Positions 1 through 64,000 of a stretch of 64,000 nucleotides of DNA are shown here, in pieces. Below the pieces are notes generated by a model. It searched no databases and was not told the origin of the DNA. It saw only the letters and a program-made list of their open reading frames with translations. The stretch lies in contig NZ_CP051131.1 in assembly GCF_013378075.1 (NCBI RefSeq), positions 2,430,501 through 2,494,500 of the forward strand. The letters run 5' to 3'. The first letter of the stretch is position 1. Every line of letters starts with the position of its first letter. The translations under genes and the position numbers were made by a program. The stretch is from Parasphingopyxis algicola (GTDB lineage: Bacteria > Pseudomonadota > Alphaproteobacteria > Sphingomonadales > Sphingomonadaceae).

Positions 1-42
1 CCGGCATCCGCCGTGCTGCTGGACGCGTCGGCCATGCGCGCC

Positions 43-423
43 CTAATCCGATTTCTTTTTGGCGGCCTTTTTCGCCGGCGCCTTGCGGGTGCGCGGCGGG
101 CCGGACGCGGTTCCAGCTTCGCTGGGCGCGATGCGCGACAGCGCCTCCTCGATCCGCACGAGCCGTTCGTCCATCGTCATCAGTCGCTCGCCGATCGCGG
201 TGATATCGGCTCGGCTCGGCATGTTGAAGAATTCGAGATTCTTCGACATCTGGTCGGACACGCCCTTTTGAACCTTGGCACCGAGCTCCGTGCCGACGCC
301 GGACGACCGGGCGAAAAGTTCGGTATTGAATATCGCTTTCGACATCTCGTCGAAGCGCGCTTCGAGATCGCTCATGGCTTTACGGATGGTATCGAGCGGA
401 TCGGCGGGTGTGTTGTCGGCCAT
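43..423 (-). CDS. phasin-like coiled-coil protein with Lys-rich tail
   Basis: A 126-residue soluble protein of unassigned function. The first 100 residues are charged and strongly helical, and the last 20 are Ala/Pro/Lys-rich (ending KKAAKKKSD), a layout seen in polyhydroxyalkanoate granule-associated (phasin/PhaE-like) and other nucleoid- or granule-binding proteins. The ATG has a good GGAGGA ribosome site. It is transcribed in the same direction as the DUF6445 gene upstream, 57 bases away. No PHA synthase is visible in the window, so the phasin link is inference from composition only. Confidence 0.6.
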   Translation of the reverse strand: MADNTPADPLDTIRKAMSDLEARFDEMSKAIFNTELFARSSGVGTELGAKVQKGVSDQMSKNLEFFNMPSRADITAIGERLMTMDERLVRIEEALSRIAPSEAGTASGPPRTRKAPAKKAAKKKSD

Positions 424-480
424 ATAGTCCTCCCCTTCGGAGCTGCGGAGTATGGCGCGGGGCCGGCCGCGAGTCGAGCG

Positions 481-1089
481 TCACGCCGCGGCGGCGAAGA
501 ACATCAGATAGACGAGCCGGCCCGTCTCCGGACTTTTGCCGAAGCCGGGTCCGGCATTATGGAACTGCCACGGCTTGAACAGGATCAGCCGGTTGAACCG
601 CATCGGGATACGCGAGATGCGCTCCCATTTTCCCGGCTTCGTCGTGTCCGTGTTGACGACATCCTCGATCAGCATGTTGGGATCGGCATAGCCGGTTGCC
701 GCCAGTTTGGCCGGATCGTCCGGCACGGCTTCGAGACCGGTGCGGCGGTGTCGGAAGAAATCGGTGCCGCCCCGGCAATGCTCGTCAAGGCTCAGATACA
801 GGATGCCCGAATAGAAACAGGGATCGATATGCACGCCGCTCCGGCCCTTGTCGGCTTTCAGCGTCAGCCGGCAATGGCGGTGGCTGGTGCTGGGATCGGC
901 TTTGACGGGCGTGCCGACGATCCGCGACACGCTGGTATCGAGTCCCTCGATCGGGAGCGGCCTGGTCGAGAGCAGCCCCGGATAATTGCCCTTCTTGAAT
1001 GCCGGATCGTAATCGAGAGCCAGCGCCTGACGGCGCGCGCCATGCGGATCGCGGAGGAAATCGTCGATAACGATAAGCGAGGGCAGCAT
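481..1089 (-). CDS. DUF6445 family protein
   Basis: A 202-residue protein that fits the DUF6445 family. It begins with a short hydrophobic strand followed by DDFL, and has a central HIDPCFYSGILYLS segment and a late FKPWQFHNAGPGFG segment. The His-x-Asp in the first and the His in the second have the spacing expected of the iron-binding HxD...H set of 2-oxoglutarate/Fe(II) oxygenase-like double-stranded beta-helix folds. The substrate is unknown. The ATG start is the first in frame. Function beyond the fold is inference. Confidence 0.65.
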   Translation of the reverse strand: MLPSLIVIDDFLRDPHGARRQALALDYDPAFKKGNYPGLLSTRPLPIEGLDTSVSRIVGTPVKADPSTSHRHCRLTLKADKGRSGVHIDPCFYSGILYLSLDEHCRGGTDFFRHRRTGLEAVPDDPAKLAATGYADPNMLIEDVVNTDTTKPGKWERISRIPMRFNRLILFKPWQFHNAGPGFGKSPETGRLVYLMFFAAAA

Positions 1090-1261
1090 GGACGAACACC
1101 TGGATCGCGGGCGGATAACGAACGGGCTCCGGCGTGTTTCATCGCCGGTCCACTGTCAAGCGGATGCCCGGCAATCAGGGGCTTTACGCATTTGCGCGGC
1201 CCCGGCGGTTCGGGCATGATCGAACTCGAATCAATAACCCCAGAAGATCGGGAGACAGATC

Positions 1262-1609
1262 ATGCATGCCGTCCTTACGTCCCGCGCGCCGCTCGCTCTT
1301 GCTCTTTTCACCATGGCTGGTCTGGCTGCCTGTGGCGGTGGTCCGACGCCCGGCCCCGGCGATTTTGCCGCGGCCTGCAATGCGAATGGCAATCTCTCGG
1401 CCGATATCTGCGATTGTCTCGATGAACAGGCGCAGGAACTTTCGCCTGAAACCCACGCGTTCGTGATCGCGACCATCGCCGAAGACGAGGCGGAGGCTCA
1501 GCGTCTGCGCCCCGATCTCGACGAAGCCCAGGCTTTGGCCGCCGGCCAGTTTATCTCGCGCGGTATTCAGGAGTGCATCATCGACCTGCCAGACATGGCC
1601 GAAGGATAG
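1262..1609 (+). CDS. small lipoprotein, unknown function
   Basis: A 115-residue protein with an N-terminal hydrophobic stretch ending in a lipobox (LAAC, Cys24), so it is probably a lipoprotein anchored in the envelope. After a Gly/Pro linker the mature part is small and acidic, with Cys residues in CNANG, CDCL and ECI, suggesting disulfide bonds. A GGGAGA ribosome site precedes the ATG. It lies 11 bases upstream of the CitE-like lyase gene and could be co-transcribed. I do not recognise a named family. Confidence 0.6.
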   Translation: MHAVLTSRAPLALALFTMAGLAACGGGPTPGPGDFAAACNANGNLSADICDCLDEQAQELSPETHAFVIATIAEDEAEAQRLRPDLDEAQALAAGQFISRGIQECIIDLPDMAEG

Positions 1610-1620
1610 ACGCCGCTTCC

Positions 1621-2508
1621 ATGTCGACCATTCCAAGAAGCTGGCTGTTCGTCCCGGCCGATAGCGACAAGAAGATCGCCAAGGCGCTCGGCGGCGAAGC
1701 CGACGCGATTATCCTCGATCTGGAGGATTCGGTCGCCGAAGCCAATAAACCGGCGGCCCGCGAAACCGCTGCGGCAGCGGTGGCCGACGCCGATCGTGAT
1801 CGGCCGCAGCTGTGGATCCGGATCAACCCGCCCGACAGCGGCTTGGCGGAAGCCGATCTCGCCGCCATTATTCGTACGCGGCCTTACGGCGTCATGGTTC
1901 CGAAAACCGAAAGCGGCTCGGATATCGATACGCTGCGCCGCATGCTCGACGCCGAGGAAGGCGCGCAGCGCGTGCAGGTCGGCTCGACGAAAATCAGCGC
2001 CGTCGCCACCGAAACGGCGGCCAGTCTTTTCGGCCTCGGAAGCTATGCGGGCGTGAGCGACAGGCTCGCGGCCCTGACTTGGGGCGCCGAGGATCTCTCC
2101 GCGGCGCTCGGCGCGTCGAGCAAGTTCGACGCGGACGGCGAACTCAGCTTCACCTACCGGTTGGCCCGTTCGCTCTGCCTGGCGGGCGCCGTGGCGGCAG
2201 ACGTCCAGCCCGTTGACAGCCTGTACGGCGATTTTCGCGATCAGGAGGGATTGAAAGCGGATTGCGAGAAGGGCCGGCGCGAGGGCTTCACCGGTAAGCT
2301 GGCGATCCACCCGGCCCAGGTGCCGGTGATCAACGCGGCGTTCACGCCGAGCGATGCCGAAGTCGAACATGCCCGCAAGGTCGTCGACCTGTTCGCCGCC
2401 AATCCCGATTTGGGCACGATCGGGCTCGACGGCAAAATGCTCGATCGCCCGCATTTGCTGCAGGCCCAAAGGGTCCTCGACCGCGCCGATCTGAGCGGGC
2501 CCGGCTGA
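1621..2508 (+). CDS. HpcH/HpaI aldolase/citrate lyase (CitE-like) family CoA ester lyase
   Basis: A 295-residue TIM-barrel protein of the CitE/CoA ester lyase family, which cleaves or forms C-C bonds in malyl-, citramalyl- or related CoA esters using Mg2+. It opens with RSWLFVPADS and has LDLEDSVAEANK (metal-binding Asp/Glu region), the RINPPDSG strand and the conserved KLAIHPAQV near the end. The ATG at 1621 was chosen over an in-frame start 48 bases upstream, because that one overlaps the lipoprotein gene and adds non-family residues. The exact CoA substrate cannot be told from sequence. Confidence 0.88.
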   Translation: MSTIPRSWLFVPADSDKKIAKALGGEADAIILDLEDSVAEANKPAARETAAAAVADADRDRPQLWIRINPPDSGLAEADLAAIIRTRPYGVMVPKTESGSDIDTLRRMLDAEEGAQRVQVGSTKISAVATETAASLFGLGSYAGVSDRLAALTWGAEDLSAALGASSKFDADGELSFTYRLARSLCLAGAVAADVQPVDSLYGDFRDQEGLKADCEKGRREGFTGKLAIHPAQVPVINAAFTPSDAEVEHARKVVDLFAANPDLGTIGLDGKMLDRPHLLQAQRVLDRADLSGPG

Positions 2509-2638
2509 TCGAAACCACATATCGGTTCATCGAAGAGCTGTTTTCCCGAAAGGCGCTTGGTTCGATACGCACTAAGAATCTTTGGCGATGCGGATCGGGT
2601 CGACCGGGGCGCGGACCGAACGGGAAAGGGGCAACGGG

Positions 2639-3556
2639 ATGGATCGGGTAATTTCAAGACGAGCCGGTGCGACCATGATCGCGACGACGTGGTTGATGGC
2701 CGCGAGCGCCGCGCTGGCGACGCCGCAAGAGGATGCCGACGCGCTCTTCGCGGCACAGAATTGGAGCGAGGCGGCGCGCGCCTATGAAGCGCTGCTCGAA
2801 ACCGACGCTGGAAATGGGACGAACTGGTTCAACCTGGCGCAGGCCCGGCATTCCGCCGAAGATCATGCCGGCGCCCGCACCGCCTATTTACGGGCGATCG
2901 AAGCCGGCGCCGCGCCGGTGCCGAGAATCCGCTATCACCTGGCCCGAGCGCTGATGTCGCTTGGCGAGCGTGAGGCTGCGCTGACCGAACTCGAAACGCT
3001 TGCCGCGACGGGCGGCCCGCCGGCGAGTGTGATCCGGGGCACCGTCGAATTCGCGGCGCTGGCCGAAGAAGCCCGATTCGCGGCCGTCGTCGAAGCGCTG
3101 ACGCCGTGTACCGGCCCCGAATACCGGGCGTTCGACTTCTGGCTTGGGCAGTGGGACGTGACCGCCGGTGCCGCAACCCAACCGACGGCCAGCAGCCGGA
3201 TTTCATCAAAACATGGCGGCTGTGTCGTGCTCGAAGAATATGATGCGGGCGGCTATACGGGGATGAGTATCAACTTTTACGACGTCACATCGGACCGCTG
3301 GCATCAAAGCTGGATGGCGAACAACGGTGTACCGGTCTATCTCGAAGGCAATCTCGATGAAACCGGCGCCATGGTCCTCAGCGATGCCGATTTGCCGATC
3401 AGCACGGCCACGGGCACGATTAACCGCGTCACCTGGTCGACCAATGAAGATGGCAGTGTCCGCCAGTTCTGGGAAGTCTCGACGGATGGCGGCGAGACCT
3501 GGTCGACCGCTTTCGACGGCCGGTATGTGCGGCGCGAGGCGAGCTCGGCAGAATAA
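2639..3556 (+). CDS. secreted tetratricopeptide-repeat protein with DUF1579-like C-terminal domain
   Basis: About 305 residues. After a hydrophobic export signal (MIATTWLMAASAALA) come TPR-like helices (DADALFAAQNWSEAARAYE and following, roughly residues 35-150). A beta-rich domain starting FDFWLGQWDVTAG follows and resembles DUF1579-type proteins of Sphingomonadales. It is probably periplasmic, with TPR repeats for protein contact. The ATG at 2639 follows an AAAGGGG ribosome site and was preferred to an earlier in-frame ATG at 2582. Its stop is 6 bases from the convergent COG4223 gene. The ligand is unknown. Confidence 0.7.
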   Translation: MDRVISRRAGATMIATTWLMAASAALATPQEDADALFAAQNWSEAARAYEALLETDAGNGTNWFNLAQARHSAEDHAGARTAYLRAIEAGAAPVPRIRYHLARALMSLGEREAALTELETLAATGGPPASVIRGTVEFAALAEEARFAAVVEALTPCTGPEYRAFDFWLGQWDVTAGAATQPTASSRISSKHGGCVVLEEYDAGGYTGMSINFYDVTSDRWHQSWMANNGVPVYLEGNLDETGAMVLSDADLPISTATGTINRVTWSTNEDGSVRQFWEVSTDGGETWSTAFDGRYVRREASSAE

Positions 3557-3562
3557 GCTCGT

Positions 3563-4489
3563 CTATTCGGCGGAATCCGCGTCTTCGCGCGCGGCCTCTT
3601 CGCGCTGTCGCTGTCGTTCGGCGATGCGCGGCTCCATCAGCGCAATGGTCTCGATCCGGTCGAGCGCGTTGCGCGCGGCGATGTATCGGCGGGCATCGGC
3701 GATCCACTGATCGGCCTCCTCGCGGCCGGGCAGGCGGAGGATTTCGGCAAGCGCCGTATCCACCTGGCCGACGGCCAGCTTGTCACGGGCTCGCTGGAGC
3801 CGCTGGCGCGGCGCCGGCGAAGGTGTCCCTTCCTGCCGGAGAACAAAGAGTTCGGAGAACTCCCGTCGCGTCGCGTCCCACCAGCTTTCGCCCTCGCCGA
3901 TGCCGATCAGCGCGGGTTCGAGCGCGGTGAGGCGGGACTGGAGCCCGTCCAGCGTCACCGGCTGCTGCGATGCCGCGATCACCCGCGCCACCGCTTCGGG
4001 CGCCGACCGGCCGAAGCGTTCGCGCAGCAGGCCCTCGATATAGCCGAGCGCGACGCCGCGATCGAGCGCGCGGCGCGCGGCAAAGGCGACGAGCAGCCCT
4101 TCGGCGCGATCGGCGTTGCCGGCGGCCGCGCCCGCACGCGTGCCGATCCGGTCGATCCGGTCTTCGAGCTGGGCGACGCGCCGGGCCAGGGTTGCACGGT
4201 CGGCCTCGATCTCGGCCGGGTCGGGCGCTTCGCCGACTGGCGCTCCGGGCGTTCCGAGTTCGGTTTCGTCGAGCTGCCGTTCGAGCGCCGCGACGGCCGC
4301 GCTGCTTTCCGGCGAGGCCGGGTTTTCCTCTTCGACCGCGAAGATACCCATCGATCCGCCATAATTGACGAGGAACCAGCCCATCCCGATGACCCCGCCA
4401 AGAAAGGCGACGCCGGCGATGATGAGGACGCGGATCAGGGATCGCCGCGGCGTATCCTCGGTTTCGATCGGCTCGTAATCGCGCGGCAT
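3563..4489 (-). CDS. COG4223 mitofilin-like inner-membrane protein
   Basis: A 308-residue protein with one transmembrane helix at about residues 17-39, then an acidic linker, a coiled coil (about 85-125) and a helical C-terminal domain ending in a charged tail. This architecture and its place directly downstream of hemC-hemD match the COG4223 proteins of alphaproteobacteria, which are related to mitochondrial mitofilin/Mic60 and implicated in inner-membrane shaping. hemY, often the next gene in related genomes, is absent here. The gene is read in the same direction as hemD, 54 bases downstream, so co-transcription is likely. Confidence 0.72.
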   Translation of the reverse strand: MPRDYEPIETEDTPRRSLIRVLIIAGVAFLGGVIGMGWFLVNYGGSMGIFAVEEENPASPESSAAVAALERQLDETELGTPGAPVGEAPDPAEIEADRATLARRVAQLEDRIDRIGTRAGAAAGNADRAEGLLVAFAARRALDRGVALGYIEGLLRERFGRSAPEAVARVIAASQQPVTLDGLQSRLTALEPALIGIGEGESWWDATRREFSELFVLRQEGTPSPAPRQRLQRARDKLAVGQVDTALAEILRLPGREEADQWIADARRYIAARNALDRIETIALMEPRIAERQRQREEAAREDADSAE

Positions 4490-4543
4490 AAGGCGGTTCC
4501 AGCTTCCCTAAATATGTGCGGCCAGGCGCACCGGGCGGATGCT

Positions 4544-5236
4544 TTACCCGATCGCACCGGCCCCGCCTAGTGAGGATGCAGCGGCGAGCATGGCGTCGTC
4601 GGTCGGCCGTTCGGCGGCGATCGCCGTCCGCCAGCTCCGCCCCGCCGCTGCGAGCGCGGCCTCGCTGATCGCCACGAGCGAGAGCGTTTCGCGTGCGACG
4701 GCCTGCGCCGTGCACAGCTCGTCCAGATATCGGCCCGAACGCGGCGAGTGGACGAGGAGGATATCGCCGCTTCCGACCGCGTCCGTCAGATCAGGCGGCG
4801 CCACGCGCGCCGCGGCGTAGACGGGAGTCCGCGTGACCGTGAGGCCGGTCTCGTCGAACGGACGCGTCGCTTCGCCCGCCGGATGGAAGATACGGCGCAT
4901 GCCGTCGGCGCGCAGCCGGTCCGCCATCTCTTCTACGTCGGAAGCGCCGGCGATGATCGTCTCGAAACCGATCGCCTGCGCAGCCTCGGCGGTTTGCGCG
5001 CCAACGGCATACAGCGGCAGATAGTGATAGCGGGCGAGACCGATTCCGCCGGACCGCGCGCTGTTGGCGCTCGTCATCAGCACCGCGTCGAACGCGTCGG
5101 GCCCGGGCGGATCCCAGTCCAGCGGCGCGATCTCGAACAGCGGGATGACGGTTGCCGCCCAGCCCTGTTTCCGGGCGCGATCCGCGGTCGTGCTGGCGCC
5201 CGGCTCGGGCCGCAGGATGACCAGCCGTGACGTCAT
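4544..5236 (-). CDS. hemD: uroporphyrinogen-III synthase
   Basis: A 230-residue HemD that cyclises hydroxymethylbilane to uroporphyrinogen III, inverting ring D, in the cytoplasmic tetrapyrrole pathway. The N-terminus (RLVILRPEPGAS) and the two-lobed layout with a central SANSARSGG segment and a later LLVHSPRSG strand are family-like. The ATG at 5236 was chosen because it overlaps the hemC stop as ATGA, the usual translational coupling; upstream in-frame codons run through hemC. Sequence conservation in HemD is low, so the call rests partly on the hemC neighbour. Confidence 0.9.
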   Translation of the reverse strand: MTSRLVILRPEPGASTTADRARKQGWAATVIPLFEIAPLDWDPPGPDAFDAVLMTSANSARSGGIGLARYHYLPLYAVGAQTAEAAQAIGFETIIAGASDVEEMADRLRADGMRRIFHPAGEATRPFDETGLTVTRTPVYAAARVAPPDLTDAVGSGDILLVHSPRSGRYLDELCTAQAVARETLSLVAISEAALAAAGRSWRTAIAAERPTDDAMLAAASSLGGAGAIG

Positions 5237-6153
5237 CCGGCGAACAGGGTCCGGACGGCCGGACTCGCGCCGTCGAGCAGCGATCGGCCGAGATTCCCGC
5301 CGATTTCCAGGCGGTTGGAGGGCGGGCCCTCGGCCGAAAGGGCGATTTTGTCGCTTCCGTCGTGGAGGAGCAGTTCGGCATGCACGGTCATGACGCCATC
5401 GCGGATGTGGGCCAATGCGGCCACGGGCGAATGGCAGTCGGCGCCGAGCGCATAGAGCAATGCGCGCTCGGCATCGATGCATTGGAAGGTGTCGGGATCG
5501 TTGATGCCGCCGATCAGCGAGCGGACTGTTTTGTTTGCAGCCAGAGTCTCGATGCCGATCGCCCCCTGCTGGGCAGCCGGCAACACTGTCCCGACCGGAA
5601 TGCCCGTGCCTATATCGCGATGGCCGAGCCGGTCCAGTCCGGCCGCGGCAAGCAGTGTGGCGTCGACCGAGCCGCTTTCGACCGCCGCGAGCCGGGTTGC
5701 GACATTGCCGCGCAGCGTTTCGATCGAAAGATCCGGCCTGAGGTTCAGCAACTGCGCAGCCCGTCTCGGCGACGACGTACCGACCCTGGCGCCCCTGGAG
5801 AGATCGTCGAGACTGTCGGCGCCGATCAGCCGGTCGCGCACATCGGCGCGCGGCAGGTTGGCGGCGAGGACGATCTCGGCCGGCCGGATCGTCTCGACAT
5901 CCTTCATCGAATGAACCGCGAAATCGATCTCGCGCTCGCCGAGCGCGCGGTCGAGTTCCTTGGTCCAGAGTGCCTTGCCGCCGATTTCGGCCAGCGGTCG
6001 ATCCTGAACCTTGTCGCCCGTGGTCTTGACGGGGACTATCGCGATGTCGCCATCGGTCATTCTATGCGCATCGATCAGCGCCGCCTTGACCATATGTGCC
6101 TGGGCCATGGCGAGCGGCGAGCCTCGCGTGCCGAGCCGGAGGGGAGTGTCCAT
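5233..6153 (-). CDS. hemC: hydroxymethylbilane synthase (porphobilinogen deaminase)
   Basis: A 306-residue enzyme that joins four porphobilinogen units into hydroxymethylbilane. The family N-terminus RLGTRGSPLAMAQA, catalytic Asp85 in HSMKD, the Arg-rich GTSSPRRAAQL cofactor-binding loop and Cys240 in GADCHSPVAA (the thioether attachment site of the dipyrromethane cofactor) are all present. The ATG has a GGAGGGGA ribosome site. It overlaps hemD by 4 bases and is divergent from tsaD across about 40 bases, which must hold both promoters. Confidence 0.97.
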   Translation of the reverse strand: MDTPLRLGTRGSPLAMAQAHMVKAALIDAHRMTDGDIAIVPVKTTGDKVQDRPLAEIGGKALWTKELDRALGEREIDFAVHSMKDVETIRPAEIVLAANLPRADVRDRLIGADSLDDLSRGARVGTSSPRRAAQLLNLRPDLSIETLRGNVATRLAAVESGSVDATLLAAAGLDRLGHRDIGTGIPVGTVLPAAQQGAIGIETLAANKTVRSLIGGINDPDTFQCIDAERALLYALGADCHSPVAALAHIRDGVMTVHAELLLHDGSDKIALSAEGPPSNRLEIGGNLGRSLLDGASPAVRTLFAG

Positions 6154-6194
6154 AAGGCTTGTGCTAGCCCGGGATGCGGTGGCAGGGAAGGGTC

Positions 6195-7229
6195 ATGGCG
6201 ATCATTCTGGGTCTCGAATCGAGCTGCGACGAAACCGCGGCCGCGCTGGTGACGAGCGAGCGCGAAATCCGCGCCCATGCGCTGGCCGGGCAGGAAGAAG
6301 CGCATCGGCCTTTTGGCGGGGTCGTGCCCGAAATCGCGGCGCGCGCGCATGTCGACGTCATGACGCCACTTGTCGAGCAGGTGTTTGAAGAATCAGGCCT
6401 TTCACTGTCCGATATCGACGCGGTGGCGGCGACGGCAGGGCCCGGTCTGATCGGCGGCGTGATGGTCGGGCTGATGACGGGCAAGGCGTTGGCGCTCGCC
6501 GGCGGCAAGCCGCTGGTCGCGGTCAATCATCTCGAGGGTCATGCCCTGTCGCCGCGGCTTGTCGACCCTTCGCTGGAATTCCCCTATCTGCTCCTCCTCG
6601 TGTCGGGCGGCCATTGCCAGCTGCTGCTGGTCGAAGGCGTCGGCGCCTACCGGCGGCTCGCGACGACGATCGACGATGCAGCCGGCGAAGCTTATGACAA
6701 GACGGCCAAACTGCTCGGGCTCGGCTTTCCGGGCGGGCCCGCCGTCGAACATGCGGCGAAGGGCGGCGATCCCAAGGCCGTACCGCTGCCCCGCCCGCTG
6801 GTCGGTACCGCCGAACCGCATTTCTCCTTTGCCGGGCTCAAATCGGCCGTGCTGCGCGCGCGCGACAGTGGCCGATATGCGTCCGAAGACATTGCCGCGA
6901 GCTTTCAGGCGGCGACGATCGATTGTCTTGTCGATCGGACGGCAAAGGCACTCGGATCGCTCGATGCCGTCAACGCCCTGGTGGTCGCGGGCGGCGTTGC
7001 GTCCAATCAGGCGATCCGGGACGCGCTGGAGGCGCTGGCCGCGGATGCGGGCCTTCCCTTCATCGCCCCGCCGCCCTGGCTGTGCACCGACAATGCGGCG
7101 ATGATCGCCTGGGCCGGTGCCGAGCGGTTCGGCGCGGGTTTGACGGATCCACTCGACATCCCGGCCCGCGCCCGCTGGCCGCTCGACGACGATGCGGCTA
7201 AGGCCCGGGGGGCAGGAGTGAAGGCATGA
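6195..7229 (+). CDS. tsaD: tRNA N6-adenosine threonylcarbamoyltransferase TsaD
   Basis: A 344-residue ASKHA-fold ATPase that transfers threonylcarbamoyl to A37 of ANN-decoding tRNAs together with TsaB/TsaE. Seen are the N-terminal [10 protein letters not shown], the metal-binding NHLEGH (His112, His116), VSGGHCQL, and a C-terminal [12 protein letters not shown] segment. The ATG at 6195 follows an AGGGAAGGG ribosome site and gives the family start [11 protein letters not shown]; a nearby in-frame ATG at 6174 would add seven non-conserved residues. It overlaps gpsA by 4 bases. Confidence 0.97.
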
Positions 7230-8212
7230 CGATAGAGACGATTGGCGTCATCGGCGGCGGCGCCTGGGGCACGGCGCTCGCACAAAGCGCGGCGGTGGGC
7301 GGTGATCCCGTCATTCTCTGGGCACGCGAAGGCGAGGTGGTCCGCGCGATCAACGATCAATGCGCCAATCCGCTGTTCCTTCCCAATATCCAGCTGTCGC
7401 GCAAGATCCGGGCGACGAGCCAGATCGACGACCTGGCCGATTGCGACGCCATTCTCGTCGTCGCCCCGGCCCAGCATGTCCGCGATATTCTCGGGTCCGC
7501 ATCGATCGGCTTCGCGCCGCTGATTCTCTGCGCCAAGGGGATCGAGGCCGGTTCGAAAAAGTTGATGAGCGAGGTTGCGGCGGAGGTCTATCCAGGCTCG
7601 CCGATCGCCGTCCTGTCCGGGCCGACCTTCGCACACGAAGTGGCCGCAGGCCTGCCGGCAGCTGTGACTCTGGCCTGCGAGGACCAGACGCTCGGTCAGT
7701 CGCTCGCGGCGCGCCTCGCCAACCCGGCATTCCGGCCCTATCTGTCGAAGGATGTCGTGGGCGCCGAAATCGGCGGCGCGGTGAAGAATGTCCTCGCGAT
7801 CGCCTGCGGCGTGGTCGAGGGAAAGCGGCTCGGTCAGAACGCCCGCGCGGCGCTCATCTCGCGGGGCTTTGCCGAAATGACGCGGTTCGGCCTCGCGCGC
7901 GGCGCCGAGGCGGAAACATTGGCCGGGCTATCGGGGCTCGGCGATCTCGTATTGACCTGTTCCTCGACGAATTCGCGCAACTTCTCGCTCGGCAAGGGGC
8001 TCGGCGAAGGAAAGTCGGCCGAGGAGTTGCTGGCCGACCGGACGACCGTTGCCGAAGGCGCGCATACCGCGCCGGTGCTGCGCGAAGCGGCCCATGACGC
8101 GGATGTCGAGATGCCGATCACCGAGGCGGTCTGCGCGATGCTCGAAGGCGCGATGTCGGTCGATGCGACGGTCGAAGCGCTGATGGCCCGGCCGCTCAAG
8201 AGCGAGCGCTAG
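7226..8212 (+). CDS. gpsA: glycerol-3-phosphate dehydrogenase [NAD(P)+]
   Basis: A 328-residue cytosolic enzyme that reduces dihydroxyacetone phosphate to sn-glycerol 3-phosphate for phospholipid synthesis. It has the NAD(P) Rossmann loop [10 protein letters not shown], the [11 protein letters not shown] segment, catalytic Lys in [11 protein letters not shown] and the substrate-binding SRGFAEM region. The ATG overlaps the tsaD stop, so the two are translationally coupled. It converges on the small DUF1674 gene 46 bases away. Confidence 0.97.
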
Positions 8213-8258
8213 GGCGTCGGTCCCAGGACCCTCGCGTTCGCGAGAGTTGACGAAACCG

Positions 8259-8429
8259 TCAAAAATCCCAGCAGATTCCTTCATGCTCCCAGTCGCCATA
8301 GCGAGTGGGCTCGAGACCGTCCTTGCCGCCATGTTCGGCTTTGGGCTCGACGGCTTTCGGCTCGGGAACCGGGGGGTTTTCCGATAGATGCGCGGGAACC
8401 TTGACCCAGTCCGGGCGTTTTCCAGCCAT
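8259..8429 (-). CDS. DUF1674 / succinate dehydrogenase assembly factor 4-like protein
   Basis: A 56-residue protein of the DUF1674 (SDHAF4) family, which in mitochondria helps assemble the flavinylated succinate dehydrogenase subunit. The signature sits at the C-terminus: an EPTRYGDWEHEGICWDF block is nearly invariant in the family. The ATG at 8429 has an AGGA site just upstream, and a TTG 12 bases earlier is less likely. The gene lies on the minus strand between gpsA and htpX, divergent from htpX by 65 bases. The role is taken from the family and not shown here. Confidence 0.85.
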   Translation of the reverse strand: MAGKRPDWVKVPAHLSENPPVPEPKAVEPKAEHGGKDGLEPTRYGDWEHEGICWDF

Positions 8430-8494
8430 ATCGTCCTCCAATTGCCAAATTGCCTGCCAATCCCCATTTTGGGGCTTGAAGACGGAGACGCAAG

Positions 8495-9421
8495 GTGAAC
8501 CAGTTCAAAACGCTTATCATGCTGGCGGTCATGACCGCGCTCTTCATGGGTGTCGGGCTGATGCTCGGCGGCCGGGTGGGGATGATCCTCGCCCTGATCG
8601 TGGCGGCGGGGATGAATCTTTTTACCTATTGGAATGCCGACAAGATCGTCCTCCGGATGCACAACGCACGCGAGGTCGATGCGCGCACGGCACCGGAATT
8701 TTACGGCCTCGTCCAGCAGCTTGCCCGGAAGGCCGGGCTGCCGATGCCGAAGGTCTACATCATCGATTCGCCGCATCCCAACGCCTTCGCCACCGGCCGC
8801 AACCCGGAAAATGCCGCGGTCGCGGCGACGTCGGGACTGCTCGACATCCTCGACCGTGACGAGGTGGAGGGCGTGATGGCGCACGAACTCGCCCATGTCC
8901 GCAACCGCGATACGCTGATCATGACGATGACGGCGACGATCGCCGGTGCGATCTCGATGCTGGCGAGTTACGGCTACTTCTTCCGGGGCGGCGGCGGACG
9001 GGCCGGGATCGCCGCGCTTGTCGCCGTCTTTATCGCGCCGTTCGCCGCGATGATCGTCCAGATGGCGATCAGCCGGACCCGCGAATATGGCGCGGACCGG
9101 GGCGGCGCGGAAATCTCGGGCAAGCCCGAGGCGTTGGCGACGGCGCTCGCCAAGCTCGCCAACGGTGCGTCGAAGATCCACAACCCGGTCGTCGACCGCA
9201 ATCCGGCGGCCGCACAGCTCTATATCGTTCCGGCCCTGTTCGGCGGCGCGCGCAGCCTCTTCTCGACGCATCCCGATACGGGCAGCCGGATTGCGGAGCT
9301 CGAGAAAATGGCCTCGGTAATCGATAGCGGTTCGGCCGGATCGTTCGGTGCGGGCAAGACTCTGGGCCAAGAGCCTGCGCGGCGCGGTAGCGCGCTCGAT
9401 CCCCATGGGCGCGATCGCTGA
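8495..9421 (+). CDS. htpX: zinc metalloprotease HtpX
   Basis: A 308-residue inner-membrane M48 protease that degrades misfolded membrane proteins. Two N-terminal transmembrane segments (about residues 6-46) precede the zinc motif HELAH (His130, Glu131, His134), two more hydrophobic segments (about 145-190) and an EYGAD motif carrying the third ligand. The start is GTG with an upstream GGAGACGCAAG stretch. The TGA stop at 9419-9421 overlaps the probable non-standard start of rsmB. Confidence 0.95.
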
Positions 9422-10701
9422 GCGCGCGCGACGCTTCGGGGGCGGCGCAGCAGGGCGTTGAGAGCCGGCGGGCGGCGCTGCAGCTGCTCGATGCCGTTCT
9501 GCGTCAGGGTAAATCGGTCGATGCGGCAATGGGCCGCGCATTCCGGCAGCTGAAACGCGCGGACGATCGCGGGCTCGCTGCCGCCATCGTCGGCGAGGTA
9601 TTGCGCCGGCTTCCCGATTATGACCGTCTGATCGACAGTGCGACCCAACGGCCGCTTCCCGACGATGCGAAGGCGCGCATGGTGCTCCGCATGGCGCTTG
9701 CCCAGGCCCTGGCGCTTGGCACGCCGCATCATGCCGCCATATCGACCGCCTTGCCCCTGCTCGCCGGCGGCCCGAAACGGCTCGCGCACGGCGTGTTCGG
9801 CACTTTGTCGCGACAGAACGTGCAATTGCCGGAGATCCCCGCGCTGCCCGATCCGGTTGCTTTGCGCTGGCGTGAGAATTGGGGCGACGCCATGGTGTCG
9901 GCCGCCGCGCGCGCGATCGCCGCACCTCCGCCGCTCGATCTCACTCTTGCCGATCCGGCGGTAACGGCGGAATGGGCGGACCGGCTTGGTGGACGGAGCC
10001 TGATTCCAGGCCATGTGCGATGCGAGCGGGCTTCGGTCGTCGATCTGCCCGGCTATACGGACGGACAATGGTGGGTGCAGGACATGTCGGCCTCGCTACC
10101 GGCCAGGCTGTTTGGCGCGGGCGAAGGCCGCCATGCACTCGATCTGTGCGCAGCGCCGGGCGGCAAGACTCTCCAGCTCGCCGCGCAGGGCTGGCAGGTC
10201 ACGGCGCTCGACCGGGCCGAAAGTCGTCTGGCGCGACTTTCGGACAATCTCGAGCGGACGGGTCTTTCGGCCGAACTGGTCGCTGCCGATGCCCTCCAAT
10301 GGGCAACGACCGAGCGCTACGATGCCATCCTGATCGATGCTCCCTGTTCGGCGACCGGGATCTTCCGCCGCCATCCCGACGTGCTCTACCGGGCGAGCCC
10401 GCGCATCATCGCGGAAAGCGCCGGGATACAAGCCGCGATGCTTGACCGCGCTTCGCGCTGGCTGAAGCCCGACGGCGTTCTCGTCTACGCGGTCTGTTCG
10501 CTCGAACCGGCCGAAGGCGAGGCGGTAGCGCAGAGCTTTCTGGTCGAGCATCCGGGCTTCGTCATCGATCCCGTCGATCCGGCGATGCTTCCGGCCGGGC
10601 TCTCGCCATCGCCTGAGGGCTGGCTCCGTATTCTGCCCGGCCAGATCGCCGATCCGGGCGGCGCCGACGGCTTTTTTCTTGTCCGTTTTCGGCACAGCTA
10701 G
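9418..10701 (+). CDS. rsmB: 16S rRNA (cytosine-C5)-methyltransferase RsmB family
   Basis: An RsmB-type protein: an N-terminal NusB-like RNA-binding domain, then an SAM methyltransferase with [12 protein letters not shown] (SAM loop), [15 protein letters not shown] and catalytic Cys in [12 protein letters not shown]. The first in-frame ATG is at 9529, but the codons before it encode a typical RsmB N-terminus ([18 protein letters not shown]), and the frame is open back to a stop at 9388. The only plausible start there is CTG at 9418, overlapping the htpX stop as CTGA and giving 427 residues, the usual family length. The gene call is firm and the exact start is inference. Confidence 0.9.
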
Positions 10702-10801
10702 GCTTTGATCGCACAAACTGCGCATCTTATCCCCAAATAGTCTTTCCGGGCCGCCCCGCCTGCTTGCCCGATTCGCGGCCCTCTCCTAAGTCTGCGCGAT
10801 T

Positions 10802-11464
10802 ATGGCCCGGCCTGTCCGCATAGCGCCCTCGATCCTCTCCGCAGACTTTGCCAAGCTGGGGGAAGAGGTTCGTGCGATCGATGCCGCCGGTGCGGACTGG
10901 ATCCATATCGACGTGATGGACGGGCATTTCGTCCCCAATCTTACCGTCGGGCCTAGCGTCGTGAAGGCATTGCGGCCGCACACGGACAAGCCGTTCGACG
11001 TCCATCTGATGATATCGCCGGTCGACGCCTTTCTGAACGGTTTTGCCGAAGCGGGCGCCGACACCATCACCGTGCATCCCGAAGCCGGCGCGCATGTCCA
11101 CCGGACGGTCCAGCATATCAAATCGCTGGGCAAGCGCGCGGGAATCTCGCTCAATCCGGCGACGCCGGTCGAGACGCTCGACTATCTGCTCGAGGATATC
11201 GACCTCGTTCTCGTCATGAGCGTAAATCCGGGCTTTGGCGGGCAAAGCTTTATCGAAAGTCAGTTGCGCAAGATCGAGGCGATCCGCGCGCGGATAGACG
11301 CTCTTGGCAAGCCGATCGATCTTGAGGTCGATGGCGGGATCGACCCTGAAACCGCCCCGCGCGCGATCGCGGCGGGCGCCGATGCGCTGGTCGCCGGCAC
11401 GGCTACCTTCCGCGGCGGCCCCGATCGCTATGCCGGCAATATCCGTGCGCTGAGGGGCGCATGA
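10802..11464 (+). CDS. rpe: ribulose-phosphate 3-epimerase
   Basis: A 220-residue TIM-barrel enzyme that interconverts ribulose 5-phosphate and xylulose 5-phosphate in the pentose phosphate pathway. It shows [13 protein letters not shown], the metal/catalytic [26 protein letters not shown] and the phosphate-binding VDGGI segment. The stop overlaps the ATG of the heparinase-like gene as ATGA. About 100 bases upstream separate it from rsmB and contain no clear terminator. Confidence 0.97.
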
Positions 11465-13194
11465 CGGTCGCCGAGCGGATCGACATGCCCGAGGAATCGC
11501 GGGACGGTATCGACAAGGGGCGGCGGCTGATCCGTCTCGACGATGGCGGGCTCTCCCTGTCCGAACGGCTGGCCACGCGGTTCCGCCACATGGTCTGGCG
11601 CACGCCGCTGCACCGGTTGCGGTTGCGCGGCAAGTTTCCGCTCAAGCTCGTCGCGGTGCCGGACGACCCGATTCACGGCGACCGGACCCGTGGCGCTTCG
11701 TTGCTGGAGGGCCGCGCGCTTTTCCATGGCCAGGAGATCGCCCTCGCCGATCTCGATTTCGCCACGCTCAACGTATCGGCGGGTCTCGCCGATTATCTGC
11801 AGAGCTTCGAATGGCTGCGCGATCTGGCCTCGGCCGGCTCGCGCGAGGAAATCGCGCCGATCGCGGAAAAGCTGATGCGCAACTGGCTGGAAACGCATGG
11901 CGGCAAGGTTGCCGAGGCCGGCTGGCGACCCGAGATGTGGGGACAGCGGATTTTCCTCTGGACGAGCTATGCGCCGCTTATCCTGTCATCGAACGATCTC
12001 GTCTATCGGTCGGCGGTCCTCAATACACTGGCCCGCGGTGCACGCCATCTCGACCGCGCGGCGTCTAAGGAAAGTCCTGGGCTGACCCAGGTCCGCGCCT
12101 GGGCCGGGGTGATCGGCGCCGGTCTTCTGGTACAGGGCGGCGAACCGCGCGTCGCCCGCGGCGAGGCGGGTCTCGAACGCGCGCTGTCGCAGGCATTGAC
12201 CGCCGATGGCGGGATCAACTGCCGGTCGCCGGTGGCCCAGCTCGCACTGGTCGAAACGCTCGGAATGCTCCGTGCGGCCTATGATTCCCGGCGGATGGAG
12301 TTTCCAGCGACATTTGATTCGGCTCTGTCTTTCGCCGTCCCGGCACTGCTCGGGGTGACGCTCGGCGATGGCGGCCTTTCGAGCTGGCAGGGCGGTGCGC
12401 CCATCCCCGGCCGCCGGATCGCTGCGTCGGTCGAGGCGACCGGGCATCGCGCCTTGCCGCTGCGCAAGGCGCGCGACTGGGGCTATCAGCGCATGGCCGC
12501 CGGCGACACGGTGCTGGTGGTCGATGCCGCGCCGCCTCCTTCGATGCGGCTGGAAACCGGGGGGTGCGCCTCGACCCTGGCCTTCGAGATGTCGCACGGT
12601 CCGCATCGCATCGTGGTCAATTGCGGGGGCGCCGGCGGTACGGCGCTGCCGAAGAGTTTTGCGGACGGGTTGCGGACCACGGCCGCCCATTCGACGCTGA
12701 CGGTCGCAGACAGCAATTCCACGGCGCTCAATCCGGACGGTTCGCTCGGGCGCGGCGTGGTCGAGGTCGAACTCAACCGGCGCGAACGCAACGGCATCGC
12801 GCGGCTCGAGGCGAGCCATGACGGTTACGTCCAGCGGTTCGGGCTCGTCCACAAGCGGCAATTGGGTCTGTCGGAGGACGGCGACGAATTGCGCGGCGAG
12901 GACGTGCTGCTTCCCGGCGGCCGGCACAAATCGAACGGGGCGGCTTTCGCCATCCGCTTCCATCTGGGCGCGGGCGTCGATGTCTCGCCGACGGCGGACA
13001 ATATGGGCGCGCTGCTCCGCGTCGAGGGCGGTCCGGCCTGGCATTTCCGGTGCCGCGGCACCGGCCTTATGATCGACGACAGCGTCTGGGTCGATGAAAA
13101 ATCGCGGTTGTGCGAGACCAAGCAACTGGTGCTGGCCGGCGAGGCGGCGCCAGGCGGCACGACCATCGGCTGGCTCTTCCGTCGCGCGGGATAG
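11461..13194 (+). CDS. heparinase II/III family protein
   Basis: A 577-residue protein of the heparinase II/III family: an N-terminal alpha-helical toroid (about residues 1-330) with the [19 protein letters not shown] opening typical of the sphingomonad version, and a C-terminal beta-sandwich from about residue 350 ([16 protein letters not shown], then [12 protein letters not shown]). Family members are polysaccharide lyases acting on uronic-acid polymers. No signal peptide is visible, so the substrate and location are uncertain. It is translationally coupled to rpe and followed by purH, an order conserved in Sphingomonadales. Confidence 0.85.
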
Positions 13195-13287
13195 GGCGCT
13201 AAAGACAGCCGCGATTCTTCCCTCGGCTTGCCGGCGCGGATGATGCCGGATGCTCTCCCATATCGGTTTTCTCGAACAGGATCTCTC

Positions 13288-14877
13288 ATGACACAGGTCA
13301 AAGTTACCCGCGCCCTGCTTTCCGTTTCCGACAAAAACGGTCTCGCCGAACTCGGGCAGGCGCTCGTACGCCACGGCGTCGAACTGGTGTCGACCGGCGG
13401 CACCGCGAAGGCGCTGCGCGATGCCGGGCTCGACGTGCGGGATATATCGGACCTGACCGGCTTCCCCGAAATGATGGATGGACGGGTCAAAACGCTGCAT
13501 CCCAAGGTGCATGGCGGCCTTCTCGCCGTGCGCGACAATGACGAGCATGTCGCCGCAATGGAGGCGCATGATATCGGCGCGATCGACCTGGTCGTGGTCA
13601 ACCTCTATCCCTTCGCCGCCACGGTGGCGCGCGGCGCCGATCGGCCGGATATCATCGAGAATATCGATATCGGCGGTCCGTCCATGGTGCGTTCGGCGGC
13701 CAAGAATCATGCCCATGTCGCGATCGTTACCGATCCGGCGGACTATGACGAGCTGATCGCGGCGCTCGATGCCGATGGCGGCATGACGTCTCTAGACTTC
13801 CGTAAACGCCTGGCTGCAAACGCTTTTGCAGCGACGGCGACCTATGATTCGATGATTGCCAGCTGGTTCGCCTTTGCCGATCAGGGGGAGCAGTTTCCCG
13901 AGCGGCTGCAGATCCCCGTCCGCCGCAAACAGGCCTTGCGCTACGGCGAAAACCCGCATCAGGCGGCTTCGCTCTACGAGCCCGAAATGCCGGGCGCGAA
14001 AGGGATCGCCCAGGCCGAGCAGCTGCAGGGCAAGGAACTCAGCTACAATAATTTCAACGATGCCGATGCGGCGCTCGAGCTGGTTTCCGAATTCGATACC
14101 GCCGAGCCCAGCTGTGTGATCGTCAAGCATGCCAATCCGTGCGGCGTGGCGACCGCCGGCTCGGCGATCGATGCGTACAAGGCGGCGTTCGTCTGCGATA
14201 CTGTCTCGGCCTTTGGCGGAATCGTCGCGCTCAATCAGTCGCTCGACGCGGAAATCGCGGCGGCTATCACCGAAATCTTCACCGAGGTTGTGATCGCACC
14301 GGACGCCGATGAAGAGGCGCGCGCCATCTTCGCCAGGAAGAAGAATCTGCGGCTGCTGCTGACGGGCGATTTCGCCGATCCGGCGCGGCCGGGCCTGACG
14401 ATGAAGACGATCGCCGGCGGCCTGCTGTTTCAGGGCCGCGACAATGGGCGGATCACGCGCGACGATCTGACGGTCGTGACCAGAAGGCAGCCGACGGACC
14501 GGGAGCTGGCCGACTGCCTCTTCGCCTGGACGGTGGCCAAGCATGTCAAATCGAACGCGATCGTCTACGCCAAGGACAGCAGCACGGCGGGTGTGGGCGC
14601 GGGACAGATGAACCGGCTGGAATCGGCGCGTATTGCCGCCTGGAAAGCCAAGGATGCGGCCGAAAAGGCCGGCTGGAGCGAACCGCGCACTATCGGTTCG
14701 GCCGTGGCGTCGGATGCTTTCTTCCCCTTTGCCGACGGGTTGATGGCGGCCGTTGAAGCGGGCGCGACCGCGGTGATCCAGCCTGGCGGCTCGATCCGCG
14801 ACGACGAGGTGATCGCGGCGGCCGACAAGGCTGGCCTTGCGATGGTCTTTACCGGGATGCGGCACTTCCGGCATTGA
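13288..14877 (+). CDS. purH: bifunctional AICAR transformylase/IMP cyclohydrolase
   Basis: A 529-residue enzyme for the last two steps of IMP synthesis. The N-terminal cyclohydrolase domain has the MGS-like fold ([36 protein letters not shown]). The C-terminal transformylase domain carries the catalytic KHANPCGVA and a late FFPFADGL segment. The ATG at 13288 follows an ACAGGA site and gives the family start; an in-frame start at 13228 adds a non-conserved leader. It converges on the flippase gene 36 bases away. Confidence 0.97.
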
Positions 14878-14913
14878 TGGGCCGGGGTTTCGGGCTCGAT
14901 CCGGCCGGTCGGG

Positions 14914-16401
14914 CTATACGGCCTCGCGCTTGCCCATCTTGAACAGGATCCGGTCGTCCGGCCCGAAGCCGCGATACCAGATGATGGCGCCGTAAGCGGC
15001 CAGGACCGCCGGCACGCCGATCAGCAATTCCGTCCATTCGGGCGTGAAGGTAGCAACATAGCCGACCACGGTCGCCGTGCCGGCCGCCCAGACCAGGGCC
15101 CAGCGCCAGGGGCTGACCGGCGCTTCGAGCAGGCGGGACAGCAGCCGCGCTTTCATGATCGAAGCCATGCCGAGCGCGAGCATCAGCGCGAGGGCAGGGC
15201 CCGTCGCCTGATAGAGCATCGGCAAACCGTTTTCCCGCATGATCAGGATGATGGCCACGGTCAACGCCGCCTGCACGGCCAGCATGAAGCAGGAGATCAT
15301 GAGATTGCGGTGGCGCGCGACATAGACCAGTGCTGCTTCCGAAACGGCGGCTGTCGCCGCGACGACTTCCGCGGCCAGAAGGAAAGCCAATATTCCGGTT
15401 CCGCCGACAAAGGCGGCGCCGACCAGTCCCATCCAGGCTTCGCCGGGAATTCCGAGCGCCAGCGCGACCCCGGCCTGGGCGGCGATGATCCAGAAACCGG
15501 CCTGGCGCACCTGTTTGGCTACTGCCGCCCGGTTTCCGTCGCGCAGATTCTGGGTGATCACCGGCCCGAGGATCGGATCGAAACTGGTCTTGAGCTTTTG
15601 GGGCAAGGAAGCGAGCTGCTGGGCGACATAATATATGCCGACGATGGTGGGCGAGAAAAACAGGCCGAGTATGGCGATATCCAGCCGGCGCGACACCCAT
15701 TCGATCGCGTCGGCGCCGGCCATCGGCAGATTGGCCCAGGCGAGCCGCAACAGCCGCACCGGATGCGGCCGCCAGCCATGCGGCACGCCATAGGTCCGGA
15801 ACAGCGGCCAGAGCGAGGCGGCCAGGGCCGCGATCATCGAGAGCACATAGGCGAGGATCAGCCCGTCGCGCAGCGAATAGAACGCCAGGAAGAAGGCAGC
15901 GATGCTGATCGTCCAGGGTTCGACGATCGCCCGAGCGCGGACCGTGGCGCCGATATCGTGACGATAGGCGAGCGCGGCGAGCGCGATATCCGAAGCCGCC
16001 AGCGCGAAAATCGTCAGCGGCAGCAGCCGTTCCAGCCCCTGGATTTCGCTGTTCGGGAACATCGCCTGCGGAAAGGCGACCAGTAACGCGACGGCGATGG
16101 CCGAAGCGACGAACCCGGCGAGCATGGCATCCCAGATGACGTCGACATGCGGCCGATCGGTCTTGGAGAGCTGTTCCGCCAGCCCGCGTTTGAGCCCGAG
16201 CGTCGAGAGTTGCGCCGCGAACTCGACGACGATGACGGCATAAGCGAAAATGCCGAGCGCCTCGGCGCCGTACCAGCGACCGGCAATGAAGAGGAATGGG
16301 ATGCGGGCGGCCAGCCGGAGGATGAACCCGAAAAAATTGGTCCGACCGCCCCTGGCGAGCGCGGACAAATCGGGCGGCGGAGGCTTCTTTATATCCGCCA
16401 T
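14914..16401 (-). CDS. polysaccharide/lipid flippase-like membrane protein (Wzx/MOP superfamily)
   Basis: A 495-residue integral membrane protein with about 12-14 hydrophobic segments throughout, fitting the MOP-superfamily flippases that move lipid-linked oligosaccharides across the inner membrane. The start ([23 protein letters not shown]) is typical of sphingomonad lipopolysaccharide biosynthesis proteins. There are no glycosyltransferase genes nearby, so its polysaccharide is unknown. It lies 22 bases downstream of polA on the same strand. Confidence 0.82.
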
Positions 16402-16423
16402 ACCATGCGCCTGTCAGGACAGC

Positions 16424-19186
16424 TCAATGCGCAGCGCCCCAGCTCGGGCCGGTGCCGATATCGACGGCAAGCGGCACGTCGATCCTGACCAGCGGTTCGG
16501 CGGCTGAAGCCATGACGTCACCGATCACGGCCGAGGCCGATTCCACTTGGTTTTCAGGCAGTTCGAAGACCAGTTCGTCGTGCACCTGGAGCAGCATTCT
16601 GACGTCATCGAGCCCTTCCTTCGCGAGCGCCGGCCGCATCCGCGCCATGGCCCGCTTGATGATGTCGGCGCTGGTTCCCTGGATCGGCGCGTTGATTGCC
16701 GCGCGCTCGCTCCCCTGGCGCTCGTGCTGGACCTTGCTCTTGAGGCGCGGGAAATGCGTCTTGCGGCCGAACAGGGTTTCGGTGAAGCCGGCCTCGCGCG
16801 CCGCGGTCAGCGTCTGGGTGATATATTGGTTGATGCCCGGAAAGCGCTCGAAATAGCGGTCGATCATGTCCTGCGCTTCGTCCGGGGTGATTTCCAGCCG
16901 TCCGGCCAGGCCCCAGCGCGATATCCCGTACAATATAGCGAAGTTGATCGTTTTCGCCTTGCCGCGCGTATCGCGGTCGACCTCGCCGAACAGCTCCTGC
17001 GCCGTGCGGTTGTGAATATCTTCGCCTGCCTCGAACGCTTCCTTGAGCGCCGGCACATCGGCCATATGCGCGGCGAGGCGCAGCTCGATCTGGCTGTAAT
17101 CTGCGGCGAGCAGCACATTGCCGGGCTCGGCCACGAATGCGTAGCGGATCTTGCGGCCCATTTCGGTGCGGATCGGGATATTCTGGAGGTTCGGTTCGGT
17201 CGAGGATAGCCGCCCGGTCTGCGCGCCGGTCAGCGAATAGCTGGTGTGGACGCGCCCGGTTTCGGGGTTGATCTCCGCCTGCAACGCGTCGGTATAGGTG
17301 GATTTGAGCTTCGACAGCTGGCGCCAGTCGAGAATCTTCTGTGCGATCGGCTCGCCGTCGCGGGCGAGGCGCTCCATCTCGTTGACGTCGGTCGACCAGA
17401 CGCCCGATTTTCCTTTGCGCCCGCCTTTCAGGCCCATCTTGTCGAACAGGATCTCGCCGAGCTGTTTCGGACTGCCTATGGTGAAGGGTTCGCCCGCAAT
17501 CTCATGGACCTCCTTCTCGGTCGCTTCCATCTGCTCGGCGAAATCGGCCGACAGCCGCGCGAGCTCCTCGCGATCGACCTTGACGCCCGCGCATTCCATG
17601 CGCGCGATGACCGGAACCAGCGGCCGGTCGACCAGCTCATAGACCCGGGTGACCTTGTCGACCGGCAGGCGCGGCTTCAGCCGCTTCCAGAGCCGCAGGG
17701 TCACATCGGCGTCTTCGGCTGCATATTCGGTCGCCTTGTCGAGCGGCACCTCGGCGAAGGAAATCTGCTGCTTGCCGGTGCCGACCAGGTCCTTGAACTT
17801 GATACATTCATGACCGAGGAACAGCTGCGCGATCTCGTCCATGCCATGGCCGTGCATTCCGGCCTCGAGATCGAAGCTCATCACGATCGTATCGTCGATC
17901 GGCGCAAGAACGATGTCATGCTGGGTCAGCACGCCCATGTCATATTTGAGGTTATGGCCGATCTTGAGGACGGCCGGGTCCTCGAACAGCGGCTTGAGCT
18001 TGGCGATCGCGGTATCGAAATCGATCTGGTCGGGATTTTCGCCGAGCAGGTCGCCGCCGCCATGGCCGAGCGGGATGTAACAGGCCTTGCCGGGCTCGGT
18101 GGCCAGACACACGCCGACCAGCCGCGCGGTCACCGATTCCAGACTGTCCGTTTCGGTATCGACGGCGATATGGCCGATGCGCCGCGCCTCGGCGATCCAC
18201 CTGTCGAGCGCGGTTTCTTCGGTCACCGTTTCATAGGCGCTGCGGTCGATCGGCGGTTCGTCCTCCGCCTCCTCGGCACCCGTTTCGCTATGTTGCGCCA
18301 TCTCGGCACGGGCCGTGTCGCCGCCGATCCGGGTGAGCAGCGACTTGAAACCATGATCGGTGAGGAATTCGCGCAAGGGCGCTTCGGGAATCCCGTCCAG
18401 TTCGAAATCCTCGAGAGGTTCGGGCAGCGGGACGTCGTCCTTGAGCGTCACCAAGACGCGGGACATCCGGGCATTGTCCGCCTGTTCGATCAGATTTTCG
18501 CGCATCTTGGACTTTTTCATGTCCGGCGCCGCCTCGAGGACAGCGTCGACCGTGCCATATTCGTTGATCAGCTTGGATGCGGTCTTGGGGCCGATACCGG
18601 TGACGCCGGGAATATTGTCCGACGTGTCGCCCATCAGTGCGAGCACCTCGCCGAGCTTGTCGGGCTCGACGCCGAACTTGTCGAGCACGTGATCGCGGCC
18701 GAGCTTGCGGTCGTTCATGGTGTCATAAAGATCGAGGCCCGGTTCGATCAGCTGCATCAGATCCTTGTCCGAACTGACGATTGTGACCTTCCAACCGTCC
18801 CGGAGCGCCACCTTGGAATAGGAGGCGATGAGGTCGTCCGCCTCGAACCCGAGTTCCTCGATACAGGGCAGCGAAAAGGCGCGCGTGGCATCGCGGATCA
18901 TCGGGAATTGCGGGACGAGGTCCTCGGGCGGCTCCGGCCGGTTGGCCTTGTACTGGTCGTAGATCTCGTTGCGGAAAGTCTCCGCACTCGCATCGAGGAT
19001 CACGGCAAGATGGGTCGGGCCCTCCTCGGCGTTGAGCTGGTCGACGAGCTTCCACAACATGGTCGTATAGCCATAGACCGCGCCGACCGGCTCGCCGCGC
19101 ACATTGGTCAGCGGCGGCAGCCGGTGATAGGCGCGAAAAATATAGCTCGATCCGTCGACGAGATAGAGATGCTTCCCCTCAGGCAT
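16424..19186 (-). CDS. polA: DNA polymerase I
   Basis: A 920-residue PolA with all three domains. An N-terminal 5'-3' exonuclease (LYLVDGSSYIFRAYHRLPPL onward) is followed by a 3'-5' exonuclease that looks active, since the Asp/Glu in VDTETDSL, the Asp in HNLKYDMG and the YAAEDAD motif are intact. The polymerase has AADYSQIELR (motif A, about residue 690), the O-helix region RGKAKTINFAILYG and VHDELVFE (motif C). It functions in Okazaki fragment processing and repair. The start is a plain ATG. Confidence 0.97.
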   Translation of the reverse strand: MPEGKHLYLVDGSSYIFRAYHRLPPLTNVRGEPVGAVYGYTTMLWKLVDQLNAEEGPTHLAVILDASAETFRNEIYDQYKANRPEPPEDLVPQFPMIRDATRAFSLPCIEELGFEADDLIASYSKVALRDGWKVTIVSSDKDLMQLIEPGLDLYDTMNDRKLGRDHVLDKFGVEPDKLGEVLALMGDTSDNIPGVTGIGPKTASKLINEYGTVDAVLEAAPDMKKSKMRENLIEQADNARMSRVLVTLKDDVPLPEPLEDFELDGIPEAPLREFLTDHGFKSLLTRIGGDTARAEMAQHSETGAEEAEDEPPIDRSAYETVTEETALDRWIAEARRIGHIAVDTETDSLESVTARLVGVCLATEPGKACYIPLGHGGGDLLGENPDQIDFDTAIAKLKPLFEDPAVLKIGHNLKYDMGVLTQHDIVLAPIDDTIVMSFDLEAGMHGHGMDEIAQLFLGHECIKFKDLVGTGKQQISFAEVPLDKATEYAAEDADVTLRLWKRLKPRLPVDKVTRVYELVDRPLVPVIARMECAGVKVDREELARLSADFAEQMEATEKEVHEIAGEPFTIGSPKQLGEILFDKMGLKGGRKGKSGVWSTDVNEMERLARDGEPIAQKILDWRQLSKLKSTYTDALQAEINPETGRVHTSYSLTGAQTGRLSSTEPNLQNIPIRTEMGRKIRYAFVAEPGNVLLAADYSQIELRLAAHMADVPALKEAFEAGEDIHNRTAQELFGEVDRDTRGKAKTINFAILYGISRWGLAGRLEITPDEAQDMIDRYFERFPGINQYITQTLTAAREAGFTETLFGRKTHFPRLKSKVQHERQGSERAAINAPIQGTSADIIKRAMARMRPALAKEGLDDVRMLLQVHDELVFELPENQVESASAVIGDVMASAAEPLVRIDVPLAVDIGTGPSWGAAH

Positions 19187-19227
19187 CGGGCGGGTCTAGC
19201 CGATGCGCGGCGCGGGGCAAAGGGCCT

Positions 19228-20400
19228 CTAGATCGCGCTTTGCCCGCGCCGGTCGCGCCACCACGCCCAGGCCGAAAAGGCGATCAGATAGATGCCGCAC
19301 CAGCCATAGGCCGGGATCAGCCCGATCGTCAGTGCGAGGCCGCCGATCGCGAGGGACATGCCGATGCTCGCCAGGCAATGGAAGAACATCATCGTCGATG
19401 TCGTCGTCGCGCGGCTCGCGCCGCTCATCACCCGCTGAAACTTGGCTTCGCCGAGCACCCAGACGGGCGCGGCGCAGATATAGGCGAGCATCAGCGGAAT
19501 CAGCAGCCAGGCGGATTCGGCGATCCCCGCCGTGAAGAGAAAGAGCCCGGCGACGAGCGGAAACAGCCAGCCGCCCGCGCGAAAGCCGGCGAAGCGATAG
19601 GCGGCGACATTGGCGGCGGCATAGGCGGCGATAGCGAGGGCGCCGATCAGTCCGAAAGTCCAGATCGGCATCCCGACCGCGAGATAGTAAAGCGGATCGA
19701 ATTCCTCGAGCACGCCGAACAGCATGATCCCGAGCGTCAGATAGGCGGTGATGAAACGCAGGTCCGCGCTCCGCCGGAATTCGCCGAGCGCCTCGGCGAA
19801 ATGGCTGAGATAGCCCGGCTTCTCCTCTCCCGCGTCAGAACGCAGACGGATATCGGGCAGCCAGAAGGCGACGATCGACGCCAGCGCCAGGGGCGGGATC
19901 GCCAGCCACAGCGCGAGCGGCATCGAAAAATGGCCGACGATCCCGCCGAGGACGAGCGCGATGCCGGCGCTGATCTCGACGAGCGCCCGGTCCCGACCGA
20001 GAATGCGGTCATAGTCGTCGGCCTGACCGGCCGCCTCCATATGCTCGTAGAGCAGGGCCTGCTTGCAGCCCGATACGAGCGAATCGGCGAAGCTCCAGAC
20101 GACAAAGCCGATTGCGAAGAGCGCGAAACTGCCGCCCGCCAGCGCCCAGATCGCGAAGGCGGTGGCTTTGACCAGCGGCGCGGCCATCATTTGCCAGCGG
20201 CGGTCGAAATGGTCGGCCAGCGCCCCGGACGGCATTTCGAAAGCCGCAGCGACGGCCGACCAGATAACGAAGAGCAGGGCGATGCCCCAGACGTCGAGCC
20301 CGCTCAGCTGAAAATAGACCGTGTAGATCGCATAGCCGAGCATGAAATCGAACAGGAAGACATAGGCGTAATAGGCGCGCAGGAAGCGGGGGAGAGGCAT
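19228..20400 (-). CDS. major facilitator superfamily transporter
   Basis: A 390-residue membrane protein with about 12 hydrophobic segments and the MFS motif-A-like GALADHFDRRWQMM after the second helix. The best match in layout is the Bcr/NepI-like drug and metabolite efflux type with a YAYVFLFDFMLGYAIYTVYF first helix. The ATG at 20400 was chosen since upstream in-frame codons give a Pro/Arg-rich non-membrane leader. The substrate is unknown. It is on the same strand as nadB and polA but separated by 165 and 41 bases. Confidence 0.8.
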   Translation of the reverse strand: MPLPRFLRAYYAYVFLFDFMLGYAIYTVYFQLSGLDVWGIALLFVIWSAVAAAFEMPSGALADHFDRRWQMMAAPLVKATAFAIWALAGGSFALFAIGFVVWSFADSLVSGCKQALLYEHMEAAGQADDYDRILGRDRALVEISAGIALVLGGIVGHFSMPLALWLAIPPLALASIVAFWLPDIRLRSDAGEEKPGYLSHFAEALGEFRRSADLRFITAYLTLGIMLFGVLEEFDPLYYLAVGMPIWTFGLIGALAIAAYAAANVAAYRFAGFRAGGWLFPLVAGLFLFTAGIAESAWLLIPLMLAYICAAPVWVLGEAKFQRVMSGASRATTTSTMMFFHCLASIGMSLAIGGLALTIGLIPAYGWCGIYLIAFSAWAWWRDRRGQSAI

Positions 20401-20565
20401 CGGGGATTCCAGCGGATGACGGATCAAGGCGGCGAAACGACGTTTGGAACGCGGCGGCGGTCTGGCTTCCGCGTTCCCGTGCGCCGCAGCTAAAGGCGGA
20501 GGGCGGCACAAGTCCGCCCGCCCCAGTCAGGTCATTTCGTATCTGCTGGTCATTCCCGCCCGATA

Positions 20566-22154
20566 CTATGGTTTGAGGACGGTATCCACCGCATTCTTCG
20601 CACGGTCCGGATAGTCCGTCGTATAGTGCAGGCCGCGGCTTTCCTGGCGCGCCAGCGCCGAACGGACGATCAGCGCGGCGACTTCGATCAGGTTGCGGAG
20701 CTCGATCAGGTCGGGCGTCACGCGGAAATTGCCATAATATTCGTCGACTTCCTGGCGCAGCAGCTCGACGCGATGCTGGGCGCGTTCGAGACGTTTCGTC
20801 GTGCGGACGATGCCGACATAGTCCCACATGAAGCGGCGAATCTCGCGCCAGTTGTGCTGGACCACGACTTCCTCGTCGGAATCGGTCACCCGGCTTTCGT
20901 CCCAGGGCTGGATGGCCGGCGGTTCGGGAAGCGAGTCCCAGTTCGTGCTGATATGGTTGGCCGCCGCTTCGCCGAACACGAAACATTCGAGCAGCGAATT
21001 GGATGCGAGCCGGTTGGCGCCATGCAGGCCGCTCTCGCTGACCTCGCCAGCCGCATACAGGCCGGGCAGATCGGTGCGGCCGTCGAGATCGATGCGCACG
21101 CCGCCGCACGTATAATGCTGGGCGGGGACGACCGGGATCGGCTCCACCGTCATGTCGATGCCGAGGCCGATCAGTTTGTCGTGGATATTCGGGAAATGCT
21201 CTTTCACGAATTCGGGCTCGCGATGACTGATGTCGAGATGGACATAGTCGAGCCCCAAGCGCTTGATCTCATGGTCGATCGCGCGGGCGACGATGTCGCG
21301 CGGCGCGAGCTCGGCGCGTTTGTCGAATTCGGGCATGAAGCGTTTGCCCGGATCGGGCGCATCGTGCGGCAGTTTCAGATGCCCGCCTTCGCCGCGCACC
21401 GCCTCGGTGATCAGGAAATTCTTGACCTCGAGATTGTAGAGGCAGGTCGGGTGGAACTGCATGAATTCCATGTTGGAAATGCTGCACCCGGCGCGCCAGG
21501 CCATGGCGATGCCGTCGCCGGTCGCGCCGCGCGGCGCGGTCGAGAAGAGATAGGTGCGCCCGGCTCCGCCGGTTGCGAGGATCGTCGCGCGCGCGGCAAA
21601 GGTCTCGACATGGCCGCTGGCCTTGTTGAACGCATAGGCGCCCCAGACATGGTCGGTCTCGGTCGGCGCATCGGCGTGCCGGTCGGTGATCAGGTCGATC
21701 GCTACCATGTCGGGCAGCATGGTGATATTCGGATTGGCCTCGGCGGCCCGTTCCAGCGCTTCCTGCACGGCCCATCCGGTCGCGTCGTCGACATGGACGA
21801 TACGGCGATGGCTGTGTCCGCCCTCGCGGGTGAGGTGCAGGTCGCCATCCGCCTCGACATTGAAGGGCACGCCGAGTTCGACCAGCCGCGCGATCGCCCG
21901 CGGCGCGTTCTCGACGACGAACTCGACCGTTTCCTTGCGGTTGAGCCCGGCGCCGGCGTCCATCGTGTCCCCGATATGGCTCTCGAACGTATCCCCGGGT
22001 TCCAGCACGGCGGCGATCCCGCCCTGCGCCCAGGCCGTCGATCCGCCCGATATCTCGCCCTTGGCGAGCACGAGCACCTTGAACCGCTCGGCGAGCGTAA
22101 TCGCTGCCGTCAGGCCGGCCGCGCCCGAGCCGATGATCAGGACGTCGTGATCGA

Positions 22155-22158
<4 letters not shown>
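20566..22158 (-). CDS. nadB: L-aspartate oxidase
   Basis: A 530-residue FAD enzyme that oxidises L-aspartate to iminoaspartate, the first step of de novo NAD synthesis. It has the FAD loop GSGAAGLTAAITLAE at the N-terminus, an active-site segment EGGHSHRRIVH, TCGGVRIDLDGRTDLPG and the FAD-contact block GEVSESGLHGANRLASNS, then a C-terminal helical domain. The start is GTG, overlapping the upstream ABC ATPase stop as GTGA. No nadA or nadC is adjacent. Confidence 0.95.
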
Positions 22159-23075
<917 letters not shown>

Positions 23076-23212
23076 GTCCGCAGCGCATAGCGCGTCGCAC
23101 CGATGGCGCAAAGCGTCGCCGGCCTGTTTATGCTTTTCATGTCCTTAACCAGACTTGTTCGGCGGATGTTTGCTGTTTTTCACGATAAGCGGTTTCGGGG
23201 GAACATACTGAA

Positions 23213-23737
23213 ATGATCCGCAAAACAGCCATTGCGCGCCGGGGGGCGTTTATCGGCATAGCATCGCCGCTCCTGCTGGTCGCAATGCCGCTTGACGCCG
23301 CAACCACGAATGGCACGGCCGAAACCGCAATCCTGCAGCAACTGGCGCTGACCCAGGTCTCGGTTCTCGACTTCGGCACGATCATTCCCAGCAACACGGC
23401 CGGGCGCATCAATATCCGCCGGAACAACGGCGTGTGCGTCGCCCAGGGCGGGGTGACCCTGATCGGCACCGATTGCCAGCGCGGCGAATTCCTGATCACC
23501 GGACCGTCGGGTCAGCGCGTGCGCATCACGACGGCCGCCGCGCCGATCACGCTCTCGCGCCTGGGCGGCGGCGCAACGATGACGATGGACCGCGTGCGGA
23601 TCAACGGCAACCGGAACAAGCGGCTGGACGCTGCGGGCCAGCGGACTTTCTATGTCAGCGGCCGGTTGCAGGTCGGCGCCAACCAGGCCCCGGGCGTTTA
23701 TGACGGGACGTTCGACGTCACCGTCGACTATCGCTGA
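23213..23737 (+). CDS. DUF4402 domain secreted protein
   Basis: A 174-residue exported protein with a signal sequence (cleavage likely near DAATT) and a DUF4402 beta-sandwich domain. The domain is recognised from the LDFGTIIP segment near the start and a C-terminal SGRLQVGANQAPGVYDG block ending in an aromatic-rich strand. DUF4402 proteins resemble pilin or adhesin subunits. The ATG has a GGGGGAAC site. It converges on a second DUF4402 gene about 100 bases away. Confidence 0.8.
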   Translation: MIRKTAIARRGAFIGIASPLLLVAMPLDAATTNGTAETAILQQLALTQVSVLDFGTIIPSNTAGRINIRRNNGVCVAQGGVTLIGTDCQRGEFLITGPSGQRVRITTAAAPITLSRLGGGATMTMDRVRINGNRNKRLDAAGQRTFYVSGRLQVGANQAPGVYDGTFDVTVDYR

Positions 23738-23837
23738 TCCCGACAATCCATAGAGGATGGGCCGGATCGCGCGGCCCGGTTCGAACCGGCGATCCGATCG
23801 CTTGTCTTCAGCAATACTCTAGCGTGCGTGACGGGAC

Positions 23838-24344
23838 CTAGAAATAGGTCACGGTGATCTGGAACTCGCCTTCATAGACGCCCGGGGCCTGGTTGGCGCC
23901 GACCTGCAACCTGCCCCCCACGCGCAGATCGAGCAGGCCGGCATTGTTCAGGAACCGGAAAACCGGGCCGTTGAGCGTCAGCTGCGAAACATTCATGCTG
24001 CTGCCGCCGCCGACCCGATCGAGGACCGGGAGCGGGCCGCGGGTCACGAAGATGAACTGCAGCGGTCCGCCATAGGTCCAGAATTGGGCGGCCTGCCCCC
24101 CCGAGCCGGCTGCCGTGACGCCGCCGGTTACCGAGCGGGCGTCACTATCGGGATTGATGACCACTGTGCCCGCGGTAGGACCGGCGAGCAGCGTTCCGAA
24201 TTCCAGATCGGTTGTATTGACCAGCGAAAGCGGCGTGACGATCACCGCCTCGGAATCGGCGCTGTCGTCAGCGGCATGCGCGGCGCCGATATGGCCCGCG
24301 GCCAAGGTCGGAGCCAGAATGGCCCAAAACAATTCGCGTTTCAT
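23838..24344 (-). CDS. DUF4402 domain secreted protein (paralogue)
   Basis: A 168-residue exported protein with a signal peptide (cleavage likely after GAAHA) and a DUF4402 domain. LEFGTLLAGPTAGTV and the C-terminal GGRLQVGANQAPGVYEG block match the neighbouring gene closely, so the two are paralogues pointing at each other. Both end on an aromatic strand residue (Y or F), as in chaperone-usher-like subunits, but no chaperone or usher gene is nearby. An extracellular structural role is inference. Confidence 0.8.
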   Translation of the reverse strand: MKRELFWAILAPTLAAGHIGAAHAADDSADSEAVIVTPLSLVNTTDLEFGTLLAGPTAGTVVINPDSDARSVTGGVTAAGSGGQAAQFWTYGGPLQFIFVTRGPLPVLDRVGGGSSMNVSQLTLNGPVFRFLNNAGLLDLRVGGRLQVGANQAPGVYEGEFQITVTYF

Positions 24345-24474
24345 AAATCCCCCCGGATCCAGAAGCGGCTTTCTGGCCGATCATCATCAATATCCGGTCA
24401 AGCTTCGTGGTTAACAGGCTGTAAGCGAAAAGATCGCGGTAAAGCTTGTCTTAAGCCTGTCTGTCAGGACCGCC

Positions 24475-24684
24475 TTAACGACCCGGGGCGTATTCCCGTT
24501 GCATGACATGGCAATCCATATCTTGCATCTGGCACAAGATCGTCAGCGAATTCGCGGCTTCCGCGACGCTCGCAGCGCAGATATTCCAGTCCGGCCCGGC
24601 CTGATCGGGCGGCCCGTTCGCGCAACGGGGCAACGGGCCATCTTCATCGTCGATTAGGATCGTCCAAGCCGATTGCACGGCCAT
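24475..24684 (-). CDS. possible small Cys-containing protein
   Basis: An open frame of 69 residues starting [17 protein letters not shown], with Cys residues at roughly 37, 49 and 60 and a plausible helical C-terminal half. It is divergent from the zf-CHCC gene by 27 bases and does not overlap it. No ribosome site is obvious and no family is recognised, so it may be non-coding. The frame continues open upstream on this strand but there it is antisense to the zf-CHCC gene and is not credible. Confidence 0.3.
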
Positions 24685-24711
24685 CAGGCGCTTGCTATGC
24701 GCGGCGCCATC

Positions 24712-24942
24712 ATGACCGACCAACCCGAAACCATCCGTGTCGCAGAATCCCGCGTCGCCTGTGACGGCGCCGACGATATCCCGGGCGGTGCCGCGCTCGG
24801 CCATCCGCGCGTCTGGCTCGAGATCGACGAAACGGGCTTTGTCGATTGCGGCTATTGCGATCGCCGCTTCATCCTGATTGGCGGCCCGGCCGATACCGGC
24901 GCAGGCGATAATGCGCCCGACAAGGGTGTATCCGCCGGCTAA
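24712..24942 (+). CDS. zinc-finger domain protein (zf-CHCC, NDUFS6-like)
   Basis: A 76-residue protein with the zf-CHCC pattern of NDUFS6-type proteins: a Cys in SRVACDG, a His in GHPRVWLEI and the C-x2-C in DCGYCDRRF, a Cys-His-Cys-Cys zinc site. In mitochondria the homologue belongs to complex I; in alphaproteobacteria it is a short stand-alone protein probably linked to the same enzyme. The ATG at 24712 gives the family start; an earlier in-frame start at 24673 is not supported. The next gene, tldD, starts 19 bases after its stop. Confidence 0.88.
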
Positions 24943-24961
24943 TCGCCTTATATCGGAAAGC

Positions 24962-26392
24962 ATGACGACAGCTTCCGATCCCCGTTCGCTTCTCTACCGT
25001 CCCGATGCGCTCGACCCCGATCGCGCGCAATCGCTGGCGGCCGAGATCCTAAAGCCCGCCGACGATGGCGAGCTGTACCTCCAATATAGCGCGAGCGAGG
25101 CCTTCGCGTTCGACGACGGGCGTCTCAAAACGGCCGATTACAGTACCGAGGCGGGGTTCGGGTTGCGCGGCGTATCGGGCGAAACCACCGCCTTCGCCCA
25201 TGCCAACGAGATCAGCGAAGCGGCGATCCGCCGGGCCGGCGAAACCATGCGGCTGCTCGATCCGGCGACGCAGCCGCGGCAGGCGCCGCCCCGCCCGACC
25301 AACCGGCATCTCTATACCGATAACGATCCGCTGACGCTGGTCCCGTTCGCCGAAAAAGTGGCGCTGTGCGAGCAGATCGATGCCGCGGCCCGCGCGCGCG
25401 ATCCCCGCGTCGTGCAGGTAACGGCGGGGCTTTCGGGTTCGTGGAGCGTCGTCGAGATCGTCCGCCCTGACGGCTATGTGGCGACCGATATCCGGCCGCT
25501 CGTGCGACTCAACGTTTCGATCGTCGTCGAGGAAAACGGCCGGCGCGAGACCGGCTTTTTCGGCATGGGCGGGCGCTATCTCTACGGCCGCCTGTTCGAA
25601 TCCGCGAACTGGAACCGGGCGATCGACGAGGCGCTGGCCCAGGCCGTCGTCAATCTTGCGTCCGAGCCCGCTCCGGCCGGCGAAATGACCGTCGTGCTCG
25701 GCCCCGGCTGGCCGGGGGTATTGCTCCACGAGGCGATTGGCCACGGGCTCGAGGGCGATTTCAATCGCAAGGGCACGTCCGCCTTTTCGGGCCGGATCGG
25801 GGAGCGCGTCGCCGCGCCGGGCGTGACAGTGGTTGATGATGGATCGATCGCCGACAGGCGCGGTTCGCTGTCGATCGACGACGAAGGCACGCCGACCCAG
25901 GAAACCGTGCTGATCGAGGACGGGATCCTCGCGGGATACATGCAGGACCGGATGAACGCGCGGCTGATGGGCGTTGCGGCCACCGGCAACGGACGGCGCG
26001 AAAGCTTCGCCCATGCGCCGATGCCGCGGATGACGAATACGTTCATGCGTGCCGGCGAAGACGATCCGGAAGAGATTATGAGCCGGGTCAAGGACGGCAT
26101 CTTCGCCAAAAGCTTCGGCGGCGGGCAGGTCGACATCACGAGCGGCAAGTTCGTGTTCAGCTGTACCGAGGCCTATCGCGTGAAGAACGGCAAGATCGGC
26201 GCGCCGATCAAGGGCGCGACGCTGATCGGCGACGGCCCGACCGTGCTGACCAAGGTCGCGGCGATCGGCAACGATCTGGCGCTGGACGAGGGCATCGGAA
26301 TTTGCGGCAAGGCCGGCCAGTCGATCCCGGCGGGGGTCGGCCAGCCGACCCTGCTGGTCGACGGGCTTACGGTCGGCGGGACGGCGGCATAA
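24962..26392 (+). CDS. tldD: metalloprotease TldD
   Basis: A 476-residue TldD-type zinc metalloprotease, half of the TldD/TldE peptidase that processes peptides such as microcin B17 and CcdA. The HEAIGHGLEGDFN segment carries the metal motif, and the C-terminal CGKAGQSIPAGVGQPTLLV block is typical. The ATG at 24962 was chosen since it gives a family-length protein; an in-frame start at 24878 overlaps the zf-CHCC gene. tldE is not in the window. Confidence 0.94.
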   Translation: MTTASDPRSLLYRPDALDPDRAQSLAAEILKPADDGELYLQYSASEAFAFDDGRLKTADYSTEAGFGLRGVSGETTAFAHANEISEAAIRRAGETMRLLDPATQPRQAPPRPTNRHLYTDNDPLTLVPFAEKVALCEQIDAAARARDPRVVQVTAGLSGSWSVVEIVRPDGYVATDIRPLVRLNVSIVVEENGRRETGFFGMGGRYLYGRLFESANWNRAIDEALAQAVVNLASEPAPAGEMTVVLGPGWPGVLLHEAIGHGLEGDFNRKGTSAFSGRIGERVAAPGVTVVDDGSIADRRGSLSIDDEGTPTQETVLIEDGILAGYMQDRMNARLMGVAATGNGRRESFAHAPMPRMTNTFMRAGEDDPEEIMSRVKDGIFAKSFGGGQVDITSGKFVFSCTEAYRVKNGKIGAPIKGATLIGDGPTVLTKVAAIGNDLALDEGIGICGKAGQSIPAGVGQPTLLVDGLTVGGTAA

Positions 26393-26419
26393 CGGCACCA
26401 CGAATCAAAGGACGAAGCA

Positions 26420-26980
26420 ATGGCCGACTTTTTCGACGAATTGACCGAGAAGCATATCGCCTTTGTCGAGAAGCAGCCGATATTCTTCGTCGCGACGGCG
26501 GCGGCCGACGGGCGGATCAACTTGTCGCCCAAGGGCTATGACGCGTTTCGCGTGCTCGCACCCGACCGGGTCGCCTATCTCGATCTCGGCGGATCGGGGA
26601 ACGAGACGCATGCGCATCTCGTCGCGGATGGGCGGGTCACGCTCATGTTCTGCGCGTTCGAGAATCCGGCGCTGATCTTCCGCATCTATGGGCATGGAAA
26701 ACCCGTATTGCCGCAGGATGAGGGCTGGGCCGATCTCGCCGCGCATTTCGAGTTGCTCCCCGGGACCCGCCAGATTTTCGATATTTCCGTCGACAATGTG
26801 CAGACGAGTTGCGGTTGGGGCGTGCCGATGATGGAACATGTCAAAGACCGCGAGACGCTCAAGAAAGCGCATAGACAGATCGACGAGCAGGCGTGGCTCG
26901 ACAAGGTGGCCGGACGCACCGAGAGTATCGACGGGCTGCCCGTCCGCCCGACGAACCGTTATTTCGGCGCGGACGCATAG
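26420..26980 (+). CDS. pyridoxamine 5'-phosphate oxidase-fold protein
   Basis: A 186-residue flavin-binding split-barrel protein. The first strand pattern FFVATAAADGRINLSPKGYD and the VTLMFCAFENP strand fit the PPOX-like superfamily (FMN or F420 binding), in a version lacking the enzyme-specific C-terminal PNPOx motif. It may be an FMN-dependent oxidoreductase of unknown substrate. An AAAGGACGA ribosome site precedes the ATG. It lies 3 bases before the DUF2007 gene in an apparent tldD-to-patatin operon. Confidence 0.82.
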   Translation: MADFFDELTEKHIAFVEKQPIFFVATAAADGRINLSPKGYDAFRVLAPDRVAYLDLGGSGNETHAHLVADGRVTLMFCAFENPALIFRIYGHGKPVLPQDEGWADLAAHFELLPGTRQIFDISVDNVQTSCGWGVPMMEHVKDRETLKKAHRQIDEQAWLDKVAGRTESIDGLPVRPTNRYFGADA

Positions 26981-26983
26981 CCG

Positions 26984-27196
26984 ATGGCGCTCGTCGAGCT
27001 GAGCCGGTTTCCGAGCGGTGTCGAGGCAGCAATCATCCATGGCCGTTTGCAGGCCGACGGCATCGAGTCCGTCTGTTTCGACACCGGCATGAATATCGCC
27101 GAAAGCGTGGGCATCATGATCCCGGTCCGGCTGATGGTCGATGAAGACGATCTGGAAGCCGCGCTCGCCATTATCCGAGACGCCGAGGCGCAATGA
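26984..27196 (+). CDS. DUF2007 domain protein
   Basis: A 70-residue protein of the DUF2007 family (putative signal-transducing proteins), with an ALVELSRFPSGVEAAIIHGRL opening and a DEDDLEAALAII helix near the end. These small alpha/beta proteins are often encoded next to membrane or regulatory proteins. The stop overlaps the start of the patatin gene by 4 bases, so they are translationally coupled. No further function can be claimed. Confidence 0.8.
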   Translation: MALVELSRFPSGVEAAIIHGRLQADGIESVCFDTGMNIAESVGIMIPVRLMVDEDDLEAALAIIRDAEAQ

Positions 27197-28005
27197 CGAT
27201 TGCGCTCGCTCTCGGTGGCGGCGCCGGGCTGGGTTGGGCGCATATCGGCGTGTTGCGCGAACTGGAGGCCGCCGGGATCGAGGTCAACGCGCTGGCCGGA
27301 ACGTCGATCGGCGGCGTCGTATCCATCGCCTTCGCGTCGGGCCGCCTCGAAACGCTGGAAGAGCTGGCCCATTCGGCATCCTCGATGCGCACGGTCTTGC
27401 GCTATCTCGGCCCCAACTGGCGTCCCGGATCCGTGCTCAGCGGCAAGGCTATCGCCAGGCTGATCGAGGAGCATCTCGGCGACCTCACCTTCGAAGCGCT
27501 TGCCATTCCCACCGCCGTCATTGCCGCCGACCTCGTATCGGGAGATTCGGTCATTCTCGACCATGGGCCGGTGGGCGATGCGATCCACGCCACCATCGCT
27601 TTGCCCGGGATTTTCCAGCCGGTAATCCGCGACGGACGGATATTGTCGGATGGCGGCGCGGTGATGCCGGTGCCGGTCGCGCCGGCCAGGGCCATGGCCG
27701 GCGGGCGTCCGGTCGTCGCGATCAACCTGCAGGGCGACTATCAGGCCCGGCGTGCGGCGGTCGGCATAAGCGGCGATCAAGATGCGCGGCTGACGACGCT
27801 TTCGGTCGTGCGCGGTGCTACCGGACTGATGCTCTCGAAGCTTGCACGCCTGTCGCTCGATCGCGATCCGCCAGACCTCGAGCTTGCGCTTCCGGTCGGT
27901 CATATCGACACGTCCAATTTCACGCGGGCCGAAGACCTGATCGCCATCGGCCGCCGTTCGGTCGCGAGCGCGATGGCCGATATCGAACGCCTCGCACAGA
28001 CGTAA
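27193..28005 (+). CDS. patatin-like phospholipase (RssA-like)
   Basis: A 270-residue patatin-fold serine hydrolase. The oxyanion loop GGGAGLGWAHIG, nucleophile Ser38 in GTSIGG and Asp153 in SDGGAV form the Ser-Asp dyad. It is of the RssA/short bacterial type without membrane segments, and probably acts on phospholipids or acyl esters in the cytoplasm. It follows DUF2007 with an ATGA overlap. A second, distinct patatin lies at 55076. Confidence 0.9.
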   Translation: MTIALALGGGAGLGWAHIGVLRELEAAGIEVNALAGTSIGGVVSIAFASGRLETLEELAHSASSMRTVLRYLGPNWRPGSVLSGKAIARLIEEHLGDLTFEALAIPTAVIAADLVSGDSVILDHGPVGDAIHATIALPGIFQPVIRDGRILSDGGAVMPVPVAPARAMAGGRPVVAINLQGDYQARRAAVGISGDQDARLTTLSVVRGATGLMLSKLARLSLDRDPPDLELALPVGHIDTSNFTRAEDLIAIGRRSVASAMADIERLAQT

Positions 28006-28108
28006 GCGAAAAAATTTTCAGCCGACCAGGCTCTCGGAAAACGGCCGTTTAGACCCTATTGGCGCAATATTATTCCACAAAAAATGCGATTATTGTAGCG
28101 AATCCTAT

Positions 28109-28137
28109 TTGACAGATATGTTGCGATGCAGCAATCT
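28109..28137 (+). promoter_or_regulatory. putative glnK-amt promoter
   Basis: Within the AT-rich gap before glnK (28006-28158) a TTGACA box (28109-28114) is followed after 17 bases by CAATCT (28132-28137), a weak -10. The same stretch can be read as a sigma-54-like element, TGACAGATATGTTGC, with the -12 TTGC intact but the -24 GG changed to GA. An overlapping TTGC-N6-GCAA dyad resembles a nitrogen-regulator half-site. Which factor is used cannot be told here. Confidence 0.35.
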
Positions 28138-28158
28138 TGTCCCGAACAGGGAGGCGAT

Positions 28159-28497
28159 ATGAAACTCATTATAGCTATCATCAAGCCGTTCAAGCTGGAC
28201 GAGGTACGCGAGGCTCTGTCCGAAGTGGGCGTCCAGGGCATGACCGCGACCGAGGTCAAGGGCTTTGGTCGGCAAAAGGGGCAAACCGAAGTCTATCGCG
28301 GCGCCGAATACGCCACGAACATGGTTCCCAAGATCCGGATCGAGACGGTTGTCAGCGACGATCTGGCACCGCGGGTCGTCGAGACGATCGCGGCTGCGGC
28401 GAATACGGAATCGATCGGCGACGGCAAGATCTTCACGCTCGATGTCGGTGCTGCACTGCGAATTCGCACCGGCGAAACCGACGAAACAGCGCTTTAG
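28159..28497 (+). CDS. glnK: P-II family nitrogen regulator
   Basis: A 112-residue PII protein that senses 2-oxoglutarate and ATP/ADP and controls nitrogen assimilation and ammonium uptake. Tyr51 in the T-loop (EVYRGAEY), the uridylylation site, is present, as are the N-terminal MKLIIAIIKPFKLDEV and the C-terminal RIRTGETDETAL. The ATG at 28159 follows an AGGGAGG site and gives the family start. It sits 17 bases upstream of amt, the standard glnK-amt arrangement, so it is named GlnK rather than GlnB by context. Confidence 0.94.
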   Translation: MKLIIAIIKPFKLDEVREALSEVGVQGMTATEVKGFGRQKGQTEVYRGAEYATNMVPKIRIETVVSDDLAPRVVETIAAAANTESIGDGKIFTLDVGAALRIRTGETDETAL

Positions 28498-28514
28498 GGA
28501 CAGGGGAGCCAATA

Positions 28515-29834
28515 ATGATGAAATACACTTTACCCGCGGTGATATTTGCGGCGGCTATTGCTGCCGAACCGGCGCTTGCGCAGGAAGCGGCGGCGGTTGC
28601 CGAAACAGAGGCGGTGTCGGGCGGCACCGTCTATATTTTTAACACGCTGCTGTTCCTGATGGGCGGCTTCCTCGTGATGTGGATGGCCGCGGGCTTTGCG
28701 ATGCTCGAGGCCGGACTTGTCCGCTCCAAGAATGTATCGATGCAGTGCCTGAAGAATATCGGCCTCTACTCCATCGCCGGCATCATGTTCTGGGTGCTCG
28801 GCTACAATATCGCCTATGGCGTCGCCGAAGGCGGCTGGCTCTCCGGCACCTGGGCGCCATACGCCATGCAGGCTGTGGGCGAGGCCGATACCGGCACCGG
28901 CTATTCGGTCGCGTCGGACTGGTTCTTCCAGATGGTCTTCTGTGCCACGACGGCCTCGATCGTTTCGGGCACGGTGGCCGAGCGCGTGAAGATCTGGCCC
29001 TTCTTCATCTTCATCGTCGTGCTGACCGGCGTGATCTATCCGATCGTCGTCAGCTGGGAATGGGGCGCGGGTGCGCTCGACGCGATGGGCTTCTCCGACT
29101 TTGCCGGTTCGACCCTCGTCCATTCGACGGGCGGCTGGGCGGCGCTTGCCGGCGCGCTGATCATCGGTGCGCGGCTCGGGCGGTATACCGACGGCAAGGT
29201 CAACGTGTTCCCGGGCTCGAACATCCCGCTCGCGACGCTTGGCACCTTCATCCTCTGGCTCGGCTGGTTCGGCTTCAACGGCGCGTCGCAGCTCGCCATG
29301 GGCACGATCAGCGACGTCAGTGATGTTTCGAAGATCTTCGTCAACACCAATATGGCGGCTGCCGCCGGTGTCGTCGTCGCGATCATCGGTACGCAGATCC
29401 TCTACAAGAAGATCGATGTGACGATGGCGCTCAACGGCGCGCTGGCGGGCCTCGTCTCGATCACCGCAGAACCGCTGACGCCTTCGGTGCCCGCGGCGCT
29501 GTTCATCGGCGGTGTCGGCGGCCTGATCGTGGTGCTTGCCGTGCCGTTGCTCGACAAGCTCAAGATCGACGACGTCGTCGGCGCCATTCCGGTCCATCTG
29601 CTGGCGGGCATCTGGGGCACGCTGATCGTGCCGCTAACCAACACCGAGGTGCCGTTCATGGCGCAGCTCACCGGTGTCGCCGCGGTCGGCGTGTTCGCCT
29701 TCGGTGCCAGCGCCATCGTCTGGATGGCCCTGAAATACACGATCGGCGTCCGCCCGGACGAAGAACATGAAATGGGCGGCATGGACCATACCGAGATCGG
29801 TGTGGAAGCCTATCCGGAATTTGTGAGGGCCTGA
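28515..29834 (+). CDS. amt: ammonium transporter Amt
   Basis: A 439-residue protein with a cleavable signal peptide (cleavage near ALAQE) and 11 membrane segments. The conserved pore histidine in HSTGGWAAL and the C-terminal-half HLLAGIWGTL, with its pore His, mark the Amt channel family, which GlnK binds and blocks when nitrogen is plentiful. ATG ATG codons follow an AGGGGAG site, and the first was used. Transcription should end at the terminator at 29874. Confidence 0.96.
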   Translation: MMKYTLPAVIFAAAIAAEPALAQEAAAVAETEAVSGGTVYIFNTLLFLMGGFLVMWMAAGFAMLEAGLVRSKNVSMQCLKNIGLYSIAGIMFWVLGYNIAYGVAEGGWLSGTWAPYAMQAVGEADTGTGYSVASDWFFQMVFCATTASIVSGTVAERVKIWPFFIFIVVLTGVIYPIVVSWEWGAGALDAMGFSDFAGSTLVHSTGGWAALAGALIIGARLGRYTDGKVNVFPGSNIPLATLGTFILWLGWFGFNGASQLAMGTISDVSDVSKIFVNTNMAAAAGVVVAIIGTQILYKKIDVTMALNGALAGLVSITAEPLTPSVPAALFIGGVGGLIVVLAVPLLDKLKIDDVVGAIPVHLLAGIWGTLIVPLTNTEVPFMAQLTGVAAVGVFAFGASAIVWMALKYTIGVRPDEEHEMGGMDHTEIGVEAYPEFVRA

Positions 29835-29873
29835 CCGCTCCTCGCACACGAGGTTCGTTCCCGCGAATGACTG

Positions 29874-29905
29874 GGCCGGCGAGGCGACTCGCCGGCCCAT
29901 TTTTC
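29874..29905 (+). terminator. rho-independent terminator of glnK-amt
   Basis: A perfect 11-bp GC-rich stem (29874-29884 with 29889-29899), loop GCGA, followed by ATTTTT, 40 bases after the amt stop. On the other strand it also sits at the end of the SRPBCC gene, so it may serve both convergent units. Confidence 0.9.
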
Positions 29906-30344
29906 ACTGGTCGATATAGCCGTCGTCCCATAGCCGGGCGGGATCGTGGCTGCGCAAGTCGATCCCGAAATCGGCGACACCCTTGAGCGGGAACAGGACA
30001 TTGAGCCAGCCCGCGAGCACCTCTTCGTACTCGTCACCTGCGACCCCGCGATTGCGGAGCGTGAGATCCGTGCCGCCCTCCCCATCCGACGCCAGCTCGA
30101 ACACCACGTCCGTGCCGAAATAGCGGAAAGCGATTCTGGAGGGCGGCTCACTGGTCCCCACCAGAGTCTCGGTTTCGACGCCGTTGATGAAATGCATCGC
30201 AATCCGGCCGCCGGATTGTCGGGATCTCTCGCACCAGAAACGCTCGCGGCCCTCATCGGTCGAAAGCAGTGTAAACACGTCTCCCGGAGGCGAGGCCAGG
30301 TGCAGCTTCCAGACGATTTCCTCGCGCGAAGAAGGAAGGGCCAT
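29904..30344 (-). CDS. SRPBCC/START-like domain protein
   Basis: A 146-residue protein of the SRPBCC (Bet v1/AHSA1-like) fold: an N-terminal VWKLHLASPPGDVFTLLSTDEGRERFW helix-strand pattern, a central IAFRYFGTDVVFEL strand and a C-terminal amphipathic helix near LAGWLNVLFP. Such domains bind hydrophobic ligands. It is the last gene of a four-gene minus-strand unit with a 2-base gap to the sterol desaturase gene, which makes a lipid ligand plausible but unproven. Confidence 0.75.
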   Translation of the reverse strand: MALPSSREEIVWKLHLASPPGDVFTLLSTDEGRERFWCERSRQSGGRIAMHFINGVETETLVGTSEPPSRIAFRYFGTDVVFELASDGEGGTDLTLRNRGVAGDEYEEVLAGWLNVLFPLKGVADFGIDLRSHDPARLWDDGYIDQ

Positions 30345-30346
30345 GC

Positions 30347-31294
30347 TCAGGTCCCGCGCGGCACCGGTTGTCCGGCGAGGCGTTCCGGCGGCGCTTCCGC
30401 AGCGTCTTGCCCTTCCTGCTCCCGCCAGCGCGCCTTGATCGTATCGGATGTGTCGCGCGACCCGTCATGGCTCCAGCCCGGCGGGCGGAAGATATAGCCG
30501 AGCTTGTTGCGAATGCCGGGAACGGTCGCGACATCCCTGGCGATGCCGATCCATTCGTGGAAGGCTGCCCATAACAGGTTGAAGCTGCCGAGATTCTTGA
30601 TGATGCCATAGCGCGGCCGGTCGTCGCCGCGCTCGGGCTCGAAAGTGCCGAACATCCGATCCCAGATGATCAGCATCCCGGCATAATTCTTGTCGAGATA
30701 GCGCGGATTAGTCGCATGATGGACACGGTGATGCGATGGCGTGTTGAGTATCGCCTCGAACCAGCGCGGCATCCGGTCGATCGCTTCGGTATGGATCCAG
30801 AACTGGTAGACGAGGTTCACGCCGCTCACGAAGAGCAGCATCTCGACCGGAAATCCGATCAGGACGATCGGCAGGCTGAAGGCGAAGGAGAGGCTGAAAA
30901 AGCCGGTCCAGGTCTGCCGCAGCGCGGTCGAGAGATTATAATGCTGGCTGGAATGGTGGATGACATGGCTCGCCCAGAACCAGCGGACGCGATGCGCCAT
31001 CCGGTGAAAGACATAATAGGCGAGATCGTCGAGCAGGAAGACCATGATCCACGCCCACCAGACATAGCCGATGTCGAACAGGCGAAACTGATAGAGCCAG
31101 ACCGAGAGCGCGATCACCGCCGATCCGGTCAATGCGCCCGCGACCGTGCTACCGGTACCCAGCAGCAAGGAGGTGAGCGTGTCCTTGGGCTCATAACGGC
31201 CCGGATCGACCCGGCGCGCGACCAGCATTTCGATCAATATGAGGATGACGAAGGCCGGTACCGCATATTGGACGGGATCGGGGAGCTCATTCAT
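30347..31294 (-). CDS. sterol desaturase/fatty-acid hydroxylase family protein
   Basis: A 315-residue membrane di-iron oxygenase of the fatty-acid hydroxylase/sterol desaturase family. Four or more hydrophobic segments surround the His motifs HRMAH, HHSSQHYN and HHRVHH that bind the metals. It acts in the inner membrane on fatty acyl chains, carotenoids or hopanoids; which one cannot be told. It overlaps the upstream unnamed gene by 8 bases, so it is co-translated. Confidence 0.9.
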   Translation of the reverse strand: MNELPDPVQYAVPAFVILILIEMLVARRVDPGRYEPKDTLTSLLLGTGSTVAGALTGSAVIALSVWLYQFRLFDIGYVWWAWIMVFLLDDLAYYVFHRMAHRVRWFWASHVIHHSSQHYNLSTALRQTWTGFFSLSFAFSLPIVLIGFPVEMLLFVSGVNLVYQFWIHTEAIDRMPRWFEAILNTPSHHRVHHATNPRYLDKNYAGMLIIWDRMFGTFEPERGDDRPRYGIIKNLGSFNLLWAAFHEWIGIARDVATVPGIRNKLGYIFRPPGWSHDGSRDTSDTIKARWREQEGQDAAEAPPERLAGQPVPRGT

Positions 31295-31700
31295 GGGCCG
31301 CCTCCGATTGACGTTTCCCGAGATTCTCTGACCAATGCGCGGCGGCCGCCTCGCCGAGATCGAGGCGCAGATCGCCGAACAGCCGCTCGCCTGTGGCGAT
31401 CACGAGTATCGCGTTTTCGTGCGCCGCCCGAGGCGCTTCTCGCAGGACCCGCGCCACGATGTTGGCGCCGTGCTCCCGCAACAGAACGAAATCGCCGGCG
31501 GCCCCTGCCACCAGCGCCGCCTTGCCGTCGCGGCTCACGGCCGCCCCGGCGGGCACGAAGCCGCTATGCGCGTCGCGCGCCAGCTGTTCAGCCTCCGCTT
31601 CATCGCCAATTCTCGGTGTCTTGCCCATGCCGAGAAACCACGCCGCCGCCGCCAGCGCGAACACTGCGGCCAGCGAACCGATGAGTGTGAGCCAGTTCAT
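31287..31700 (-). CDS. membrane-anchored hypothetical protein
   Basis: A 137-residue protein with one N-terminal transmembrane helix (WLTLIGSLAAVFALAAAAWFL) and a soluble domain ending in a charged helix. The segment AAVSRDGKAALVAGAAGDFVLL looks like a beta strand repeat of unknown fold. It sits between the phosphatase-like gene (ATGA overlap) and the sterol desaturase gene (8-base overlap). No family was recognised and function is unknown. Confidence 0.6.
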   Translation of the reverse strand: MNWLTLIGSLAAVFALAAAAWFLGMGKTPRIGDEAEAEQLARDAHSGFVPAGAAVSRDGKAALVAGAAGDFVLLREHGANIVARVLREAPRAAHENAILVIATGERLFGDLRLDLGEAAAAHWSENLGKRQSEAAHE

Positions 31701-32125
31701 TTGGCCGCGGCGAAGGCGTCCATGATCGACCGGATCGGCGCGACGTCGTAGCCGGCGCCGGCCGCTTCCTCGGCGATCGTTTCCGGATCGCGTCCGTCAT
31801 GCGCTTCGGCCAGCGCCCAGAGCAGTGTGGAGCGCGTGCCCGAGCGGCAGAAGGCGAGCGTCTTGGCATCATTGCCGTCGAGCGCCTCGCGCATCGCCTC
31901 GACCTGAGGCACCGAGAAGCCGGCATGGGTGACCGGAATTGCTACATAATCCAGCCCCGCGTCCGCAGCGGCCGCGGCAATGGTCGCACCGGCGGGCTGG
32001 TTCGGATCCTCGTCGTCGGGCCGGTTGTTGATGATCAGTTTCACGCCCTGGCTGGCCGCTTCGGCGACATCGTCGGTTGAGATTTGCGGCGAGGCCAGAA
32101 AGCGCTCGGTTACGGTGCGGAACAT
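31697..32125 (-). CDS. TIGR01244-type sulfur transferase/dual-specificity phosphatase-like protein
   Basis: A 142-residue protein of the TIGR01244 family, close to the dual-specificity phosphatase fold and to the rhodanese-like domain fused to Blh. The active-site loop is CRSGTRS (Cys93 and Arg, C-x5-R). The ATG at 32125 gives the family start MFRTVTERFLASPQI. It heads the four-gene unit that ends at the terminator near 29905. Whether it handles sulfur or phosphate cannot be told. Confidence 0.82.
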   Translation of the reverse strand: MFRTVTERFLASPQISTDDVAEAASQGVKLIINNRPDDEDPNQPAGATIAAAAADAGLDYVAIPVTHAGFSVPQVEAMREALDGNDAKTLAFCRSGTRSTLLWALAEAHDGRDPETIAEEAAGAGYDVAPIRSIMDAFAAAK

Positions 32126-32211
32126 GCTGGTCTCCTCTTGTCTCCGCTCATATGACCAGAAAGGCCGGCGGCGCAAGCGGTCGGTGCCGCATGGCGAACC
32201 CGAACCAGGCT

Positions 32212-33975
32212 TCAGCGGAACTCCGCGATCACGGCGAGAAAATCCTCGCCATAGGTGGCGAGCTTGCGTTCGCCGACGCCCGATATGCGCGCCATAGCGG
32301 CCAGACTGTCGGGCTTCGCCGACGCCATTTCGCGCAAAGTCGCGTCATGGAAGACGACATAGGGCGGCACGGCATTTTCGGCCGCGATGACCCGGCGTTT
32401 CTCGCGTAGCGCATCGAACAATGGATCGCCGACCGGGTTGGCGTCGCGATTGGCTCGGCGTTTCCGTGATTTCCGCGGCGGGAGGACCAAAGCGACGTCT
32501 TCCTCGCCTTTCAGGATCGGACGGGCCGCCGGACCCAGCGCCAGACCGCCATGTTCGGTCTGGACGAGCGCGTCGCGCGTCTGGAGTGCGCGGGCGACGG
32601 GTTTGACCATCGGCTCCTCTTCCTCGTCGACGATACCGAATACCGACAGGCGGTCATGACCGAGAGTGATGATGCGTTCATTCTCCCGGCCCGCCAGCAC
32701 TTCGCCGACATGGCCCATGCCGAAGCGCTGGCCGGTCCGGTAGACCGCGGAGAGGAATTTGCGCGCGGTTTCGGTCGCGTCGACCGCCTTGGGCGGATTG
32801 AGGCAATTATCGCAATTGCCGCATTGCTCGGGCGGGTTCTCGCCGAAATGCCGGAGCAGGATCGCGCGGCGGCAGCCGGCGGTTTCGACCAGCGCACCGA
32901 GTGCATTCAATCGCGCCCGCTCGCCGGTGCGGCGATGCTCCTCGATCTCGGTCTCGATCCGCCGCCGCGCGCGGACGAAATCCTCCGCGCCCCAGAAGAG
33001 ATGCGCCTCGGCCGGGTCGCCGTCCCGCCCCGCGCGTCCGGTTTCCTGATAATAGGCCTCGATCGATTTGGGTATGCCGGCATGAGCGACGAAGCGGACG
33101 TCGGGCTTGTCGATTCCCATGCCGAAGGCAATCGTCGCGCACATCACCATGTCTTCGGAGGCCACGAAGGCCGCCTGATTGGCCGCGCGCTCTGCGGGCG
33201 GGAGGCCGGCATGGTAGACGCCCGCCGATCGTCCGGTTGCCGCGATCTGGGCCGCGAGTTTTTCGGTCGCGGCGCGGCTCGTCGCGTAGACGATGCCCGC
33301 GCCCGGCTGGTCGGCGGCCAGCGCCTTGACCTGACGCCCGATCCCCGCACGCGGCTGGATCATGTAGCGGATGTTGGGCCGGTCGAACCCGGCGATGATC
33401 GCGCCCTCTTCGGGAATGCCGAGCTGCTCGAGAATATCCTCGCGCGTGTGCCGGTCGGCGGTGGCGGTCAGCGCGAGGCGCGGGACGTCGGGGAAGCGAT
33501 CGAGCAGAGGCCGGAGCAAGCGATAGTCGGGCCGGAAATCATGCCCCCATTCGGACACGCAATGCGCTTCGTCGATCGCGATCAGGGCAAGCGGCGTCTG
33601 GTGCAGCATGTCCTGAAAGCCCGCGCCGCTGGCGCGTTCAGGGGCGACATAGAGGAGATCGAGGGCACCATCGCGAAACCGCGCCATCGTTTCGGCGCGG
33701 TCGTCATCGGCGGAGGTCAGGGTCGCGGCCTTGATCCCCACCGCCTGCGCGGCGCGGACCTGATCGTGCATGAGGGCGATCAGCGGTGAGATGACGAGAG
33801 CGGTGCCGGGCCGGGCGAGTGCCGGTATCTGGTAGCAGAGCGACTTGCCCGCACCGGTCGGCATGACGGCGAGGCTGTGTTGTCCCGCCATCACCCGATC
33901 GATCACGGCGCGCTGCGAACCGCGAAAATCGGCAAAACCGAAAACATTGCGGAGAATCGTGTCGGGATCGGTCAT
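32212..33975 (-). CDS. recQ: ATP-dependent DNA helicase RecQ
   Basis: A 587-residue helicase. Walker A is GAGKSLCYQIPAL (Lys44), the DEAH box is IDEAHCVSEWGHDF at about residue 139, a zinc-binding Cys set (CRRAILLRHFGE...CGNCDNC) follows the helicase core, and a C-terminal HRDC domain ends in GVGERKLATYGEDFL. The upstream in-frame codons from 34095 are not conserved, so the ATG at 33975 is used. It acts in RecF-pathway recombination and repair. Confidence 0.95.
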   Translation of the reverse strand: MTDPDTILRNVFGFADFRGSQRAVIDRVMAGQHSLAVMPTGAGKSLCYQIPALARPGTALVISPLIALMHDQVRAAQAVGIKAATLTSADDDRAETMARFRDGALDLLYVAPERASGAGFQDMLHQTPLALIAIDEAHCVSEWGHDFRPDYRLLRPLLDRFPDVPRLALTATADRHTREDILEQLGIPEEGAIIAGFDRPNIRYMIQPRAGIGRQVKALAADQPGAGIVYATSRAATEKLAAQIAATGRSAGVYHAGLPPAERAANQAAFVASEDMVMCATIAFGMGIDKPDVRFVAHAGIPKSIEAYYQETGRAGRDGDPAEAHLFWGAEDFVRARRRIETEIEEHRRTGERARLNALGALVETAGCRRAILLRHFGENPPEQCGNCDNCLNPPKAVDATETARKFLSAVYRTGQRFGMGHVGEVLAGRENERIITLGHDRLSVFGIVDEEEEPMVKPVARALQTRDALVQTEHGGLALGPAARPILKGEEDVALVLPPRKSRKRRANRDANPVGDPLFDALREKRRVIAAENAVPPYVVFHDATLREMASAKPDSLAAMARISGVGERKLATYGEDFLAVIAEFR

Positions 33976-34030
33976 AGGGGTGGCATATCGGGTGAGCGGG
34001 CTGCCCGTCACCCCCGTTCGAGTACTAATG

Positions 34031-35842
34031 TTAGCGGGCCGAATTGATCTCGCGTTCTTCGCGTTGGCGCGCCCACATTTCGGCATAGAGACCATCCTTG
34101 GCGATCAGTTCGGCATGGCTGCCGCGTTCGGCGATCCGGCCCTGTTCGAGAACCACGATCTCGTCGGCATCGACGATCGTCGACAGGCGGTGCGCGATGA
34201 CGATCGTCGTGCGGTTGCGTGCGGCCCGATCAAGCGTCGCCTGAATCTCGGCCTCGGTGCGGCTGTCCAGCGCACTGGTCGCCTCGTCGAGAATCAGGAT
34301 CGGCGGATCTTTCAGCAGCGCGCGGGCGACGGCGACGCGCTGCTTCTCACCGCCCGACAGTTTGAGACCGCGCTCCCCGACGCGCGTTTCATAACCCTCG
34401 GGGAGGGTCGCGATGAATTCATGGATCGCCGCGCCTTTCGCCGCCGCCTCGATTTCGTCCCGGCGCGCGCCTTCGCGGCCATAGGCGATATTGTATCCGA
34501 TCGTGTCGTTGAAAAGCACCGTGTCCTGCGGGACGATGCCGATCGCTCCGCGCAAGCTGTCCTGTCGGACTTGGGCGATATCCTGCCCATCGATCCGGAT
34601 ACGGCCGGACGTCGTGTCGTAGAAGCGGAACAACAGCCGGGCGATCGTCGATTTGCCGGCGCCCGATGGCCCGACGATTGCCAGTTTGCTGCCCGGCGCG
34701 ATATCGAGATCGAGCCCGCGCAGGATCGGCCGATCGGGGTCATAGCCGAAATCGACCGCCTCGAACCGGACCGCGCCGTCCGGTACTTCGAGCGGTGGCG
34801 CGTTCTCGGTGTCGACGATCTCGGCAGGTGTATCGACGAGGTCGAACATCGCTTCCATGTCGATCATGCCCTGCTGGATCGTGCGATAGACGGTGCCGAG
34901 AAAATCGAGCGGCCGGAACAGCTGCATCAGCAGCGCATTGACGAGGACCACATCGCCGACCGTGAACCGCCCCTCGCTCCAACCCCAGACGGTATAGCCC
35001 ATCGCGCCGGCCATCATCGCATTGGTGAGCAGCGCCTGACCGACATTGAGCATCGCGAGGCTGTTTTCGCTCTTCACCGCCGCATTCGCCCAACTCGAGA
35101 CCGCGTTGCTGAATCGCTGTGCCTCTCGCGCCTCGGCGTTGAAATATTTGACGGTCTCGAAATTGAGCAGCGAATCGACGGCCTGGCTGTAGGCGGTCGT
35201 ATCGAGATCGACCATGTCGCGGCGCAGCTGGGTCCGCCAGATCGTCACCAGCCGCGTGAAGGTGATGTAGAGGGCGATGACGCCGAGCGTCACGGCCACA
35301 AGGGTCGGCCCGAACTTGACGTAGAAGATGATGCAGACCGCAAGCAGCTCGACCGCGGTCGGCGCGATGTTGAACAGCAGGAAATAGAGCATGGTGTCGA
35401 TGCTCTTTGTCCCGCGCTCGATGATTTTTGTTACGCCGCCGGTCTTGCGCTCGAGATGAAAGCGCAGCGAGAGCGCATGGAGATGCGCGAAGACATTTTC
35501 CGTGAGCTTGCGCGCCGCGGACTGGCCGACCTTTTCGAACACGATATTGCGCAGATTGTCGAACAGCACGCCGCCGAAACGCGCGCCGGCATAGGCGACG
35601 ACCAGCGCGATCGCGAGCATGATCGCCGGATCGTTGGTTCCGTCCATGCTGTCGATCACCGCCTTGTAGGCGAAGGGCATGATCAGGATGATCGCCTTGG
35701 CGCAGAGCACCAGCGCGAAGGCGGCTATGACCCGCGATTTCAGGCCGGGCCGCCCCTTTGGCCACAGATAGGGGAGGAACCGGCGCAGCAGCGCCAGGCC
35801 GGGCTGTTTGAGCTGATTGTCGGAAGGGATATCGGGCGGCAT
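34031..35842 (-). CDS. ABC transporter ATP-binding protein/permease, Atm1-like
   Basis: A 603-residue half-transporter: an ABC transmembrane domain with about 6 helices (residues 30-330), then an ATPase with Walker A GPSGAGKST, LSGGEKQRVAVARALL signature and Walker B ILILDEATSALD. The RPGLKSRVIAAFALVLCAKA start and SSWANAAVKSENSLAMLN region fit the Atm1/HMT1 type that exports glutathione-linked metals or sulfur compounds. It functions as a homodimer in the inner membrane. The ATG at 35842 was preferred to one 54 bases upstream. Confidence 0.9.
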   Translation of the reverse strand: MPPDIPSDNQLKQPGLALLRRFLPYLWPKGRPGLKSRVIAAFALVLCAKAIILIMPFAYKAVIDSMDGTNDPAIMLAIALVVAYAGARFGGVLFDNLRNIVFEKVGQSAARKLTENVFAHLHALSLRFHLERKTGGVTKIIERGTKSIDTMLYFLLFNIAPTAVELLAVCIIFYVKFGPTLVAVTLGVIALYITFTRLVTIWRTQLRRDMVDLDTTAYSQAVDSLLNFETVKYFNAEAREAQRFSNAVSSWANAAVKSENSLAMLNVGQALLTNAMMAGAMGYTVWGWSEGRFTVGDVVLVNALLMQLFRPLDFLGTVYRTIQQGMIDMEAMFDLVDTPAEIVDTENAPPLEVPDGAVRFEAVDFGYDPDRPILRGLDLDIAPGSKLAIVGPSGAGKSTIARLLFRFYDTTSGRIRIDGQDIAQVRQDSLRGAIGIVPQDTVLFNDTIGYNIAYGREGARRDEIEAAAKGAAIHEFIATLPEGYETRVGERGLKLSGGEKQRVAVARALLKDPPILILDEATSALDSRTEAEIQATLDRAARNRTTIVIAHRLSTIVDADEIVVLEQGRIAERGSHAELIAKDGLYAEMWARQREEREINSAR

Positions 35843-35952
35843 GCGCTGCCAAGATAGGATATTTTCCGCAAACGGCCAGCCTGTGATCTCGCACACAGCG
35901 TGGAACCACCCGCCGCCTCTATGAATTGATCCATCGAAAGGAAGGAAAGATC

Positions 35953-36180
35953 ATGGGCCCGGCTTATTATGTCTTGGCAATCATGGGATGCGGCGACGGC
36001 GCGACGATGTGCGAGCAGGTTGCCCGCGAAGCCACGCTATACCGCAGCGAGACGGCGTGCCTGGCGGAAACCGAGGAAGTGCTGATCCGCGAAAGTGACC
36101 GGCCCTATCCGTTGCTTATGGCGGAATGCCAGCGCATCGCGCCGCAGATCGCTTCTTTCTGGGAGAATAGCGAAGGCTAG
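35953..36180 (+). CDS. small hypothetical protein
   Basis: A 75-residue protein with a hydrophobic start (MGPAYYVLAIMGCGDG) and Cys residues at about 12, 19, 35 and 58, possibly periplasmic with disulfides. A good AAGGAAAG ribosome site precedes the ATG at 35953. A hairpin CGAAGGCT-AGTC-AGCCTTCG covers its stop (36171-36190) where it meets the convergent gene, but without a T run. No family is recognised. Confidence 0.6.
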   Translation: MGPAYYVLAIMGCGDGATMCEQVAREATLYRSETACLAETEEVLIRESDRPYPLLMAECQRIAPQIASFWENSEG

Positions 36181-36195
36181 TCAGCCTTCGGCCGA

Positions 36196-36525
36196 TCACG
36201 GCATATCGAGGATCACGAGATTGCAGCGCTGCTGAGCGCGCTCATCGGCGCAATCCCGATGCACGACCGCTGCCGGCGTGACGGCGAGACCCGATGCCCG
36301 GCCGAAATCTGTCCCGACACTTTGCAGTTCGGCGGTCCGGAGCGATGTCGGATTGACGATCGTCGCGCTGGCGCGGGCGACAGAAGAAACGCCGCCCTGG
36401 CCGGATCCGTTCGAGGTTGCGCTTGCTGCGCTACCAATCGCCAGGAACGTCAGGGCAGCGCCACAGGCAGCCAGACGGGCCAGGCTTTTCTTGGTATCAG
36501 CAACAATGGTTTCGCGGTGGTTCAT
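36196..36525 (-). CDS. secreted hypothetical protein
   Basis: A 109-residue exported protein: a signal peptide (hydrophobic core AALTFLAIGSAASA) and a small Ala/Ser/Val-rich domain with two Cys in DCADERAQQRC near the end. SIVNPTSLRTAELQSV-like spacing resembles surface-exposed, DUF4402-like or fimbrial proteins, but the match is too weak to assign. It converges on the preceding small gene and is divergent from the regulator-like gene at 36720. Confidence 0.55.
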   Translation of the reverse strand: MNHRETIVADTKKSLARLAACGAALTFLAIGSAASATSNGSGQGGVSSVARASATIVNPTSLRTAELQSVGTDFGRASGLAVTPAAVVHRDCADERAQQRCNLVILDMP

Positions 36526-36642
36526 ACCCTATCGACGCGTGAGCCCGGATATGGTTGCATCTGCGAACATTGCGGAAAAGGTGGGTTTTCCGGGGGGTAA
36601 CATCGCGCAAGGCGTATCAATGCGCCATTGTTGAATTCGTGA

Positions 36643-36685
36643 TTCTCCGCCAATTTTACCGTTACATAAGCTTTCTCCGCTAATT
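36643..36685. promoter_or_regulatory. pair of direct repeats upstream of regulator-like gene
   Basis: The motif TTCTCCGC(C/T)AATT occurs at 36643-36655 and again at 36673-36685, exactly 30 bases apart (three helical turns), between the divergent genes at 36525 and 36720. Such phased direct repeats suit a transcription factor site, perhaps for the downstream regulator-like protein itself. No promoter could be fixed. Confidence 0.4.
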
Positions 36686-36719
36686 CCGGTGCCCGAGGCG
36701 CAACATGCGAGGTGGCGGG

Positions 36720-37298
36720 ATGGCGAACTTCACGCAAAATTTACCAGATGTCGGTGATCGCGATGATATCCGCGGGGAATTGGAACGGATTTGTCGCGCA
36801 CCCCAGTTCGAAAACGCCCCGGTGATGCGGACGCTTCTGGGCTTTCTCGTTGAAAAGAGCCTGGCTGGAGAGGGTGCGCGGCTCAAAGCGTATGCGATCG
36901 CCGTCGATGCGTTGGGCCGGGATCCCGACTTCGATGCGCAGCTGAACAGCTATCCACGGGTTCAGGTCGGACGGCTGCGCAAATTGCTGGATGAGTTTTA
37001 CACCGAGAATGGAGCGGGCGCGGGCCTGCGTATTCGAATCCCGAAAGGGGCCTATGTCGTGGATTTCGAGATGGCGGCGGACGAGCCCGACGACAGCGCG
37101 GTTCCGATCGAACGGCCGGCCGCCATCGCCAGCAGCGTTGGCGGGTCCGACGATACGCCCTGGCAGATCGGCGATCTCGGGCGCTTCGCCGCCGCTCTGT
37201 TCGTCGCGGCCATGATAGCCCTGTTCGCATGGCAGGCGATGGGCGGACTTGCGAGTGCCGACTCCCGTGAATCCGAAGACGTATATCGAGCGCGCTGA
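36720..37298 (+). CDS. stand-alone regulator-like N-domain with C-terminal membrane helix
   Basis: A 192-residue protein. Residues about 12-110 (GELERICRAPQFENAPVM, GARLKAYAIAVDALGRDPDF, VQVGRLRKLLDEFY, IPKGAYVVDFE) match the N-terminal domain found ahead of adenylate cyclase or TPR modules in rhizobial and sphingomonad signalling proteins. Here only a linker and one transmembrane helix (about 157-177) follow, and the frame stops 14 residues later. The start at 36720 has a GAGGTGGCGGG ribosome site. It may be a shortened signalling protein or a natural stand-alone version. Confidence 0.6.
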   Translation: MANFTQNLPDVGDRDDIRGELERICRAPQFENAPVMRTLLGFLVEKSLAGEGARLKAYAIAVDALGRDPDFDAQLNSYPRVQVGRLRKLLDEFYTENGAGAGLRIRIPKGAYVVDFEMAADEPDDSAVPIERPAAIASSVGGSDDTPWQIGDLGRFAAALFVAAMIALFAWQAMGGLASADSRESEDVYRAR

Positions 37299-37310
37299 CC
37301 GCGTGGCCCG

Positions 37311-39386
37311 TTAGAAGCTTCCGCTGACCTGGAAGGAGAAGATCGGGCCGAACTCGCGCGAGCGGTCTTCGATGAATGCGATCGGTCCGTCGCGTCGGTT
37401 GACGAAGAAGGTCCGGGTGAAATCCTCGTCGCGATCGAGGATATTGTACACGCCGCCGCGCACACGCAGGCCGAACACGTCCTTGTGCTCGAGATAGGCG
37501 CCTACAAAGGGCGCCTGCGTCCGGAAGAAATTGGTCTGGGTCAGACGGAAACCGGTCGCCTCCCGAAAATCTTCGTATTCGAGGCCCCAGGCCCAGTCGG
37601 TCGCCGGAATGTCGTGCCGCAGCTCGATCTCGATGTCGCGTTGCGTATCGTTGGAAATCGGCCGATTTTCGCCGGTGAGCGGGTCCCGGACCCGGCTGCG
37701 CTGCAATGTCAGTTCGACATCGAGGCGGCCGCCGCGCCAGCCGAGCGGATCGAAGTTGAGCGTGCTGTTCCACTCCAGCCCGTAGCGCTTGGCGCTGTCG
37801 ATATTGCCGGGCGCCTCGGCCGTCGGGCCGAGCGGTATCTGGTCGACGATGTCGCTGATCTGCTCATAATAGAGCCTGGCCGTGATCGACCCGAACGCGC
37901 CCAATTGCTGCGTCGCTTCGATTTCATAGTTCCAGCTCTGCGGCGGCACGAGATTGGGATTGCCCGCATCCTGGCTGTCCGCGCCGATATTGGTCGAGGC
38001 GACGAAATCGGAAAAGTCGAGCTGGCCAACCTCGCGCTCGACCCGCGCGCGAACATCCAGATTCCCGCTTGCCTGCCAGGCGAGCGAGACGAAGCCCTTC
38101 GGCCTATAGAAGGAACGGGTCAGGCCGTTTGTGCCGCTTTGCATGATCGTCGAATATTCGCCGCCGATCGACGCCTGCAATGTAAGGTTGGGTCCGAGTG
38201 GCCGGCCGTAGGTGATGTTGACCTCCGCCCGCTCCTCCTCGACGCGCGAGTTCGAGTTGGGAAGGATGACCGGCTGGAAATCGCCATTCGCATCGAGCGC
38301 GGACAGTTCCGAGCCAACGTCGAGCGTATTCAGCGCGCCTTCCACCGCAACCTGCCAGTCGCCGCCCATCTGCCAGCCATATTCGGCGCGCGCGATCCAC
38401 TCGCCTTCGTCGAGCGTGCGCACGAACAGGTCGCCGATCGACGGTGTATCGTCGACGAAATCGGTGAGCAGGCTGGTCTCAAACGGGCTGCGTTCGAAGC
38501 CGCGCAATCCGATCAGCTTGAGACGGCCCGGGCCCAGGGCGAACTCGAAATCGCCGCTGATCTCGAAATTCCATTCGTCTTCCCGGTCGCGAAAGAAGCG
38601 GATGCGATCCGGTAGGCCCTGCCCGGTCCGCTCGGAGTCTTCGCTGCCACGAAAATAGCGCCGGCCGTAGGAAAGGTTGAGATTGCCGATGGAGCTGCCC
38701 GGCCCGTCATACCGGAAGGTTCCGGACAAGACCGGCTCGTCGCCGGAGAAAGTGGCCACTTCGTCGTGCATGCCGATAATCTGGCCCGCCGGGTCGATGA
38801 CCAGTTCAACGCCCTCGGCGCCGCCGCGGAACGAATCATCCGTGTTCGAGAGGCTCAAAGTATAGTCGAACGCACCCTGGGTGCCGCTTACCGATATCTC
38901 GCCGTTCGTCAGGCGCGGGTTGGTGATGCGGGAACGGAATTGCGGATTCCAGGCGAAATTACCACTGATTCCCGTCGTCTCGGCGACGACGTTGACGACC
39001 TGCCCCGACAGGCCCGGAATATCGAGCGAAGCGGCATCGCGCACCTCGATCCGGATAACATTGGTGGCCGAGATCCGGCCGAGCGTCGTCACCGCATCGT
39101 TCGATTTGCCCGAAACGCGCTCGCCATTGATCAGGACATTGTCGCCGCCCTGCCCGAGCCCGCGCCGGTCTTCGCCCTGCTGGATGGTGAAGCCCGGGAT
39201 CTGCTGGACCATGTCGAGCGCCGAGTTCGGCGAAAATCGCGCGAAATCCTCGGGCGTATAGTTTTGGCCGTCACCCGGCGAGGCGCTGGCGACGGTCTCG
39301 ATCGTTTCCTCGGCCTCGCCGCTTTGTGCATATGCCGGAAAAGCGAGCAAAGAGCCCGAAACAAGCAGCCAGGATGTGCGCCGCAT
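37311..39386 (-). CDS. TonB-dependent receptor
   Basis: A 691-residue outer-membrane protein: signal peptide (cleavage near AYAQS), a plug domain with the TonB-box-proximal acidic region and INGERVSGKSNDA, and a 22-strand barrel ending in an aromatic C-terminal residue (FQVSGSF). TonB receptors import metal chelates or glycans. It belongs to the small sphingomonad type without a clear siderophore signature, so the ligand is unknown. The ATG at 39386 follows a GGAGGGGA site; a TTG just before is less likely. Confidence 0.9.
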   Translation of the reverse strand: MRRTSWLLVSGSLLAFPAYAQSGEAEETIETVASASPGDGQNYTPEDFARFSPNSALDMVQQIPGFTIQQGEDRRGLGQGGDNVLINGERVSGKSNDAVTTLGRISATNVIRIEVRDAASLDIPGLSGQVVNVVAETTGISGNFAWNPQFRSRITNPRLTNGEISVSGTQGAFDYTLSLSNTDDSFRGGAEGVELVIDPAGQIIGMHDEVATFSGDEPVLSGTFRYDGPGSSIGNLNLSYGRRYFRGSEDSERTGQGLPDRIRFFRDREDEWNFEISGDFEFALGPGRLKLIGLRGFERSPFETSLLTDFVDDTPSIGDLFVRTLDEGEWIARAEYGWQMGGDWQVAVEGALNTLDVGSELSALDANGDFQPVILPNSNSRVEEERAEVNITYGRPLGPNLTLQASIGGEYSTIMQSGTNGLTRSFYRPKGFVSLAWQASGNLDVRARVEREVGQLDFSDFVASTNIGADSQDAGNPNLVPPQSWNYEIEATQQLGAFGSITARLYYEQISDIVDQIPLGPTAEAPGNIDSAKRYGLEWNSTLNFDPLGWRGGRLDVELTLQRSRVRDPLTGENRPISNDTQRDIEIELRHDIPATDWAWGLEYEDFREATGFRLTQTNFFRTQAPFVGAYLEHKDVFGLRVRGGVYNILDRDEDFTRTFFVNRRDGPIAFIEDRSREFGPIFSFQVSGSF

Positions 39387-39530
39387 CAATGTGATCCCCT
39401 CCCTGAGATGCAGCGTCCATTGAGCAATCGGGGTCGTTCATCCAGTGCCGAGCGGGTCCTTTACGACCAGCGCCGTCTTTTTTTCGACAAATGTCGTAGA
39501 AATCCGATGAACGGTAAACGCGCGATCGTG

Positions 39531-39752
39531 TCAGCCGAGGCGGCGCGCCTTGCCCGAGATCGAGCGCATTGGCAAGGACCATTCGATCTGTTTGCGAAGG
39601 ATCGTTTCGAGATCGACCAGCCCCGCGCGGTGCGCGGCCGCGCGTTTGGCGAGCAGGCGGGAGAGAACGGCTTCGCGGCTGTTCGGACGGCCTCCATTAT
39701 CGCGGCCCGTCGCGAGGGCCTGCGAAAGCCTGAAAGACGTCTCCATGGTCAT
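39531..39752 (-). CDS. small hypothetical protein
   Basis: A 73-residue, charged, mostly helical protein with the conserved-looking segment LAKRAAAHRAGLVDLETILRKQ and a basic tail. The ATG at 39752 lies 7 bases after a GGGAG site. It is read in the same direction as the TonB receptor gene, 144 bases upstream of it. No family is recognised; length and composition fit small soluble regulatory or chaperone-like proteins, but nothing more can be said. Confidence 0.45.
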   Translation of the reverse strand: MTMETSFRLSQALATGRDNGGRPNSREAVLSRLLAKRAAAHRAGLVDLETILRKQIEWSLPMRSISGKARRLG

Positions 39753-39858
39753 GCACATGCTCCCTTCATGTCCGGTCCGGACGGCCGGATTGACGGGAGA
39801 ACGAAAGAGCCGGTCCCCGGTTCCATTAATTCATGGATACCAAGAGTTTAACGGCCAG

Positions 39859-40323
39859 CTATTCTCCGATATCGGGCGTCGTCCCGCATCGCATGCGGAT
39901 CGACATGCTGCCGTCAGGCGTGCTGACGGTCAGCCGTTCGCCATCCCCATCGAGCTCATAGGCGAGAGTTTCCTGCCATTCCTCGCCTTCGCCCGAAAAG
40001 CGGTGGACGATGGTCACAGCTCCGGGTCCGGTTCGCGTGATCGTTTCCGGCGTGGCGGCGCTCTCATAATAGGCGATGCGGTCGGCCGCGATATCGAGCC
40101 GCATCTCGCTCGCCGGGTCGCGGCAGGTTTCCGCAGAGAAATCCCAGCGGCCGCGAAAATCCACCGGCATCGCATCGAGTGTTTCCATCTCGACCGCGAC
40201 GCCATTGGCGGTATCGGTTGCGACCGCATCCGGGCGGTCATCGGGTTCGCTCCCGCCCGAACAGGATGCAACGGCCAGTGCCGCCATCACGCCTCCGGCA
40301 CGCACCATCGTCGATCTCCTCAT
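39859..40323 (-). CDS. lipoprotein, unknown function
   Basis: A 154-residue protein with a lipobox (VASC, Cys21), then an acidic linker and a beta-rich domain with WDFSAETCRDPASEMRLDIAADRI, a pattern seen in sphingomonad envelope lipoproteins. The start overlaps the DUF72 stop as ATGA, so the genes are co-translated. No catalytic motif is seen. Confidence 0.65.
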   Translation of the reverse strand: MRRSTMVRAGGVMAALAVASCSGGSEPDDRPDAVATDTANGVAVEMETLDAMPVDFRGRWDFSAETCRDPASEMRLDIAADRIAYYESAATPETITRTGPGAVTIVHRFSGEGEEWQETLAYELDGDGERLTVSTPDGSMSIRMRCGTTPDIGE

Positions 40324-41123
40324 TGTGCCGTCCGGGCGATCAGCGCTTCGGCGGCGGCCGGCGCGCGCACCTTCGCGCCGTTGATGAAAAACATGTACAC
40401 ATCCCGGCGGCCCGGCACTGGCCCGTCCGGGGCGAGATAGGCGGGCCCGTCCGGTCGCTGCCCCTTGCACCAGGTTCGCGCGGTGGCGGCCCAGGCATCC
40501 AACTCGCTTTCGGGATAACCGGTGTCGATCTCCTCGCGCGCGCCCAGCAGCCGGGCATAGGAAAAATCGGCAGTCTGGTCGTCGATGCGCGGATATTTCT
40601 CGCTATGCGCGCAGATGATCGCCGCATCGTGCGTGCGGGCCAGTTCGACGAACTCGGCGCAAACGAAACTCTCATGCCGCACTTCGAGTGCATGGCGCAG
40701 CTCGATCCCGGCATGTTTCTTCGGCAGCATCGCGAGGAACGCGCCAAATTCTTCGGGATCGAACTTCTTGGTCGGCATGAACTGCCAGAAGAGCGGGCCG
40801 AGCTTGTCGCCCAGCTCCGCAATGCCCTGCCCCAGGAATTTCTCGATACTCTCGCCGGTCTCGCGCAGGTCCTTGCGGTTCGTGCAATAGCGCGACGCCT
40901 TGATCGTGAACTTGAAGCCATCGGGCGCCGCGTCTCGCCACTTGGCGAAGCTTTCCGGCTTTTGCAGCCGGTAATAGGTGCCGTTGATCTCGATCGCGCC
41001 GAGCCGGCTCGCCGCATAGTCGAGCTCGTCCGCCTGGCGCAGGCCCTTGGGATAGAAAGTCCCGCGCCACGGTTTGTACGTCCAGCCGCCGATCCCGGCC
41101 CGAATCCTGCCTTTTTCCGTCAT
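40320..41123 (-). CDS. DUF72 family protein
   Basis: A 267-residue TIM-barrel-like DUF72 protein with the family motifs AGIGGWTYKPWRGTFYP, INGTYYRL and the FKFTIKASRY strand. DUF72 proteins (YecE-like) have a conserved pocket but no proven function. The ATG at 41123 follows the family start; upstream in-frame codons are Arg-rich and non-conserved. It is divergent from the lipoprotein gene at 41218 and coupled to the one downstream. Confidence 0.9.
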   Translation of the reverse strand: MTEKGRIRAGIGGWTYKPWRGTFYPKGLRQADELDYAASRLGAIEINGTYYRLQKPESFAKWRDAAPDGFKFTIKASRYCTNRKDLRETGESIEKFLGQGIAELGDKLGPLFWQFMPTKKFDPEEFGAFLAMLPKKHAGIELRHALEVRHESFVCAEFVELARTHDAAIICAHSEKYPRIDDQTADFSYARLLGAREEIDTGYPESELDAWAATARTWCKGQRPDGPAYLAPDGPVPGRRDVYMFFINGAKVRAPAAAEALIARTAQ

Positions 41124-41217
41124 GGCGTTTCTATGCCCCAAGCGGGCGCAGCGTGAAAGCCGCAAGGCTATGGCGGCCGGACTGGTGCATCGCACCGCCT
41201 CCCGCTACGGTTCGGCC

Positions 41218-41835
41218 ATGATCCGCATCCTCCCACTTCCGCTTCTCGCCGCGCTCCTGCTTGCCGGCTGTTCGTCGCCGGACGACCGAGCCGCCCCGCT
41301 TGAAGCGGATCCCGATCCGCAGGTCGCGTTCATGGAGCGGCTGTCCGAGCTGTGCGGCCAGGCCTTTGCCGGGCAGCTGGTATCCGACGATCCCGCCGAT
41401 GCCGAGATCGCGGCAGAGCGCCTCGTCATGCACGTGGCCGATTGCGCGCCGGACCGGATTCGCATCCCCTTCCATGTCGGCGACGATCGCTCGCGGACCT
41501 GGGTGATTACCGATACCGGCACCGGGCTGCTGCTCAAACATGATCACCGGCATGCGGACGGCAGCGAGGACGCCGTCACCCAATATGGCGGCGAGACCGA
41601 CGATCCGGGCAACGCGACCCGGCAGGAATTCCCGGTCGATGCGGAATCGATCGCGCTGTTCGAACGCGAAGGGCTGACCGCATCGGTCGCCAATGTCTGG
41701 GCGATGGAGGCCGATGATGCCCGCTTTGCCTATGAGCTGCGCCGGCCCGCGGGCGAGAACGAGCGCTTCTTCCGGGTCGAATTCGATCTCACCGCGCCGG
41801 TCGAAACGCCGCCCGCCGCTTGGGGCAGCGAATAG
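41218..41835 (+). CDS. lipoprotein, unknown function
   Basis: A 205-residue lipoprotein with lipobox LAGC (Cys18) and a mature domain rich in Asp/Glu, with Cys in ELCGQ and DCAPDRI. The segment HVGDDRSRTWVIT looks like a strand of a beta-sandwich. The Met at 41218 was chosen because it starts the signal sequence; the frame upstream overlaps the DUF72 gene on the other strand. No family was recognised. Confidence 0.7.
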   Translation: MIRILPLPLLAALLLAGCSSPDDRAAPLEADPDPQVAFMERLSELCGQAFAGQLVSDDPADAEIAAERLVMHVADCAPDRIRIPFHVGDDRSRTWVITDTGTGLLLKHDHRHADGSEDAVTQYGGETDDPGNATRQEFPVDAESIALFEREGLTASVANVWAMEADDARFAYELRRPAGENERFFRVEFDLTAPVETPPAAWGSE

Positions 41836-41973
41836 CGATTTCGCGGTCCGTATCGGAAATTCGGCAAAAACCATCCTATTCGTTGGGAAAATACGCCAAC
41901 AGTTTGCGCGCAATTATATGTCGCCAGATAGCGATTTTCGCGTAACCATCTGAAAAACAAGAATATCCGAAAA

Positions 41974-41991
41974 TTGGCACGGTCCCTGCTT
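41974..41991 (+). promoter_or_regulatory. sigma-54 (-24/-12) promoter for the small peptide-PspC operon
   Basis: TTGGCACGGTCCCTGCTT has GG at 41976-41977 and GC at 41988-41989, separated by exactly 10 bases, matching the TGGCACG-N4-TTGC consensus with one change (C for the first T of TTGC). A start near 42001 would leave a 40-base leader before the first peptide gene. GCGATTTCGCG at 41834 and a related GCGATTTTCGCG at 41930 could be activator sites. In enterobacteria phage-shock genes are sigma-54 dependent, which fits the downstream PspC gene. Confidence 0.7.
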
Positions 41992-42043
41992 AATGTTGGA
42001 TGAACCGGCGGAACGGTCTGCCGGGACCAACAGGAGAAACACC

Positions 42044-42157
42044 ATGTCGATCAATTTCAGCAATCTGCAGAGCACCGCCTTTTCCGCCGTCGCCGCCTTC
42101 ATCGTCAGCGCCGTCTGCATCAGCGCCGCCGTCGGTCCGGTCCTTCCCGTCGCCTAA
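42044..42157 (+). CDS. 37-residue small membrane protein (copy 1)
   Basis: A 37-residue peptide starting MSINFSNLQSTAF and ending in VGPVLPVA, with one hydrophobic segment covering residues 13-30 and a single Cys (25). An AGGAG site lies upstream. It shares 28 of 37 residues with the next gene, so the two are tandem paralogues. They sit between a sigma-54-type promoter and a PspC gene, suggesting a role in membrane stress, which is inference. Confidence 0.65.
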   Translation: MSINFSNLQSTAFSAVAAFIVSAVCISAAVGPVLPVA

Positions 42158-42208
42158 TCGGGCACGGGACGACCGGGACACCCTCCCTCTTTCACGAAAG
42201 ACACGATC

Positions 42209-42322
42209 ATGACCTTCAACCTTTCCAATCTCCAGAGCACCGCCGTTTCGGCCATCGCCGCCCTGCTCGTCAGCGCCGTCTGCATCAGCGCCGCCATCGG
42301 CCCGGTCGTTCCGGTCGCGTAA
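42209..42322 (+). CDS. 37-residue small membrane protein (copy 2)
   Basis: A tandem paralogue of the preceding gene (MTFNLSNLQSTAV, ending IGPVVPVA), with the same length, one hydrophobic segment and the same Cys25. Its leader (TTTCACGAAAGAC just before GATCATG) is repeated before the PspC gene at 42372, so the units arose by duplication. The ribosome site is weak (GAAAG). Confidence 0.65.
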   Translation: MTFNLSNLQSTAVSAIAALLVSAVCISAAIGPVVPVA

Positions 42323-42371
42323 ATCGTCCGGAACCGCCGAACCCCAAACCCTTTTCACGAAAGACCAGATC

Positions 42372-42554
42372 ATGGCCCAGAATTTCGCCCTCGACCGCAG
42401 CAACGCCAAATTGATGGGCGTGTGCGCCGGCTTTTCCCGCTGGACGGGCTGGAACGTCATGGCGATCCGTCTCGGCCTCATCGCGCTGACCCTGTTCGCC
42501 CTCGGTCCGGTCGCGATCCTCGCCTATCTGCTCGTCGGCTGGGCCGCCGACTGA
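42372..42554 (+). CDS. PspC domain protein
   Basis: A 60-residue protein made up almost entirely of a PspC domain: RSNAKLMGVCAGFSRWTGW followed by a hydrophobic helix (about residues 33-56). PspC is the membrane partner of the phage-shock response. The short, single-domain form is common in alphaproteobacteria. It lies 49 bases after the second peptide gene and shares its leader repeat, so all three probably form one operon. Confidence 0.85.
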   Translation: MAQNFALDRSNAKLMGVCAGFSRWTGWNVMAIRLGLIALTLFALGPVAILAYLLVGWAAD

Positions 42555-42649
42555 GGCCCGCCCCGCACATCCGCTTTCGCACTGTCTGAATTTTAACCTT
42601 CTGCCGCATAGAATCGCCATCGGGTCGCTCCGAATGGAGGTGGGAGAAC

Positions 42650-43066
42650 ATGTTCGCGGATATCCGGGCCTTGTTTGACGAGATACTGGCCATGGCCGAG
42701 GCCTTCGATCGGCTCGATACGCTGGAGCCGGCCGACAAGGCGCGCGAGCTGATCCGCCTGCGCCGCGACTATTCCGAAAAGAACGCCAGGGTCGCCGCGC
42801 TGATCGAGGCGCAGATCTGCCAGCCGCTCGAAAGCCGGGCCGATGCGCAACCCCTGCTCCGCCGCTATCGCGACATGGTGAACGAAGCGCGCGGCGCCGT
42901 CGCCGAGCATCAGGCCAGCTGGCCCGCGACCCAGATCGACACCGATCCCGACGCCTATCATCTCTCCGTCCACCGCATCTCCGAGATGCAGTCCGACCAT
43001 CTCGCCTGGAAGACCGGTACCTTCCTGCCCGAGGCCGAGCGGCTGCTGCGGGCCGCCGCCGCCTAG
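42650..43066 (+). CDS. conserved hypothetical helical protein
   Basis: A 138-residue, entirely helical, acidic protein with segments DIRALFDEILAMAEAFDRL, ARELIRLRRDYSEKNARVA and a C-terminal WKTGTFLPEAERLLRAAA. It may fold as a helical bundle. A strong GGAGGTGGGAG site precedes the ATG. Its stop overlaps the convergent GFA gene by 4 bases. No known family could be named. Confidence 0.6.
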   Translation: MFADIRALFDEILAMAEAFDRLDTLEPADKARELIRLRRDYSEKNARVAALIEAQICQPLESRADAQPLLRRYRDMVNEARGAVAEHQASWPATQIDTDPDAYHLSVHRISEMQSDHLAWKTGTFLPEAERLLRAAAA

Positions 43067-43473
43067 CCCGCCGGCGGATTGGCGTCGAAACGCGGCAGAT
43101 TTTCGTCGATCTCCACCCAGTTCTGCGCGCTCTTGCACCAGACATGGGTCTGCGGCGCGACCGCCGCGGTATCGTCGAGCGTTCCGGCCTTGAGAAAGGC
43201 GAGCCCCGGCATCGCCGAGAGCGTCGAATAGAGCGGCGATCCGCACGCCCCGCAGAAATGGCGATGGACGATATTGCCGCTCTCCGCCGTTTCGTCGAAC
43301 ACCTTCAATTCGCCGTCGCTCTCGATCGCCGCCTCGGGCACGCCGATATTGGTGGAGAAGGCGCTGCCCGATTGCCGCTGGCAGCTCTTGCAGTGGCAGA
43401 CCGCGGTCATCATCGGCTCGGCCGCGATGCTGTATCTGTATTGCCCGCACAGGCATTGCCCGCTCATCGTCAT
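43063..43473 (-). CDS. GFA family protein
   Basis: A 136-residue member of the GFA (glutathione-dependent formaldehyde-activating enzyme) family, with Cys zinc ligands in QCLCGQ, CHCKSCQ and CGACGSP. The family binds zinc, and some members condense formaldehyde with glutathione, but many have other or unknown roles. The ATG at 43473 lies 7 bases after an AAGGAG site. Two further GFA genes flank a globin-like gene at 56156-57540. Confidence 0.85.
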   Translation of the reverse strand: MTMSGQCLCGQYRYSIAAEPMMTAVCHCKSCQRQSGSAFSTNIGVPEAAIESDGELKVFDETAESGNIVHRHFCGACGSPLYSTLSAMPGLAFLKAGTLDDTAAVAPQTHVWCKSAQNWVEIDENLPRFDANPPAG

Positions 43474-43714
43474 CGTCCATCTCCTTCCATGCCCGGATTT
43501 TCATCGGCCGGGTTTGCCCGGCGCCTTAAGTTCCCATTTGCTTGACACCGAACCGGGTCATTCGCCCCCCGCCTCATCGCCGCAGGATCGAGAGAAAAAG
43601 GGGCCAGTGCGGGCATCGGTCGATTATGGCACAGGCGCGCGCCTGTAGGACAGGCAAATCGGACGGCGTAATGATGCTTCCCTTCGCGTCTTCCGATCCA
43701 TAGACACTGCACGC

Positions 43715-44413
43715 ATGGCTGAAATCAAACTCCATGACAGCTGGAAAGACCCGCTTCGGGGCGAATTCGCGGCCCAATATATGCAGGACCTGCGCGGCTT
43801 CCTCGTCGGCGAACGGGACAACGGCAAGCGCATCTTTCCGGCCGGGTCGCTCTGGTTCCACGCGCTCGACGCGACGCCGTTATCGAAGGTCCGCGTCGTA
43901 ATCCTCGGCCAGGATCCCTATCACGGCCCGGGCCAGGCGCATGGCCTGTGCTTCTCCGTCCGCCCCGGCGTCCGCCCGCCGCCGAGCCTCGTCAATATCT
44001 ACAAGGAAATGGAGAGCGATCTCGGCATCCCGCCCGCCAATCACGGCCATCTCGAGCATTGGGCGGAGCAGGGCGTGCTGCTCCTCAACAGCGTGCTGAC
44101 GGTGGAATCGGGCATGGCCGCCAGCCACCGCGGGCGCGGCTGGGAACAGTTCACCGATGCAATCGTCCGGCTGGTGGCGGATAAGGAAGAGCCCGTCGTT
44201 TTCCTCCTCTGGGGCAGCTACGCGCAGAAGAAAGCGGCGTTCGTCCAGAATGTCGAACAGGGCGGGCGGCATTGCGTGCTGAAGGCCCCGCACCCCTCCC
44301 CGCTATCGGCGCATAACGGCTTTTTCGGGTGCCGGCATTTCTCGAAGGCGAATGCGTTTCTGGAGAGCGTGGGCCGGGAGCCGATCGATTGGGCTTTGCC
44401 GGTGGAGGGGTGA
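43715..44413 (+). CDS. ung: uracil-DNA glycosylase
   Basis: A 232-residue family-1 UDG that removes uracil from DNA. The water-activating motif GQDPYH (Asp67) and the HPSPLS leucine loop (His193) are intact, so the enzyme should be active. The ATG is the family start. Its 3' end (from about 44300) occurs again, diverged, at 44889-44998 and 45590-45671, bracketing two DUF559 genes. The full-length gene itself appears undamaged. Confidence 0.96.
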
Positions 44414-44430
44414 GACTGATTTCGCGCACC

Positions 44431-44477
44431 ATTCCCCTCCCCTCGATGGGGAGGGGTTAGGGGTGGGGTGATCTCTC
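44431..44477 (+). repeat. GC-rich palindromic repeat, forward copy 1
   Basis: A palindrome CCCCTCCCC-TCGAT-GGGGAGGGG (44434-44456) followed by TTAGGGGTGGGGTGATCTCT. The same block recurs nearly identically at 45015-45061 and, inverted and diverged, at 44832-44879 and 45538-45583. It overlaps the 3' end of the DUF559 gene, supplying its last codons and stop. Confidence 0.85.
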
Positions 44478-44813
44478 CACCAAGCACTCCGCTATCCGCT
44501 CAGCCACGCCTTCCGGATTTCGTAGAATATCGGTATTCCAGAATCGTAACACCTGATACCCGTCCGCCTCGATCACGGCATCACGCTGCTTGTCATCCTC
44601 CCCACCATGCTGCCCGCCATCGGCCTCGATGGTGACCTTGTATCGATGACTCGCAAAGTCGCAGATGAAGTTCCGGATCGGCACCTGCCGCCGGAACCGC
44701 GCTTCGGGAAATTTCTCGCAGAGCAGACGCCACAACTTCTTCTCGGCATCGGTCGGTTCACTGCGGAGGCGCCGCGCGCGCTGCGTCGATCCGGGAGGAG
44801 GATGTCGTTTCAT
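44457..44813 (-). CDS. DUF559 (Vsr-like) endonuclease domain protein, copy 1
   Basis: A 118-residue protein of the DUF559 family, which has a Vsr/very-short-patch-repair-type PD-(D/E)xK-like nuclease fold. ARFRRQVPIRNFICDFASH, VTIEADGGQHG and the RFWNTDILRN segment carry the likely catalytic residues (Asp in CDF, Glu in IEADG, His in QHG). The last residues ERSPHP and the stop are encoded inside the flanking palindromic repeat. A second copy lies at 45041. The role is unproven; family members are common as stand-alone genes near repeats. Confidence 0.82.
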   Translation of the reverse strand: MKRHPPPGSTQRARRLRSEPTDAEKKLWRLLCEKFPEARFRRQVPIRNFICDFASHRYKVTIEADGGQHGGEDDKQRDAVIEADGYQVLRFWNTDILRNPEGVAERIAECLVERSPHP

Positions 44814-44831
44814 CGAATGTCAGGCCTAGCC

Positions 44832-44879
44832 GAGAGATCACCCCCACCCAACCCTCCCCCATCAAGGGGGAGGGCTTTT
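44832..44879 (-). repeat. GC-rich palindromic repeat, inverted copy 1
   Basis: Inverted relative of the block at 44431: GAGAGATCACCCCCACCC followed by AACCCTCCCCC and a short loop then GGGGGAGGG. With the forward copy it frames the first DUF559 gene as a pair of terminal inverted repeats about 400 bases apart. Confidence 0.75.
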
Positions 44880-44888
44880 GTGGCCCAC

Positions 44889-44998
44889 CATCGGCGCATA
44901 ACGGGTTCTTCGGCTGCCGGCATTTCTCGAAGGCGAATGCGTTTCTGGAGAGTGTGGCGCGCGAGCAGATCGATTGGGTGCTGCCGGAGGCGGGATAG
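44889..44998 (+). pseudogene. duplicated 3' end of ung, copy 2
   Basis: About 110 bases that repeat the ung C-terminus ([17 protein letters not shown] ... IDW.LP) and end in its own stop. By eye 29 of the last 34 residues match the intact gene at 43715. There is no start and no N-terminal part, so it is a fragment, not a second UDG. The DNA after the stop also resembles the sequence after the true ung stop up to the repeat at 45015, so the whole unit was duplicated. Confidence 0.8.
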
Positions 44999-45014
44999 AT
45001 CAATTTCGAGCGCC

Positions 45015-45061
45015 ATTCCCCTCCCCTCGATGGGGAGGGGTTAGGGGTGGGGTGATCTCTC
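45015..45061 (+). repeat. GC-rich palindromic repeat, forward copy 2
   Basis: Identical over more than 40 bases to the block at 44431 (ATTCCCCTCCCCTCGATGGG and the following TTAGGGGTGGGGTGATCTCT) and again overlapping the 3' end of a DUF559 gene. Confidence 0.85.
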
Positions 45062-45391
45062 AGCCAAGCACTCCGCTATCCGCTCAGCTACACCTTCGGA
45101 ATTGGTCAGGATATCGGTATTCCAGAAGCGGATCACACGATATCCGTCCGCCTGAATCACGGCGTCCCTCTGTTTGTCATCTTCGCCGCCATGCTGCCCG
45201 CCATCCGCCTCGATGACGATCCTGTGCCGATGGCTCGCAAAGTCGCAGATATACTGCCGGATCGGCACCTGTCGCCGAAAGCGCGCCGCGGCAAATGTCT
45301 CTCCGAGCAGGTGCCATAACGCCTTCTCGACATCCGTCGGCTCGCCGTGCGCGCCGCGCCGCGTCGAACCGGGAGGGGGACGCCGTTTCAC
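45041..45391 (-). CDS. DUF559 (Vsr-like) endonuclease domain protein, copy 2
   Basis: A 116-residue paralogue of the gene at 44457 with the same nuclease-like motifs (ARFRRQVPIRQYICDFASH, IVIEADGGQHG, RFWNTDILTN) and the same repeat-encoded ending ERSPHP-stop. The start is GTG. The copies differ mostly at the N-terminus and scattered sites, so the duplication is not very recent. It is flanked by a forward repeat (45015) and an inverted repeat (45538). Confidence 0.82.
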   Translation of the reverse strand: MKRRPPPGSTRRGAHGEPTDVEKALWHLLGETFAAARFRRQVPIRQYICDFASHRHRIVIEADGGQHGGEDDKQRDAVIQADGYRVIRFWNTDILTNSEGVAERIAECLAERSPHP

Positions 45392-45461
45392 TATAATGCG
45401 TTTGTAGCGGCGGACGCTGCGGCCTCAAACCCTCTCCCTTGATGGGGGCGGCGCGAGACTT

Positions 45462-45490
45462 GGCGGTCCTGAGCGCGTCGAAGGGCCGCC
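45462..45490. repeat. short imperfect inverted repeat in gene-free stretch
   Basis: GGCGGTCCT and AGGGCCGCC form an imperfect dyad around TGAGCGCGTCGA. Together with a decayed CCCTCTCCCTTGATGGGGG (near 45430) it is all that can be seen in 45392-45537. The segment between the second DUF559 gene and the next inverted repeat holds no gene. Confidence 0.4.
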
Positions 45491-45537
45491 TGATCGCAGC
45501 GGAGGAGGTGAGTCATCGGCTGGTGATATCATATCTG

Positions 45538-45583
45538 GAGAGACCACCCCCACCCAACCCTCCCCCACCAAGGGGGAGGGCTT
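45538..45583 (-). repeat. GC-rich palindromic repeat, inverted copy 2
   Basis: Diverged inverted relative of the block at 45015 (GAGAGACCACCCCCACCC, then AACCCTCCCCC and AGGGGGAGGG). It closes the second DUF559 unit. Confidence 0.7.
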
Positions 45584-45589
45584 AGACGC

Positions 45590-45671
45590 GTCGTTTATCG
45601 AAGACGAATGCGTTTTCGGACGTCGTGGGGCGCGAGCCGATCGATTGGGCTTTGTCGCGGGGGAGAGTTGA
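45590..45671 (+). pseudogene. decayed 3' end of ung, copy 3
   Basis: About 80 bases still recognisable as the last part of ung: GAATGCGTTT, then CGAGCCGATCGATTGGGCTT (as in the ung REPIDWAL region) and a stop-like end. It is more degraded than copy 2. It lies directly before the AT-richer lipoprotein/membrane-protein pair. Confidence 0.65.
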
Positions 45672-45731
45672 TGTGCTTGTGGAGGCAGATTCTTCTGTTA
45701 GAGTAGCTAGCGAGCAAAAAAAGGGGATGCA

Positions 45732-46073
45732 ATGCGACGCTTTATAATCGCTAGCCTGGCTGTAGTTCTTTCTACTCTAATTTCCGCTTGTTCTAGTTTA
45801 GACTTTCGGGGTGTAACCGTCACTTCTTCAAATGCGCAGCAATTCTATTACGTATCCACGCAAATATACAATTCGAGGGGTGAAACTGAGGCTGAAAGAC
45901 AAAGTTCAGTGGAAGCTTCGACCAGATTTGGCCCATACCGGGTGGGCGACACTGTCCCCTACCGGACTGGTGCGCAGTACATTTTCGTCCCTCGATGTGA
46001 CGGCAATCACCATTGGAATAACGAGGTGAGAACTATTCCCTCTCAAGCCTTATCCATTAATATTGACTGTTGA
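45732..46073 (+). CDS. lipoprotein in AT-richer islet
   Basis: A 113-residue lipoprotein (lipobox ISAC, Cys20) with a beta-rich domain, FGPYRVGDTVPYRTGAQYIFVP and two later Cys. Base composition is clearly more AT-rich than the neighbours, indicating recent acquisition. A GGGG ribosome site precedes the ATG. Its stop is 1 base from the next start, so the two form a unit. No family was recognised. Confidence 0.6.
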   Translation: MRRFIIASLAVVLSTLISACSSLDFRGVTVTSSNAQQFYYVSTQIYNSRGETEAERQSSVEASTRFGPYRVGDTVPYRTGAQYIFVPRCDGNHHWNNEVRTIPSQALSINIDC

Positions 46074-46074
46074 C

Positions 46075-46650
46075 ATGAGCAATATCGAAAGAACAGCCTC
46101 AGCCATTACTGCCGCAGCTGCGCTCGCCGCCATGGCACCTGGAGTAGCAATGCTGCTCGACATCGTCGAAATTCCACCGTCCGCTGCACAGCTTACGAAA
46201 GCACTATCTCTTGCCGTCGGCGTTGTAGCAGTGTTCACGATTATGATATTGCGACGATCCGTCGAGCGCATTGGGGACAGAACAACGCTTATTGTCTGTA
46301 CCGTGTCCCTGATACTAGGGATCATTCTTGCAATAAGTTATTACCAAGTATCTGGCCGCATGATAGTTGATTTTGTCGCGTTTGGTGAAGAGCAACGCGT
46401 AATCCTTCCCTTATCACCGAGTGACGACCTTCAGTCCTATGAAGCCGATTTTGGTTCTTACCCAGAAGCGCTCGTGAACCCCATCGTCGGCCAGGAGGTG
46501 AGAGAAAAAATCGAGCAGGAAAATGGCTCCACAGTGCCTGCCTTGATTTTTCTCGTCTTGATGGCGCAAATTTCGCTTCTGATTGCGATCGTCGTTGCTG
46601 CTTTGAAGTTTTTGTCTTCGAATCGTGAAGCAGAAGCAGAGGCACCATAG
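46075..46650 (+). CDS. membrane protein in AT-richer islet
   Basis: A 191-residue protein with about four hydrophobic segments: around residues 10-30, 45-61, 78-95 and 158-183. A soluble loop (about 100-155, with GEEQRVILPLSPSDDLQ) lies between the third and fourth. The start at 46075 was preferred to 46063, which overlaps the previous gene. Composition matches the upstream lipoprotein gene, and together they make a two-gene acquired unit. Function unknown. Confidence 0.6.
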   Translation: MSNIERTASAITAAAALAAMAPGVAMLLDIVEIPPSAAQLTKALSLAVGVVAVFTIMILRRSVERIGDRTTLIVCTVSLILGIILAISYYQVSGRMIVDFVAFGEEQRVILPLSPSDDLQSYEADFGSYPEALVNPIVGQEVREKIEQENGSTVPALIFLVLMAQISLLIAIVVAALKFLSSNREAEAEAP

Positions 46651-46653
46651 GCA

Positions 46654-47988
46654 TTAGGAGCTTGCGGGTTGGGTTCTCTTCTCACCCCGCCCGATCTCTT
46701 TCGCCAAATCCCGACAATAGGTCCCGAAATCGACCTGGATCGTGTGGCGCTTGGACGCGTAGAAATGGGACAGATGGATTTTCTCGTCCTCGACGATCAC
46801 GCGTTCCATCTCCGCTGCGTCCGGGAGGGCGTAGTCGCCGGTGAGCGCCGCTGCGACCAGCTTGCTCTGCTGCTCCGCCAAATTCACGAGTGTCGGCAGC
46901 GGCTGCGCCAGCCCGAGGAAGAACAGGTTTTCGAAGCCCGGCTTCACCATGCGCTTGTAGAGCGGATAGGCGTTGCCCTGGGGCTGGAGTTCGGGGTCGG
47001 TGAAGAACGGAAAGCTGATCTTGTAGCCGGTGGCCCAGATGATTGCGTCGAGCTGTTCGCGGGTTCCGTCGGCGAAGATCACGCCGTCGCCGTCCAGCTT
47101 CTGAATCGCGCCCTTGGGGATCACATCGCCGCAGCCGACGCGCGCGAGAAATTCCTCCGAGACGGTCGGATGGCCTTCGAGCGGTTCATGGTCGGGCTTG
47201 GGGAGGCCGTAATCCTCCATCTTCCCGATGCGCTTCTTGATGAGCCGCTGGGCGATCTTGCGGCCGATTTTCGCGGGCATCCATGCGGGTAGCACCGCCT
47301 TGTCCGCCGGCTGGCCGTTGGCATATTTGCTCAATACCCAGACGCCGCGTCGCATGGATATGAAGAGCTTCTCCGCGATCGGCTTTTGCGACAGCTCGGA
47401 CGCAATATCCATCGCCGAATTGCCGCCGCCGACCACCATCACGCACTTGCCCCGGAAATCGTAGGGCTCGAACGGATCGCCATAACTGTGGCTATGCATC
47501 TGGTGGCCGTGGAATTCGCCCGGATAGTCGGGCGTGCGCGGGTCCCAGTGATGCCCGTTGGCGACGATCAGCGCGTCGTAATCGCGGCTCTCGCCGGTCG
47601 AGAGGGTGATGCGCCATGTCCCGTCGGCTTGCCGCTCGGCCGTTTCGACGCGTGTGTCGAAAGTGATCGCGTCGCGCAGCCCGAAATGGTCGACATAGTC
47701 GTGGAAGTACTGAAGCATCTGCGCATGGTGCGGGAAATCGGGCCAGTCCTTCGGCACCGGATAATCTTCGAACGCGAGCCGGTATTTCGAGGTGTCGATA
47801 TGGAGGCTCTGGTAACAGGCCGACATGCCGTTGGGATTCTTGTAATACCAGTTGCCGCCGATATCGTCCGACGCCTCGAACTGATCGTAGGTAAGGCCAT
47901 GATCCTTCAGCCGCTTGGCCATGGTAAAGCCCGAACAGCCCGCGCCGATGATGCAGATGGAGGGGCTGGGCATTTCGGTGTCGGGCAT
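46654..47988 (-). CDS. flavin-containing monooxygenase-like NAD(P)/FAD oxidoreductase
   Basis: A 444-residue FMO-type enzyme: FAD loop GAGCSGFTMAKRL at the N-terminus, FMO identifying region FHGHQMHSHSY, NADPH loop VVGGGNSAMDIASEL and a late IWATGYKISF. It oxygenates nucleophilic N or S atoms, or acts as a Baeyer-Villiger-type enzyme. The substrate is unknown. Its ATG lies at the edge of a large inverted-repeat block. Its stop is 3 bases from the acquired islet. Confidence 0.88.
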   Translation of the reverse strand: MPDTEMPSPSICIIGAGCSGFTMAKRLKDHGLTYDQFEASDDIGGNWYYKNPNGMSACYQSLHIDTSKYRLAFEDYPVPKDWPDFPHHAQMLQYFHDYVDHFGLRDAITFDTRVETAERQADGTWRITLSTGESRDYDALIVANGHHWDPRTPDYPGEFHGHQMHSHSYGDPFEPYDFRGKCVMVVGGGNSAMDIASELSQKPIAEKLFISMRRGVWVLSKYANGQPADKAVLPAWMPAKIGRKIAQRLIKKRIGKMEDYGLPKPDHEPLEGHPTVSEEFLARVGCGDVIPKGAIQKLDGDGVIFADGTREQLDAIIWATGYKISFPFFTDPELQPQGNAYPLYKRMVKPGFENLFFLGLAQPLPTLVNLAEQQSKLVAAALTGDYALPDAAEMERVIVEDEKIHLSHFYASKRHTIQVDFGTYCRDLAKEIGRGEKRTQPASS

Positions 47989-48032
47989 GGGCGGGTTGCA
48001 CTTTCCTTGTCAGAAACTTCCGATCGGAAGTT

Positions 48033-48116
48033 CGCCGCACCGGCCCGCACCCCCACCCCGCCTCCCACAGGGTAAACGTATTGGGAGGCGGGGTGGGGGT
48101 GCGGGCCGGTGCGGCG
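48033..48116. repeat. 84-base perfect inverted repeat (35-bp arms)
   Basis: Arms 48033-48067 and 48082-48116 are perfect reverse complements over 35 bases (starting CGCCGCACCGGCCCGCACCC) with a 14-base loop. It lies 45 bases upstream of the FMO gene start and could block transcription or form a very stable RNA hairpin. It appears to be a sphingomonad interspersed palindrome, but copy number cannot be judged from this window. Confidence 0.9.
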
Positions 48117-48175
48117 CTTGAGCGTAGCGAAAGTCTGACGAACACAAAAGGTCAGCCCTTCAACAGTGAGCAGGT

Positions 48176-48219
48176 GAAAACTGCTCCCGGCAGTTTTCAA
48201 CCGAGCCTGGAGGGCTCGG
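48176..48219. repeat. two adjacent hairpins
   Basis: GAAAACTGC-TCCCG-GCAGTTTTC (48176-48198) is followed at once by CCGAGCC-TGGAG-GGCTCGG (48201-48219). Both are perfect stems. The stretch 48117-48315 otherwise shows no gene, so it is best read as part of an intergenic repeat block. Confidence 0.7.
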
Positions 48220-48315
48220 CGAACCGCACACCAGGACTAACGGATTTTGCGTGGAACCCGCCGGTATTCACCGTCCCTCGGAATACGAAAGCGGATGCCC
48301 CTTTCGACAGAAAGT

Positions 48316-48420
48316 GTCATTGCGAGGAGCCGCAAGGCGACGCGGCAATCCAGAGCCGAGCACGAAACGCCCTGGATTGCCGCGTCGCCCCGAAGCAAGT
48401 TCGGGCCTCCTCGCAATGAC
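48316..48420. repeat. inverted repeat with GTCATTGCGAGGAG ends
   Basis: About 105 bases with arms starting GTCATTGCGAGGAG and ending CTCCTCGCAATGAC, continuing inward through GGCGACGCGGCAATCCAG and its complement. This end sequence is a widespread bacterial repeat pattern. It ends 5 bases before the DUF427 stop and may act as a terminator-like structure for that gene. Confidence 0.8.
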
Positions 48421-48425
48421 GGCGC

Positions 48426-49013
48426 TCACCACCCCTCGGTCCCCGGCGCGCCCTTGATGGGGCCCTTGATGCTGTCCGTCACCCAGCCCGCATAGAGGCC
48501 GCCGGGTTGCGGGCGGACGCGTTCGCCGTTCAGGTAACAGGCGAGTTTTGCCGGGTAGAAGCCGAACCAGCCTGCGATCCGCGAAAAGCCGCGATCGAGA
48601 TCGTCGAACGGATCGGGATAGGCGAAAGCCGCATGGCGGACGGTTTCGCCCGGGCCGATCAGATCGAAATGCACGGCCGCGCCCTTCCATTCGCAGATAG
48701 TGATATGATCGGTCGGGACGAGCCAGTCGGTGCGGACATCTTCGGGTGGGAGATAGTGGACGGGCGCGCCCGCGGTTTCGACCATATTGAGCGCGCGGCT
48801 GCTGTTCGCCAGCACGCCGTCGGCGCAAAGTATCTCGATCTCGCCCACGGTCTCGCGGACGGTGGGCGGGCGCGGATAGTCCCAGACCGATTCCTCGCCG
48901 GGGCCGGCGGGTTCGATCGCTCCGGGGCGCCGGCCGTTGTCCCAGCCCGCGCGGTGCGGGATCGCGCGGCGCAGCAGCGCCTGTTTGTCGGGCAGCGGCG
49001 GGAGGTTATCCAT
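48426..49013 (-). CDS. DUF427 domain protein
   Basis: A 195-residue protein with a DUF427 domain in two copies or halves: PRPPTVRETVGEIEILCADGVLANS and later VRHAAFAYPDP. The family has a beta-barrel fold with a conserved WKG (EWKGAAVHFD). The start overlaps the EthD stop by 8 bases, so the two are coupled. Function unknown. Confidence 0.82.
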   Translation of the reverse strand: MDNLPPLPDKQALLRRAIPHRAGWDNGRRPGAIEPAGPGEESVWDYPRPPTVRETVGEIEILCADGVLANSSRALNMVETAGAPVHYLPPEDVRTDWLVPTDHITICEWKGAAVHFDLIGPGETVRHAAFAYPDPFDDLDRGFSRIAGWFGFYPAKLACYLNGERVRPQPGGLYAGWVTDSIKGPIKGAPGTEGW

Positions 49014-49398
49014 CGGCCGGCGCCGCCTCGCCGATCACGATATTCTCCTGCGCGAAGAAAAGACACGATCGCGCGAAATCGATAAAGCGCGCCTCGTCCT
49101 CGGCGAGGATCGCGCCATGTCTGCGCCCCGCTTCGGTCTGCGTCGCGGCGATCAGCGCGTCTTCGCTGTCATACCAGAGCTCGGCGACGCCGTCATAATC
49201 GGTCCGGTCCAGCCCGCGCCCCTCGCGCACGACCGCGTCGATCGCGGTCGCCACGGTGTGCGACTGGACATAGCGGCGGATGCCGAGCGCGTCTGCCGCG
49301 GCGCGGACGAGCGGCGCATGGGTCTCGCGCCAATAGGACTGGAAATCTTCGCGCGACAGCTCCGCGCGGCGGACGAGGCAATAGGTGAGCTTGAGCAT
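49006..49398 (-). CDS. EthD domain protein
   Basis: A 130-residue EthD-like protein of the dimeric alpha/beta-barrel fold. LKLTYCLVRRAELSREDFQSYW and the HAPLVRAAAD segment are family-like. These small proteins support ring-cleaving or ether-degrading oxygenases in some operons, but no such oxygenase is here. It is upstream of and coupled to DUF427. Confidence 0.8.
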   Translation of the reverse strand: MLKLTYCLVRRAELSREDFQSYWRETHAPLVRAAADALGIRRYVQSHTVATAIDAVVREGRGLDRTDYDGVAELWYDSEDALIAATQTEAGRRHGAILAEDEARFIDFARSCLFFAQENIVIGEAAPADG

Positions 49399-49415
49399 GG
49401 GTGCGAGCCTAGCGG

Positions 49416-49877
49416 CTAGTGCGCGTGGTCGCCATGGGGCCCGTAGGAGAATTCGCCGATCACGAGGCTGGCGATTTCAAAGGCCCAGCGCCCGGCGATG
49501 ATCCGCTCGCCGACCGGCACCGCGCTCGAGGGGACGCTGCCATAGCCGCCATTGCCGTTGCGGTCGGCCAGCGCGTCGAAATAGAGGATCTCGCCGGTGC
49601 CGTTTTCCATCTCGAGCCAGGTTTCGCCGGCATCGGTGTAGAGCACGGCGCGGACTTCGCCGGGCGCGAGCGGCGTCGCCAGCGCCTCCTCGCCGCGATG
49701 CCGGACGAGCAGCAGCTGGTGCGAATAGCCCTCACCGAAGCCGAAGACGACGCCCTCGCCCGGCGCGAGCGCGATCGAATCGACTTCCATATCGGGATCG
49801 GTGACTTCCTGCCCCGCCGCGGCGGCGAGCGGCACGACCGCGCAGGCGATGGCGATCAGGATCGGTATCAGGCGCAT
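49416..49877 (-). CDS. secreted hypothetical protein
   Basis: A 153-residue exported protein: signal peptide (RLIPILIAIACAVVPLAAAAG) then a beta-rich domain with LAPGEGVVFGFGEGYSHQLLLV, APGEVRAVLYTDAGETWLEM and a His-containing tail (PHGDHAH). The tail could bind metal. The ATG at 49877 gives the best spacing to the GGGGGA site. No family was recognised. Confidence 0.6.
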   Translation of the reverse strand: MRLIPILIAIACAVVPLAAAAGQEVTDPDMEVDSIALAPGEGVVFGFGEGYSHQLLLVRHRGEEALATPLAPGEVRAVLYTDAGETWLEMENGTGEILYFDALADRNGNGGYGSVPSSAVPVGERIIAGRWAFEIASLVIGEFSYGPHGDHAH

Positions 49878-50015
49878 CGGCATCTCCCCCCGGATCGGCT
49901 TCAACGACGCGCAGGAGGATAGCAGAAACGCCCGGTCATGTCTGCGGCCCCGGTTACACGAGCGAGACGCGAAGCCATTGGCTATCCGCTTCGCTTTCGT
50001 GCACAGCGGAGGGCG

Positions 50016-50600
50016 ATGGACTCGCCTTCCCGTTCCGACGCGCCGCCGATGGGCCTGCTCGCCCGGTTCGCGCACCGCATCCTGATCTTCATCTACCGCC
50101 GCCACGGTTTCACCGCTATCGGCACGCCGCCCGATACGCGCCGCTTCGTCATCATCGCCGTACCGCACACCAGCAACTGGGATTTCCCCAACTATGTCGG
50201 GCTGACCGACGAGCTCGGCCTGCGCACCCATTTCATGGCGAAGGACACGCTGTTCAAATGGCCGATCGGGCGCTTCATGCGGCAGGTCGGCGGCGTGCCG
50301 GTCGAGCGCTCCGCCAATCGCGACATGGTCCAGCAGATGGTCGACGAGTTCGCCCGGCGCGACGAGTTCGTGCTGACCGTCGCGCCCGAAGGGACGCGGC
50401 AGAAGGTCGCGGGCTGGCGCACGGGCTTCTACCGGATCGCCCATGGCGCGGGCGTGCCGATCGTCTGCGGCTTCATGGACTATGAGCGGAGGCGCGCCGG
50501 GATCGGCCCGGTCATCATGCCCACCGGCGATTATGCGGCGGACATGGCCCCGGCCTTCGCTTTCTATGCGGACATGCTCGGCAAGCGCGGAAGCGCCTGA
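50016..50600 (+). CDS. lysophospholipid acyltransferase family protein
   Basis: A 194-residue acyltransferase with the H-x4-D motif (PHTSNWDF, His51 and Asp56) and the PEGTR motif, the hallmarks of the PlsC-like family. One N-terminal hydrophobic segment suggests membrane association. It transfers an acyl chain to a lysophospholipid or related acceptor. The ATG at 50016 follows a GGAGGGCG site; upstream in-frame codons lack such a site. Confidence 0.88.
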   Translation: MDSPSRSDAPPMGLLARFAHRILIFIYRRHGFTAIGTPPDTRRFVIIAVPHTSNWDFPNYVGLTDELGLRTHFMAKDTLFKWPIGRFMRQVGGVPVERSANRDMVQQMVDEFARRDEFVLTVAPEGTRQKVAGWRTGFYRIAHGAGVPIVCGFMDYERRRAGIGPVIMPTGDYAADMAPAFAFYADMLGKRGSA

Positions 50601-50606
50601 TCCCGC

Positions 50607-51089
50607 CTAGCCGTGCTCGGCGATCCAGGCGAACTCGGCTTCGATCTTCGCATCGGAGTCGGAGATCATCAGTTTCTCGATCTTGCCGCCCATCAGCGGG
50701 ATCGCGCAGTGCGCTTCCATCGTCGCGTCGCAATGGCATCCCGTGCCGTTCGCGCTCAGCACCGTTTCGCCGCGCATCGCCGCCGGCATGCCGACCGGTT
50801 CGACATCGACTTCGGCGGTATAGGGCCCGCCGGGCGCGCCGCGCCAACGCTCGATCTGGCGCACCTTCTGACTGTCGCCGACCGCCGCCTGGAGCGGACC
50901 CGAAACATTGACCGGCACCGTGCGATGGATCGTGACGACGGTCGCGCCGTCCTCCTCGGTGACATCGATCTCGATATCGCGGGAGCCAAGTGCCTCGAGC
51001 TTCGCGCGGACAAGGTCCGGCCGGGTAAAGGCGGCATAGACGGCATCGACGCTCCGGGCGAAATCATGGCTGTGGCTGCTGCTTTTCAT
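50607..51089 (-). CDS. DUF2505 domain protein
   Basis: A 160-residue protein of the DUF2505 family (SRPBCC-like fold) with SHDFARSVDAVYAAFTRPD and a late HCAIPLMGGKIEKLM helix. It may bind a hydrophobic ligand. It converges on the acyltransferase gene by 6 bases and is divergent from the DUF2383 gene at 51272. Confidence 0.78.
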   Translation of the reverse strand: MKSSSHSHDFARSVDAVYAAFTRPDLVRAKLEALGSRDIEIDVTEEDGATVVTIHRTVPVNVSGPLQAAVGDSQKVRQIERWRGAPGGPYTAEVDVEPVGMPAAMRGETVLSANGTGCHCDATMEAHCAIPLMGGKIEKLMISDSDAKIEAEFAWIAEHG

Positions 51090-51271
51090 GCGCCGCTCCT
51101 ACGCCCTCTCATGCGCGCCGCCAACCGTTATCCCCCATCGTCGCCGGTTCGGTCGAAAGTGCATCCAACGCCGTAACGCATTTGAAACATAAAGATTTTT
51201 CGGATCGATTTCGGGATTGGCGCGTTGATCCGATACTAGCCGCCCCGAAACCAAATGTGAGGAGTATCATC

Positions 51272-51724
51272 ATGTTCAACGAAAACGTCACCACGCTCAA
51301 CAATCTGATCGCGACGACGCTCGACAGCGTCGACGGCTATACCAAGGCCGCCGACGATGCGACGAGCGAGCGCTTCGCACAGCTGTTCCGCGAGCGAGCG
51401 GCCGAGCGGCTTCAGGTAGCCGACCAGCTCAAGGCGGAGGTCCGTCGCAAAGGCGCCGAGCCCGAAGATGACGGCACGATCCTCGCCGCCGCCCACCGCG
51501 CCTTTCTCGGTCTGCGCGATGCCGTTACCGGCACCGATGACGAGGCGATCGTCAAGGAAGTCGAACGCGGCGAAGACCATATCAAGGCGAAGTTCGAAGA
51601 TGCGCTGCGCGACGACGATCTCGAACCGCAATCGCGCGCCGTGGTCCAGCAATGCTTTACCTCGGTCCAGCAGGGCCATGACCAGATGAGCGCCATCCAG
51701 AGCATCATGGACCGGGCCGACTAG
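51272..51724 (+). CDS. PA2169-like four-helix bundle protein (DUF2383)
   Basis: A 150-residue ferritin-like four-helix bundle with FNENVTTLNNLIATTLDSVDGY and QGHDQMSAIQSI at the ends, matching the PA2169/DUF2383 type. These are often stress-induced. The ATG at 51272 has a GTGAGGAG site. A strong terminator follows at 51748. Confidence 0.85.
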   Translation: MFNENVTTLNNLIATTLDSVDGYTKAADDATSERFAQLFRERAAERLQVADQLKAEVRRKGAEPEDDGTILAAAHRAFLGLRDAVTGTDDEAIVKEVERGEDHIKAKFEDALRDDDLEPQSRAVVQQCFTSVQQGHDQMSAIQSIMDRAD

Positions 51725-51747
51725 CTCGCCCTAGTCTCGATACGCGA

Positions 51748-51778
51748 AAAGGGCCGGTCTCTCATACCGGCCTTTTTT
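51748..51778 (+). terminator. bidirectional rho-independent terminator
   Basis: GGCCGGT-CTCTCAT-ACCGGCC stem, with four A before and six T after, between the DUF2383 gene and the convergent metY gene. The flanking A and T runs suit termination in both directions. Confidence 0.88.
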
Positions 51779-51785
51779 GTGCGCT

Positions 51786-53084
<1,299 letters not shown>

Positions 53085-53212
53085 CGTCATCTCCTCTTGC
53101 GTCGCGCCGGTCCTAGCGCAGCCGGGCCGGGGAAACACCCGTCAAAATCACGCAACTTCCGGTCGGTCGCGCGCGTTGACTGGCTGAAACGACACGACAG
53201 GAGATATCCGCA

Positions 53213-53434
53213 ATGGCGAACAGCTTTCAGGCCGATCAATATGTCGAATGGGACTGGGGACAGGGTACGGCCAAGGGCCAGATCGCTGAACGGTTCGAGC
53301 GCGAGGTGACGCGTACCATCGACGGCACCGAGGTGACCCGCAACGGTTCCGAGGACAATCCCGCTTATCTGATCAGGCAGGAGGATGGCGACCGCGTGCT
53401 GAAACTGGGTTCGGAAATCCGCGCCGCCGATTAG
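53213..53434 (+). CDS. DUF2945 (hypervirulence-associated TUDOR) domain protein
   Basis: A 73-residue protein with a DUF2945/HVA1-type Tudor-like domain: VEWDWGQGTAKGQIAERFERE and VTRNGSEDNPAYLIRQEDG are characteristic. An AGGAGATATCCGCA leader precedes the ATG. Small stand-alone forms are common in alphaproteobacteria; function unknown. Confidence 0.82.
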   Translation: MANSFQADQYVEWDWGQGTAKGQIAERFEREVTRTIDGTEVTRNGSEDNPAYLIRQEDGDRVLKLGSEIRAAD

Positions 53435-53510
53435 GGCGGGCCGTATTCCGGCTTGCGCCCCGCTCAGCTTCCGTTCAACTTGTTGCGAATAAGCGTCGAT
53501 TCAGCGTTCG

Positions 53511-55004
53511 GTGCACAGGCGGGGAGACGGGGCGATCAGGAAACCGGGAAAGATCGGCGCTGCGCTGAGCGCGCTCGCGTTGCTTGCGGCCTGCGGCGGC
53601 GGAAGCGGCGGAAGCGGGGCGAGTTCCGCGGCGCCGCCGCCCAGCGCCAGTGCGCCGCCCCCGCCGCCTCCCGCGAGCAGCCCCTGCTCGGTCACCGCGC
53701 GTCAGCAATGGGCCGAAGCGCAGATCGACGAATGGTATCTGTTCCCCGAGACGCTGCCCGGCAACCGCAGCCCGGCCGGCTTCGCGACGGTCAGCGCCTA
53801 TATCGACAGTCTCACCGCCACCGCGCGGTCCCAGGGCCGCGACCGCTTCTTCACCTTCCTGACTTCGATCGCCGAGGAGAATGCCTTTTTCGAGCAGGGC
53901 GCCAATGCGGGCTTCGGTATCCGGCTCTCATACGACAGCGCGGCCCGGCGCCTGTTCGTGTCCGAGGCGTTCGAAGGCGCGCCGGCGCTGGCCGCGGGCA
54001 TAGACCGCGGCACCGAGATTCTCGCCATCGGCACGAGCAGCGCCGACCTGCGCACCGTCAGCGAGATCGTTTCCGCGGGCGGTTCGGCGGCGCTGACCGA
54101 TGCGCTGGGGCCGTCATCGGCGGGCGTGCAGCGGACCCTGCGCGTCAAGGACAGCGCCAACGGTACGCGCACGTTGTCTGTGACCAAGGCCGATTTCGAT
54201 CTCGATCCCGTGTCGCCGCGCTATGGCGCCCAGGTGATCAAGGACGGCAATCGCGAGATCGGCTATCTGAACCTGCGCACCTTTATCGAGACGGCCGATC
54301 CGGCGCTCACCGCCGCGTTCAACGATTTCAAGGCGCGCGGCATTACCGAGTTCATCATCGATTTCCGTTACAATGGCGGCGGGCTGGTCAGCACGGCCGA
54401 GCTGATGGGCGATCTCCTCGCGCAGAACCGGATGAACGACGTCTTCGCGCAGCTCACCTACCGCGCGAGCAAATCGGCGTTCAACTCGGTCAAGCGGATC
54501 GCGCCCAAGGCGGAATCGGTCGCGCCGACGCGGATCGCCTTTATCGGCACCGGGTCGACGGCCTCGGCGAGCGAGCTCGTCATCAACGCCTTCATCCCGT
54601 TCCTCGGGCCGAACCTCGCGCTGGTCGGCAGCGATACGTTCGGCAAGCCGGTCGGCCAGATCGCCGAGGATCGCGCCCAGTGCGACGACCGGCTCCGCAT
54701 CGTCGCTTTCGCCACGGAAAATTCGGCCGGCAATGCCGATTATTTCGACGGGCTCGCGGGCAGCGTCGAAGCGAGCTGCGCGGCGGGCGACGATGTCGGC
54801 TTCCCGCTCGGCGATCCGCGCGAGAACAGCATCGCCCGCGCGCTCGATTTCCTCGCCGGGCGCAGCTGTCAGCCGATCGCCGCGACGAGCAGCGCGACGG
54901 ACGTCGAGGCCGGCCAGGCCGAACCGCTCCAGCTGCGGCGCCGCACGATGCTGATGCCCGCCCGTCCCAATCCGGCACAGATCAGTTCGCCGGGGATTTT
55001 TTGA
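53511..55004 (+). CDS. S41 family peptidase, lipoprotein
   Basis: A 497-residue periplasmic serine protease of the C-terminal processing type. A lipobox (LLAAC, Cys28) and a Pro/Ser-rich linker (about 36-57) precede an N-domain, a PDZ-like region (about 140-215) and the catalytic domain: FRYNGGG, GSTASASE (nucleophile Ser) and TFGKPVG (Lys). The start is GTG. It should cleave exported proteins near the outer membrane. Confidence 0.88.
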   Translation: MHRRGDGAIRKPGKIGAALSALALLAACGGGSGGSGASSAAPPPSASAPPPPPPASSPCSVTARQQWAEAQIDEWYLFPETLPGNRSPAGFATVSAYIDSLTATARSQGRDRFFTFLTSIAEENAFFEQGANAGFGIRLSYDSAARRLFVSEAFEGAPALAAGIDRGTEILAIGTSSADLRTVSEIVSAGGSAALTDALGPSSAGVQRTLRVKDSANGTRTLSVTKADFDLDPVSPRYGAQVIKDGNREIGYLNLRTFIETADPALTAAFNDFKARGITEFIIDFRYNGGGLVSTAELMGDLLAQNRMNDVFAQLTYRASKSAFNSVKRIAPKAESVAPTRIAFIGTGSTASASELVINAFIPFLGPNLALVGSDTFGKPVGQIAEDRAQCDDRLRIVAFATENSAGNADYFDGLAGSVEASCAAGDDVGFPLGDPRENSIARALDFLAGRSCQPIAATSSATDVEAGQAEPLQLRRRTMLMPARPNPAQISSPGIF

Positions 55005-55075
55005 GGGGCGAAGCGGGGCGGGAACGCGCCGGACGGGTTTGGGCCGACTCGGCCGGGTCATGATATCCTGCGCCC

Positions 55076-56038
55076 ATGTCCGGCGGTCTTGCTCTTGTGC
55101 TGTCGGGCGGCGGCGCCAAGGGCGCGTTCCAGGTCGGCGTGCTCGAGGAGCTGATCGTCCATCGCGGCGTGCGTCCCGATATCGTCGTCGGCGTGTCGAC
55201 CGGCGCGATCCAGGCGCTCGGCACCGCCCAGGACGATGTGCCCGGCATGGTCGATCAATGGCTCGGCATCCGCGGCAATCGCGATATCTATCGCAGGAAG
55301 TTCCTCGGCGTGGTCGGCGGGGTTTTCGGCGCGGACTCGCTCTACAACGCCAAGCCCCTGCGCCGGCTGATCGAAGATTTCGCCGATGAGAAGAAACTGC
55401 GCGCGAGCGGCATCAATATGCTGCTCGGCGTCGTCAATCTCGGCACCGGCCAGTTCCGCACGATCGACGAGACGGTGCCGGGCATCGCCAACTGGGTCTA
55501 TGCGAGTTCGGCGATGCCCGTCTTTTTCGAGCCGCTGGTCACCCAGGCGGCCGACGGCACGAAGGAGCAATGGGTCGATGGCGGGGTGCGCGACGTGACG
55601 CCGCTCTCGGCCGCGCTGGCGCAGAAGCCGCGCGGCGTGATCGTCGTCCGCGCCTCGCCCAAGCCCGGCGTTGGAGAGCCGCGCATCTTTCCGGACCTGA
55701 TCCGCATCGGGCTGCGCGCGGTCGACATCCTCCAGTCCGAAGTCTCGATCAACGACACCGCGATCGCGACGCTTATTAACGATCTGATCGCCGCCCGCGA
55801 GGCGCAGTTCAAGGAACTGGAGGCGCAGGGCATCGGCGGCGAGGAGGCGGCGGCGATCCTCCGTCCGCTCGACATGCAGATCGCCGATTATTGCTTCGCC
55901 CCGATCCGCGTGATCGAGCCCGCCCGAGAGTTTTCCGGCACGCTCGAATTCGATCCGGCCAAGATCCGCGAAGCCATTGCCGCCGGCCGTGCGGCGGTGG
56001 AGCGCGAATGGAAAGCGCTTGAACCGCTGATCGGGTGA
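55076..56038 (+). CDS. patatin-like phospholipase
   Basis: A 320-residue patatin-fold hydrolase: GGGAKGAFQVG oxyanion loop, nucleophile Ser41 in GVSTGA and Asp in WVDGGVRD. It is longer than the protein at 27193, with a C-terminal helical region. The substrate is an unknown lipid or acyl ester. It starts 71 bases after the S41 peptidase and is followed by the GFA cluster. Confidence 0.9.
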   Translation: MSGGLALVLSGGGAKGAFQVGVLEELIVHRGVRPDIVVGVSTGAIQALGTAQDDVPGMVDQWLGIRGNRDIYRRKFLGVVGGVFGADSLYNAKPLRRLIEDFADEKKLRASGINMLLGVVNLGTGQFRTIDETVPGIANWVYASSAMPVFFEPLVTQAADGTKEQWVDGGVRDVTPLSAALAQKPRGVIVVRASPKPGVGEPRIFPDLIRIGLRAVDILQSEVSINDTAIATLINDLIAAREAQFKELEAQGIGGEEAAAILRPLDMQIADYCFAPIRVIEPAREFSGTLEFDPAKIREAIAAGRAAVEREWKALEPLIG

Positions 56039-56155
56039 TGCGCTTTCGAGCAATGCGCGGCGGGCGGATGCAGGGAACGACATTGTCAGTTGACGCGCAG
56101 CAATGCGGCGCGTGATATCCGTATCAGTAACGATACGGATCGGGGGACAGTCGTC

Positions 56156-56590
56156 ATGGGAGACACCCAAGCGAAGATCGAACGGCAGGGCCGCTGCCTG
56201 TGCGGCGCGGTGACGATCACCGCCAAGACGGCCGGGCACGGTGTCGGCAGCTGTCATTGCGCGATGTGCCGCCGCTGGGGGAGCGGGCCGTTCATGGATG
56301 TCGATTGCGGCCAGGATGTCCGCATCGAGGGTGAGGAGAATATCACCCGCTACCAGTCCTCCGACTGGGCCGAGCGCGCCTTCTGCAGGAAATGCGGCAC
56401 GAACCTCTTCTACCGGCTAAAAGAGGCCGATCACCATATCGTGTCGGTCGGGCTGTTCGAGCCGGAGGACGAGATGGCGCTCAAGCTCGAAGTCTTTATC
56501 GACGAGAAGCCGGATTTCTATAGCTTTGCCGGAGACGCCCAGAAACTGACCGGGGCGGAGCTGTTCGCGATGATGCAGGGGCAGGACTGA
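56156..56590 (+). CDS. GFA family protein (first of the globin-flanking pair)
   Basis: A 144-residue GFA protein with zinc Cys in RCLCGAV, CHCAMCRRWG and CRKCGTNLFYR. The ATG at 56156 has a GGGGGACAG site. It is 4 bases from the globin-like gene, and another GFA gene of the same subtype follows at 57106; the two are about half identical by eye. Confidence 0.85.
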   Translation: MGDTQAKIERQGRCLCGAVTITAKTAGHGVGSCHCAMCRRWGSGPFMDVDCGQDVRIEGEENITRYQSSDWAERAFCRKCGTNLFYRLKEADHHIVSVGLFEPEDEMALKLEVFIDEKPDFYSFAGDAQKLTGAELFAMMQGQD

Positions 56591-56594
56591 CCGG

Positions 56595-57011
56595 ATGACG
56601 GCCGATGCGGCCATCCGCGACGACACGGCCGCGATGATGCGCGTCCTCGAGGCGGCCGGCGAGCGGGGCGTCGATATCGTGCCGATCGTGTTCGAGTGCT
56701 TCTTCGCCGCCTTTCCCGAGGCCCGCGCGCTCTTCCCCAATCTCGAGGCCGCGGCCGGGCGGATGGTCAACGAAACGCTCGAGGCGATGCTCGGGCTCGC
56801 CGAAAACGCCTGGTGGGTCGAGACGACGATCGTCAATTTCGTCGACCTCCACCGCAACTATGGCGCGATTCCGGACGCGCAATGGACGGCCTGGGTGGAC
56901 ATGACGGTCGATGCGCTGGCCGAGGCCGCGGGTGAGGGCCCGGGTGCCGAGGGCGAACGCGCCTGGCGGCGGCAGGCCGAGCGGCTGAAGGCGATGATCG
57001 CCGCCGCATAG
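56595..57011 (+). CDS. globin-like protein
   Basis: A 138-residue all-helical protein of globin-like pattern: VPIVFECFFAAFPEARALF (helix B/C region), a proline-containing turn and DLHRNYGAIPD with the likely proximal His. This suggests a single-domain bacterial haemoglobin. It sits between two GFA genes, 4 bases from the first. The haem function is inference. Confidence 0.65.
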   Translation: MTADAAIRDDTAAMMRVLEAAGERGVDIVPIVFECFFAAFPEARALFPNLEAAAGRMVNETLEAMLGLAENAWWVETTIVNFVDLHRNYGAIPDAQWTAWVDMTVDALAEAAGEGPGAEGERAWRRQAERLKAMIAAA

Positions 57012-57105
57012 CCGCGTCCGCCGCCCTGGTCCCTCCGGCCCGCTTGCAAGGGATGCCCGGGCCTGTCAGGTTCGCCGCCGCAAACTCCGGACGAGGACCG
57101 AAACG

Positions 57106-57540
57106 ATGAGCGAAGAGACGCTGGAAGGCCGCTGCCTGTGCGGTGCGGTGACGGTGACCGCGACGCCCGCGCGGCCGCATATTGGGGCCTGTCATTGCGC
57201 CATGTGCCGCCGCTGGGGCGGGATCGCCTTTGCCGGCGTACAATGCGGCGAGAATGTCGCCTTCACCGGCGAAGAGCATATCGCGCGCTACGCCTCGTCC
57301 GCCTGGGCCGAGCGCGGCTTCTGCAAGCGATGCGGCACCAACCTCTTCTATCGCTTCACGCCCGCGAACAATTATTCGCTCACCGCCGGGCTGTTCGACG
57401 ACACGGGCGCGCTGACCCTGGACGAACAGATCTTCATCGACGAAAAACCGGACTGGTACGATTTCGCGCAGGACACGCCGAAAAAGACCGGGCCCGAGAT
57501 TATCGCGGAGGCGAAGGCGGCGGGTTTCGAATTCGAGTAG
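57106..57540 (+). CDS. GFA family protein (second of the globin-flanking pair)
   Basis: A 144-residue GFA protein with zinc Cys in RCLCGAV, CHCAMCRRWG and CKRCGTNLFYRF, closest to the GFA at 56156. An AGGACCG leader precedes the ATG. Both share the motif FIDEKPDWYDF/FYSF near the C-terminus. The pair around a globin suggests handling of formaldehyde, nitric oxide or related reactive small molecules, which is speculation. Confidence 0.85.
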   Translation: MSEETLEGRCLCGAVTVTATPARPHIGACHCAMCRRWGGIAFAGVQCGENVAFTGEEHIARYASSAWAERGFCKRCGTNLFYRFTPANNYSLTAGLFDDTGALTLDEQIFIDEKPDWYDFAQDTPKKTGPEIIAEAKAAGFEFE

Positions 57541-57809
57541 CAGGCGATGCCGCTTCGCCGGTCCGGCGCGGCGGATGCGGCGCGGAAAGTGGCGAAGGTT
57601 GCGGGCATAGGGGGGGCTGAGCGCGAAAATCGCCGGAAAACGGGCGTTTCGGGCCGACCCCGTCCCGAACGGCGCAACTTCGAGCCAACTTGCGCCAGCT
57701 TGTGCCGCGGGCACGCGGCGATCGGGAGACGGACGCCCGCCCGGGCGTCCCGCGCCGCATGCCGCCCATTGACCCTTTGGAAAGGAAAAAATGGCATGAT
57801 TCCCGCATC

Positions 57810-58448
57810 ATGCCGCCGGAGATCGCCGCCCTGATCGACAAGCCCTGGCTGCTGGCGATCGTCCTCGGCGCCGGCGCGGTGCTCGGCATCGCGGTCGAGC
57901 GGTTCGTCGAAAGCCTGAAACGCGCCGAACGCCGCGCCTATTGGAAGGGGCGCAATTCCGCCAAAAAACGATCCGGCGCTTCTGGTGCGGGCGGGGCGAA
58001 GGGCGCGACCGATCTCGCCGCCGACCAGCTGCGCACCGTGATGCAGGCCAGCTTCCGCGCCCGGCCGCTCCTCAACAAGCCCGAGCGGCGGCTGCTCGGC
58101 GTGATCGACGCGGCGCTCGCGGCGGAAAACCCGGGCTGGCGCGCGATGGGGCAGGTCAGCCTGGGCGAGATCCTGTCGAGTACGGACAAGGACGCCTATT
58201 TCGCGATCAACTCGAAGCGCGTCGACCTCTTGATCGTAGACGCCGACTGCCAGCCGCTCCACGCCGTCGAGTTCCAGGGCGCGGGCCATCACACGGGCAA
58301 AACCGCCGCCGCGCGCGACGCGGTGAAGAAGGAAGCCCTGCGCCGCGCCGGGATCGGCTATGTCGAAGTCGTCAAGGGCGACACGCCCGCCGAGGTGCGC
58401 GAGATGGTGCGGAAGCTTGTGGGGCGGGTGGCGAGCGGGGCGGGGTGA
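57810..58448 (+). CDS. DUF2726 domain protein
   Basis: A 212-residue protein: an N-terminal transmembrane helix (LLAIVLGAGAVLGIAVERFV), a basic Gly/Ala linker and a C-terminal DUF2726 nuclease-like domain (VDLLIVDADCQPLHAVEFQGAG, ending in a KKEALRRAGIGYVEV block). DUF2726 has a restriction-endonuclease-like PD-(D/E)xK-type pattern. The ATG at 57810 gives a family start. Its 3' half is repeated at 59023-59332. Function unknown. Confidence 0.82.
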   Translation: MPPEIAALIDKPWLLAIVLGAGAVLGIAVERFVESLKRAERRAYWKGRNSAKKRSGASGAGGAKGATDLAADQLRTVMQASFRARPLLNKPERRLLGVIDAALAAENPGWRAMGQVSLGEILSSTDKDAYFAINSKRVDLLIVDADCQPLHAVEFQGAGHHTGKTAAARDAVKKEALRRAGIGYVEVVKGDTPAEVREMVRKLVGRVASGAG

Positions 58449-58468
58449 TTGGGTGGAAGGTGAGGCGG

Positions 58469-58729
58469 TCAGGCGGCCTTCGGCGCCGGCGCTCCCCGCA
58501 GCAATCCTTCGGCGGACAGGTCTTCGTCGATATCGGGCCAATGGATGCCATAGCCGCCGCCCGCAATCTCCCAGTGCGCGCGCTGATCGGGCGAGGCATC
58601 GAACAACCGCGGATACCAGGCGAGCGGCACCGCGATCGTGCGCCCGTCCTTGAGATCGACGATCAGCCGGTCTTCGTCGAAGCGCACGTCATGGATGCGC
58701 TCATCCGTCTTGAGAGCCGAAATAGCCAT
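58469..58729 (-). CDS. DUF2442 domain protein
   Basis: An 86-residue DUF2442 protein (DERIHDVRFDEDRLIVDLKDG, VPLAWYPRLF). It overlaps the DUF4160 gene by 29 bases. DUF4160-DUF2442 pairs are found widely on mobile DNA and are thought to be toxin-antitoxin-like; which is toxic is not known. The pair is flanked by an intact DUF2726 gene and a fragment of one. Confidence 0.82.
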   Translation of the reverse strand: MAISALKTDERIHDVRFDEDRLIVDLKDGRTIAVPLAWYPRLFDASPDQRAHWEIAGGGYGIHWPDIDEDLSAEGLLRGAPAPKAA

Positions 58730-58946
58730 GCCATGCTTTTAGCAGGCTTTCGCGATTGTCGCGAACGATATCGAACAGCGCGGCCAGCTCCCTGGCGTTG
58801 AAGCCGAAATTGCGGGCGATCGCCGGATCGTCCAGCCACACCTTCGCGCTCGCCCCGCCCTTGTCGGCATGCACATGCGGCGGCTCGTTGGGCTCGTGGC
58901 TGTAGAAATAGAGGCGATAGCCGGACTGGCGGAGCACGGTGGGCAT
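58701..58946 (-). CDS. DUF4160 domain protein
   Basis: An 81-residue DUF4160 protein with the family start PTVLRQSGYRLYFYSHEP and PPHVHADKGG. The Met at 58946 matches the family start; earlier in-frame codons at 59006 are unsupported. It forms an overlapping pair with DUF2442 and is the promoter-proximal gene. Confidence 0.82.
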   Translation of the reverse strand: MPTVLRQSGYRLYFYSHEPNEPPHVHADKGGASAKVWLDDPAIARNFGFNARELAALFDIVRDNRESLLKAWHGYFGSQDG

Positions 58947-58981
58947 GGGCGAGCCATGCCACATTCGCTCGGTAAAGTCGC

Positions 58982-59332
58982 TTGGGAACGAAGGCCGATT
59001 TTCCAAATGACGAGCACTTAGGCTGGCGCGCGATGGGGCAGGTGTCGCTGGGCGAGATCCTGTCGAGCCCGGACGACGACGCCTATTTCGCGATCAATTC
59101 GAAGCGCGTCGACCTGCTGATCGTCGACGCCGACTGCCGCCCGCTCCACGCCGTCGAATTCCAGGGCGCGGGCCACCACACGGGCAAGAGCGCCGCCGCG
59201 CGCGACGCGGTGAAGAAGGAAGCCCTGCGCCGCGCCGGGATCGGCTATGTCGAGGTTGTGAAGGGCGACACGCCGGCCGAGGTGCGGGAGATGGTGCGGA
59301 AACTGGCGGGTCGGGTGAGGAGTGGGGCGTAG
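58982..59332 (+). CDS. truncated DUF2726 domain copy
   Basis: From 59023 the frame repeats the C-terminal 103 residues of the DUF2726 gene at 57810, with about 97 identical by eye, while DNA identity is only about 90% with most changes at silent positions. The N-terminal membrane helix and linker are missing; the frame starts at a TTG at 58982 with a short unrelated leader. It may be made as a soluble nuclease-like fragment or be a relic. The upstream junction is GGCTGGCGCG and homology ends at the stop. Confidence 0.5.
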   Translation: MGTKADFPNDEHLGWRAMGQVSLGEILSSPDDDAYFAINSKRVDLLIVDADCRPLHAVEFQGAGHHTGKSAAARDAVKKEALRRAGIGYVEVVKGDTPAEVREMVRKLAGRVRSGA

Positions 59333-59397
59333 AAATGGAGCGGGGCGCGTCATGCGCTGAGCGGATCATCGACGCTCCTACGTTGCAAGGAATTTGG

Positions 59398-59892
59398 ATG
59401 ATGGCACCAGTGACCCCTTCCAACGTTTATGATACTTGCTTTGAAGTGGGCACCGAATATTCAAGATTAAAGGCCGTCTGGAATCAGGAAAACATACCTG
59501 TCATTTTGCGACGTGGCCTAAAAGGCCAACGCCTGCGGCTAAGATTACCGTATGCTAAGTCTAACTATTCTTGGCTAAGAAATGAACGGCGGACAAAGCC
59601 AGATTGGAAGCCCAGCGAGAGATACTGGGAAATTCCAAAAGCTTGGTTTAATGATTTTGTCGACCGTGCGCTCGAATGCTACGGACGCGTTTATGTCATT
59701 CAACCCTATCGGGAGCAGGAGATTTGCGCTCCAGCTTGTATGAACGCGACTGGGCATGAATGTCAGTGCTCTTGCATGGGAGCCAACCACGGCGTTGGCA
59801 ATAATGGTAGCTGGTTTGAGGTTTCTGAGACGTTTGCCACGCGCTGGGGTTCACAAGAAGTAGCGTGCAGGCTTTTAACGGCGACTAACTGA
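59398..59892 (+). CDS. Cys-rich protein of unknown function in AT-richer islet
   Basis: A 164-residue protein. The N-terminal half has charged strands (LRLRLPYAKSNYSWLRNE), and the C-terminal half carries a C-x3-C...C-x-C-x-C...H cluster (CAPACMNATG, ECQCSCMGANHG) that could bind zinc or iron. The ATG ATG start at 59398 follows a GGAATTTGG leader. Codon use and GC content are lower than the neighbours. It is 41 bases before the DUF3644 gene, probably co-transcribed. No family can be named. Confidence 0.6.
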   Translation: MMAPVTPSNVYDTCFEVGTEYSRLKAVWNQENIPVILRRGLKGQRLRLRLPYAKSNYSWLRNERRTKPDWKPSERYWEIPKAWFNDFVDRALECYGRVYVIQPYREQEICAPACMNATGHECQCSCMGANHGVGNNGSWFEVSETFATRWGSQEVACRLLTATN

Positions 59893-59933
59893 AAGAACAC
59901 GACGCAAGCAGCGCACATGTTGAAGGGATAGGA

Positions 59934-61118
59934 ATGCCGAAAGGACCATCTCTTACCGATGAAGAAAAGCGCATTGTCAAAGCTCTAAGTGATTCCGACG
60001 AGCGGAATCAGGACATCCACGTGCTGATAAATATCGGCCGAACCCCGACAGTGAATTTTGGCAGGCTAAGTGGGATTGCCGATTGGGACATAGAGCCTGC
60101 TTCTGAAGACGAAGTTGCAAAGTTTCGATTTGAGAAATCTCTGACCGATCTCCGAACGGGTCTATCGCCATTCACTGATGAGCGACTTGTGCGGTCGCGC
60201 GAGGCTATGCTTCTTGCAGTGCAACTTTTCAACAACCCGCTTTTGAATTTTAAGGTCGAAGTATTTGCCGTTCTAGCGAACATTGCTTGGACGTATTTGC
60301 TCCACGAATTTTATGTCCGAAAAGGCGTTCAGATCGAGGACGAGCAGGGCCACTCTCTGCTGTTGAGTCAAATGATCGCGCGGGACGATTGCCCGTTAAA
60401 GCCCGATGTAATCAAGAATCTGGGTGCCATGAAAATACTGCGTGATGAAGTTGAGCACAAGGTCCTCGGCTCTTTAGGCCGTTCTTTTTATACGCTTTTT
60501 CAATCTAACTGCCTGAACTTCGAAGTCGCCATCTGTGAACTTTTTGGAGAACAGTTATCGCTGGGTGACCAGCTGACGTACTCTTTGCAGTTCTCAAAAC
60601 TCGCGATCGAGCAAATCGAGGTTTTGCAGAAATACGATATAAACCCTGCGATCCAAGCGATCGATGAGAAGATCAGCGGTGAGTTGGGCCTTACAGGAAA
60701 AGAAGGCGCGGGGTATCAGTTCAAAGTATCGTATTCGCTGCAAAAGTCGCCGAAAGGCGGTGCCAATTTCGTCTTCACTACAACGAATCCGCAATCGGCC
60801 AATACCCATAACGTTGTCATGGAAAAGGTTCCGGCGGACGAACTGTGGCCTTACAAGCCGAGGGCCGTTATTGACCTTGTTAGAGAGGCGACCGGGTCAG
60901 ACTTCAATGGCCACCACCACACTTTAGCTTGGAAAAAAACCGGTGTACGACCTCCGCACAAATCCGACAAACCAAAATCGACCAAAAAGGAATTTTGCAC
61001 CTTCCATACGGCGCATGGCGACTACACCTATTCGCAGGCGTGGGTTGACCTTCTGATCCAAATTGCAGGTGATCAAGACGAATTCAACAAACTCAAGGCC
61101 TACAAACCGAAACAATAG
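59934..61118 (+). CDS. DUF3644 domain protein
   Basis: A 394-residue protein. Residues about 8-50 (DEEKRIVKALSDSDERNQDIHVL) look like a helix-turn-helix. DUF3644 spans about 85-270 (SREAMLLAVQLFNNPLLNFK, NIAWTYLLHEFYVRK, DEVEHKVLG). The C-terminal region ends in a conserved HTAHGDYTYSQAWVDLLIQIA block seen in family members. DUF3644 proteins are often on islands and have been suggested as defence or nucleic-acid-acting, but the function is unproven. GC content is low. Confidence 0.78.
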   Translation: MPKGPSLTDEEKRIVKALSDSDERNQDIHVLINIGRTPTVNFGRLSGIADWDIEPASEDEVAKFRFEKSLTDLRTGLSPFTDERLVRSREAMLLAVQLFNNPLLNFKVEVFAVLANIAWTYLLHEFYVRKGVQIEDEQGHSLLLSQMIARDDCPLKPDVIKNLGAMKILRDEVEHKVLGSLGRSFYTLFQSNCLNFEVAICELFGEQLSLGDQLTYSLQFSKLAIEQIEVLQKYDINPAIQAIDEKISGELGLTGKEGAGYQFKVSYSLQKSPKGGANFVFTTTNPQSANTHNVVMEKVPADELWPYKPRAVIDLVREATGSDFNGHHHTLAWKKTGVRPPHKSDKPKSTKKEFCTFHTAHGDYTYSQAWVDLLIQIAGDQDEFNKLKAYKPKQ

Positions 61119-61145
61119 GTTGTCCGATTCGGCGAGTTTACTGTC

Positions 61146-63300
<2,155 letters not shown>

Positions 63301-63401
63301 GGCACGATAGGCGAAACGGATCGGCTTGTCATGGCTTTTCGATGTGACGGCAGCCGTTAGAATGTGCACAAGGGCTTTTGGGGAATACCGAAAACAGGAG
63401 A

Positions 63402-64000
63402 ATGTCCGTGAAGAAATCGATCACCCTTTTTGCGTGCGTGTCCGCGCTGGCGGCCGCGCCGGCGCTCGCCCGGCCGATGACGCCCGAGGATGTGAGCCGC
63501 CTCGCCGATGTCGGCGGGATCGCGGTGTCGCCCGATGGCGCGCGGATCGCATTCGGGCGGGGCCAGCTGCCGGACATACTCTCGGGCGCGGAAAACGGGT
63601 CGACCGATACCAGCCTGCACGTCGCGACCGCCGCGATGGCGGCGCAGGACTTCCTGCCCGAGGGGATGGACGTGGGCGGCATCCGCTTCTCGCCGGACGG
63701 CCGGATGATCAGCTTTCTCTGGAAGGACGAGGACGACGAGGATGCCCATGCCGCGCTCTACGGCATTCCCGTCGCGGGCGGCGGCCATCGCCGGCTCGCC
63801 GAAATCGAGGGCGCCGATATCCGCAGTTATGAATGGGCGCCGGATTCGCGCAGCGTCTATGTGATCGCCCGCGCGGCGACCGATCCGCGCCGCCATGCCG
63901 AGAGCGAGGCCGGGTTCAACGCGGTGATCTACGAGGAGGAGCAGCGGTTCCACCGGCTGTTCGCGGTGACGCCGGGCAGCGATGCGGAGCCGCGCGCGCT
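63402..64000 (+). CDS. S9 family (prolyl oligopeptidase-like) peptidase, partial
   Basis: The first about 200 residues of a secreted S9-family peptidase: signal peptide (cleavage near ALARP), then TPEDVSRLADVGGIAVSPDG and a beta-propeller repeat (RFSPDGRMISFLWKDE). The catalytic hydrolase domain lies beyond the window. An AGGAG site precedes the ATG at 63402. Confidence 0.85.
   Translation, partial: MSVKKSITLFACVSALAAAPALARPMTPEDVSRLADVGGIAVSPDGARIAFGRGQLPDILSGAENGSTDTSLHVATAAMAAQDFLPEGMDVGGIRFSPDGRMISFLWKDEDDEDAHAALYGIPVAGGGHRRLAEIEGADIRSYEWAPDSRSVYVIARAATDPRRHAESEAGFNAVIYEEEQRFHRLFAVTPGSDAEPRA

Follow-up and report, generated by a model that had tools for sequence, protein, structure and literature searches.

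Positions 41883 to 42554 of the window, the 64-kb stretch of DNA analysed here (C1:2430501-2494500 of a host genome that consists of one 3.67-Mb contig), hold a compact plus-strand unit in which two small peptide genes precede a gene for a short PspC protein, with a predicted sigma-54 promoter and a predicted PspF-type enhancer dyad upstream. The features are as follows.

41883..41899, plus strand: PspF-type UAS dyad TTGGGAAAATACGCCAA, matching TTRG-N9-CYAA at 8/8 and lying 91 bases ahead of the sigma-54 motif
41974..41990, plus strand: sigma-54 promoter TTGGCACGGTCCCTGCT, -24 GG at 41976-41977 and -12 GC at 41988-41989
42001..42001, plus strand: transcription start as predicted from the motif, about 12 bases after the GC
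42005..42024, plus strand: predicted 5'-proximal mRNA hairpin CCGGCGGAACGGUCUGCCGG, -13.0 kcal/mol
42044..42157, plus strand: peptide 1, 37 aa, MSINFSNLQSTAFSAVAAFIVSAVCISAAVGPVLPVA, with AGGAG at 42032-42036
42209..42322, plus strand: peptide 2, 37 aa, MTFNLSNLQSTAVSAIAALLVSAVCISAAIGPVVPVA, 76% identical to peptide 1
42372..42554, plus strand: short PspC, 60 aa, PspC domain only (PF04024, E 1.1e-11)

Sigma-54 sites were scored against YTGGCACRNNNNYTGCW, a looser form of the consensus with 13 positions in which GG and GC are fixed. The window promoter matches at 13/13, and is the sole site on either strand of the 64-kb window to reach at least 12/13. A preliminary description had placed GG and GC 10 bases apart in a sigma-54 promoter lying 53 bases before a peptide-peptide-PspC operon, and the coordinates agree on each point: TTGGCACGGTCCCTGCTT spans 41974-41991, the first ATG at 42044 is 53 positions beyond 41991, and the genes follow in the order peptide 1, peptide 2, short PspC. 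Its remark that the motif is one change from consensus stands relative to TTGGCACGNNNNTTGCT, the stricter consensus, and falls relative to the looser form, where the match is complete. The promoter assignment is also supported by the presence of rpoN in the genome (one match, PF04552, E 3.4e-65) and by motifs of 12-13/13 at all eight congeneric orthologues. No sigma-70 promoter was found in 41800-42700. A chance motif was considered and rejected, as the site is the only one of its kind in the window and the combination of dyad and promoter occurs once genome-wide, with controls at 0.

The enhancer dyad is the only 8/8 example in the 64-kb window. Searching the 3.67-Mb genome with a strict DNA pattern (TTGG-N9-CYAA-N60-90-TGGCA-N7-TGC) returned one match, the window site, and the reversed pattern used as a control returned 0; being strict, the pattern passes over the pspA (TTAG) and the imperfect pspA2 dyads. 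The dyad ahead of this genome's pspA, TTAGCGTAAAATACTAA, is of the TTAG type and has the same type and position as that of the window, and most promoter regions of the genus have a 17-base TTRG-N9-CYAA dyad some 90-92 bases ahead of the motif. Among 11 listed sigma-54-like sites of the genome, a list that leaves out the pspA promoter (TGGCACA), the dyad is present at two, the window (8/8) and the second psp locus (7/8), and absent from the other nine. As a separate observation, two divergent sigma-54-like sites without a PspF dyad stand 0.2 kb apart elsewhere in the genome (L022 and L023; C1:1878606 minus and 1878808 plus), ahead of what look to us like exopolysaccharide genes.

E. coli K-12 pspA carries a dyad, TTAGTGTAATTCGCTAA, at -80, which we take to be a PspF site. 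The best dyad at E. coli pspG is 6/8, at -67, and no better than background, so the dyad is not fully validated as a PspF site; two UASs at pspA and one at pspG are described for E. coli (PMC3709507).

The regulator itself is encoded elsewhere in the genome, in the canonical psp locus, above the equivalog cut-off (TIGR02974, 484.5 bits; cut-off 443.55). Five strong sigma-54 activators are encoded, of which one PspF, one NtrX and one PEP-CTERM regulator exceed their cut-offs and an NtrC-like and a LuxO-like protein fall under the NCBIfam cut-off. Fourteen family genomes chosen for testing likewise each encode one PspF above the equivalog cut-off. Together, these sequence features make control of the window operon by PspF and sigma-54 very probable.

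PspC domains occur at three places in the genome. The canonical locus (L012) has pspF divergent from pspA-pspB-pspC, with all four products over NCBIfam equivalog cut-offs; a second pspA-pspC locus (L013) encodes a PspC that scores 39.5 bits, under the equivalog cut-off; the window is the third. All three open with a sigma-54 motif and then a small peptide gene, and their four peptides have nine columns in common that never vary. When the genome was searched with a peptide profile, all five positions with E<=0.001 fell within these three loci, and the next match (E 0.0013) lacks a sigma-54 motif of at least 11 upstream of its ORF. In the second psp locus the stop of the leader peptide overlaps the pspA2 start as TAATG. 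That locus also holds a partial direct repeat (L013:4938-6372, minus strand), with the leader peptide and the 5' part of pspA2 present twice in tandem; the first pspA2 copy is therefore truncated. In the window downstream of the operon, two similar neighbouring minus-strand genes (44457-44813 and 45041-45391), presumably DUF559-type endonucleases, are accompanied by repeated flanking sequence.

The short PspC belongs to the PspC family (44.8 bits to PF04024, cut-off 25) and falls below the TIGR02978 equivalog cut-off (43.4 bits against 104), aligning with positions 6-57 of the 121 in the model, to which the main-locus PspC scores 116.5 bits. From its sequence, the window protein thus appears to be a membrane-only PspC without the C-terminal half of the full protein. 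The C-terminal region of PspC is reported to be important for secretin-dependent induction in Yersinia (PMC9239133). Because the short protein lacks that region, signalling in the manner of full PspC is improbable, and it probably cannot signal in that way. Comparing the PspC profile with known structures gave one match, at E 0.5, which we took as chance.

The two peptides each have one hydrophobic segment and contain no K, R, D or E. Evidence that they are coding comes from substitution patterns: for peptide 1, pN/pS is 0.07 and 0.08 against two orthologues, indicating mostly synonymous change, and a less clear 0.62 against a third; for peptide 2 it is 0.16 against one orthologue. Neither peptide matched a family over cut-off in Pfam or NCBIfam, including any PspD or PspG model that these libraries may contain, and the peptide profile found 0 chains among relatives of known structure. 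Among 62 peptides retained after filtering from short-PspC loci, Lys or Arg stands before the segment in 53, Asp or Glu before it in 17, and a charge after it in seven. This charge distribution predicts an N-in/C-out topology, and we therefore picture the peptides as single-span proteins of the inner membrane. Ala is the C-terminal residue in 54/62 of the filtered set, 35 of them ending Ile-Ala. Conservation is otherwise weak, with a mean column identity of 28% in the diverse set.

The leader mRNA may also be structured. In most short-PspC leaders the apex of a predicted hairpin lies near +14, and hairpins of -8 kcal/mol or lower occur in 57/62 related leaders versus 99/320 random 40-mers from the same loci, a high background. 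With single-base shuffles z is below -1 in 51/76 leaders, and in the same folding comparison a stable hairpin is missing from several pspA leaders. Our guess is that the hairpin protects the transcript. No known RNA family was detected at E<=1 in 41830-42650.

The unit recurs in the genus and the family. By family we mean the Sphingomonadaceae grouping used for the genome set, which NCBI splits and which we take to be Sphingomonadaceae in the broad sense. Orthologous short PspC genes were found in 8/9 congeners at 68-88% identity, the ninth genome being 83% complete. The eight carriers have one to three peptides each, and in seven of these orthologues, the exception being L064, a dyad of 7-8/8 lies at near-fixed spacing.

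A wider search with the short PspC took the best 80 of 495 relatives as named loci, the nearest of them from Parasphingopyxis and some of them from the same organisms as the congeners. Of these 80, 62 have a PspC 59-76 aa long. Among these 62 of the best 80, the promoter lies within 500 nt in 59, with 53 at 13/13, and a small ORF is present in 58 of the 59 promoter-bearing loci (L109 is without one). The exceptions are L122, which has no promoter, and L175 and L179, where the promoter is 1.26 and 1.36 kb upstream and other psp-type genes intervene. Within the same best 80, a dyad of at least 6/8 accompanies 49/58 assessable short-PspC loci versus 10.6% of 8000 random anchors, and one of at least 7/8 accompanies 28/58 versus 1.1%; the remaining 9/58, including the congener P. 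marina (L064/L104), reach only 5/8. Longer-PspC loci of the best 80 show a related arrangement, with the promoter and a dyad of at least 6/8 ahead of a recognisable pspA in 16/18 (no such unit in L155 and L162). Fifteen of these 16 units have a leader ORF, of 44-60 aa in 13 and 168-169 aa in two, and L157 has none.

Some leaders ahead of pspA are of a different kind. In L068, L117, L153, L196 and L284 the position is taken by a secreted protein of 162-172 aa, with no micropeptide; those of L068 and L153 have sub-threshold TonB C-terminal matches, and those of L117, L196 and L284 were classed as secreted-type by size and position. One family genome of 44% GC (G033) has a 172 aa leader ahead of pspA.

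The DNA pattern alone matches 84/199 family genomes, with the reversed pattern at 0; the strict form is missing in the other 115/199, a congener (G004) among them. Thirty of the 84 loci were read for a hydrophobic ORF of 24-75 aa starting 20-70 bases past the predicted start. Such a peptide (36-54 aa) lies directly downstream in 28 of the 30, versus 76/3000 random positions in the same loci (2.5%), the two exceptions being L267, with pspA at +611, and L271. The peptide profile is insensitive, finding 19/99 order genomes (19/38 in the family, 0/61 others) and missing G023, where L097 and L259 show a leader clearly.

Peptides of this type are also found away from PspC. The profile gave 40 matches at E<=0.01 in the 99 order genomes, 29 of them no more than 2.5 kb ahead of a PspC domain; the remaining 11 represent nine places without PspC within that distance. 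A sigma-54 motif of at least 11/13 precedes eight of the nine (L226, L228, L244, L245, L246, L248, L249 and L250; not L247), and five (L228, L244, L245, L246 and L248) have a dyad of at least 6/8 at -90 or -91. Tandem peptides occur in L244 (two), L245 (two) and L248 (three), where the listed ORFs show no pspA. In L226, L249 and L250 the peptide precedes another gene, presumably short-chain-dehydrogenase-like, and there is no dyad at -90. At L228:1500, the sigma-54 motif and a 6/8 dyad at -91 precede a 98 aa secreted protein that has the N-terminus of the peptides; it matched no Pfam family over cut-off and looks to us UrcA-like.

In the class, PspA was found in 19/114 genomes, 17 of them outside the family, and the pspA start was clear in ten readable loci from other orders. 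Nine of the ten have a sigma-54-like motif (at least 11/13) upstream of pspA (L191 is without). In five, pspA follows the motif at 22-52 bases with no peptide, and in four (L190, L194, L198 and L200) motif and pspA are separated by an ORF of 46-59 aa whose C-terminal end is hydrophobic. By eye, these four resemble each other and not the sphingomonad peptides. An unrelated peptide in this position in other Alphaproteobacteria hints that an effector arm of this kind may be older and wider than the sphingomonads.

Among the closest parallels is E. coli pspG, a unit outside pspABC that codes for a small membrane protein and answers to PspF (PMC2763126, PMC3709507), as the window unit very probably does too. 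PspG differs in being 80 aa long, against 37 aa for the window peptides, and in its two predicted TM helices (PMC2763126) against their single hydrophobic segment. Within the genome, the canonical locus and the window unit share promoter type, dyad, leader-peptide family and PspC domain, whereas pspA, pspB and pspF are all absent from the window unit, whose PspC is missing its C-terminal half. In that respect it resembles the described stand-alone PspC-domain proteins, which consist of the PspC domain alone, about 50 aa (PMC9239133), but unlike them it belongs to a recurring sigma-54 operon with micropeptides.

A possible parallel is on record for Zymomonas mobilis, a member of the Sphingomonadales. 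There ZMO1062, a candidate relative annotated as 'putative phage shock protein pspD', is numbered directly before pspA (ZMO1063), and both are up at 45 C (log2 30 vs 45 C of -2.33 and -2.9; PMC8237431). Higher pspA, pspB and pspC transcripts under ethanol are also recorded in this species (PMC3495753). Literature searches, with subscription journals largely outside their coverage, found no description of these peptides, and the terms 'sphingo' and 'small protein' are absent from the main text of two Psp surveys (PMC11237479, PMC9239133).

The sequence evidence supports the promoter, the enhancer type, the presence of PspF and RpoN, the operon order, the coding nature of the peptides and their recurrence in the family. 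We favour, with some reserve, reading the window operon as an accessory member of the PspF regulon that supplies PspG-like inner-membrane effector peptides and a membrane-only PspC. The canonical psp locus would supply PspF, and PspA would restrain it until inner-membrane stress sets it free. PspF would then bind the dyad at 41883-41899 and drive sigma-54 polymerase at 41974-41990, yielding a transcript that would start with a stable hairpin and encode two near-identical inner-membrane peptides and the membrane-only PspC. The peptides would act as stress effectors in the inner membrane beside PspA, PspB and PspC, in some loci with no PspC gene nearby. PspF binding, the induction conditions, the topology and the effector function are what we infer in this scheme, and the role of the peptides as membrane effectors seems to us somewhat better than an even call.

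The preliminary description had suggested another possibility, that the phage-shock system here is a reduced one, its PspA and PspB replaced by the peptides. One sigma-54 operon does hold peptides and PspC together, but pspF/pspABC is complete in this genome and a further pspA-pspC locus accompanies it, and this gene content contradicts a reduced system; with rpoN also present, the operon is therefore better seen as an accessory unit. Related peptides also precede pspA itself and stand at PspC-less promoters, and are therefore additions to PspA and PspB and not substitutes for them. We regard the reduced system as extremely improbable. Hardly more credible is control of the promoter by another activator, whether the NtrC-like protein, NtrX, the PEP-CTERM regulator or the LuxO-like protein: the genome does encode five strong sigma-54 activators, and PspF binding here is a prediction, but the dyad recurs at the same spacing in the pspF-pspA intergenic region, in this genome and in most congeners, a dyad lies at -80 of E. 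coli K-12 pspA, and nine of the 11 sigma-54-like sites lack one.

Two other rivals concern what the peptides do, and both are unlikely without being negligible. The slightly stronger is that translation of a hydrophobic leader peptide regulates that of the pspC or pspA gene downstream, by membrane insertion, stalling or reinitiation, for which SecM, VemP and MifM are models. Its appeal lies in the position of the peptide as the first ORF past the promoter at almost every locus scanned, in the TAATG overlap with the pspA2 start, in the frequent terminal Ala and Ile-Ala, and in the unrelated peptide that occupies the same place in 4/10 other-order loci, which could mean that position matters over product. 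Tandem copies (1-3 per operon), peptide operons without PspC nearby and the weak conservation fit a pure leader poorly. The other, which we consider marginally less probable, is that they are membrane-depolarising dormancy peptides of the YohP or Hok kind, switched on by PspF and lowering energy use in stress. Size and hydrophobicity fit, and E. coli YohP, of a membrane class below 50 aa, is reported to lower membrane potential and to induce PspA and PspC (PMC12719787). YohP and the window peptides are thus both tiny membrane proteins tied to the Psp response, but production of YohP induces Psp, whereas the window peptides appear to be PspF targets. The Psp effectors of E. coli, moreover, are reported to maintain pmf (PMC2763126), which argues against a depolarising role.

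Membrane effectors within the PspF regulon remain our preferred reading of the peptides. The phage-shock response is among the classic membrane-stress systems, and how its effectors work beyond PspA is not yet clear. Recurring peptides under apparently the same activator, at three loci in this genome, offer a compact handle on it. The promoter-enhancer pattern recovers members without protein similarity, and a part of this well-studied regulon that extends across the family may have stayed hidden because short ORFs are left out. It is an evenly balanced possibility that the main output of the sphingomonad PspF/sigma-54 regulon is a set of undescribed, fast-diverging inner-membrane peptides of 27-60 aa, which stand first in nearly every unit, are often in tandem and are sometimes perhaps the sole product. 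If so, the sphingomonad Psp response would have a micropeptide effector arm that annotation has overlooked.
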